A stretch of DNA of 35,079 bases from a virus. The notes under the pieces are model-generated. The model was given only the letters and a program-made list of their open reading frames with translations, did no database searches and was not told the DNA's origin. Each line of letters opens with the position of its first letter. The first letter of the stretch is position 1. Shown one piece after another: positions 1 to 35,079 of this stretch. Location of the stretch: positions 1 to 35,079 of the IMG/VR virus record IMGVR_UViG_3300010148_000045, one strand, 5' to 3'. Both the position numbers and the translations under genes were made by a program.

Positions 1-1
1 A

Positions 2-3000
2 AAAGTAGCAGAAGCTCAGGACGCAGAAGTTATTGATGTAGATAAGCTAGTAAAAAAATCTAAAGATAAGAAGGGAAAAAATTTAGAAGTAGAATTAAAG
101 AAAAATGAAACTAGCCCTATTGTTGTAGGCTCTATGGAATTGTTAAGTCCTGAAGAAATGGCTATAGTGGTTAAATATTCTGGTTTGGGAGAAAATGCAA
201 AAAGAAGAATGAATGATATATATGAGTTAGTTCAAGACCCTATTATTGCCCTAAAAGACGCTCAAAAATTAAAACTAGGAACACCTATATTTGAAAGAAC
301 TAAAGATGGAGAGTTAATTTTTGCTGGAGAATCTGTTAGTGATACAGACCAAATCATTAGAATGTTAAACAGAAATGACCTGCCTGGAGGTATGGCTTCT
401 GGAAACTATGTAGACCAACCTATTTTAGGTATTAAAAAAGGTTTTGAAATTGTAAAAAACAAAGGTAGAACAAGAGAGTTTTTAAAAGAATCCGGCATTA
501 ACAAAGTAGAAGTTCCTTTAGGTGTAAATGCAAAAATAATTAGAGATAGCATGAAAGTCGTTGGAGACGATATTGTGTTTGATGTTCAGGTTGGAAGAAG
601 TATTTATGCCTTAGATTCAAAAAATGCTGATTTGTTTTTAAAACATTACACAGCTCAACCTTTATTAAAGTATAAGTTTGAACACAATAATAAAGGAGTA
701 TTTTCTAAGCCTTTTGCTATGACAAGAATTAGAAGAAAAGCATTAAGAGCTTTAATAAGAGACGAGTCTAATGATGCGTTTCCAGCTTCGATATTAGGAG
801 ATTACAGACAGGCAATTGCTGTTATAGCTTCTGATTTGAAATACGACAAATGGTTAAAAGCTTTAAGTGCAACTCAAAATAAGTCAGGAAATCCATATTT
901 AAAACCTATTAAAGTAAAAGACTTATCTGACATTGAAATGAAACTTGTGACAGAAAGAATTCAAGATATTAGAGCTATAAGAAGCAGAACAGATTTTGTT
1001 ATAGACCAATTAGAGGGAAGCAACCTAAGACTTATAAATCCTATTACAAAAGATAACGAAGTTATAAACATAGCTGCTCCAATTATGTCTGAGTTAGGAA
1101 ACCAACTTACATCTCCTGCTGCAAAAAGTTTAGGTGGACTTATATCTGCATCAGATAGAAATATCGTGGGTAGAGTTACTAATGATATTGTTGACTTACA
1201 ACTTGCATTAGGTATGGATAAAGAAGTACTGTCTGCAAAGAAACTAGTTCCAACATTTTTAGGTAAAGCAGTTGGTTACAATCCATTTAGAAATAAGCTT
1301 GCAGAAAATTGGATTACAGGTAAAAAAGAAATAATTTTATCTGATGGAAAGTCTTATAAAGGTTTTGACGACTATTTAAAATTAGATGCTAATCCAAAGC
1401 TTATTAACAAATGGAAATCGCAAGTTAAAAAGATAAATGCAAACCCAGAAAGATATGGATACACTGCAGAAGAAATAAACTTTTTAAATTTTAGGATAAA
1501 AGCCATAGAAGGTATTAAAAGAATTATGGATGACATAGCTGGAAGAGCTTTATCTGTTGGTATACAAATGCCTGGTATGAAAAAATATTACATGCCATTT
1601 GTTATGGAAAAGCAATACAGAGATACTATATATAGCTCTATGAAATCATTAAACGAAAAAGTTTCTGACATTTTAGGAGCAGGGGTTCTTGCTAAAAATA
1701 AAGATGATATTTCAAAAAATTTAAGCGCAGCAGACAAAGAACTGTTTATCAAAGAAATTGAAGGCTGGATACAAGGATTAAACGCGTCTAAAGATAAGTA
1801 TAAAAATGGTACTGCTACAGCTTGGACTGCTACCCTGAAAAAGTTAAAAGAAACTCCTGGTAACATTGGAGAAATACCAGAGTTAGATGTTTGGTTGGCA
1901 TTAAATACATCATTGTTTAACGATGGATTTAAAAAATATGGACACTTAGAAAAGAAAAGAACATTAGGTAAAACTTCAGTAACGAATGTAGATGTTACTG
2001 CTGCTATTATGAGAAGTAAACTAGACTTGCTAGATAATAATTTAGCTACTTTGTATACAGATTATATTTTAGGCTCAAACAAAAGAATAGAACTTGTAAG
2101 AACTTTTGGAGTAGAAGGTAATCTATTTAACAGACTTTTAAATCTAGTTCCTGAAGATGATATGTTGCAAGGGCCAATACCTGGTCTTATTAAATCAAGA
2201 GAAATAACAGGTTTTGGCTTACTACCAGATGACCCTATGATAAAAGAAGGATTGCCTCCTAATCTTGTTTCTACTCAAAGAGATGCTTTGAGAGTTATTA
2301 AAGATGTTCTTACCGGAGAAAGCCAATATAGCAGGTCTCATCAACTTAGTTCTTTCTTTGAAACATCGGCAAATCTTATTTTTACAACTAAAATATCTTT
2401 AGGTACAGCTATTATTCAAAATATGTTTCAACCTTTTATATCTTACGTTCCAGACTTAGGTATTTGGAGCGCTACTAGAGGTGGTATAAATTATTTTATA
2501 GACCCTAAGGTTGGAGATTTGGTTTTAAGAGCTGGTCCTTCACAACTTTCTCTTGTTGATGATTTAGTTCCTGGTGTTCGTTCATTAAGAATTAGTTCTA
2601 CAAGAATTATAAATCCTAACGATTCACTTATTCAAAAGTTTATGAATGAATTGAGTTTAGGAAGTGCTACACAGGCTTTAGGTCAGCCATTTATGTATGT
2701 TAACTTGCAGAACAAAATATTGGCCGCAGCAGCAGCTGATGACTATATTAAAAAGATGGCTAAACTATTAACAGGTAAACAAAATTTAGGAGATAAAGCA
2801 GAATTATTTTTTGGATTGTTGACAGTTAAAGATAAACAACAATACGGTAGAAACAAACTATTTTACAGGTTTGGACTAGACCCTGATGAGGTTATTAAAT
2901 TTGCTCCTCAAATTATAAGCGGAACTTTTGGACCAAGCAAAGCAGAGCAAGCCTTTGCTGTAAAATACAAGAAAGCTCTAGAAAACTACTCACAATTATC

Positions 3001-3979
3001 TCAAGCTGGTAGAGAGTTTATGTTAGATAGTTTTTCTCAGAATGACCCTAACGCTAGACAGATAAATCTTTTTAAAAGATGGGCTAAGAGACAGGCTTTC
3101 ATGATGAAAGATATTTATGACTTTGAGATGGCTAATGGAAATTATTTAATACCTGCTACTATGGCTGGTTCAGGAGTATTCGGAGGATATTTATCAGCGA
3201 GAGGAATAGAGATTGTAAAAGATTGGGCTGCAGGAGAACAAGATATAAGAGGTGAAAAGTATCAAAGAAATATTTCATATAGAGAACCAATGCCTAAATT
3301 AAGAGATGTATATAAAGGAGAAGACAGATTTTATATGGAAGACCTGGTAAATGCGACAATTACCGGAGGTCTTTTTGGGATGGCTGGAGATATTGTTTTA
3401 GGAGACCAGCCTTTTGATGCGTTGAAATTTGCAGTTTCTCCTGCTGGATGGGGAGACCTTGAAAGAGCTGGAAGACTTTTTAATGACTTAGCTATTAATG
3501 CTCCTATGAATCAGGGAACTGATTTAAACAGAATTATAAGAAAAAATCTTAGAATAGCTGCTCAGGGAGCTGGAGGTATTCCTAACAACTTCTTTAAAAG
3601 AGTTAATTATGAACCTTGGGAAGGTCCGGTTGGTAAGATGATAGGAGAAACAAGAGCTCCTGTTCAAGATGATATTAATTTAATTAAAGCTCAAAGAAAT
3701 AGAATAGTTAGCGATGTGGTAGATTTATCTCTAAACTATAGAATTACAGAAAAGGAAAGTGTTAAGAGAAAAATAAATAATAAAATTACAGAGTGGAACA
3801 ATTCTGCCTCTGCTAATAAGTATTGGAATGGACAAGGATTAAATCCTTATGCTATATACTATGTTAGAGACATTATAGATTCAGGTAAAGTTACTGATGA
3901 ATGGATAGATAAAATGAACAGCGCAGAAGATGTTTATAAATTAAAATCCTCAGATATTATGAGACAATCAAAAAGATAA
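2..3979 (+). CDS. Large probable internal virion (ejection) protein, 5' end outside window
   Basis: The frame is open from base 2, so the first in-window ATG (134) is not the real start; it has no Shine-Dalgarno and 44 in-frame codons precede it. At least 1325 residues lie in the window. The protein is mostly helical, with a basic N-terminal part and glycine- and alanine-rich hydrophobic stretches near the C-terminus (around residues 1045-1070 and 1115-1145, counting from the ATG). I recognise no catalytic motif. Very long proteins of this sort beside structural genes in short-tailed phages are usually internal virion or DNA-ejection proteins. The role here is inferred from size, composition and position. 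It reads rightward and is followed after 10 bases by the next gene. It could also be a polyvalent protein with an enzymatic domain upstream of the window. Confidence 0.7.
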   Translation, partial: KVAEAQDAEVIDVDKLVKKSKDKKGKNLEVELKKNETSPIVVGSMELLSPEEMAIVVKYSGLGENAKRRMNDIYELVQDPIIALKDAQKLKLGTPIFERTKDGELIFAGESVSDTDQIIRMLNRNDLPGGMASGNYVDQPILGIKKGFEIVKNKGRTREFLKESGINKVEVPLGVNAKIIRDSMKVVGDDIVFDVQVGRSIYALDSKNADLFLKHYTAQPLLKYKFEHNNKGVFSKPFAMTRIRRKALRALIRDESNDAFPASILGDYRQAIAVIASDLKYDKWLKALSATQNKSGNPYLKPIKVKDLSDIEMKLVTERIQDIRAIRSRTDFVIDQLEGSNLRLINPITKDNEVINIAAPIMSELGNQLTSPAAKSLGGLISASDRNIVGRVTNDIVDLQLALGMDKEVLSAKKLVPTFLGKAVGYNPFRNKLAENWITGKKEIILSDGKSYKGFDDYLKLDANPKLINKWKSQVKKINANPERYGYTAEEINFLNFRIKAIEGIKRIMDDIAGRALSVGIQMPGMKKYYMPFVMEKQYRDTIYSSMKSLNEKVSDILGAGVLAKNKDDISKNLSAADKELFIKEIEGWIQGLNASKDKYKNGTATAWTATLKKLKETPGNIGEIPELDVWLALNTSLFNDGFKKYGHLEKKRTLGKTSVTNVDVTAAIMRSKLDLLDNNLATLYTDYILGSNKRIELVRTFGVEGNLFNRLLNLVPEDDMLQGPIPGLIKSREITGFGLLPDDPMIKEGLPPNLVSTQRDALRVIKDVLTGESQYSRSHQLSSFFETSANLIFTTKISLGTAIIQNMFQPFISYVPDLGIWSATRGGINYFIDPKVGDLVLRAGPSQLSLVDDLVPGVRSLRISSTRIINPNDSLIQKFMNELSLGSATQALGQPFMYVNLQNKILAAAAADDYIKKMAKLLTGKQNLGDKAELFFGLLTVKDKQQYGRNKLFYRFGLDPDEVIKFAPQIISGTFGPSKAEQAFAVKYKKALENYSQLSQAGREFMLDSFSQNDPNARQINLFKRWAKRQAFMMKDIYDFEMANGNYLIPATMAGSGVFGGYLSARGIEIVKDWAAGEQDIRGEKYQRNISYREPMPKLRDVYKGEDRFYMEDLVNATITGGLFGMAGDIVLGDQPFDALKFAVSPAGWGDLERAGRLFNDLAINAPMNQGTDLNRIIRKNLRIAAQGAGGIPNNFFKRVNYEPWEGPVGKMIGETRAPVQDDINLIKAQRNRIVSDVVDLSLNYRITEKESVKRKINNKITEWNNSASANKYWNGQGLNPYAIYYVRDIIDSGKVTDEWIDKMNSAEDVYKLKSSDIMRQSKR

Positions 3980-3989
3980 AGGATAAGTT

Positions 3990-4796
3990 ATGTCAGATAA
4001 GATAACAATCAAAGACTATTTAAACTACTTTGGCAACAAAAGCGCTGAAGCAGATAGTCTTGTTCAAAATTTAAATAGACAAATAGAAGACCAAAGATTT
4101 GGTACCATTAAACCTAAAATGACTTACATGCAAAAAGTAAAAGCATTTAATGATGACCCTATGAATCAAATGATTATGGGTTTAGTTGAACCGGGCGGTG
4201 GATTAAAAACTGTAGGTAAAGGTCTTGCAAGAGGTGGTAAAAATATAATAGATATTTTAAGAGAAGCTCTTGGGATTGGTAGAAAAGAAATGGGCGACGT
4301 TCTATCTAGATATAAAAGAGGAGTTCAGCCTGACTTTGTTACTACAAACAGGGTGGCGAAAGAAGGTCAACAAGTTATTCCTAATTTAATACAGCCAAAA
4401 GTTTCTGTTAACAAACTTGTTAAAGCAGAAGGTCCTTTTAAAAATTTACAAGAAGCAAGTGTAGGAAAATATTTTCCTAGCACAGATGTAAATCTTGCAA
4501 GTCCTAAAAAAACTAAAGAAATAACTTTTGAAGATTTGTATAACAAAATTGCAAAACAGATGGACGACGCGGCTCAACTAACAGACGAGTATGACCCTCT
4601 TGTCACAGGATTCGAGAGTGTTGAAGATGTTATAAGTAGTTATCCAGAAGATTTTTTAGAGCTTTTTAGAAGAGCCATTGGAAGAAAACCTTCTTCGAGA
4701 ACTATGGTTGACTTTGCTAAAGAAATGCAGACGAACTTTGGAAAGAAAGTAGAATTTAAACCTAAATATGAATTTAATCCTAAGAAAAAGAAATAA
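3990..4796 (+). CDS. Unknown protein, probable virion-associated
   Basis: A 268-residue protein I do not recognise. An AAAGGA ribosome site lies just before the ATG. Residues about 60-80 are glycine-rich and mildly hydrophobic, the middle is basic, residues about 185-235 are acidic, and the C-terminus is a lysine run. It lies 10 bases after the large virion protein and 11 bases before the next gene, so the three are probably one operon. By position it may be a minor virion component or an assembly partner. No signal peptide or catalytic motif is visible. Confidence 0.7.
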   Translation: MSDKITIKDYLNYFGNKSAEADSLVQNLNRQIEDQRFGTIKPKMTYMQKVKAFNDDPMNQMIMGLVEPGGGLKTVGKGLARGGKNIIDILREALGIGRKEMGDVLSRYKRGVQPDFVTTNRVAKEGQQVIPNLIQPKVSVNKLVKAEGPFKNLQEASVGKYFPSTDVNLASPKKTKEITFEDLYNKIAKQMDDAAQLTDEYDPLVTGFESVEDVISSYPEDFLELFRRAIGRKPSSRTMVDFAKEMQTNFGKKVEFKPKYEFNPKKKK

Positions 4797-4807
4797 GGTA
4801 AGATAAG

Positions 4808-5368
4808 ATGAATAAAAACGTAGAAACACAAAACAGTCAATTAGATACTTTTCAGTCTATGTTAGACGCAGCAGGATTTGTTCCTGGATACGGAGAGCCT
4901 GCAGACATTCTAAATGCAGCTATATCTCTTGCAAGAGGAGATAAAGAACGTGCTGCTGTTTCAGCATTTTCAGCAATTCCTTTTTTAGGAGCGATAGGTA
5001 GTGTTAAAAAAGGAGAAAAGCTATTTAAAAATGTTAAATTTAAAAAGAGTGAAAAAAGTAAATTGATGGGAACTGATAATGAAAGAGATTATATTTTAGC
5101 AGACAAAGATTATGCAGAAGCTTTAAGAGAACCAATGATTGAACTTGGAACAAAGGTTAGAACACAAGTGCCTGAGGTTGATATAAGCAGCGCAGCAACT
5201 TTACAAAGAAATATGCGTGATATAATAGAAGAATATCTTTCAAAGGTTCCTGACTATCCAGTAGAAGATTTTATGGAAAAAGATGTTCTTGACATTTTTG
5301 AAAGACTCGCAAAAGTTACAAATAAAAAAGACTTGTTTGATGTTTTCAGAAAAGCAGGAAAAAATTAG
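4808..5368 (+). CDS. Unknown protein with pretoxin-like glycine/alanine helical segment
   Basis: A 186-residue protein. Residues about 20-65 hold a pattern with FVPGYGEPADILNAA, then an ARGD turn, then a second helix ending IPFLGAIG. This resembles the VP-G-E--D--NA----RGD---A--S--A-IP--G linker known from polymorphic toxins just before their toxin domains, and also seen in some phage virion proteins. The remainder is helical and charged, without a toxin motif that I recognise. It is the last gene of the rightward unit. Its TAG overlaps the stop codon of the convergent helicase gene. A role in membrane insertion or DNA delivery is only an inference. Confidence 0.65.
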   Translation: MNKNVETQNSQLDTFQSMLDAAGFVPGYGEPADILNAAISLARGDKERAAVSAFSAIPFLGAIGSVKKGEKLFKNVKFKKSEKSKLMGTDNERDYILADKDYAEALREPMIELGTKVRTQVPEVDISSAATLQRNMRDIIEEYLSKVPDYPVEDFMEKDVLDIFERLAKVTNKKDLFDVFRKAGKN

Positions 5369-6672
5369 AAAGGGTCGCCTGGCATTTGCTTGGCGACACT
5401 TGCTTCTGCTTCTTCCACAGTATCATACAACGTACAACAATCTGGTGAAAATCCAACCGTTGCTTTTCCAGTTGACCCATACCTATTTTTAGCTACGACT
5501 ATATCTAGTCCGTACTTTCCATGTCTTGCATTCTCAAAGTTTACAGTCCAAGGATAATGTGTAAATGCTACAATCTCTGCGTCTTGTTCTAAATTACCTG
5601 ATTCGGCAAGGTCACTTAGTTTAGGAATTCTTTCTGTCCTATACTCTATATTACGATTAAGTTGTGAAACAAGAATAACTGAAATATTCTCAGACTTACA
5701 CAACCATTTATATCGTCTTGATGTATCACCTATTTTCAACCTTAAATCTCTCATATCATTATTAGGGTATTCAATCAAACCTATATGGTCGTCAATAACG
5801 ACGTCAGGTTTTATACGTCTAATTTCACGAAAAGTTCCCTCTAAATTTCTTATGTTGTCAAACATAAATAGTTTGTCAGTATACTTTTCTTTAATAATTT
5901 CTAAACTTTTTTCAATCTCTAACTTACTAGTGACTGCGTTATGTCTTAACATGTGGTATGTAATACCTTCTGCTTCCATAGCAATAAACTTCTTCATCAT
6001 TTCAGTATTAGGCATTTCTCTGTTAAACATAACAACCTTTTTGCCAGACAACACAAGATTTCTAGCTATATTGGCAACTGTAGTGGTTTTAGCATTCCCA
6101 GGTCGCCCAGCAAAAATGGTTATTTCTCCTCTAGTCATGCCTGATATTATATTATCTATCGGGGCAAAACCAGTGGTAGTTAGGTTGCGTTTGGAGAACA
6201 AAGAGTCTTTTGTCATAGACAATAATGTTTCTAAATCAAATTTTTGTCCAGGTTCTAAGTTTAGCAAAGAACTTGTTGTGTCATGGACATCTACTAATAA
6301 TGTACTTATGTCGTTAGTATCATCAGAGGCTTTACTAGCAATTTGTTGTGATTGCAATACAAGCTTTCTTCTTAGCCAGTCAGAATGAACTTGCTTTGCA
6401 TAAGACTCTACATTTGCGGTAGTAGGAACCTCTAGTCCTGTTAAGTAATATGTTATTCCTTTTAACTTGCTAGATATGTTTACAACGTCTACTGGTATAT
6501 TCTCTGACTTTAAGTCTAGTATTGTTTGCCAAATCTTTTTATTTTTTTCTACATAAAAAGCTTCGCTCTCTAAGATATATTCTTTCACTACTTCAAAACA
6601 TTTGTCATCCTGTATTACAGAACCTAATACTGCTCTTTCTGCATCGTCACTAAATATTCCTAATCCTTGCAT
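5365..6672 (-). CDS. DnaB-type replicative helicase
   Basis: A 435-residue protein with the DnaB layout: an N-terminal helical domain (about 1-100), a linker, and a RecA-like ATPase core from about residue 160. Walker A is GRPGNAKTT at 189-197, Walker B is VVIDDH at 291-296, and the SQLNR motif lies at 336-340, with the usual arginine-rich C-terminal segment after it. Family knowledge makes this the hexameric 5'-3' replicative helicase that unwinds DNA at the fork. It is the last gene of the leftward replication unit and starts inside the preceding gene (13-base overlap), with an AAAGGAG site. No primase or polymerase gene is near, so it probably recruits host enzymes. A recombinase/KaiC-like ATPase is a less likely alternative. 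Confidence 0.9.
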   Translation of the reverse strand: MQGLGIFSDDAERAVLGSVIQDDKCFEVVKEYILESEAFYVEKNKKIWQTILDLKSENIPVDVVNISSKLKGITYYLTGLEVPTTANVESYAKQVHSDWLRRKLVLQSQQIASKASDDTNDISTLLVDVHDTTSSLLNLEPGQKFDLETLLSMTKDSLFSKRNLTTTGFAPIDNIISGMTRGEITIFAGRPGNAKTTTVANIARNLVLSGKKVVMFNREMPNTEMMKKFIAMEAEGITYHMLRHNAVTSKLEIEKSLEIIKEKYTDKLFMFDNIRNLEGTFREIRRIKPDVVIDDHIGLIEYPNNDMRDLRLKIGDTSRRYKWLCKSENISVILVSQLNRNIEYRTERIPKLSDLAESGNLEQDAEIVAFTHYPWTVNFENARHGKYGLDIVVAKNRYGSTGKATVGFSPDCCTLYDTVEEAEASVAKQMPGDPF

Positions 6673-7019
6673 TTATGACAAACTCCTTTCACCATAGGTA
6701 TTGTTTTATATACAGACTGGTCTAAATATCCAGGCTCAAATTTACCATTGTCTTGCATTTCTACAGCCCAAGCCTTTTTGCATAAAGGGCATCTAGTAGG
6801 GACTCTAACCATAGAAACGTTTTCATGGCTAGGCTTTTGTCTTTCTGACAAGAAGTGAGGATTTTTTCTGCCTTCTGCAAAAAGTTTATATACTTCTTCA
6901 TCAAACCATTCTTTGTAATTATCAGGGTCTACCTGTTTAAAATAATTTAGATAAGATTCAAACTCAGCTTTTTCTGAGGCGAACTCTTCCTTTGTCTTAT
7001 AACTAAAGACACTTCTCAT
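6660..7019 (-). CDS. Small zinc-ribbon protein
   Basis: A 119-residue protein I cannot name. The first 60 residues are charged and helical. The C-terminal half carries CPLC and, at the very end, CHKC, which together could bind one zinc ion as a zinc ribbon. A good GGGAGAG ribosome site precedes the ATG. It overlaps the helicase start, so the two are probably translationally coupled. Its place beside a helicase suggests a nucleic-acid-binding accessory role, possibly in helicase loading or priming; that is inference. Confidence 0.75.
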   Translation of the reverse strand: MRSVFSYKTKEEFASEKAEFESYLNYFKQVDPDNYKEWFDEEVYKLFAEGRKNPHFLSERQKPSHENVSMVRVPTRCPLCKKAWAVEMQDNGKFEPGYLDQSVYKTIPMVKGVCHKCKD

Positions 7020-7041
7020 ATTTCTCTCCCTATTTTATTTA

Positions 7042-7380
7042 TTAGTTGAGTTGAAAAGCTAGTTGGATTAACTCCAACAAATCTTTATATCGAATTGTTG
7101 CGTATATTTCTCCTCTATCTTGTTTGATAAGAGTAATATCGCAATCGTCAGGTGGCAAAAGATAGCTAGCAATAGACTTTCTTACTTTACATTGAACCTT
7201 CATTTCTCTTGAAGTAGATTCGTCTAGTAAGTAGTTTATGACTATATCGACTTCAGGAGACATTCCAATGCTTCTACCATCACTACCCCAAGCTCTTTTT
7301 GCATTGAAGCCATGAGATTCTGCAATGTCTACACATTCTCTCTCAAATCGATTACCTTTTGCTTTTGATTTACTTGCCAT
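7042..7380 (-). CDS. Hjc-like PD-(D/E)XK nuclease, probable Holliday junction resolvase
   Basis: A 112-residue protein. The N-terminus has KGNRFERE (helix with the first acidic residue), then an R-WGS-G segment, PEVDIV with the active-site Asp, and REMKVQCK, which supplies the E-X-K. This order matches archaeal-type Hjc/VRR-like resolvases, which cut four-way DNA junctions. In a phage with an annealing protein and a Cas4-like exonuclease, it would resolve recombination or replication intermediates before packaging. The ATG has no Shine-Dalgarno; a consensus-like promoter lies immediately upstream, so the gene may have its own leaderless transcript. Confidence 0.8.
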   Translation of the reverse strand: MASKSKAKGNRFERECVDIAESHGFNAKRAWGSDGRSIGMSPEVDIVINYLLDESTSREMKVQCKVRKSIASYLLPPDDCDITLIKQDRGEIYATIRYKDLLELIQLAFQLN

Positions 7381-7385
7381 ATAAA

Positions 7386-7415
7386 AATATACTTATTTAT
7401 TCTCTTCTTAGTCAA
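7386..7415 (-). promoter_or_regulatory. Internal promoter before resolvase gene, leaderless geometry
   Basis: Read on the minus strand: TTGACT (7415-7410), an 18-base spacer, then TATATT (7391-7386). Only five bases separate the -10 box from the ATG, so the expected start point falls at or just inside the codon. The -35 box contains the TGA stop of the upstream gene. The ATG lacks a Shine-Dalgarno, which fits a leaderless mRNA. Confidence 0.6.
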
Positions 7416-7813
7416 CTCAAATTTTTTAATTTATCTATGTCAAACTTTTCTGCTATTCTTCTAACAAAATCGTCAAAGACCATGAAAGTGTCTTTCCACT
7501 CTCCTTCGTAGTATACTTTAGTTACTACTGTGTTAGCTAACATTATTGATTGCTCAGGGCTTGTGCTATGTGTGGCAATAACCCCAACAGATATTTTCCT
7601 GGTCGCTCTCCAGGTGTCGACAATACGTTCTATTACTAGTCTTTGCCCTAATGGAAACGGAGCGTCGTCTTTCTTACAGTCTCCTATTAATAGAAATTTA
7701 TTGCCCACTTCAAAACAAAAGTCGATATCTGTCGGTGATACAAGCCCATCTTGCAATCCATCAAATATTACCGGTTGTTTAAACCTTTTCTCGTATAAAA
7801 TTGGTCTTTTCAA
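7412..7813 (-). CDS. PD-(D/E)XK nuclease-like protein (TTG start)
   Basis: A 133-residue protein. Residues about 25-65 carry PTDIDFCFE, then a strand with IGDCKK, then GQRLVIERIVD. This is the D...(D/E)XK core of restriction-endonuclease-fold proteins that phages often encode as small nucleases. Here the usual E-X-K reads D-C-K, a tolerated variant. The start codon is TTG, supported by an AGAGG site seven bases upstream; no closer ATG fits. The TTG overlaps the TGA of an upstream 28-codon ORF, suggesting coupling. Its substrate is unknown; DNA processing in recombination is likely from context. Confidence 0.7.
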   Translation of the reverse strand: MKRPILYEKRFKQPVIFDGLQDGLVSPTDIDFCFEVGNKFLLIGDCKKDDAPFPLGQRLVIERIVDTWRATRKISVGVIATHSTSPEQSIMLANTVVTKVYYEGEWKDTFMVFDDFVRRIAEKFDIDKLKNLS

Positions 7814-7896
7814 AAATTTTCCTCTCGAGAATGCCCCTCTAAGCGATTATAATTACACTTTCGACATAACTGTCGACTAATATGTGTTTCGTCCAT
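7810..7896 (-). CDS. Possible 28-residue CxxC mini-protein
   Basis: A short ORF with an ATG at 7896 and a GAGG about ten bases upstream. It encodes a peptide with CRKCNYN and a charged tail. Its TGA overlaps the TTG start of the next gene (TTGA), as expected for a coupled pair. The CRKCN pattern recalls the end of HNH or endonuclease VII domains, so it might be a remnant of a larger nuclease. It may equally serve only to deliver ribosomes to the TTG start. Confidence 0.4.
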   Translation of the reverse strand: MDETHISRQLCRKCNYNRLEGHSREENF

Positions 7897-7920
7897 AGAA
7901 GGGCAACCTCGTGCGTAATT

Positions 7921-8154
7921 TTAATTTAACACTCTTTTTGGAGGAAAAGTCATGTTTTGCGTGCAATCTAACCATGTAAACCTCAAATCTATAGCGTCAT
8001 TAATGATACTTATGTTATATCCTTCGTTAATCATCTTAACAACTACTTTTTTTGTAAAAGATGGAAATGCTTTGTATCTAACAAAAGCCTCAGTTGTTGA
8101 GGTCATTCCCGTCTTTTCTATTCTCTCTCTTATCTTTTTCTCTTTTAATGTCAT
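7921..8154 (-). CDS. Small unknown protein
   Basis: A 77-residue basic protein I do not recognise. A GGGAGA site six to seven bases before the ATG at 8154 fixes this start, even though it means a 65-base overlap in another frame with the upstream gene. The middle looks like a helix-turn-helix-sized helical unit (residues about 20-60). It is part of the compact leftward replication unit; no function can be read from it. Confidence 0.65.
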   Translation of the reverse strand: MTLKEKKIRERIEKTGMTSTTEAFVRYKAFPSFTKKVVVKMINEGYNISIINDAIDLRFTWLDCTQNMTFPPKRVLN

Positions 8155-8344
8155 CTGATATCTCCCTATAACGTTTCCTTAAAATGTGGACGAGATACTT
8201 CTCCTCTCGCCCACTTATTTTCTCTATGTCTTTGAATCCTATTGCGCTAAGTCTTTTAGTCACCAAGACCTCATTGATACCTGGTTGATATCCCATAAGG
8301 TCTTGGAAAGACTTCATAATGGCATTCCATTTACTAATGTCCAT
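8090..8344 (-). CDS. Small unknown basic protein
   Basis: An 84-residue protein. I place the start at the ATG at 8344, which overlaps the upstream stop as TAATG, rather than at a TTG nine bases earlier. The C-terminal third is a highly charged lysine- and arginine-rich helix. The N-terminal part (DISKWNAIMKSFQDLMGYQPG) is helical and polar. No family is recognised. It is coupled at both ends to its neighbours in the replication unit, so a DNA-associated role is plausible but unproven. Confidence 0.65.
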   Translation of the reverse strand: MDISKWNAIMKSFQDLMGYQPGINEVLVTKRLSAIGFKDIEKISGREEKYLVHILRKRYREISDDIKREKDKRENRKDGNDLNN

Positions 8345-8577
8345 TAATCGCAAGTTTCACAGAAAGAAGGACCCATTACCGTTGCTGCATTTTTTAAGAC
8401 ATCTTCTTTAGTCACAGGCTCTGTTTTTTCTATTTCTTCAAACTGAGTCTGAAACTGAGTTTTTAAGTTATGTCTTAATTCAATGGTAGCTTCGTCTTCT
8501 CCCTCTTTCCTGAATAGTTCTAATATTTCTATTAGTCCCATAGCTTCTTCTTTTGTAAGTATGAAAGAATACTTCAT
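8344..8577 (-). CDS. Small acidic unknown protein
   Basis: A 77-residue acidic, helical protein with a C-terminal CETC pair. It begins in a TAATG overlap with the stop of the SSB-like gene and ends in the same kind of overlap with the next gene, so it is translated as part of a coupled chain. Residues 8-60 look like one or two amphipathic helices. No function is recognised. The link to SSB suggests a replication accessory factor. Confidence 0.65.
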   Translation of the reverse strand: MKYSFILTKEEAMGLIEILELFRKEGEDEATIELRHNLKTQFQTQFEEIEKTEPVTKEDVLKNAATVMGPSFCETCD

Positions 8578-9137
8578 TAGAACGGCAATTCGTCTTCTGT
8601 TACTGGTTTGGCAACTTCTCTATTTGATTTAAAGACGTTAACAGCAGTAGGTGTTATTCTTTCTTCTCCTGACTGGTCAGTCCACTTGTCGTGAACTACC
8701 TTTATAGTCACAGGATTGCCTGAAATATCAGACTCCATAACCATAGGTAATAAATATCTACCTTGGTCGTCTTTCTGCATTTCAAATCCACAAGCTTCTG
8801 CAAATATCATATATCCCTTGTTATTTCCTTGGTTGTCTTCAAGTTTAGGATATTTCTTTTTGTCAGGACTCTTAAATCTAAAGTACCCTTTAGACTTGAC
8901 TTCTCTACCTTTTAAATCAGGATATCTGTCATCGTCTAGTTTATAGGTAGCTTCAAAGATGTCGCTTAGATATTGATTTCTAACAACGATATCTTTTTTA
9001 ATTGTCAGTTTACTGACTATAGCTTCATATGAACCTTCTTCGATAGTAGCATACTTCTTTCCTGCCGTATCTTCTGAAGGATTATAATAAGCTACATTGT
9101 TATCTATGTCGTTTAATACATCGGTAACATCACTCAT
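8577..9137 (-). CDS. Probable single-stranded DNA-binding protein
   Basis: A 186-residue protein built mainly of predicted beta strands (residues about 28-160), consistent with an OB-type or DUF669-like ssDNA-binding fold. The last residues are TEDELPF, an acidic tail ending in hydrophobic-Pro-Phe like the DDDIPF tip of bacterial SSB, which recruits repair and replication proteins. It follows the annealing protein with a 4-base overlap and has a GGGAG site. SSB beside a Rad52-like annealing protein is a common phage pairing. I call it SSB-like on the tail and context; the core match is not proven. Confidence 0.7.
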   Translation of the reverse strand: MSDVTDVLNDIDNNVAYYNPSEDTAGKKYATIEEGSYEAIVSKLTIKKDIVVRNQYLSDIFEATYKLDDDRYPDLKGREVKSKGYFRFKSPDKKKYPKLEDNQGNNKGYMIFAEACGFEMQKDDQGRYLLPMVMESDISGNPVTIKVVHDKWTDQSGEERITPTAVNVFKSNREVAKPVTEDELPF

Positions 9138-9775
9138 TTTTCACTCCCAATTAATTTAGACATTACTTTATCGTAATTGTCTTGATTTATCATTCCAGAC
9201 TTAAGTGCTCTATGCACTTTGTCTGCTTCTTCTTTGTTGTCCATCTCTGCAATAACGTCCATAAGATTATTTACTTGGACATCTCCAAGACTCTTATCTA
9301 CATATTGCTTGCGATAAACATCGTCTGCTACATTACATAGTCTATTTACTGCAACCTTGAACGCATCTGAGTTAGCAGCTTTTAGGTCATTTCCTAAATC
9401 TACATACCCTGAGCCATTTCTAGATACTGCTATTCTATGTGCTGCAACTGAGTCAAAACTACGAGGAACACCTTCGTCCATAACTTTAAGACGTCCGTGA
9501 ACTACAATAGCTTTATCTCCAAGAGTTTCATATTTTATTACTTCCCAAGACCATATAGGATAATGTTGGTTTAGTCGCCAACGCATATATCCTTCATCTA
9601 CATAGTCAAAACCATTTCTACTTTTAACTACGTCGCTTGGAGTAGGTTCTTCTGAAACGTGTTGGTGCTTGCGTATCAATACATCATCTTGATTGTTAAG
9701 AATTGCTTGGTCGTGTAATACTTCCATAGCATCTCTACCGTCAGTATCTAATGCAGCTTCCAATACTTTACTCAT
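9134..9775 (-). CDS. Rad52-family single-strand annealing protein
   Basis: A 213-residue protein. Residues about 65-150 show the Rad52/Sak pattern: an aromatic W-W-x-E start, a V-G-L strand, a short hairpin, then GNDLKAANSDAFKVAVNRL, the conserved helix with the K-A--SDA-K motif. The C-terminal 50 residues are a separate acidic helical tail, as in many phage versions. These proteins form rings that anneal complementary strands in phage recombination. It lies between the Cas4-like nuclease and the SSB-like gene, which fits an exonuclease-annealase-SSB recombination set. A GGGAG site supports the start. Confidence 0.8.
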   Translation of the reverse strand: MSKVLEAALDTDGRDAMEVLHDQAILNNQDDVLIRKHQHVSEEPTPSDVVKSRNGFDYVDEGYMRWRLNQHYPIWSWEVIKYETLGDKAIVVHGRLKVMDEGVPRSFDSVAAHRIAVSRNGSGYVDLGNDLKAANSDAFKVAVNRLCNVADDVYRKQYVDKSLGDVQVNNLMDVIAEMDNKEEADKVHRALKSGMINQDNYDKVMSKLIGSEK

Positions 9776-10649
9776 TTATACTCCCATTGTTGTAAGGACA
9801 TAGACTTCTGACATCGCAATATGCTTGACATTTTCTACCGTCCCAGGTTTGCTCTTTATTACATTTTTGAGGTAAGTTTCCTGTTTCTAAAGCTTTTACA
9901 AGCTCATCTCTAGCAGAAAGAAACTTATTCTCTAGTACTTCATCGTCATATTTAGGTACTTCAATCAGGTAAATATGTTTGTCTAGTCCTCTTTCTCGAG
10001 CTACTGCTAGCCCGCCATCTCTTAACGTGACTTGTATATACATACTGTCAACGTCATATCCAGATTTATTGAGAAGATATCTATACCAATTTACCTGCCA
10101 GCCCCAATCTCCATAGTCTGCTAAACCTTCGTCGCGATACCATTGTTTAATCATTTTAGGAGAACCTTTTTTTCCCCATTTACCGCTCATCTTATATTTA
10201 GCACCAGACGGGTCTGGAATTAACTTATATGTCATCCCTAATAATTTAGCGCATTTGTAAGAGCCAGTGTTCTTATAGTCTAACAAGGTATTAGTCTCCT
10301 TGTCGTACAAGTCTGCTATACCAGTTATGTCAAACTCTTCTAGCTTTTCTTCTAACATATGTCTTTCGTCTTCGTGTTGTTCTAGTCGAGCGTGATGCAT
10401 TGTTCCTGCTAGAGAAAATGCTCTATCTTGAGGGTCTATATAATATTCTTTAGTCCTTTTAAGATAAGATTCGCACGCTCCATTTAACAACTCAGTCGTA
10501 GACGGCTTCCTATTAGGGTCTCTTTCTTTCGACATTTCAATTAAAGTAGGTAATGACATACCCATTTTAACAGTATCGACATTGCCCTTACTTATATCTT
10601 CAAATGATACTTTACTTCCATCGGGGTAAAGAAAACCAATTGCGGGCAT
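9768..10649 (-). CDS. Cas4/RecB-like exonuclease with Fe-S cysteines
   Basis: A 293-residue protein. The PD-(D/E)XK core has H85-H86 near the first helix, D113 in GIADLYD and D124-Y-K126 as the D-X-K. Cys59 together with Cys274, Cys278 and Cys284 matches the four-cysteine pattern that holds a 4Fe-4S cluster in Cas4 and AddB nucleases; Cys263 is extra. These enzymes resect DNA ends. Next to an annealing protein it is the likely exonuclease partner for recombination. No CRISPR array or other cas gene is present, so it is a phage recombination enzyme rather than part of adaptive immunity. The start has an AAGGAGA site inside the upstream gene. Confidence 0.82.
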   Translation of the reverse strand: MPAIGFLYPDGSKVSFEDISKGNVDTVKMGMSLPTLIEMSKERDPNRKPSTTELLNGACESYLKRTKEYYIDPQDRAFSLAGTMHHARLEQHEDERHMLEEKLEEFDITGIADLYDKETNTLLDYKNTGSYKCAKLLGMTYKLIPDPSGAKYKMSGKWGKKGSPKMIKQWYRDEGLADYGDWGWQVNWYRYLLNKSGYDVDSMYIQVTLRDGGLAVARERGLDKHIYLIEVPKYDDEVLENKFLSARDELVKALETGNLPQKCNKEQTWDGRKCQAYCDVRSLCPYNNGSINE

Positions 10650-10803
10650 TTTTTGTCTCCTTGTTATTTACATAATCTTTCATCAAACTATGTAGTTTAT
10701 CTTTAATTGACACACCTTCTTTTAACGTCTTGGACTTAAACTTTATCCAAAGTTTCTTGTCCACAACGAAAGAAGTTTGATATCTATCTTTTGTATTTAT
10801 CAT
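10612..10803 (-). CDS. Ribbon-helix-helix-like DNA-binding protein
   Basis: A 63-residue protein from the ATG at 10803. A longer frame back to a TTG at 10866 exists, but the stretch between contains a promoter and reads as poor protein. Residues about 8-40 (YQTSFVVDKKLWIKFKSK and the following helix) have the strand-helix-helix form of Arc/MetJ-type repressors. Such small proteins often control the operon that encodes them. No Shine-Dalgarno precedes the ATG; the promoter -10 box ends six bases before it, pointing to a leaderless mRNA. Confidence 0.6.
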   Translation of the reverse strand: MINTKDRYQTSFVVDKKLWIKFKSKTLKEGVSIKDKLHSLMKDYVNNKETKNARNWFSLPRWK

Positions 10804-10809
10804 ACACAG

Positions 10810-10839
10810 AATATAGTTAAATAGTTTTACTTGGGTCAA
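10810..10839 (-). promoter_or_regulatory. Promoter for ribbon-helix-helix/nuclease/annealase block
   Basis: Read on the minus strand: TTGACC (10839-10834), an 18-base spacer, TATATT (10815-10810), then six bases and the ATG. The geometry is nearly identical to the promoter at 7386-7415. It would start a transcript covering the recombination genes and could be autoregulated by the downstream ribbon-helix-helix protein. Confidence 0.6.
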
Positions 10840-10855
10840 ATAAAACTTTAAAACT

Positions 10856-11089
10856 TTATAAGTCAAGTTTCATAAGTTCTTTATCGACTGAGTCTTTATC
10901 ATCTTGAGGTATATAATCAAAATAATTACATAATATATTATATCCCTTTTGATATCTTTTATACTGATTAAAGTTTTTATCTACATTTGCTACTGCTTCT
11001 GCGTAGTCTTCTTCTAATTTCTCTAAATAAAGAAGTAGTGCGTCTAACTCTTTATCTACTCTTTTAAATTGCTCATATCCTTTACTCAT
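10856..11089 (-). CDS. Small coiled-coil-like unknown protein
   Basis: A 77-residue helical protein. I choose the ATG at 11089 over one at 11101 because a GGAG site lies between them, six bases before the second ATG. Residues about 8-45 carry spaced leucines and many charged residues, consistent with a coiled coil. The remainder is acidic. No family is recognised. It overlaps the upstream gene by eight bases. Confidence 0.6.
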   Translation of the reverse strand: MSKGYEQFKRVDKELDALLLYLEKLEEDYAEAVANVDKNFNQYKRYQKGYNILCNYFDYIPQDDKDSVDKELMKLDL

Positions 11090-11285
11090 TATTTTCTCCA
11101 TTTATAGGTTCACTATGTTCGTCTAATTCGTGATTTTCGCCATTATTATAATCAACGATTTCACTATGCCAACCTGCGCCTTTTATGTATACAGTTTCAA
11201 TTCTATATCCTAGACTATGTAACATAGACGTAGATTTAAGTATGTCTCTTTGTAATCTTATTGCTTTTTTTGCTCTTTTATCCAT
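11082..11285 (-). CDS. Small unknown protein
   Basis: A 67-residue protein with a strong GGGAGG site four bases before its ATG. The N-terminus is a basic helix. The middle (YRIETVYIKGAGWHSEI) looks like a beta hairpin, and the C-terminal 20 residues are acidic and polar. No family is recognised. It overlaps genes on both sides and is probably coupled to them. Confidence 0.6.
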   Translation of the reverse strand: MDKRAKKAIRLQRDILKSTSMLHSLGYRIETVYIKGAGWHSEIVDYNNGENHELDEHSEPINGENNE

Positions 11286-11440
11286 TTGCCCTCCCTAAGC
11301 ACAAAATGTCCTAGACTATTATTAACTCTTTCTAAGTCTTGGATTAGTCTGTTCATCTTTTCATTGAATATAATATTATTTTTATTCAAATGACCTTCGT
11401 GTTTTATAGACCAAGTTTTGTCTATTATTTCATTACTCAT
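11258..11440 (-). CDS. Small helical unknown protein
   Basis: A 60-residue protein whose ATG follows a GGAGGAAG site. It is mainly helical (residues about 20-45) with a basic end. Its start overlaps the upstream stop as ATGA. No motif or family is recognised. The dense packing of such small genes is typical of phage early regions. Confidence 0.6.
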   Translation of the reverse strand: MSNEIIDKTWSIKHEGHLNKNNIIFNEKMNRLIQDLERVNNSLGHFVLREGKWIKEQKKQ

Positions 11441-11757
11441 TCTTCCTCCAGTTCAAAGTCTGACCAATCAAGACACTCGCTACATATAGCGATACCAATA
11501 TCTCCATCTTCTACTAGTTCTGTAATGGCTTTTCCACCACAACATATAGAGGACCAAACCATATCGTCTTTGTCTATCATTTCTACAATACCTTCTTCGT
11601 GTTCAATCATCTTTCCCTCACATTGTTCACATTCTTTAACATTAATACTTGGCTCGTCGCCTTCGTGTCTATTGCCACACTTACAAACAACTGTTGGTTC
11701 CCATAGACCTTTAGACGACTCGCCCTTTTCAACTGATATAAATCCAAGATAACTCAT
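11437..11757 (-). CDS. Zinc-binding small protein
   Basis: A 106-residue acidic protein with cysteine pairs CKC, CEQC, CC and CSEC spread over residues about 25-95, enough for one or two zinc sites. The last residues are strongly acidic. It couples to its neighbours by ATGA overlaps at both ends. Function is unknown; acidic zinc proteins in phage early units can bind host transcription or replication proteins, but nothing here proves that. Confidence 0.65.
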   Translation of the reverse strand: MSYLGFISVEKGESSKGLWEPTVVCKCGNRHEGDEPSINVKECEQCEGKMIEHEEGIVEMIDKDDMVWSSICCGGKAITELVEDGDIGIAICSECLDWSDFELEEE

Positions 11758-11966
11758 CTTTGGTCATTCATATAATCTCTTTGCTTATCATTCCAAGCGT
11801 CATAACGCATATCATTGTCGTTCTCAAACTCTTTGATAGCATTAGCAAACTCGTTGTAAGCAAAGTCTACATCCCATACATCTAGCTCAGTCTCTTCATC
11901 GTGAGCGACTGGAATATATATTTTGATGAAAGCAGGGTCGCTTTTCTTACTTATAGTATCGTTCAT
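11754..11966 (-). CDS. Small acidic unknown protein, first gene of replication unit
   Basis: A 70-residue acidic protein. I use the ATG at 11966 rather than the one at 11978, because a GGGA site sits between them at a proper distance. The segment IKIYIPVAHDEETELDVWDVD looks like two strands, followed by a polar helix. It is the first gene after the promoter and structured leader at 11986-12102, so it is expected to be expressed early. Function is unknown. Confidence 0.6.
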   Translation of the reverse strand: MNDTISKKSDPAFIKIYIPVAHDEETELDVWDVDFAYNEFANAIKEFENDNDMRYDAWNDKQRDYMNDQR

Positions 11967-11985
11967 TTTATTTCCCATTGTTGTA

Positions 11986-12045
11986 TTGCAGGTAGCGTCG
12001 CCAGACCAAAGGTTGTATTTGCATAACCTCTTTGACTACCTGCAA
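11986..12045 (-). ncRNA. Structured 5' leader RNA of replication unit
   Basis: A perfect 10-base-pair stem (TTGCAGGTAG at 11986-11995 with CTACCTGCAA at 12036-12045) encloses an inner stem-loop (12007-12014 with 12025-12034; eight pairs and a two-base bulge). It lies between the promoter at 12074-12102 and the first gene; its 3' side ends about ten bases before the ribosome site. A role in translation or termination control, or mRNA stability, is inferred. I do not recognise a known riboswitch class. Confidence 0.5.
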
Positions 12046-12073
12046 GTTTAATATAATCTTCATAATTTTTTCT

Positions 12074-12102
12074 AATCTATTAATAATTTTACTCAAAGTC
12101 AA
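12074..12102 (-). promoter_or_regulatory. Promoter of leftward replication unit
   Basis: Read on the minus strand: TTGACT (12102-12097), a 17-base spacer, TAGATT (12079-12074). It lies just after the terminator that closes the amidoligase unit and about 100 bases before the first gene of the replication unit. The expected start near 12067 gives a leader containing the stem structure at 11986-12045. Confidence 0.65.
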
Positions 12103-12159
12103 GTACTTTATCGTCGCTGTGTTCGAGCTGTCCTCGAGCGTTTAACATTAGTTTTTTTT

Positions 12160-12208
12160 AAAAAATCAAAAAAAACAAGCGACACCTGACTTAAAATTGT
12201 CAGGTGTC
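12160..12208 (-). terminator. Rho-independent terminator after amidoligase
   Basis: On the minus strand a perfect 10-base-pair stem (12208-12199 with 12190-12181) and an 8-base loop are followed five bases later by eight Ts, then GA and six more Ts. It lies 14 bases after the amidoligase stop codon and should separate that unit from the replication unit promoter. Confidence 0.9.
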
Positions 12209-12221
12209 CTTGCATTGTCGT

Positions 12222-13961
12222 TTATATAGTATATTGACTAATCATATCATAATCGACATCTCTGTAATAAGAGACTTCTGTATCTATGACAAGTGGAAAT
12301 GTCTGTTTAAATATATCCTTATACTCAAACATCATAGTTTTGTCATTGTACTCTATAACGGAAGTTATGTTATGAAAGACATCATCATAGAATTGTCTTG
12401 CAGTGTCAGGCAACATAGCATTCTGTAATTGACTTTTTCTCTTCATAAAGTAATCCCTAGTTTCAGTCGGTATATCAAATACCTCAAAGATATTATCAAC
12501 TGACATTACTGATTCATTATGTCTCCTTCTGATATAATCAACCATAGGTTTCATATGATATGAACTATCTTTTTTGTCTAATCCAATGTATCGTCTTAGC
12601 ATCTCGGAATCTCGTCTGTACATATTTATGTCGCTAGACATTCCAATATGCCTATCATGAACTCCATCAAACCCAACATAAACATCACTATATTTGTCTA
12701 AGATTCTGCCACACTTTGAGACAATACGAGGTGGCACGACTAATGACTTGTACAATGTCGTATCTCCAAATTGATAAGGCATACCATTGTAGGCAATTTC
12801 ATTTGCAATGTCATGGCACTTGTCAATGACTTTTGTCCAAAAGATTGACCAATGCTTTATCTTGTCAGTTTGTAATGTTCCTGAATGATACCTAATCTCA
12901 ACACCTTGATTTGACTGAAAATGACAATGCCAATTCAAACCATGATATCGTTTATCATTGTATTTTTCGTGGGTATAACCTCCGTTGTCATAGTAGAAAT
13001 CTACAAAAGATTCTCTATCTGTGATATATTGGAAGTCATTGACACTTTGACTAACTGGACGACTCCACCTTTGATGACCACTACCATAGAATCTCGACTT
13101 TGGAAGCCAAGTATATATATGAGGCTCTATCATTTTTGTAAAAAATGTCAATACAGAAGCGTGTAGCCAATCGTAATCTTGGACATCTACATGCAAATGT
13201 AAACCTGTTTTGACACTTGCATAAGCTCCCCAATTATCTTGTAATGTCTGACATATTGTATTGACATCTTTTACCAATATGTCTCCTCGTCTTGGATTCA
13301 TCACTACTTCGCCTCCGTGTGGGTGCCTATGATTTGTCGTACTAGTATCACTTGTCATACGAAGTCGTCCTAGTGAATGCCACTCTTCAATGTCTGCATT
13401 TCTGCTTTTGCCAACTTGCACTCGCAAGTCGTCTTGTACTTCCGAGAAGGATTCATCTTGATAGAAGTTAGTTTCAATCTCGACGCCAATATTTCTTTTT
13501 GACTCAATCAAATAGAAAGTATCTTTATCGTACATGTCATTACTAGGATTGACAAAAGAACTTCTAGTTTCGACATACTCCTTGGACATAACTTCCCATT
13601 CAGGTGTCGCATAGCTTTGTTCATCGTAGCAAGATTCACAGACATAACCTTCTGTTCTTTCACTCCAATGAGTATCGTCTTGGTGAAGAGTATCGCCGCA
13701 ACTCTCACAATCGGTGAAGTTCTCGTGATAACAATCAGTACAATAAGAGTCGCCATGTCCATACTCGGCGTCATCTACATGAATCGTCTCCTCACAATCA
13801 TAACATTCTGTATAATTGACACTACAATTATCGCAGACAGGCGAATCATCAGTATTTGTATAACAAAAACTTGACGATGTTGATTCTTGTTCGCCACAAT
13901 CTGCACATTGGCAAAGTGATTCATTTATCTCTTGTACTACTTCTTGTCTGATTTCAGGCAT
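12222..13961 (-). CDS. Zinc-finger amidoligase (glutamine-synthetase-like COOH-NH2 ligase)
   Basis: A 579-residue protein. Residues 17-111 hold a zinc-ribbon array (Cys pairs at 17/19/22, 43/46, 53/56, 74/77, 85/88, 108/111). The amidoligase domain follows: GVEIE at 159-163, HGGEVVMNP at 215-223, ASVKTGLHLHVDV at 248-260, and GVEIRYHSGTLQTDKIKHW at 353-371. These match the Amidoligase_2 family of glutamine-synthetase-fold, ATP-dependent enzymes that join a carboxyl group to an amine. The last 150 residues are a helical, family-variable region. Its start overlaps the amidotransferase gene by eight bases, so ammonia from glutamine is the probable nitrogen source, or the two act on one substrate in sequence. 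The target (protein side chain, peptide, cell wall or other) is unknown. Confidence 0.85.
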   Translation of the reverse strand: MPEIRQEVVQEINESLCQCADCGEQESTSSSFCYTNTDDSPVCDNCSVNYTECYDCEETIHVDDAEYGHGDSYCTDCYHENFTDCESCGDTLHQDDTHWSERTEGYVCESCYDEQSYATPEWEVMSKEYVETRSSFVNPSNDMYDKDTFYLIESKRNIGVEIETNFYQDESFSEVQDDLRVQVGKSRNADIEEWHSLGRLRMTSDTSTTNHRHPHGGEVVMNPRRGDILVKDVNTICQTLQDNWGAYASVKTGLHLHVDVQDYDWLHASVLTFFTKMIEPHIYTWLPKSRFYGSGHQRWSRPVSQSVNDFQYITDRESFVDFYYDNGGYTHEKYNDKRYHGLNWHCHFQSNQGVEIRYHSGTLQTDKIKHWSIFWTKVIDKCHDIANEIAYNGMPYQFGDTTLYKSLVVPPRIVSKCGRILDKYSDVYVGFDGVHDRHIGMSSDINMYRRDSEMLRRYIGLDKKDSSYHMKPMVDYIRRRHNESVMSVDNIFEVFDIPTETRDYFMKRKSQLQNAMLPDTARQFYDDVFHNITSVIEYNDKTMMFEYKDIFKQTFPLVIDTEVSYYRDVDYDMISQYTI

Positions 13962-15009
13962 TGTCTATCTCGCTTTCTTCTCTTATCCAAGTATCGTCTC
14001 CCCACATTCGGTCGAACATAGTTTCTTCAGACGATATCTCTCCAGTGTCAGGATTGACATGAAACCAGCTATCGTCCTCCGGCTCATAAAACCAAGAGTT
14101 CGGATGAGTTTTTGTCATTTGTGCCAATTCAATAGACTCTTGGCTTTTCCATTCATTATGCCAATCGTCATTATCGTCTTCAAAGTCTATCTTTGTTTGA
14201 TTTGACAAAGTAGACCAAGCATAATTGACAGATGTCGTTGTTGGATAATTGTTAAGTTTCCATTGGTAGACTCTTGACTTATAGTCAAACAAAGATTTTT
14301 CTACATTCATTTTAATGTCGTCAAACTTCGATACATCAAAACTATATAGTGTGTTCTTATTTAAACTATAGACATCTACATTTTTAATACCTGAATCAAA
14401 TAAAGCGTCTTCTATAAAAGCAGACTCACTAGCATAAAACATTGTCTTATACTCCGAAACATAAGCTATATATAAAGGACGATTTGTTTCTCTACACAAA
14501 TGCAATACCATTGGGTTTTTCTTTACAAACGACAATGCAAAGTCGCTATCAAAATCTTTGACTGCTTCTTGTATATTGTCTTTGTCATTTATTGCTTTGA
14601 AGATAAGTTGGCTGTCTACCGGACATTGTTTGTCTAGTTTGCCTTGCATTTCTTCAATATTGTAAACGCAACCATTATGGGCGCCGACGACATCGCCGAC
14701 TCTAAATGGGTGTGCGTTTGATTTGACTATTGCTCCTTCTGTCGCAAATCGTGTATGTCCGAGAAGAATATAACTTTCGTCTTTCAATGACTTGACTGAC
14801 TGATTATACTCTTTCGTGTCTACGAATTTGCTAGACGGCAATAGTGATTTATATATCCTAGTGTTAGCACCGACTCTTGCAATACCTGACGAATGAGCGC
14901 CTCGGCTCTCGCTATCTATTGCAATATCACGCAATACCTTTTTGACAACTTTTAATTGTCGGCTAGTATAGGGCGTCGGCGACTTAGCTATTCCATAAAT
15001 ACCACACAT
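13954..15009 (-). CDS. Class II glutamine amidotransferase
   Basis: A 351-residue protein beginning MCGIYGI, with Cys2 as the N-terminal nucleophile once Met is removed. Further hallmarks are SRGAHSSG near 35-42, GHTRFAT at 84-90, AHPF near 99-102, HNGCVYN at 111-117 and the substrate-binding VDS at 131-133. This is the Ntn-hydrolase glutaminase fold of PurF and AsnB without their synthetase domains. It would release ammonia from glutamine. The C-terminal 120 residues are acidic and tryptophan-rich and may bind the amidoligase. It overlaps the amidoligase gene by eight bases. AGGAG eight bases before the ATG is its ribosome site, and a structured RNA lies just upstream. Confidence 0.9.
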   Translation of the reverse strand: MCGIYGIAKSPTPYTSRQLKVVKKVLRDIAIDSESRGAHSSGIARVGANTRIYKSLLPSSKFVDTKEYNQSVKSLKDESYILLGHTRFATEGAIVKSNAHPFRVGDVVGAHNGCVYNIEEMQGKLDKQCPVDSQLIFKAINDKDNIQEAVKDFDSDFALSFVKKNPMVLHLCRETNRPLYIAYVSEYKTMFYASESAFIEDALFDSGIKNVDVYSLNKNTLYSFDVSKFDDIKMNVEKSLFDYKSRVYQWKLNNYPTTTSVNYAWSTLSNQTKIDFEDDNDDWHNEWKSQESIELAQMTKTHPNSWFYEPEDDSWFHVNPDTGEISSEETMFDRMWGDDTWIREESEIDNA

Positions 15010-15038
15010 AGTCTAATCTCCTATTTTCGTTAATATAC

Positions 15039-15053
15039 CCTGTCTTGTACAGG
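15039..15053 (-). other. Small hairpin in amidotransferase leader
   Basis: CCTGT and ACAGG form a 5-base-pair stem with a 5-base loop between the three-way-junction element and the AGGAG site. There is no T-run, so it is not a terminator. It may act as a spacer or switch helix of the upstream RNA. Confidence 0.35.
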
Positions 15054-15063
15054 CTAATTCTTT

Positions 15064-15144
15064 GCGACGAATAACAACCGGTGCCGAAAGGAGTAGCACC
15101 CAGACATATCGACAATTTTGTCTGTATTGACTATTACTCGTCGC
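15064..15144 (-). ncRNA. Three-way-junction leader RNA before amidotransferase gene
   Basis: On the minus strand P1 pairs 15144-15134 with 15074-15064 (11 pairs, one G-U). P2 pairs CAGACA with TGTCTG (15124-15119 with 15106-15101). P3 pairs GGTGCT with GGCACC (15100-15095 with 15085-15080, one G-U), directly abutting P2. The same DNA read on the plus strand gives A-C mismatches where the minus strand has G-U, so the fold favours the amidotransferase mRNA. The P3 loop contains CTCCT, complementary to the AGGAG at 15023-15019. The shape resembles a riboswitch or translational control element; no ligand or known class is recognised. Confidence 0.55.
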
Positions 15145-15149
15145 TAACA

Positions 15150-15482
15150 TTATCTACAACCTACCATTCTGACATATTTCATTGTTCTGTCTGAACGATT
15201 ATGACTTGGTTGATATAAACCACAAAAGACATTTACTTCGTGTCCATTGAAATTGTCATATCGGCGTCTCATAAACCATTTATTAGTATTGGTTTTAATG
15301 TTCTTTCTAATTCTTTTTGTCATTTTAATAGTTTTTAGTCTACTATCTGTAAATCTCTTTCTGTACGCCTCCACTAGTTCGTTATGTCTTTCGACACCTT
15401 TACCATTTAGTCGTCCTAGCTTGTATAGTTTCCTATAACATCTTATAACGAATTTGGCGTTTTCTTGTTCTTGATTAATCAT
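15150..15482 (-). CDS. Small basic unknown protein
   Basis: A 110-residue, very basic protein rich in Arg, Lys and Tyr. The N-terminal 50 residues are helical; residues about 50-75 form a lysine/arginine-rich patch suited to nucleic acid binding. No family is recognised. Its ATG overlaps the TGA of the 56-residue ORF upstream, so the two are coupled. It ends five bases before the structured RNA of the amidotransferase leader and may share that transcript. Confidence 0.65.
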   Translation of the reverse strand: MINQEQENAKFVIRCYRKLYKLGRLNGKGVERHNELVEAYRKRFTDSRLKTIKMTKRIRKNIKTNTNKWFMRRRYDNFNGHEVNVFCGLYQPSHNRSDRTMKYVRMVGCR

Positions 15483-15649
15483 TTAATAATTACCTTTCTA
15501 TACTTTTTGACTAATTTGTCTAGCTCGTCTATTTCTTCTTGTGTAGGACATACACTACAACCACACATATATAAATCAACGACGCTATCGAGTCCAGCAT
15601 TCTTGTTTATAATATAACCTATAATAAATCTTTTGTCGTATTTTTTCAT
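15479..15649 (-). CDS. Small CGCxxC protein
   Basis: A 56-residue protein. Its TGA overlaps the next ATG (ATGA), supporting translation as a coupled pair. The middle carries CGCSVC, three cysteines in six residues that could bind metal, followed by an acidic-basic helix. The start has only a weak ribosome site and lies ten bases after the upstream gene, so re-initiation is likely. No family is recognised. Confidence 0.55.
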   Translation of the reverse strand: MKKYDKRFIIGYIINKNAGLDSVVDLYMCGCSVCPTQEEIDELDKLVKKYRKVIIK

Positions 15650-15658
15650 CTGTCGCTA

Positions 15659-16072
15659 CTAACTAACCTGTCTGTTTACTCTACCCTGACGATATTGTTT
15701 CTTAAGAGTTTTAAGTGCGTCTGATATTTCACTACCACGCAACGCAATGCGTCTGTCTCTTATCTCATAAGTGTCCATAAAGTTAGATTCTACTCGTAAG
15801 AATGTATTGTCCTTATGAAACTTCTTGGCATACATTTCTATAACGGCTAGAGTCTGTCCAAATGTAAGGTCTGGGTAAGCGTCTGTGTGTCCGTTTTTCT
15901 CATATGTTTTAGGTACATCAATTAAGTCAATCGTCAAGTCTATCTTGTTATGATTGCTATGAATGACATAAAATACAATACCATCGTTTGGTACCTCGAC
16001 CTCAATCTCACGAGTCCACAATTGGTTGCAAGTCTGACATCTGTCGGTATGTTGTCTTTTTTCTGTTTTCAT
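15659..16072 (-). CDS. Unknown protein with CxxC, first gene of amidoligase unit
   Basis: A 137-residue protein with an N-terminal CQTC pair, a beta-rich middle (residues about 20-60) and a basic C-terminal helix. A GGGAAAAG site lies about five bases before the ATG. No family is recognised. It is the first leftward gene after the 275-base intergenic region and probably begins the transcript that leads to the amidotransferase and amidoligase. Arginine codons here often start with CG, as in the neighbouring genes, unlike the AGA-rich virion genes. Confidence 0.65.
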   Translation of the reverse strand: MKTEKRQHTDRCQTCNQLWTREIEVEVPNDGIVFYVIHSNHNKIDLTIDLIDVPKTYEKNGHTDAYPDLTFGQTLAVIEMYAKKFHKDNTFLRVESNFMDTYEIRDRRIALRGSEISDALKTLKKQYRQGRVNRQVS

Positions 16073-16217
16073 TTTATCTTTTCCCTTCTGACAAACCCGC
16101 CGAAATCGTCGTGAATGTCTTTATTTTTAGATATACTTTCATGCCCTTAAATTAGCATATTTGAGCCGATTTACCTATAACTATTTTGACTCAGGTTAAT
16201 TATTTTGTCGGGGGTAT

Positions 16218-16244
16218 AGAGCTAGACTTGCAGAGTCTAGCTCT
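16218..16244. repeat. Inverted repeat IR1, left flank of moron-like gene
   Basis: A perfect 11-base-pair inverted repeat, AGAGCTAGACT, TGCAG loop, AGTCTAGCTCT, preceded by GGGGTAT. A near copy lies at 16908-16943 on the other side of one gene, differing at one stem pair by a matching change on both arms. No T-run follows on either strand, so a simple terminator is unlikely. Confidence 0.75.
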
Positions 16245-16312
16245 GACTTCGAGTCGGGCTGAGCCGTGTTGATAAAATCATAAAAATTGTTGAAAAATAA
16301 TAGTTCTTTTTG

Positions 16313-16340
16313 TTTGGAATATTGCCCAGAATTTTATACA
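16313..16340 (+). promoter_or_regulatory. Possible promoter of moron-like gene
   Basis: TTTGGA (16313-16318), a 16-base spacer and TATACA (16335-16340), ending seven bases before the ATG. The -35 match is modest. The ATG has no ribosome site, so this again suggests a leaderless transcript. The rest of the 275-base gap (16073-16347) holds the inverted repeat at 16218 and no convincing gene. Confidence 0.4.
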
Positions 16341-16347
16341 TTCTTTT

Positions 16348-16800
16348 ATGTCGAAAAATACAATAGACAAAGGTATGGAGGCGAAATTTATCGCAAAAGG
16401 TTTCTCTCCTGAAGAACTCTTAGCTATGGGGCTAAAGATTTCTGAAGCTAGTACCACAGAAGGGCGTGTTGTTGCGAATGCGTCGGAGGTTTTGCGAATC
16501 GCAAATGACAATCTTGAAAAAGATAAGAACAACAAAGAAGCGTTAGAAACTAAAAATGATATGAAAGCGCTTCTAGCTCAATTCGATGAAAAAGAAATCG
16601 AAAAAAATGATAATCAAATAAATCCTACTCTTGTTAATTCCATTCTCGGGAAATATTCTGACAAGTTTCAAGATAAAGCAGTTAAAAAAGTTGAAGGCAA
16701 AAAATGGAATGTTCGAACTTTGCCTCGATATAGCGCCAAGTTTGAGAATATTGATTTAGAAGTTCTCGGACCGGTTGCAGATTCTGATAAAACAGAATAG
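16348..16800 (+). CDS. Unknown protein in self-contained moron-like cassette
   Basis: A 150-residue, helical, charged protein I do not recognise. Residues 1-40 include GFSPEELLAMGLKISEAS; 40-85 look like a long helix pair; the C-terminus is basic then acidic. It is the only rightward gene between leftward units and has its own promoter-like sequence and a strong terminator. It is bracketed by two related inverted repeats. That layout is typical of a moron, an independently expressed inserted gene. Possible roles include host modulation, exclusion or virion modification; the sequence does not tell which. Confidence 0.7.
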   Translation: MSKNTIDKGMEAKFIAKGFSPEELLAMGLKISEASTTEGRVVANASEVLRIANDNLEKDKNNKEALETKNDMKALLAQFDEKEIEKNDNQINPTLVNSILGKYSDKFQDKAVKKVEGKKWNVRTLPRYSAKFENIDLEVLGPVADSDKTE

Positions 16801-16815
16801 AAAGGTAAATCATAA

Positions 16816-16846
16816 ACTCCCCTCGGCTTAGGAAGTCGGGGGGACT
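16816..16846 (+). other. Hairpin between moron-like gene and its terminator
   Basis: ACTCCCCTCGGC pairs with GTCGGGGGGACT (one mismatch, two G-T pairs) around a TTAGGAA loop. It lies 15 bases after the stop codon and two bases before the terminator stem, forming a tandem hairpin. It may protect the 3' end or slow RNA polymerase. Confidence 0.55.
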
Positions 16847-16848
16847 CT

Positions 16849-16883
16849 AAGCCCGAATACTAGCTATTCGGGCTTTATTTTTT
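16849..16883 (+). terminator. Rho-independent terminator of moron-like gene
   Basis: A perfect 11-base-pair stem (16849-16859 with 16865-16875) with a 5-base loop, followed by a T-rich run to 16883. It should end rightward transcription of the single upstream gene. Confidence 0.9.
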
Positions 16884-16907
16884 CAATCGTCAAGTTTTCC
16901 CAGGGGG

Positions 16908-16943
16908 TTAGAGCTGGACTGAGGGACGAGAGTCCAGCTCTAA
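16908..16943. repeat. Inverted repeat IR2, right flank of moron-like gene
   Basis: A perfect 13-base-pair inverted repeat, TTAGAGCTGGACT and AGTCCAGCTCTAA, with a 10-base loop, preceded by GGGGG. It matches IR1 at 16218-16244 except for an A-T to G-C pair change in the stem and a different loop. The gene at 16348 lies between the two copies. Confidence 0.75.
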
Positions 16944-17000
16944 TACTTAACAGGTTGGACAGCTTGGTCGAGCTGCCGCGCTCGCCTATAGATAGTAGAC

Positions 17001-17035
17001 AAAAAAATACCCCAGGGTTGTTAGCCCCAGGGTAT
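17001..17035 (-). terminator. Rho-independent terminator of two-gene leftward unit
   Basis: On the minus strand ATACCCTGGGG and CCCTGGGGTAT form an 11-pair stem (two G-U) around a 7-base loop, followed by seven Ts. It starts seven bases after the stop of the 32-residue membrane peptide. It stops leftward transcription before the moron-like cassette. Confidence 0.85.
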
Positions 17036-17041
17036 CTATTG

Positions 17042-17140
17042 TTATTTGCGGTCAAAGTAAACACTTATTGCTATTGGTCCAATCACCGCTATAAACACTA
17101 CTAAGTTAATCATTATATGTTCAAAACTACCATATTCCAT
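17042..17140 (-). CDS. 32-residue single-span membrane peptide
   Basis: A small ORF from the ATG at 17140 with an AAGGA site seven bases upstream. Residues 9-28 (IMINLVVFIAVIGPIAISVY) form one transmembrane helix with an acidic N-terminal side and a DRK end. It lies between an intercistronic hairpin and a strong terminator, so it is clearly a transcribed unit. Such peptides can be host-modulating, superinfection-excluding or holin-like. The choice cannot be made from sequence. Confidence 0.65.
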   Translation of the reverse strand: MEYGSFEHIMINLVVFIAVIGPIAISVYFDRK

Positions 17141-17158
17141 TTTATTTCCTTTCATTGT

Positions 17159-17182
17159 GGCAGGGGCATCATAGCCCCCGCC
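17159..17182 (-). other. GC-rich intercistronic hairpin
   Basis: GGCGGGGGC and GCCCCTGCC (one G-U) form a nine-pair stem with a 6-base loop between the 86-residue gene and the membrane peptide gene. No T-run follows, so it is more likely an attenuating or mRNA-stabilising structure than a full terminator. Confidence 0.55.
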
Positions 17183-17196
17183 GTTATTATTAAGAG

Positions 17197-17457
17197 TTAA
17201 AATACCTCTTCTTCTGTACCCATGGCCTCATGAATCTCTTCTTTTTCTGCATCGCTAAAACCACATGCATATAAGAAGGCATTCATATCAAAGCGTGGGT
17301 TGATTTCCTGGAAGACTGGAATCAATAACGCAACTATGGAAGTAGCGGAGCCAATCATACGCAATGGCTTTGCTCTACCAGTTCCACGTTCGCCTTCTTC
17401 AGAGAAGGGAGTGAAACAGTGAGCTATTGCTTCGAAGTCTTTCTTCGTCATACTCAT
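17197..17457 (-). CDS. Small conserved-type phage early protein
   Basis: An 86-residue protein from the ATG at 17457. An AAAGGA site nine bases upstream favours this start over one 36 bases earlier. The segment NPRFDMNAFLYACGF near the C-terminus, followed by an acidic tail, resembles a short motif (N-RFD---F--ACG) seen in many small phage proteins of unknown function. Residues about 35-50 are hydrophobic. It is the first gene of a two-gene leftward unit with its own promoter, next to the control region, so early expression is likely. Confidence 0.7.
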   Translation of the reverse strand: MSMTKKDFEAIAHCFTPFSEEGERGTGRAKPLRMIGSATSIVALLIPVFQEINPRFDMNAFLYACGFSDAEKEEIHEAMGTEEEVF

Positions 17458-17488
17458 AACATGTCCTTTCTTTATGTGTTTGATTAAT

Positions 17489-17497
17489 ATCATACCA
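17489..17497 (-). promoter_or_regulatory. Extended -10 promoter of two-gene leftward unit
   Basis: On the minus strand TGGTATGAT gives an extended -10 box (TG-n-TATGAT). A perfect TTGACA lies at 17526-17521 but is too far (26 bases) to be its partner. Expected start near 17482, 25 bases before the ATG. Confidence 0.5.
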
Positions 17498-17528
17498 CAA
17501 CTTACATAGTATAAATGTAAATGTCAAG

Positions 17529-17583
17529 AAAAAAAAAGAAATAAATTAAAAAAAATATAAAAAGATGCGCACTGTGCGCACTG
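17529..17583. repeat. A-rich tract with tandem 9-mers, possible origin element
   Basis: About 37 bases of almost pure A/T with a strong purine bias are followed by two perfect tandem copies of TGCGCACTG (17566-17574, 17575-17583). An easily melted tract beside tandem repeats, between divergent transcription units, is what a replication origin or regulator-binding site often looks like. No initiator gene is identified. Confidence 0.45.
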
Positions 17584-18008
17584 TTAGCACAATTATTACA
17601 ATAATAAACCAAAATCCAAATTTTCAACCAAATTTATAAAATCCAATGACAGAAAAGACCCGACCCGTTTATGGAAACAAAAGCCACGCACAAAATCCTG
17701 CGATTTTTTCAACAAAGGTTGGAATTTCGGGATAAAACTGGTGAGGTGGTAAAATTCGACGACTAGAATAATTTTGGAAAAAATTTTTCGATTGGACCCT
17801 CTCTAGAACACCGAGTATTATGTAGGAAATAGATTTAATATTCTATGTTATTCAAGAGCAACGAGCATTAGTGTTTTTTTTCGTCCTTCGGACTGTTAAA
17901 GTTACCCTGTTTGTCTTACTTGAGTCAAGTTATTTTGTATTTATATCGATTTATAGAGCATTAGAATCTAGAACATTGAGACGTCGTGCGATTTTTTTTA
18001 AAAAATAT
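17584..18008. other. Non-coding control region with spaced repeats
   Basis: About 425 bases without a convincing gene. TCTAGAACA-YY-GAG occurs at 17802-17815 and 17967-17980, and GAGCATTAG at 17863-17871 and 17956-17964, in the order A-B-B-A as direct copies. A 13-base palindrome ACTTGAGTCAAGT lies at 17918-17930; its arms hold a minus-strand TTGACT and a plus-strand TTGAGT (followed after 16 bases by TATATC at 17942). T8A6T at 17992-18006 leads into the promoter at 18009. No tRNA cloverleaf was seen. Confidence 0.5.
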
Positions 18009-18048
18009 TTGACTTGTGTAGGAATATTTAATTAATTTGCATACACAA
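18009..18048 (+). promoter_or_regulatory. Rightward promoter with overlapping dyad operator
   Basis: TTGACT (18009-18014), a 17-base spacer and TTAATT (18032-18037) form a plausible promoter, directly after an A/T tract that may act as an UP element. A perfect inverted repeat, TTGTGTA (18014-18020) and TACACAA (18042-18048), brackets the -10 region and start point; its spacing fits a dimeric repressor. The first gene starts at 18068 after a GGGAG site. Confidence 0.55.
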
Positions 18049-18067
18049 TTAACGATATGGGAGTATT

Positions 18068-18388
18068 ATGAGTAAAAAAACAGTAAAAAAAGCACTAGAA
18101 ATAAATATTGGTGGACATGACTATAAAATAATAGAATTACCGCTAGAACATGAAGATAAAAGCAAAGAATTATATGGTAGACATATGGTAAAAGAAAATA
18201 TCATACTAATTAATGAAGATATTCATAAATCTAGAAAAGAAGAAACATTAATACATGAAATATTACATGCTATATTCTTTAATTATGGTCTAAATCACGA
18301 TGAAAGAGTAATAGATGCTATATCAAACGGATTATTTCAACTAGGAATAGGAGAGTTCTTATGGAAGACATCAAAAAAGCAATCTTAA
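18068..18388 (+). CDS. Small zinc metallopeptidase-like protein
   Basis: A 106-residue protein. The motif LIHEILHAIF at residues 61-70 contains HEXXH (HEILH at 63-67), the zinc-binding signature of gluzincin peptidases, followed by NHDERVID, where a Glu or Asp could be the third ligand. Small HEXXH proteins of this size occur in many phages, sometimes related to the ImmA/IrrE type. It is the first gene of the rightward unit. Its target is unknown; cleavage of a repressor or host regulator is possible. Confidence 0.7.
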   Translation: MSKKTVKKALEINIGGHDYKIIELPLEHEDKSKELYGRHMVKENIILINEDIHKSRKEETLIHEILHAIFFNYGLNHDERVIDAISNGLFQLGIGEFLWKTSKKQS

Positions 18389-18555
18389 AAGCAAAAGAAC
18401 AAGGTAATACTGCATTAGTGCAACGATTACAGCAAGAACTAGATGAATTAGAAAAAATACGTCAAAACCTTAACTGGGATATGTTAATACGTGAATTAGA
18501 AGACGTAGAAGACAAGGAGGATTTTCCATATGAATGCGAAAGCAAAAAAGACTAA
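18361..18555 (+). CDS. Small helical unknown protein
   Basis: A 64-residue, highly charged helical protein, probably a coiled coil over residues 1-40 (repeated K/E/L/Q pattern). An AGGAGAG site five bases before the ATG supports the start inside the upstream gene (28-base overlap). It overlaps the next gene by 26 bases. No family is recognised. Confidence 0.65.
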   Translation: MEDIKKAILKAKEQGNTALVQRLQQELDELEKIRQNLNWDMLIRELEDVEDKEDFPYECESKKD

Positions 18556-18889
18556 TAGTTCAGTAGAATTCATAAAAGAAGTATATCCTCAAACTGAACA
18601 AGAATTTCAAATTCTTTTAAATAAAATGTATAGAACATTCTGTGAAAAGCAATTTGATTATGGTCCTGGCAATATAGCTTTAGGTACCATGTTGAAAAAC
18701 GAAAAAGAAGTCAATCAGTCCTTATTTGGTATAATTGTAAGGATGAATGATAAGATAAACAGACTAATCAATTTGTCAACAAATCACAATATGAAAGCAA
18801 AGAATGAACCAATAGACGATGCTTTTGTAGATATTGCAGTATATGCAGTGATGGCAATGATAGTCAAACAAAACAAATGGGGTAAATAA
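18530..18889 (+). CDS. Nmad1/DUF1599-like protein (MazG-like fold)
   Basis: A 119-residue protein. KQFDYGPGNIALG, then GIIVRMNDKINRLINL, then EPIDDAFVDIAVYAVMA is the pattern of the DUF1599 / nucleotide-modification-associated domain 1 family, related to all-alpha NTP pyrophosphohydrolases such as MazG. The D/E-rich helices would bind metal and nucleotide. Family members occur with DNA-modification genes in phages, but none is visible here, so a housekeeping nucleotide-pool role or host ppGpp interference is also possible. A GGAGG site precedes the start. Confidence 0.7.
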   Translation: MNAKAKKTNSSVEFIKEVYPQTEQEFQILLNKMYRTFCEKQFDYGPGNIALGTMLKNEKEVNQSLFGIIVRMNDKINRLINLSTNHNMKAKNEPIDDAFVDIAVYAVMAMIVKQNKWGK

Positions 18890-19617
18890 TGCCTGGAGTA
18901 AAATGGACAGAAGATGAAATCAGAATTATAGACCAGTATGAACGTACTGCTAAGTCTGCATTCGTTCTGTATCAAGAAATACGTATTGCTGGATATAATA
19001 GAACATATAAAGCAGTATCTCGTAAAATAGAATCCTTAGGATTAAGAAAACCTACCAGATATACAACTGGACATGAGATGACTATCGGATACCTAGATAT
19101 TGAATCTACTGGATTTAGTGCTAATATCGATGTTATGTTGTCTTGGTGTATTAAAGGCAGAGGTGACAAGAATGTTGCTGGAGCTAAAATTACAAGAGAA
19201 GAGCTCATGTCAGACAAACAAGATGCTAGAATTGTAGAACTCTTAGTAGAAGAAATGAATAAATATGATGTAATATTTACATATTACGGTACTCGTTTTG
19301 ATATTCCTTTTATCAGAACACGTGCATTGTATCATAAGACATTCTTCCCACTATATAAGCAGAAGTCACACAAAGACCTATATTACGTAGTAAAATCTAA
19401 ACTAAAGCTACATCGTTCATCATTAATGGCAGCTACAGAGTTTTTTGGTATTGCCGGTAAAACAAGAGTAAAACCAGAAATGTGGCAAAAAGCTAGATGG
19501 GGCGATGAAAAAGCGATGAAATACGTTTACGACCATAATGTAGCAGATGTAGTCATATTAGAAAAACTACATCGTAAGTTAGAAGAATATGCACCACCAC
19601 AAGTAAATCCATTATAA
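18889..19617 (+). CDS. DnaQ/YprB-like 3'-5' exonuclease with N-terminal HTH
   Basis: A 242-residue protein. Residues about 5-55 resemble a Myb/SANT-like helix-turn-helix (WTEDEIRIIDQY ... AVSRKIESLGLRK). The RNase H-like exonuclease core follows: YLDIEST (ExoI, D70-x-E72), YYGTRFDIPFI (ExoII, D139) and YDHNVADVVILEKL (ExoIII, D215/D220). Such proteins trim DNA or RNA 3' ends. The start overlaps the upstream stop (TAATG). Its place before the terminase genes is shared by many phages. It is not a full DNA polymerase. Confidence 0.8.
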   Translation: MPGVKWTEDEIRIIDQYERTAKSAFVLYQEIRIAGYNRTYKAVSRKIESLGLRKPTRYTTGHEMTIGYLDIESTGFSANIDVMLSWCIKGRGDKNVAGAKITREELMSDKQDARIVELLVEEMNKYDVIFTYYGTRFDIPFIRTRALYHKTFFPLYKQKSHKDLYYVVKSKLKLHRSSLMAATEFFGIAGKTRVKPEMWQKARWGDEKAMKYVYDHNVADVVILEKLHRKLEEYAPPQVNPL

Positions 19618-19629
19618 TTAGGAGGAAAT

Positions 19630-19863
19630 ATGGCTAAGAAAGAAGAAAAGCTAACAATAATGAATGATGGCAAGGAAATTGAGTTCTTGTATTCTGATTT
19701 AACAGAAGAGGCACAAGCTCAGTACAACAGAGCTAATGAATTAGCTGGTCAATTGATGAGATTAGACCAACAAGCTAATGAACTAAGATTCCTTGCTAAT
19801 AACTACATTCGATTTGTTATTAACGAACTTGAGAAAGACGTTGACGATAAAGAGGAAAAATAG
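19630..19863 (+). CDS. Small helical phage protein (DUF6447-like)
   Basis: A 77-residue protein with an AGGAGG site at ideal distance. A short N-terminal strand pair with DGKEIEF is followed by a long helix with repeated Leu, Ala and Gln (residues 24-65) and an acidic tail. The form is like small phage proteins of the DUF6447 type, of unknown function, often near terminase genes. The assignment is tentative. Confidence 0.65.
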   Translation: MAKKEEKLTIMNDGKEIEFLYSDLTEEAQAQYNRANELAGQLMRLDQQANELRFLANNYIRFVINELEKDVDDKEEK

Positions 19864-19870
19864 TTAAATT

Positions 19871-20632
19871 ATGAAAGAACGTGTAGTAAAAGGTGTAACT
19901 CACTACCTTTATGATAGTCTAGAGGAATTTAGAGATAAATACGTAACTCTACCTATATCGTTAGATTGGAGACATTCTAATAAAGGTGATTGGATAGTTA
20001 CCGACGATGGTCAAGTATGCCAAGTGTTACACCTAGGCGTTCTTAAAAAGAAGGATAGAAAAAAAGAAACTACATTCATTAGAACTATAATAGGTTCTTT
20101 TGTTTGTAGTCCTAAGGTTAAAATTGAGGGAGATATGAGAACTAACATGCATACGTTCTCTACGGAAGGCAAATCTCCTTCTGTTAGGAAAAAAGAAAGA
20201 AAACAGGCAACAGATAAAGAATTTTTGTTTGGTAAGTATGTAGCAAAAGGAGATGACGTTGTAGAAGCGTATATGAAAGCATTTCCCAGTAAAAATGAAA
20301 ATTATGCTAAATCACAAGCAAAGTTGTTGTTAAAAACTGACAGGGTGAAAAAATTGATTAGAGAAGAAATAGATAAGTACCTAAATGAAGCAGATATTAC
20401 TCCAACTTATTTATTAGAAGAAATGAGAAATATCATAGATAAAGGCGGTTCTTCTGATAGAGATAAAATCACAGCAATAACTACATTAATGAAAATATCT
20501 GGAATGATGGATACAGAAAAGACTACAGAGTCGTTAACATTATTTCAAGGATTTACACAGGAGCAATTAAATGCAATTCAAGGGTCTCAAAACAAAAAAT
20601 TGGCGGAAGTTAAAAGAAATAACGAAAAATAA
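19871..20632 (+). CDS. terS: Terminase small subunit
   Basis: A 253-residue protein. The N-terminal 100 residues form a beta-rich domain of unknown role. From about residue 115 comes the small-terminase pattern: DKEFLFGKYVAKGDDVVEAYMKAFPS (HTH region), KSQAKLLLKTDRVKKLI, then the helical oligomerisation core EADITPTYLLEEMRNIID ... KITAITTLMKISGM. TerS recognises the packaging site and regulates TerL. It lies two genes before terL. The start has only a distant ribosome site. The N-terminal extension is longer than in many TerS proteins. Confidence 0.8.
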   Translation: MKERVVKGVTHYLYDSLEEFRDKYVTLPISLDWRHSNKGDWIVTDDGQVCQVLHLGVLKKKDRKKETTFIRTIIGSFVCSPKVKIEGDMRTNMHTFSTEGKSPSVRKKERKQATDKEFLFGKYVAKGDDVVEAYMKAFPSKNENYAKSQAKLLLKTDRVKKLIREEIDKYLNEADITPTYLLEEMRNIIDKGGSSDRDKITAITTLMKISGMMDTEKTTESLTLFQGFTQEQLNAIQGSQNKKLAEVKRNNEK

Positions 20633-20798
20633 ACGTTGTTTAATATGTTACTATAGACTAAGCAAAACTGGAGTATATCTATATAGTAAAGATATAGAAG
20701 ATACTACCCATATAAAATGTTTTAACTGTTTAACGGTATATGACACGTCTTTTGACATAACAGACTTAGGTATACCTGGAGAGGTAGGTCATGCATGA
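20571..20798 (+). CDS. Zinc-ribbon mini-protein overlapping terS
   Basis: A 75-residue protein whose ATG lies 62 bases inside the end of terS in another frame, with AGGAG seven bases upstream. CLIC and CFNC, about 25 residues apart, form a probable zinc ribbon. Its TGA overlaps the next ATG (ATGA). No function is known. The first 20 residues are basic and dual-coded with the TerS C-terminus. Confidence 0.65.
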   Translation: MQFKGLKTKNWRKLKEITKNKRCLICYYRLSKTGVYLYSKDIEDTTHIKCFNCLTVYDTSFDITDLGIPGEVGHA

Positions 20799-21196
20799 GA
20801 TTAGCAGTATATGGAACATTAAGAAGAGGTTTTGACGAAACTGGTAAAGTAGAAGGATTTAGTCTTGTATTTCCAGGAACAAAGTCTTTTCCAGCTTTAA
20901 TAAAAAATCAAAACGGAAAAGGCGCAAAGGTAGAGTTGGTAGAAGTAACTGAAGATGAGCTTGTTATGTATGACATGTATGAATCTACAAAAAATGGTTT
21001 ATACATAAGAACAACAGCAAATATAATATTAGACAACACTAAACAAAAAGAAAAGTGCTGGATATATGTTGCAGGTCCTTTATTATGGCAAAGCTCTAGT
21101 ATGTTTACTGAAGTACCAGATGGAGACTGGCTTTCTCCTAAAACACTAGTGATGATGGATAGAGTCTATGAAAAAGAATACCAAAAAGAACTTTAA
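20795..21196 (+). CDS. Gamma-glutamylcyclotransferase-like (AIG2/GGCT fold) protein
   Basis: A 133-residue protein starting with VYGTLRRG (residues 5-12), the glycine-rich substrate loop of the AIG2/GGCT family. MYDMYES with E63, then Y-x-R, supplies the usual catalytic Glu region. Family members cyclise gamma-glutamyl groups to 5-oxoproline or act on gamma-glutamylamines. It sits between the terminase subunits, overlapping terL by 29 bases, so it is expressed with packaging genes. Together with the amidoligase and class II amidotransferase at 12-15 kb it suggests a gamma-glutamyl or amide chemistry set. Confidence 0.85.
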   Translation: MRLAVYGTLRRGFDETGKVEGFSLVFPGTKSFPALIKNQNGKGAKVELVEVTEDELVMYDMYESTKNGLYIRTTANIILDNTKQKEKCWIYVAGPLLWQSSSMFTEVPDGDWLSPKTLVMMDRVYEKEYQKEL

Positions 21197-22748
21197 TATA
21201 ATACCTCCTGACCTTTCTGCAAAAGAAAAGGCTTTAGAGTTGGCAAAAAAAGACATAGTTACTTTTGGTCAAATGTTTTTACCTGAAGATTTTATGAAAT
21301 CAACTCCTGCTCCTTATCAGTATGAGTTAAGTAATATCTTGTTAGGAAAAGATAAGCGTGTTTGTATTATACTTCCTAGAGGTCATGCAAAATCAACATT
21401 AGCTAAAACTGCATTATTACACCAACTGTACTTTGCTCCTCCTGAAAAGAAACAATTTATTGCTTGGGTGTCTGAAGAACAATCTCAGGCAATTGACCAT
21501 ATTAAATATATACAAAACCATATAGACATAAATCCTGCTTTACAATATTATTTTGGAGACCTAAAAGGAAGTAAGTGGACAGAAAAAGAATTTACTACAG
21601 CTAGAGGAGATAGAATTATTGCCAAAGGAACATCTCAAAGACTTCGTGGTCGTTCTCAGCTAGGATTAAGATATACAAACATTATTCTTGACGACTTTGA
21701 GTCAGAATTAAATACAAAAACACCAGAAAGAAGAAGAGAGATTAAAGAATGGGTAATGTCAACAGTAGAACCCGCTTTGGAAAACTCCAAAGAAAACGAA
21801 GGGTCAATATGGCTTATTGGTACGATAGTCCATTACGATTCATTCCTACAAGGAGTGTACGATGGATATCTTCAAGCGGAAAAAGAAGATAGAAAGTCTG
21901 CTTGGAATGTACTATATAAAAAGGCTATAGTAGACGATGTTCCTCTATGGCCTAGCTATTTTACCAGAGAAAAACTATTAGACATAAAAAGAAGATTTAC
22001 TGAGATGGGATTAGTTCATAAGTTTGCCCAAGAATACTTAAATGAAGCTAGAGACTTAGAAAGCGCAAAATTTCATATTGACAGAATAAATTATTATAAA
22101 GGTAATTTAGTTGAAAGAAACGGATTTAACTATATGATGGTAGATGAGTCTGCTATACCAGTAAATGTATATATGGGAGTTGACTTGGCTTATGAAGCAA
22201 ATTCAAGAAGTGACTTTCAGGTAATTATGGTTATTGCTATTGATAGCGATAGAAATATATACGTAGTAGATTACTACAGAGAACATTCTCCTTTGTATGC
22301 TATGCCAAAACGAATTGTAGATATGGCAAAAGAGTATCACCCTGTAAGAAGAGTCAATGTAGAAAAAGTTGGTGCTCAAGGACTGGTAAAGGACTATGTA
22401 AATCAACTAGTAGGAAAAGATAGAAAGCTAGCACCAGGATTATCTCAGGGAGTAAGGCCTCCAGCTGGTATCAAAAAAGAAGATAGGTTAGAAGCATTGC
22501 TTTGCCCTATTGTAAATCGAAGAAAATTGTTTATCAAAAAAGAGCATGAAAACCTAGTAGATGAAATGTTTGAGTTTCCAAAAGGTAGAAATGATGACCT
22601 TCTTGACGGACTATGGTATGCTGTCACTACAGCAAAACCGCCAAAAAGTTCTGCAATTGACGCAAACAAACTAGAAGACAAAATGAGTAAAATTGAAGAA
22701 ACTAGGGCTAAAACAGTCATAAACTGGGTTACTGGACAAAAAATATAG
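21168..22748 (+). CDS. terL: Terminase large subunit
   Basis: A 526-residue packaging ATPase and nuclease. Walker A-like LPRGHAKST lies at 69-77, Walker B NIILDDFES at 171-179, and a probable coupling motif near 216-219 (IGTI). The RNase H-like nuclease has D339 in YMGVDLAYE, the segment VEKVGAQG, and GRNDDLLDG near 473-481 for the last metal ligands. It cuts concatemeric DNA and drives it into the prohead through the portal. The start lies inside the upstream gene with a weak ribosome site, so coupling is likely. Confidence 0.95.
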   Translation: MKKNTKKNFNIIPPDLSAKEKALELAKKDIVTFGQMFLPEDFMKSTPAPYQYELSNILLGKDKRVCIILPRGHAKSTLAKTALLHQLYFAPPEKKQFIAWVSEEQSQAIDHIKYIQNHIDINPALQYYFGDLKGSKWTEKEFTTARGDRIIAKGTSQRLRGRSQLGLRYTNIILDDFESELNTKTPERRREIKEWVMSTVEPALENSKENEGSIWLIGTIVHYDSFLQGVYDGYLQAEKEDRKSAWNVLYKKAIVDDVPLWPSYFTREKLLDIKRRFTEMGLVHKFAQEYLNEARDLESAKFHIDRINYYKGNLVERNGFNYMMVDESAIPVNVYMGVDLAYEANSRSDFQVIMVIAIDSDRNIYVVDYYREHSPLYAMPKRIVDMAKEYHPVRRVNVEKVGAQGLVKDYVNQLVGKDRKLAPGLSQGVRPPAGIKKEDRLEALLCPIVNRRKLFIKKEHENLVDEMFEFPKGRNDDLLDGLWYAVTTAKPPKSSAIDANKLEDKMSKIEETRAKTVINWVTGQKI

Positions 22749-22755
22749 ATTTTAC

Positions 22756-22784
22756 TTGACTTTAGTACATAAATTTTTTTATTT
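22756..22784 (+). promoter_or_regulatory. Internal late promoter before portal gene
   Basis: TTGACT (22756-22761), a 17-base spacer and TTATTT (22779-22784) in the 63-base gap after terL. The -35 box is identical to those at 7410, 12097 and 18009. Expected start near 22791, 21 bases before the portal ATG, which has a GGGAG site. Confidence 0.45.
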
Positions 22785-22811
22785 TTAGACTAAAAACTAA
22801 ATTGGGAGTTT

Positions 22812-24815
22812 ATGGCTAATTACGACGAAAATAAATCTAAATCTCAGATTTCAAGAGAATTGTTTAGGCGCTGGAGAGACGCTAGGCAACAATGGGACGA
22901 TGAAGCAAGAAATGCAGTAGATTTTACTTTAGGCAATCACTATACAAACGACGAATCAAATGCTTTACAAGCAGTAGGGCAAGCTGATTTTGTTATAGAT
23001 AGAGTATATGCTGCAGTTGACAAGTTAAAATCATTGCTTACATCTAGACCTGCAAAGTTTTCTGCTATTGCAAGAGAAGATTCTGATAACAAACTAGCTA
23101 ATATATGGAAAACAATATTAGAATATGTTTGGGACATATCAAACGGAGATAGTACTTTTAAACAAGTAGTTCATGATTATGCTGTTACTGGACTGGGATA
23201 TATGTACGTATATATAGACCCTGAAGCTGACTATGGAAGAGGTGAAGTTAAGTATACGCACGTAGACCCTTTTAGAGTTTATGTAGACCCAGCATCAAGA
23301 GATAGGTTTTTTAATGATGCGTCAGGAATGATATTGTCTACTTTTTTAACCAGACAGCAAGTTTTAGACCTGTATCCTCAAATGGAAGAGTTTATTGACG
23401 ATGTTGAAGTTGGAAATAATTCTTTGTATGGAGAAGATTATCCAACATCTAACTTAAAAAATAGTAACAATATACTTACTCCTGCCGAGGCAAAAGATTT
23501 AGATTACAACGTAAATCAAAAATATCAAATACTTGATAGATTTTACAAGGTAAAAGTTCCTTTCTATAGATTGTTTAGTACTATAGATGGAAGCGAAAAA
23601 ATTATAGACCCTGATGCATATAGCGTAATAATAGAAGACGAAGAAACAGTTGAAGCTATAGAAAGAGGCGCTATACAAATAGAAGAAATTATGCAAACAA
23701 GAATTGCTCAATGCAGTAGCATTGGAGATATTTTACTTTATGAGCGTATTCTTAATACTGATATATATCCAATTGTTCCATTTGCGAATATTTGGACTAA
23801 TACTCCCTATCCCAAATCAGATGTGAACAAGGTTAAAGACTCGCAAAGACTTTTAAATAAGTTATTTTCTCTAACCTTGTCACACGCTCAATCTGCTGCT
23901 GGATTAAAACTTTTAATTCCAGAGGGTAGTGTTGATAGTGTTAGTCAGTTAGAAAAAGATTGGGCTAATCCAAATGCGGTTATTGAATATAATCCAGAAT
24001 TTGGTGAGCCACATTACCCACAACCAGCTCCTTTAACAAGTGAGTTTTATTATTTAATTGATAGGGTAGAAAAATATATAGATTTAAACTTTGGTATACC
24101 TGAACTCTTACAAGGGTTTAAAGATGCTGCTCCTGAGTCTGTTAGAGGTACAATGCTTTTATCAGAAATGGGAGAATCTAGAGGTAAATCAAAGTTAAGA
24201 GATATTGAGGCAAGTTTGTCTATGGTAGGTCAGGTTGTTTACAACTTAGCTAAAGACCATTACAGATTTGCAAAAACATTTAGAATTGTACAACCAAATA
24301 ACGATATTACAGAGTTTTCTGTCAATATGAGATTGTATGATGATAAATCGAATGAAGTAGCGGCTATGAAGAATGATATTCAGCTTGGTCAACACGACAT
24401 TCGAGTTATATCAGGTTCAACTTTACCTAGCAACAAGGTATCTGAATACAACATGTATCTTGATGCTTACAAACTTGGTCTGGTAGATGATGTCGAGGTT
24501 TTAAAGAAAACTGAAATCTTTGACAAAGAAGGTGTTCTTCAGAGAAAAGGTCAAATGGCGCAAATGCAACAGTATATTACACAGCTTGAAAATCAAGTGA
24601 AGAAGCTTAGTGGAGACTTACAAACATCTGAACGTGAGATGGTATCAGCTAGAAAACGTACAGAAGTAGAGAAGTTTAAATCAGATTTAAATGAGATAAC
24701 TTCTAGCACTAAAGTTAAAGAAAAAGAAAAGGTAATGCAACTGGGAAGTTTAGTTGACCAAATGAAAAGTTCTATGGAGGAAGAAAATAATAACGAGCCT
24801 GGTTCAGAGTCTTAG
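22812..24815 (+). CDS. Portal protein
   Basis: A 667-residue protein in the right place after terL. The N-terminal half has the portal pattern: an early helical segment (FRRWRDARQQWDDEARNA), DRVYAAVDKLKSLLTSRPAKF, an HDYAVTGLGYMYVYIDPEAD segment and a YTHVDPFRVYVDP strand. The C-terminal part is a long helical and coiled-coil tail (residues about 580-650), as in P22-like portals. Twelve copies form the ring for DNA entry and tail attachment. Confidence 0.9.
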   Translation: MANYDENKSKSQISRELFRRWRDARQQWDDEARNAVDFTLGNHYTNDESNALQAVGQADFVIDRVYAAVDKLKSLLTSRPAKFSAIAREDSDNKLANIWKTILEYVWDISNGDSTFKQVVHDYAVTGLGYMYVYIDPEADYGRGEVKYTHVDPFRVYVDPASRDRFFNDASGMILSTFLTRQQVLDLYPQMEEFIDDVEVGNNSLYGEDYPTSNLKNSNNILTPAEAKDLDYNVNQKYQILDRFYKVKVPFYRLFSTIDGSEKIIDPDAYSVIIEDEETVEAIERGAIQIEEIMQTRIAQCSSIGDILLYERILNTDIYPIVPFANIWTNTPYPKSDVNKVKDSQRLLNKLFSLTLSHAQSAAGLKLLIPEGSVDSVSQLEKDWANPNAVIEYNPEFGEPHYPQPAPLTSEFYYLIDRVEKYIDLNFGIPELLQGFKDAAPESVRGTMLLSEMGESRGKSKLRDIEASLSMVGQVVYNLAKDHYRFAKTFRIVQPNNDITEFSVNMRLYDDKSNEVAAMKNDIQLGQHDIRVISGSTLPSNKVSEYNMYLDAYKLGLVDDVEVLKKTEIFDKEGVLQRKGQMAQMQQYITQLENQVKKLSGDLQTSEREMVSARKRTEVEKFKSDLNEITSSTKVKEKEKVMQLGSLVDQMKSSMEEENNNEPGSES

Positions 24816-24839
24816 ACTAAATCAGGGTTAGGAGAAAAC

Positions 24840-25613
24840 ATGGCAAAAGAACAAGAACAACAACAGGTTGAACAGCAAGTAGACCCAATAGTAGAATCTG
24901 TGGTGGAACAAGAAATTTCATTAGAAGAGACTGCAGTAGAAGAAGGTGTGGAAGCATCTGAAGACGTAAATTGGGAAACAGAAGCTAAAAAATTTCAATC
25001 AATGTATGACAAAAAGGTTGCAGAACACGAAAATTTGAAAAATGATAGTAGTGATTTGATGCAGTTAAAACAAGTTTTAACAGAAAAACCTGAATTAGTC
25101 GGCGTAATTGAAAAAAGTCTTGCTGGAGAATCAGTTGAGGGCAACAAAGATGAGGGAAGTACAACCCCAGATAATTTTGACCCTTGGGACGCCTATTACA
25201 AGCCGGAATCAGAATCTTACAAATTTAGAGTAAGTCAAGAGAAACAGCTTGTACACGAAACAGTAGATAATGAGTTAGCTAAACTACAAAATCAAATGGC
25301 GATGAATAATTTAAAAACAGAATTGGTAAGTAAGCACAATTTAGGTGCAGATGACGCAGAAAAGTTTTTACAATTTGCAACAACACCAAAAGCTAACCTT
25401 CCTATTGAAACGCTTATTAAAGTGTGGAAAGAGAATGAAGGCAAAAGTGTTAAAGTAAGTGAAAACATGGAAGCAGTTAAAAAAACTAAATCAATTCCAA
25501 AACCAGCAGGTGTGCTTCAGGGTGGCGAACAGCCTCAACAATCTGAAGCTGACCAAGTATGGGAAAGAGTTATGAGCGCCGGGACTCGTGGTAGGCTAAC
25601 TAAACAATCATAA
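24840..25613 (+). CDS. Capsid scaffolding protein
   Basis: A 257-residue, highly acidic and glutamine-rich protein between portal and major capsid genes. The N-terminal 50 residues are Glu/Gln/Val-rich; a coiled coil follows (about 50-70); the C-terminus is basic and polar. This composition and position fit a scaffold that guides prohead assembly and then leaves. No protease domain is visible. A TAGGAG site lies six bases before the ATG. Confidence 0.85.
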   Translation: MAKEQEQQQVEQQVDPIVESVVEQEISLEETAVEEGVEASEDVNWETEAKKFQSMYDKKVAEHENLKNDSSDLMQLKQVLTEKPELVGVIEKSLAGESVEGNKDEGSTTPDNFDPWDAYYKPESESYKFRVSQEKQLVHETVDNELAKLQNQMAMNNLKTELVSKHNLGADDAEKFLQFATTPKANLPIETLIKVWKENEGKSVKVSENMEAVKKTKSIPKPAGVLQGGEQPQQSEADQVWERVMSAGTRGRLTKQS

Positions 25614-25633
25614 TAGATAGTTAGGAGACTAAA

Positions 25634-27007
25634 ATGGCTATAAATAAAGGCATGCTAAAAGCATCCCAAATAACAGCCTCAACAACAGCGGCAGGTTATG
25701 GACAAGCTCCAGACCAAAGAAAACTGTATGATTTCTCTGATAGAGTTGCAGAATTAACTCCAGAGGAATCACCTTTTTTCACCTACTTAGCTAATGTTTC
25801 TAAAGTTGCGACTGACGACAACGTTTTCAGATTTCTTGAAAACAGAAGTCAAATCAATCACACAGACAGAAGCTTTTTGTTGGCGGCAGCACCAAACGGG
25901 TCTGACCCAGTAGTTGCAAACAGAGTATACGGATTTACCGTAGACACTGTAGGAGGAGCAGCAGTAAACTTCCTTACAAAAGGAATGGTTTTTGCAGTTG
26001 GTACCTTAGATACAGCAGCTGGTTACACCCAAGTTTTGGTTAGAGTTGAAAGCGGACCAGAAACGGTTGGCTCAACTTCTACCTTCCAAGGTAGAATCAT
26101 AGGTCTATCTGATGCTAACACAAGTACTGGTTATAACGTTCTTGAAAATGATGATGTTTGTCAAATTATTGGTACATCATTTGAAGAAGGAACTGCATCA
26201 CCAGATACTTTCTCAGATAGTCTAGACGACGGATTTGGTTATACACAAATCTTTAAAACAGCTTGTGAACTAACAAACACAGCAATCGCAACACGTCATC
26301 GTGGATATGCGAATGAGTTTGATAGAATATGGGCTCAGAAATTACGCGAGCACAAAATTGACATTGAAAGAGCAATGCTTTTCGGTCAAAAAGCTCGCTA
26401 CGCAGGCGTTCAATACACTGAAGGTCTTATTGGTAATATATTAAAAAATGTTGCTCCAGTTGGCGCTGGTACACCATTATCATACTCATCAGGTAAAGCT
26501 TATCACAGAACTTTACAAGAATCAGAGTTAACATATGACCAATTATTATCAGACTTAGAGGTTATATTTGACCCTGCAAGAGGCGGAGCAAGTGAAAAAC
26601 TTGTTATGGCTTCTTTACCAATTATCTCATTCTTTAACAAAATGGGCGACGGTGCCTTTGTTGACGCTTCTGTAGGATACGGAAACGCTCCATACAGAGT
26701 TAACATGGATAACGTAGACGGTGCTTTTGGACACAAATTAATGGAAATTAATACTGTGCACGGAAGTATGTTCTTAGTTAAACAACCTTTATTCAGAGGC
26801 ATTACAAGTGGAATGATGGTTATGGCTGACATGAGTCAGTTAGCTTACAGACCACTAGTAGGTAATGGAATTAACCGTGACACTCAAATCATGACAAATG
26901 TACAAAGTGCAGATGAAGATTTGAGAAAAGACATGATTCTTACTGAAGCAGGTCTTGAAATCACACTTCCTGAATCTCACGCTTTATACAACATAGAGGG
27001 GTTATAA
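25634..27007 (+). CDS. Major capsid protein (HK97 fold, SU10/DUF5309-like)
   Basis: A 457-residue protein. The N-terminal segment DRVAELTPEESPFFTYLANVS is typical of capsid proteins of the SU10 or DUF5309 type. The core ends in LFRGITSGMMVMADMSQLAYRPL, followed by a C-terminal strand. No long N-terminal delta domain is present, consistent with a separate scaffold gene. Codon use is biased toward frequent codons, as for a highly expressed gene. A TTAGGAG site precedes the ATG. Confidence 0.92.
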   Translation: MAINKGMLKASQITASTTAAGYGQAPDQRKLYDFSDRVAELTPEESPFFTYLANVSKVATDDNVFRFLENRSQINHTDRSFLLAAAPNGSDPVVANRVYGFTVDTVGGAAVNFLTKGMVFAVGTLDTAAGYTQVLVRVESGPETVGSTSTFQGRIIGLSDANTSTGYNVLENDDVCQIIGTSFEEGTASPDTFSDSLDDGFGYTQIFKTACELTNTAIATRHRGYANEFDRIWAQKLREHKIDIERAMLFGQKARYAGVQYTEGLIGNILKNVAPVGAGTPLSYSSGKAYHRTLQESELTYDQLLSDLEVIFDPARGGASEKLVMASLPIISFFNKMGDGAFVDASVGYGNAPYRVNMDNVDGAFGHKLMEINTVHGSMFLVKQPLFRGITSGMMVMADMSQLAYRPLVGNGINRDTQIMTNVQSADEDLRKDMILTEAGLEITLPESHALYNIEGL

Positions 27008-27008
27008 G

Positions 27009-27473
27009 ATGAAGGCAGATAGAAGCAATAAAAATAGTGGAGCATACGGAGCAGCAGCAAGAAAAGTTATTTTTCTTCCAGATGCAGCTACTTACTCAAT
27101 TAGCGCAGATAACTCAGGAGCAATTCACGTTTGTCCTGATTTAACTGCTGATATTGTAATTAGTTTACCAGCAGAAGAACTTGGATTAAGTTATGAGTTC
27201 TGGTATGGTGGTACAGCTGCCGATGCTCAAGATTGGCTATTCGACACAGGTGCGAATGTAAACTACTTTGTTGGTGGTTTAGTTCATAATGACACTGATG
27301 GCGATGTAACAAACGTTGTAGACTCAAATAACACTAGTAACTCAAAGGTAAGTGTTTTAACACCTGAAGCAGGTACTATGGTTAAATTTGTTTGCGATGG
27401 ACAAAAGTGGTATATTAACGGACACGTTGTGTCTGCTACAAATACTGCTATTGTATTTGCAGACCAATCATAA
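27009..27473 (+). CDS. Probable capsid decoration or head-fibre protein
   Basis: A 154-residue beta-rich protein starting one base after the capsid stop codon. It has alternating hydrophobic strands (AIHVCPDLTADIVISLPA, YEFWYGGT, MVKFVCDGQKWYINGHV) and many Asp, Asn and Gly turns. Such small beta proteins next to the capsid gene usually decorate the head surface. Two cysteines are present. The role is inferred from position and composition. Confidence 0.7.
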   Translation: MKADRSNKNSGAYGAAARKVIFLPDAATYSISADNSGAIHVCPDLTADIVISLPAEELGLSYEFWYGGTAADAQDWLFDTGANVNYFVGGLVHNDTDGDVTNVVDSNNTSNSKVSVLTPEAGTMVKFVCDGQKWYINGHVVSATNTAIVFADQS

Positions 27474-27480
27474 TAGTTAT

Positions 27481-27519
27481 TAGGTACTATGGAGTGGGCA
27501 AGTCCCACTCCGAAACCTA
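27481..27519 (+). terminator. Strong hairpin after capsid block
   Basis: GGAGTGGG (27491-27498) and CCCACTCC (27504-27511) form an eight-pair stem with a 5-base loop. TAGGT (27481-27485) and ACCTA (27515-27519) extend it across an inner loop. No clear T-run follows. It is probably a partial terminator or an mRNA stabiliser that keeps capsid expression high relative to downstream genes. Confidence 0.5.
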
Positions 27520-27548
27520 TAAAGAATTTTAACTAATAGGAGAAAGAA

Positions 27549-27740
27549 ATGGCAAATTTTGATACAGTGACAAAAGTTATAATCAACGATGTTAGTCCTC
27601 TAGCAAGTACAGTAACTGGCTCTTTAGCGAAAGAAATCAATGATTATATTGAAACCATAGATGATGCAAAACTAGTAGCTACTAATGCAGTTATGTTGGA
27701 TAGAAGTAGAATTGCATATATTATTATTACTAAAGTATAG
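27549..27740 (+). CDS. Small unknown virion-operon protein
   Basis: A 63-residue protein with a TAGGAG site. A beta-helix-beta pattern (VTKVIINDVS, then ETIDDAKLVATNAVML, then IAYIIITKV) is likely. No family is recognised. Its stop overlaps the GTG start of the next gene. Confidence 0.65.
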   Translation: MANFDTVTKVIINDVSPLASTVTGSLAKEINDYIETIDDAKLVATNAVMLDRSRIAYIIITKV

Positions 27741-27988
27741 TGGCTAATTGTCAACATTGTAACGAGCCAAATCCTGATGGAATGTTCAATTGTCCAAGTT
27801 GTGGACAAAGAGCTAATCCACCAAGATGGAGTACTCAATTTGTTGTAAGAGAAAACAATCGCTTTGCAACAGCTATTAGAAAAGACCAGATTGATATAAA
27901 AACAATGTCTCATAAAGAAGGTATGGAAAAGCTTAAACAAGGAGCTTCTAAAGTATCTAGTAAGGGACCAAAGCAGAGGATAATGTAA
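27740..27988 (+). CDS. Zinc-ribbon mini-protein (GTG start)
   Basis: An 82-residue protein with an N-terminal double CxxC (CQHC, CPSC) zinc ribbon, followed by a basic and polar tail. The GTG start overlaps the upstream TAG (TAGTG). It is the first of a series of tightly coupled small basic genes. A structural or nucleic-acid-binding role in the head is possible. Confidence 0.65.
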   Translation: MANCQHCNEPNPDGMFNCPSCGQRANPPRWSTQFVVRENNRFATAIRKDQIDIKTMSHKEGMEKLKQGASKVSSKGPKQRIM

Positions 27989-28098
27989 TGGCATATGGTT
28001 ATGGAAGTGGAATGAAGAAAAAAGGCAAGAAAAAGAAAAAGAGTACAACGAAGAAAAAGAAAAAAACAATGAAGAAAAGTAGATATGGCAGTTACTAA
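27988..28098 (+). CDS. 36-residue poly-lysine mini-protein
   Basis: A small ORF that starts in a TAATG overlap with the upstream stop and overlaps the next gene by 14 bases. It encodes 15 lysines in 36 residues (KKKGKKKKK, KKKKK), flanked by Tyr-Gly-Ser ends. The A-rich DNA could be chance, but clean coupling on both sides supports a real gene. Such a chain would bind and compact DNA in a protamine-like way. Confidence 0.6.
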   Translation: MAYGYGSGMKKKGKKKKKSTTKKKKKTMKKSRYGSY

Positions 28099-28282
28099 GA
28101 AAAAGAAAGTGATGGTAAAAGGTGTAGATATATCTGGTCTTACAAAAAGACAGCAATCTACAATGAAAAAACATGCTAAGCATCATACAGGAAAACATAT
28201 GAAAAGTATGACTAACATGATGAAAAGAGGTAAAACTTTTACACAAGCTCATAAAGCAGCACAAAAAAAGGTAGGTAGATAA
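28085..28282 (+). CDS. Basic mini-protein
   Basis: A 65-residue protein rich in Lys, Met and His (about one third basic). It is helical in its second half (FTQAHKAAQKKVG). The stop overlaps the next ATG (TAATG). It may bind packaged DNA or the inner head surface; inferred from charge and context only. Confidence 0.65.
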   Translation: MAVTKKKKVMVKGVDISGLTKRQQSTMKKHAKHHTGKHMKSMTNMMKRGKTFTQAHKAAQKKVGR

Positions 28283-28476
28283 TGCCAAAGAAAAAAACAG
28301 TAAGAAAAAGTAAGAGAAAAGGTTTGTATGCAAACATACATGCTAAACGTAAACGCATTAAAGCAGGTTCAGGTGAACGTATGAGAAAACCTGGAAGCAA
28401 AGGCGCTCCTACTGCAGCTAATTTTAAAAGAGCTGCTAAAACTGCTAAAAAACGCAAGAAGGCAAGAAGAGGTTAA
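28282..28476 (+). CDS. Basic Arg/Lys-rich mini-protein
   Basis: A 64-residue protein with about 40 percent Lys and Arg. The middle has the pattern KRIKAGSGERMRKPGSKGAPTAANF, which I associate with small conserved proteins of phage virion operons, though not with a known function. It is coupled by TAATG on both sides. DNA condensation or a minor capsid role is likely. Confidence 0.65.
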   Translation: MPKKKTVRKSKRKGLYANIHAKRKRIKAGSGERMRKPGSKGAPTAANFKRAAKTAKKRKKARRG

Positions 28477-28619
28477 TGAGAAGACCTGTATTTGGAACTC
28501 AAGTTAGAAATACTAATGGTAAGAAAAAGACCAGACAGGGTAATAGTGTAAATACTAAATATGGAACAAAGACAAGTAAGAAATATTATGTCAAAAAATA
28601 TAGAGGACAAGGTAAATAA
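28476..28619 (+). CDS. 47-residue basic mini-protein
   Basis: A short ORF bounded by TAATG overlaps on both sides. It is rich in Lys, Arg, Tyr, Asn and Gly, with no hydrophobic core, so it is probably unfolded until bound to DNA or capsid. It is the fourth in the run of basic mini-proteins. Confidence 0.6.
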   Translation: MRRPVFGTQVRNTNGKKKTRQGNSVNTKYGTKTSKKYYVKKYRGQGK

Positions 28620-29245
28620 TGGCTGATTTTGAAAACAGAATAGATGCATTGACAGGATTCGGAAATGGCACTGGTTCAGACCAAGCTGATATAACAGATT
28701 GGCTTGTTGCAGGAGCTAGGGCAGTTGTAGACGTTTTAAGTCCTACTAAACTACAAAGAGTAGCCTCAACAACTGACTTTGAGAATACAATTGATGTAGA
28801 AGGTAAAAAAGTAGTTGCTGTTATGCGTAAAGATGAAAACAACGGCAGTAAACTTATGCCTTGTAGACAAATTTCTCCTGCATTAAAAGGAAGAGTTACT
28901 GACTCTAGTTATATGGAAGCAGCTTCTACTAGTGACCCTGCTTATTGGGTGGATGGAGATACTTTACAGGTATTTCCTACAAGTGCTTCTACGAATGATA
29001 TGTCATTAGTTAATATAGACCTTTCATTTTCAGGTTTGACTTATGATGATACTTCTATAACAAATTTTCCTGATGAAGCAGAAAATGCTGTAGTATTATT
29101 TGCAGCTAGAAATGCTTTAGAAAAAAGAATATCAGATGCAAACGTTGCTGAAGATGTAGAGCTAGTGTCAGGACTAACTGCTCAATATCAATTAATAGAT
29201 GCACAATATAAAGAACAAATACAAATATTACAAGGAAGTGTATAA
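28619..29245 (+). CDS. Probable head-completion/connector protein
   Basis: A 208-residue protein with an N-terminal helical part, a beta-rich middle (VEGKKVVAVMRKDENNG, DTLQVFPTSAS) and C-terminal helices (ENAVVLFAARNALEKRISDAN, LIDAQYKEQIQIL). Helix-strand-helix proteins of this size after the capsid genes are often portal adaptors. No specific family is named with certainty. Confidence 0.65.
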   Translation: MADFENRIDALTGFGNGTGSDQADITDWLVAGARAVVDVLSPTKLQRVASTTDFENTIDVEGKKVVAVMRKDENNGSKLMPCRQISPALKGRVTDSSYMEAASTSDPAYWVDGDTLQVFPTSASTNDMSLVNIDLSFSGLTYDDTSITNFPDEAENAVVLFAARNALEKRISDANVAEDVELVSGLTAQYQLIDAQYKEQIQILQGSV

Positions 29246-29586
29246 TGGCTGCGATAGAATTTACAGCAAAAGAGATTTATAGTAGAGTACAACAAGCAGT
29301 TCCTGAAGTCTCAGAGAACTATGTACTTAATTTAATTAATGAAGCATTGATTGATATGGGTAGATATACTAATCAAATAGAAAATGCTAAAACAGATTTA
29401 TTAGACAATAAACTTTGGTATGATTTAGATGACAATCAAAATATAACAGTGAACAAAGTGTTTAGATGTTCTATTAAAAATTCAAATGGAGAGTATATAG
29501 ATATACCTAGACTAAGTCAAGGAAGAATAAAACAATTTTACAGCGAAACATCAGTAAGCAATGTGTTCGCATGGAGTGAGGTATAA
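29245..29586 (+). CDS. Probable neck or adaptor protein
   Basis: A 113-residue protein. The N-terminal helices (EFTAKEIYSRVQQAVPEVSENYVLNLINEALIDM) resemble gp6/gp7-like connector helical bundles. A strand region with WYDLDDNQNITVNKVFRCSI follows. TAATG overlaps both neighbours. It is likely part of the portal-tail interface. Confidence 0.6.
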   Translation: MAAIEFTAKEIYSRVQQAVPEVSENYVLNLINEALIDMGRYTNQIENAKTDLLDNKLWYDLDDNQNITVNKVFRCSIKNSNGEYIDIPRLSQGRIKQFYSETSVSNVFAWSEV

Positions 29587-30287
29587 TGTCAGCAATAACA
29601 AGTACTTATAAAGACCCTAGTGATAACTTTGTTTGGTGGATAGAAGGCGATAGAATAGCTATTTCAACCAACCTTGGAGACGGAGGAACTACAGAAACAT
29701 CAGAGAGTAAACTAAAAGCAGTTCAATTAGGCTCTCAAGTTTCTTATCAGTCTTCTGGAGACCCTATTCCTAAGAATTTGCTTTCTGCTGCTATATCATC
29801 TACATCTGCAACATCTATTAGTGTAGATGAAGGCGGTCAATTTTCAGTCAATGAAATGATTCAGGTAGATGATGAGATAATGTTGATTACAGCTATAAAC
29901 ACAAATACATTAACTGTTACAAGAGGATATAGAGATACTACAGCAGCAACTCACATAGACGACTCTGAAATAAAAACAATAAATGTGGTTTCTGATGGTA
30001 TTATTATCTCTTACTATGCAGAACCAGATAAGGTAACAGCTATTCAAGGTTCAGGAAGTACAATAGATATTGATAATGCATTACAACCAGCGTTAATAGA
30101 TTACGTGAAAGGAAAAGCTTTGATGGATGCAGCAGCTAGAGCAACAGATGGTAGTGTTGCTCAAATTAGAATGGCGTCCGCACAACAATGTATGGCTAAT
30201 TATAAAGAAGCTGTACGTAGATACGGTATGAAGAAAAACGATAAAACAGGTGGCACAAGAGCTGTGGCACCAGCAGATATGAGATAA
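29586..30287 (+). CDS. Probable neck/tail-connector protein with Ig-like region
   Basis: A 233-residue protein. The N-terminal half is beta-rich (FVWWIEGDRIAIST and VDDEIMLITAINTNTLTVTRGYRDT, the latter a motif common in phage structural proteins). The C-terminal half has helices (LQPALIDYVKGKALMDAAARA and AQQCMANYKEAVRRYG) like the adaptor proteins upstream. It may be a fusion of connector and Ig-like parts. Confidence 0.65.
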   Translation: MSAITSTYKDPSDNFVWWIEGDRIAISTNLGDGGTTETSESKLKAVQLGSQVSYQSSGDPIPKNLLSAAISSTSATSISVDEGGQFSVNEMIQVDDEIMLITAINTNTLTVTRGYRDTTAATHIDDSEIKTINVVSDGIIISYYAEPDKVTAIQGSGSTIDIDNALQPALIDYVKGKALMDAAARATDGSVAQIRMASAQQCMANYKEAVRRYGMKKNDKTGGTRAVAPADMR

Positions 30288-30297
30288 AGGGGCAACA

Positions 30298-30594
30298 ATG
30301 GAAGTAGGAAAAGACACTAAATTTACATTATCTTTAGAAACTGGGATTAGTATCGTAGTTACTATAGGTATGATTATTGGTATGTGGTATTCTTTGCAAG
30401 CAGAAATAGAACTTGCTAAAGAACTGCCAGAACCAGAGGTTTCACGTATGGAATATGATTTAAAAGACCAAATGATTCGTGATTCAATATTAAACACAGA
30501 GGGTAAAGTAGATAAGCTTGAAGAAAAAGTAGATGATATCAAGGAAGATACTAGAGCTATTACTGAGACTCTTATAGACATGAATAACAAATAA
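30298..30594 (+). CDS. Membrane-anchored coiled-coil protein
   Basis: A 98-residue protein with one transmembrane helix near residues 13-34 (GISIVVTIGMIIGMWYS), then an acidic coiled-coil segment (residues about 58-95, KVDKLEEKVDDIKEDTRAI). The form suits an inner-membrane spanin-like or holin-associated protein, or a virion membrane protein. Its TAA overlaps the next ATG. No lysis enzyme is seen nearby, so the role is open. Confidence 0.65.
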   Translation: MEVGKDTKFTLSLETGISIVVTIGMIIGMWYSLQAEIELAKELPEPEVSRMEYDLKDQMIRDSILNTEGKVDKLEEKVDDIKEDTRAITETLIDMNNK

Positions 30595-30692
30595 TGAGGT
30601 TTACAGATGAACAACAGATTTATATCATACTTGGCATTAACGCTCTTCTCATCGCTGTCTTGGCTGCACTCACAATCAGTCAACTTAGATAA
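30594..30692 (+). CDS. 32-residue transmembrane peptide, overlaps secreted Trx-like gene
   Basis: The ATG at 30594 overlaps the upstream TAA (TAATG), so ribosomes can re-initiate here. The peptide has a polar acidic start and one membrane span (IYIILGINALLIAVLAALTI) with an SQLR end. It overlaps the signal-peptide region of the next gene in a different frame for 86 bases. It could be a holin-type, pinholin or spanin-like peptide. Confidence 0.5.
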   Translation: MRFTDEQQIYIILGINALLIAVLAALTISQLR

Positions 30693-30990
30693 CTTTGCAG
30701 ATATACAAGCCTTAAATGTACAAAAATGCGCAGTAGTTCAAGTCAATGCGTCTTGGAATTACTCAAACAGGGTTAAGGTAGAAAAACTATCTAAGCTTTG
30801 CTACGTAGGAGAGATAAACTTAAATAACAAAACTGTTGGCGCAGTAATTCAAAAAGAATGGAACATTAAGATTGTCCCTACTATTATCATTCTTAAAGAA
30901 GGTAAAGAGGTTATGAGATATGAACCTGGTATTAGTATGAGATTTGACGAACAAGAAGTTTTTGATAAAATTAAAAAAGTTATACAATAA
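30607..30990 (+). CDS. Secreted thioredoxin-fold protein lacking CXXC
   Basis: A 127-residue protein. Residues 1-22 look like a signal peptide with a hydrophobic core (ISYLALTLFSSLSWL). The rest follows the thioredoxin pattern: VVQVNASW, a helix, a VGEINL strand, then KIVPTIIILKEGKEV, with the conserved cis-Pro after V. The usual WCGPC is SWNYSNR, so both redox cysteines are gone; two isolated cysteines remain elsewhere. It probably acts as a binding rather than a redox protein. GAGGT six bases before the ATG supports this start. Confidence 0.7.
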   Translation: MNNRFISYLALTLFSSLSWLHSQSVNLDNFADIQALNVQKCAVVQVNASWNYSNRVKVEKLSKLCYVGEINLNNKTVGAVIQKEWNIKIVPTIIILKEGKEVMRYEPGISMRFDEQEVFDKIKKVIQ

Positions 30991-31289
30991 TGCCAAGAAA
31001 AAAAGCTAAATCTATAAGAAGAACCACTAAAGGTAAAAACGCTAATTACAGACCTACTAAAAAAGGAGCTGGAATGACAGCTAAAGGCGTAAAAGCTTAT
31101 AGAAGGGCTAATCCTGGAAGTAAATTAAAAACTGCTGTTACCGGTAAAGTAAAGAAAGGTAGCAAGGCAGCTAAAAGAAGAAAGTCTTACTGTGCAAGGT
31201 CTTTAGGACAACTGAAAAGAAGTTCTGCTAAAACTAGGAATAATCCTAATTCTAGAATAAGACAAGCACGTAGAAGATGGAAATGCTAA
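30990..31289 (+). CDS. Basic DNA-binding-type mini-protein
   Basis: A 99-residue protein with more than 35 percent Lys and Arg and a C-terminal Cys; a second Cys lies near residue 68. It resembles the basic mini-proteins at 27988-28619 in composition and coupling (TAATG with the upstream stop). A DNA-condensing or minor virion role is likely. Confidence 0.65.
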   Translation: MPRKKAKSIRRTTKGKNANYRPTKKGAGMTAKGVKAYRRANPGSKLKTAVTGKVKKGSKAAKRRKSYCARSLGQLKRSSAKTRNNPNSRIRQARRRWKC

Positions 31290-31304
31290 TTAATAGGAGG
31301 AATC

Positions 31305-31463
31305 ATGGGACCAATATTAGGTAAAGTTCTTACAAGTTTAGGTACAGAGAAGCTTATCAAAGCTATCATTATGCACCTAGGAGATTGGCTTGTAGCTAAA
31401 TCATCTAACAAATTAGATGACAAACTATGGGCAGAAGTGAAAAAAACTCTAAATAAAAAATAG
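31305..31463 (+). CDS. 52-residue amphipathic protein
   Basis: A short ORF with a TAGGAGG site four bases before its ATG. The N-terminal half is an amphipathic helix (GKVLTSLGTEKLIKAIIMHLG) and the C-terminal half a charged helix. It is directly followed by GGAGAG and the 9-residue ORF. No family is recognised. Confidence 0.6.
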   Translation: MGPILGKVLTSLGTEKLIKAIIMHLGDWLVAKSSNKLDDKLWAEVKKTLNKK

Positions 31464-31471
31464 GAGAGAAT

Positions 31472-31501
31472 ATGAACTGTGAATGTGGATGCGGGTGCTA
31501 A
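31472..31501 (+). CDS. 9-residue Cys-X-Cys peptide ORF
   Basis: A GGAGAG site overlaps the upstream TAG and lies four bases before this ATG. The ORF reads MNCECGCGC and stops, and the next ATG follows without a base between. Four cysteines alternate with Asn, Glu and Gly. It could be a real metal-binding peptide, a leader that regulates the next gene, or only a landing pad for ribosomes. Confidence 0.5.
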   Translation: MNCECGCGC

Positions 31502-34066
31502 ATGCCTAGGCAGTCTTTACAATTAAACGACTTTAGCGGAGGACTTAATACCAAGTCCTCTCCTAGGGATATTGCGCCTAATCAGGTAACAAAAGCAAAC
31601 AATGTTGTTTTGTCTAATCCTGGCCTTGTATTGTCTTCATCAGTATCTTCAGCCAAGCTAGCAACAGCTAATGCACCTAATGAGCAAACAACTGCAGGAT
31701 ATGGTGCGTTTATGTTTAACAGTCAATATAATACGGATATAAGTGGTACTGAAGGTAATGCAGTTCAAGTATTTGCATTTCCAGAAAACAATGCATCTGG
31801 AACAAGCACAAAGATTTTAACATACGCTAGAAACTTTGGAAGAACTGGAGTTTTTTTACTAAACGAAGATACACGTGATGCACAGATTGATATGCAAACT
31901 GAAAATGAAGTGTTGCCAGTATATTATTATGTAGATGGCAGTTTGTTTGTATCAGATGAAAAAGTAGTAGAAGAAACTACTAATGAACAACCAAGGCGTT
32001 TAGTATATGTAAAAGATGCTACTAGATTAGGCACTGATATATCTAGTACAAATAAATGGGTAGACACTACGTTAAAAATAGAAACTAGCGATACTCAGTT
32101 TGAAGATATATCAAATGCAGATACTTTTAGCACTAATCCATCTGCTGACGGTGAGTTCAGCATTATAGTTCAGACAGACCCAACATTAGATTCTCAAGAT
32201 TTTGGTACGATTGTTAAAACAGGTTCAACAGAAAAACTTGTAACAACTACAAACCCTAATGAAACAAATCCAGACCAAACAGCTGATATTAGACTTACAG
32301 ACACAGTTATTTACTTAACACTACAAGGCATAGATGATAATTTGTCTTCACAATCTTTAACATACGCAGTCACTGTAGATGCAACTACTACGAATGTATA
32401 TTCTGCTGGTGCATTTAATAACACTAATATGATGGGTAATATTATTTACATAAATAACGAAGCTATGAGAGTAAGAAAAGTTAGTGCAATTAATGGTTCA
32501 TCAACAGGCGATATATTGGAAGTAACAGTAGATAGAGCTGTATTTACAGGTACACCATTAGAGCACGCAGGTACTTCTGAGGTGCAGGTAGCTATAGAGA
32601 CAAATATTACAGTAACTGGTGGTGGATGGGAAGCTGGTTCTTATGAGTTTTGTCATACAGTAGTTGATTTGCAAGACAATGAAACACTGCCTCAAACACC
32701 TAAATCAGATTTATTTGCAATTACATCTGGTGCATACTTTACTGGTGTTAAGTTTAGAATAAAAGATGCTGGAACTTGGAGAATGAACGAAAAAGGTGTA
32801 AGAGTTTACACAAGAAAGAAAGATGGTAATGGTAGGTGGATATTGTTTTTAGATGTAGACTACCAAAGAGGAGTAAGAAAAAATTTATTTGAAGACTATC
32901 AAGCGTTATCACAGGTAGACACATTATATCATGAAAACTCTACAGCTTTTGATATTGTAAACCCATCACTAGATACCTATGAAAGTATTAACGGATATTC
33001 ACAAGATGAAGAAAGCATAGACATTGGAACAGGTAATGCAACAGGAACAGCTGGTGGATTTAAAGCAGCTACTGTTTGTGCTAGAAGAGCATGGGTAGCT
33101 AATGTAAAGAAGAACGGAGAAGTATATGATGATAGAATTTATTATAGTCCAGTAAACAGATTTGCAACATTTCCTGATAGTTATTACTTAGATATTGGTA
33201 TTAGCGATGGAGATTCTTTTACAGCTTTACATAGCTTAGGAAACAGGTTGCTAGCTTTCAAACAAAAAAAATTATATGTTATTAATGTATCCTCTAGTTC
33301 TGATGCTGGTTGGTATCTAGAAGCAGAATACGATGGTATGGGTTGTATATTTCAGAATGCAGTATCTAAAACTCCTTTTGGTGTATGTTGGGTAAATAGA
33401 AATGGAGTCTATATCTTTGATGGGCAAAGCGCTCCAAAAGAATTGACATTAAGATTAGATGACAATTTATGGCAATCTGGACAAGAGCTAAGCGATGCTT
33501 TATTAAAACCTTCTATAGCATATGAGCCAAAATATAAACAATTATATGTTTTACAAGACTCTGCAATGACATCAAACAGTGGTGTAGATACGGAAGATAA
33601 AATTTTCTGTTATGACTTTGCAACGCAAGGTTGGACCACAAGAGCGTGCGTAGGAAGTGCGGATGTATCTAATTTTGTAGAATCATTTGATGGTGTATAC
33701 TTCTTTAAACATTCAGATAATAAAATACATTTAGTAAGTAATGACCAAGGAACTGAAAATATAGATTTAAGAACAAAAGATATAGATTTTGGTAATCCAG
33801 GTTTAGTAAAAAGAGTAAACAGAGTATTTGTAACAGCAAAGGGTAATGGAACAAATTTAACTTTAAGTTATGCAAATGATGGAGAGTCTTCTTATCAAGA
33901 CTTATCAGCTCAAGCCTTAGGAACAGAATACACAATAAAAGAATTTACAATAAACACGGCAGACAGAAATTGCGAATCAATGGCTTTTAAAATAACTGCT
34001 AATGGTTCTATTACCATAAATGACATCAATATAGATTACAGACAAACTAACAAGAGACCTTCATAA
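31502..34066 (+). CDS. Tail nozzle / stabilisation-like protein
   Basis: An 854-residue protein starting LQLNDFSGGLNTKSSPRDIAPNQVTKANNV, a pattern typical of phage tail nozzle or head-stabilisation proteins (T7 gp12-like or P22 gp10-like). The middle is beta-rich, and later repeats (LGNRLLAFKQKKLYVINVSSS, VCWVNRNGVYIFDGQ, DGVYFFKHSDNKIHLVS) look like propeller blades. It would close the portal vestibule and bind fibres. The start has no ribosome site of its own beyond the coupled 9-residue ORF. Confidence 0.75.
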   Translation: MPRQSLQLNDFSGGLNTKSSPRDIAPNQVTKANNVVLSNPGLVLSSSVSSAKLATANAPNEQTTAGYGAFMFNSQYNTDISGTEGNAVQVFAFPENNASGTSTKILTYARNFGRTGVFLLNEDTRDAQIDMQTENEVLPVYYYVDGSLFVSDEKVVEETTNEQPRRLVYVKDATRLGTDISSTNKWVDTTLKIETSDTQFEDISNADTFSTNPSADGEFSIIVQTDPTLDSQDFGTIVKTGSTEKLVTTTNPNETNPDQTADIRLTDTVIYLTLQGIDDNLSSQSLTYAVTVDATTTNVYSAGAFNNTNMMGNIIYINNEAMRVRKVSAINGSSTGDILEVTVDRAVFTGTPLEHAGTSEVQVAIETNITVTGGGWEAGSYEFCHTVVDLQDNETLPQTPKSDLFAITSGAYFTGVKFRIKDAGTWRMNEKGVRVYTRKKDGNGRWILFLDVDYQRGVRKNLFEDYQALSQVDTLYHENSTAFDIVNPSLDTYESINGYSQDEESIDIGTGNATGTAGGFKAATVCARRAWVANVKKNGEVYDDRIYYSPVNRFATFPDSYYLDIGISDGDSFTALHSLGNRLLAFKQKKLYVINVSSSSDAGWYLEAEYDGMGCIFQNAVSKTPFGVCWVNRNGVYIFDGQSAPKELTLRLDDNLWQSGQELSDALLKPSIAYEPKYKQLYVLQDSAMTSNSGVDTEDKIFCYDFATQGWTTRACVGSADVSNFVESFDGVYFFKHSDNKIHLVSNDQGTENIDLRTKDIDFGNPGLVKRVNRVFVTAKGNGTNLTLSYANDGESSYQDLSAQALGTEYTIKEFTINTADRNCESMAFKITANGSITINDINIDYRQTNKRPS

Positions 34067-35079
34067 TGCCAAAATCTGGTGAACATAGAGTTAATGGCAT
34101 TGACTCATTCTTTAGAGTCAGACCATCTTCTCAGAATATAAGAGAAGGAGAATCAGTATCATTTCTTGAAGATGGTAAATTAATAAAACAAGAAAAAAGA
34201 AATGGTGTTGTCTATGAACAAGTATTTGTTGAGCAGCAAAAAACAAAACAAGAAGCTGTACAAACTACAGGAGATGTAACAAACCTTATAGTAGGAGGCT
34301 CTTCTGGAGATGCGGACATAACAGGTATTACTGCTGGTACAGGATTGTCTGGAGGTGGAGCTACTGGTAACATAACCTTAAACATAGATTCTACAGTAAC
34401 TACCCTTACTGGTTCACAAACTTTAACAAACAAAACTTTAACAAGCCCTGTTATAAATACAGGTGTTAGTGGTACTGCTATTTTAGATGAAAACGATATG
34501 TCTTCTGATAGCGACACTAAGCTTGCTACGCAACAATCAATTAAAGCCTATGTAGATTCAGAAATATCAGGTATAGCTGCTCCTGCTAATGCAACTATTA
34601 CTTTAAGTCCTGGTGCAGGTATAGGCTCTATAGGAAACTTTACTACAAATCAAAGTTCAAACGAAACATTAACTATAGCAGTAGATGGTGTTTTAGAAGA
34701 TTTAGATACATTAGGAGCAGCTTCTTCTAATGGTCAATTTATTGTAGCTACTGGCTCTGGTGCTTTTCAATACGAATCAGGTAGCACGGCAAGAACAAGT
34801 TTAGGTTTAGGAACTTTAGCTACTCTTAGTAGCATATCAGATTCTCAAGTTGCTTCAGATGCTCAAATACAAATAAGTAAACTAGAAGAATCTGCTGTAA
34901 CAATAACTGCTGGAGCAGGATTAATAAACGGAGGTTCGGTTGCTTTAGGTTCAAGCACAACTTTAAACATAGGAGCTGGTACAGGAATTACTGTAAATGC
35001 TAATGATGTAGCTTTAACTAATACATCTGTAAGCTATGGTGGAGTAAGTGTGGCTTTAGGAGCTAGCGATGCAACGCCT
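34066..35079 (+). CDS. Tail fibre or appendage protein, 3' end outside window
   Basis: The ATG overlaps the upstream TAA (TAATG) and the frame is open to the last base (338 codons). After a 60-residue N-terminal region it carries low-complexity repeats rich in Thr, Ser, Gly and Asn. The motif TGSQTLTNKTLTSPVI is frequent in phage tail fibres and appendages. GTGITV/AGAGLI repeats suggest a beta-helix shaft. The receptor-binding end is not in the window. Confidence 0.8.
   Translation, partial: MPKSGEHRVNGIDSFFRVRPSSQNIREGESVSFLEDGKLIKQEKRNGVVYEQVFVEQQKTKQEAVQTTGDVTNLIVGGSSGDADITGITAGTGLSGGGATGNITLNIDSTVTTLTGSQTLTNKTLTSPVINTGVSGTAILDENDMSSDSDTKLATQQSIKAYVDSEISGIAAPANATITLSPGAGIGSIGNFTTNQSSNETLTIAVDGVLEDLDTLGAASSNGQFIVATGSGAFQYESGSTARTSLGLGTLATLSSISDSQVASDAQIQISKLEESAVTITAGAGLINGGSVALGSSTTLNIGAGTGITVNANDVALTNTSVSYGGVSVALGASDATP

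Follow-up and report, generated by a model that had tools for sequence, protein, structure and literature searches.

We found that the 5' leader of a class II glutamine amidotransferase (GAT-II) gene in an uncultured virus contains a three-way-junction RNA (minus strand, 15144-15064), hereafter the GAT-leader RNA, and that the same RNA stands upstream of GAT in dozens of uncultured viral contigs. Its status as a genuine conserved RNA is, in our assessment, almost beyond doubt. Comparisons of sequence and predicted structure make it very likely that this is a new family, matching no catalogued RNA and acting as a cis-regulatory element, which probably controls how much enzyme is made.

The window analysed here is the whole 35 kb stretch (35,079 nucleotides) of the viral record, and carries genes for a terminase, a portal, a head protein and a DnaB helicase. 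Two neighbouring genes on the minus strand form the operon of interest:

13954-15009, minus strand: class II glutamine amidotransferase (GAT-II) gene, 351 aa (GATase_6, 2.1e-15, and alignment)
12222-13961, minus strand: amidoligase (Amidoligase_2) gene, 579 aa (1.3e-15)

The start of the amidoligase gene overlaps the stop of the GAT gene. The GAT protein begins with MCGIYG, with the N-terminal catalytic cysteine of class II enzymes, and the motifs MCGIYG, GHTR, HNGCVYN and CPVDSQ were kept in 15/15 aligned GAT proteins. For phage phiEco32, it has been suggested that an amidoligase-GATase pair alters the cell wall and so counters superinfection (as cited in PMC10580990), which is a suggestion and not a result. 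A prophage-based search for a host returned two remote MAG matches only. Elsewhere in the window, two long proteins (134-3979, 1281 aa; 31502-34066, 854 aa) were without a PHROGs match, and approximately 2 kb separating the leftward gene block from the rightward one (16073-18067) held few convincing genes; this stretch is a likely location of promoters, an origin or other RNAs.

Folding of the minus strand of 15010-15149 gave a minimum free energy of -41.2 kcal/mol, compared to -28 ± 3.36 for shuffled sequences (z = -3.93; 0/200 shuffles as good), while the plus strand of the same interval was unremarkable (z = -1.12). The elements of the leader, in the direction of transcription of the GAT gene, are:

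15129-15144, minus strand: 5' strand of P1, GCGACGAGUAAUAGUC (fold and pairing in homologs)
15125-15128, minus strand: J1/2, AAUA
15101-15124, minus strand: P2 hairpin, CAGACA...UGUCUG, 6 pairs (fold and two-sided changes in homologs)
15110-15113, minus strand: GUCG within the P2 loop, invariant in homologs having P2
15080-15100, minus strand: P3 hairpin, GGUGCU...GGCACC, 6 pairs, the last U-G (fold and two-sided changes)
15086-15092, minus strand: UCCUUUC within the 9-nt P3 loop, invariant; UCCU is complementary to the Shine-Dalgarno core AGGA
15064-15079, minus strand: 3' strand of P1, GGUUGUUAUUCGUCGC (fold and pairing in homologs)
15059-15063, minus strand: AAAGA downstream of P1, kept in most relatives
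15039-15053, minus strand: small second hairpin, CCUGU-ACAAG-ACAGG, between the junction and the ribosome site
15018-15022, minus strand: Shine-Dalgarno AGGAG of the GAT gene, inside the conserved start region AGGAGAUUAGACUAUG

P1 comprises 16 continuous pairs (15144-15129 with 15079-15064), four of which are G-U, and not the 11 pairs given in the initial annotation. The abutting P2 and P3 helices of six pairs each that it described were reproduced in the minus-strand fold, and the complementarity it noted between CUCCU of the P3 loop and AGGAG of the GAT gene was confirmed. J2/3 and J3/1 are empty, with P3 directly adjoining P2 and P1, and in most relatives a hairpin of other sequence takes the place of the small second hairpin.

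All homologs are assembled viral contigs. Searches with the GAT protein yielded 50 related viral loci and then 78, with many of these on the same contigs, and the junction was carried by nearly all relatives with at least 60% identity. A covariance model built from 13 leaders (MAFFT alignment) scored the window copy at 80.9 bits and found one copy per related locus, always before GAT. Standard pairs occupied 94.7% of cells among 36 aligned copies, with two-sided changes in 23 of the 29 pairs and a fall to 29-52% paired in slid-partner controls; since these 36 copies were fitted to the covariance model, their pairing counts lean towards the model, but the MAFFT alignment underlying it was already 91% paired, with two-sided changes in 17 pairs. 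Two-sided changes were found in every pair of P2 (6/6) and P3 (6/6) and in 11/16 pairs of P1, the outer half of which was paired in 100% of cells and the inner half in 90%. Under a phylogenetic null, in which substitutions were re-thrown along the tree and E was calculated over all column pairs, five pairs of the structure had E ≤ 0.05, and none outside the structure reached that level (best 0.3). Thus, compensatory changes in P1-P3 and a homologous leader in relatives with the same genes, on which the initial annotation had made its proposal depend, were both present. G-U or U-G cells outnumbered A-C or C-A cells in the homolog alignment (93 vs. 9), indicating selection on the minus-strand (sense) transcript; this bears out the earlier assignment of the structure to the GAT mRNA.

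Upstream neighbour genes vary between groups of RNA-bearing viruses, which indicates that the RNA goes with GAT, and the amidoligase was present at every RNA-bearing locus of sufficient length. P1 and the start codon were separated by exactly 135 nt in three diverged groups, although the junction itself was 81, 79 or 80 nt long, and by 166-169 nt where the leader has an additional hairpin. Scanning 2.9 million viral contigs for the loop patterns produced numerous chance matches and no covariance-model score outside GAT loci, including 43 + 36 other contigs with the loop patterns at non-GAT loci, though the patterns needed exact loops and a given P1 end, such that a divergent copy elsewhere could be missed. 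Among cultured phages with GAT and a COOH-NH2 ligase, six regions showed no comparable leader, the match abutting or closely trailing another gene in most of them, and a DNA search of the GAT-plus-leader stretch against cultured phages gave no match. The GAT-leader RNA has two features expected of a cis-regulatory leader: it always lies on the sense strand ahead of the same homologous gene, and its secondary structure is conserved with compensatory changes. Uniqueness of the start region was rejected as evidence, as the region is unique in the window yet found before other genes elsewhere; the form AGGAGA(A/T)TAGACTATG also lies upstream of unrelated genes in other viruses, so that its conservation alone is no evidence for regulation. 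Separately, we observed AGGAGA(A/T)TAGACTATG in unrelated contigs (L209, L210, L213 and others) before genes beginning MAISRxQLxKELxPGLNALFGLEY, as well as before other genes, and it may act as a strong start signal in general.

Eleven loop bases were invariant in total: GUCG of the P2 loop was unchanged in 31/31 distinct homologs with P2, and UCCUUUC of the P3 loop in 35/35 distinct homologs. The last two bases of J1/2, UA, were 91% conserved. Relatives that have lost P2 (L096, L097, L101, L125) keep P1, P3 and UCCUUUC, and distant relatives with other arrangements (L099, L102, L105-L113) keep a CCUUU-like stretch (UUCCUC in L105), many distant relatives also having a downstream hairpin with a GGUCG-type loop.

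Three further observations concern variant leaders. A hairpin with a AGGUCGAA-like loop is located roughly 40-70 nt before GAT in L095, L097, L099, L102, L103 and L106-L113, which are without the GUCG loop of P2, as if the GUCG element had moved elsewhere in the leader. Between the upstream gene and the junction of L014 (2780-2860; the same contig as L072 and L191) lies an extra element of ~84 nt, GGCGACGAGG...CUACGUCGCCAAAGAAUU, with a P1-like helix and an AAAGA tail and without UCCUUUC, which resembles a tandem copy that has decayed or diverged. Within the last 100 nt upstream of GAT in L115 (GAT at 2501), the Shine-Dalgarno region GGACAGGAG is complementary to CUGUCC of the P1-like 3' strand, so that the helix and the ribosome site could exchange strands.

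P1 starts 2-6 nt past the upstream stop codon in most homologs, and no strong promoter match was detected on the minus strand close to the RNA. A 16-pair helix at this position, in an operon without a strong promoter match nearby, could also shield or set the 5' terminus of the GAT-amidoligase transcript, for instance once an RNase has cut it, without acting as a switch, and such a stabilising or processing role would yield much the same pattern overall. We nevertheless regard it as improbable, as it leaves unexplained both the 11 invariant loop bases and the retention of P3 and its loop after the loss of P2.

The loops could alternatively contact each other and thereby hold the fold together, as L2 and L3 do in purine riboswitches, with the P2 loop additionally pairing with GACUA at the start codon. 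The two loops cap adjacent helices of equal length, and many P2 loops hold UAGUC, the complement of GACUA in the start region, but UCCUUUC is unchanged in the relatives without P2, which excludes loop-loop contact as the sole cause of loop conservation. Pairing with the start codon is broken by UGUCG in W, L060 and the L074 group, where the loop becomes UGUC without a matching change, and L085, L095, L106 and L115 retain GUCG although their start regions lack GAC; this part was largely refuted by the lack of covariation, and we assign the explanation as a whole a very small probability.

The initial annotation proposed that the P3 loop masks the ribosome site. Any UCCU is expected to be complementary to a Shine-Dalgarno sequence, and the 3' tails of many 16S rRNAs share the sequence UCCUUUC. 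Complementarity between loop and Shine-Dalgarno comprised 4-6 contiguous pairs in 43/43 distinct leaders with UCCUUUC, with some reaching only 4; in the window the pairing amounts to -6.9 kcal/mol, with the Shine-Dalgarno ~65 nt downstream, and across leaders the P3 loop ranked at a median of the top 2.8% of leader 9-mers against its own start region. These pairs, together with the CCUUU-like segment kept in divergent architectures, would be accounted for if the loop paired with the GAT Shine-Dalgarno and blocked ribosomes under the control of a metabolite such as glutamine, as in a riboswitch, and marine phages with known glutamine riboswitches exist (PMC9004378). However, start regions of other genes on the same contigs bound the loop about as well (on average 0.32 of them, compared to 0.19 for a generic anti-Shine-Dalgarno), and neither a preference of the loop for its own Shine-Dalgarno nor covariation between the two was found, the loop staying constant across leaders that differ at position -14. 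The heptamer still ends in UUUC in the W, L060 and L074 groups, where AU or AC precedes AGGA and leaves it without a Shine-Dalgarno partner, and the models of glutamine riboswitches gave no match. The complementarity behind the proposed masking therefore stands, and pairing with the Shine-Dalgarno may be used, whereas conservation of the loop extends beyond what pairing needs and is not fixed by it; a metabolite-controlled riboswitch working through this pairing is doubtful.

We lean towards a reading in which translation is the regulated step and a factor reads the loops, the step being suggested by the position of the RNA. The sense strand between the junction and GAT had no terminator-like site, which points to translation. 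Under this mechanism, the leader RNA would control translation of the phage GAT-II/amidoligase operon in cis, with the apical loops of P2 (GUCG) and P3 (UCCUUUC) serving as the recognition surface for a putative trans-acting factor. A protein would be the likelier factor, rather than a small metabolite, given that the invariant bases occupy exposed loops instead of the junction core, although the RNA may sense a metabolite directly. Binding of the factor would change ribosome access to the GAT start codon, and the amidoligase would follow GAT translation by coupling through its overlapping start. A plausible off state would have UCCUUUC paired with the Shine-Dalgarno. A further reading, in which a novel class of phage riboswitch or protein operator displays the anti-Shine-Dalgarno heptamer UCCUUUC on one arm of its junction and the GUCG loop on another, senses the nitrogen or infection state and gates a virus-encoded amide-transfer pathway, can be put forward only tentatively, with a low probability.

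To our knowledge, only a small number of structured regulatory RNAs have been described in phages. The GAT-leader RNA is uncatalogued, well supported by covariation and associated in uncultured viruses with one auxiliary gene only, and any signal it senses, once found, would show when the virus needs the amidotransferase-amidoligase pathway.

We compared the GAT-leader RNA to known RNA families. No Rfam 15 family matched the window or 18 homologous loci at gathering score, such that the database search proposed in the initial annotation returned no family, and the glnA (RF01739) and Downstream-peptide (RF01704) models had no match in 14950-15250 up to E 5. glnA-type glutamine riboswitches have been reported in marine phages (PMC9004378, PMC2864571). 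The glnA and Downstream-peptide RNAs resemble the GAT-leader RNA as structured leaders associated with nitrogen-related genes, but in addition to matching neither model, the latter has its invariant bases in two apical loops. Phage-associated candidate leader RNAs also include manA and wcaG (PMC2864571), which are similarly orphan structured RNAs in 5' leaders of phage metabolic genes, with ligands unknown when they were described; the GAT-leader RNA differs in having no Rfam match and in being tied to one gene only. Purine riboswitches are likewise three-way junctions, with two hairpins with conserved loops and a pocket formed in the joining strands, but they gave no match and J2/3 of the GAT-leader RNA is empty. 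In autoregulatory leaders of ribosomal-protein and phage-protein genes (translational operators), the mRNA folds compactly beside the ribosome site and exposes conserved loops. No family model matched, and these leaders share with the GAT-leader RNA a structure placed before the gene that it would control.
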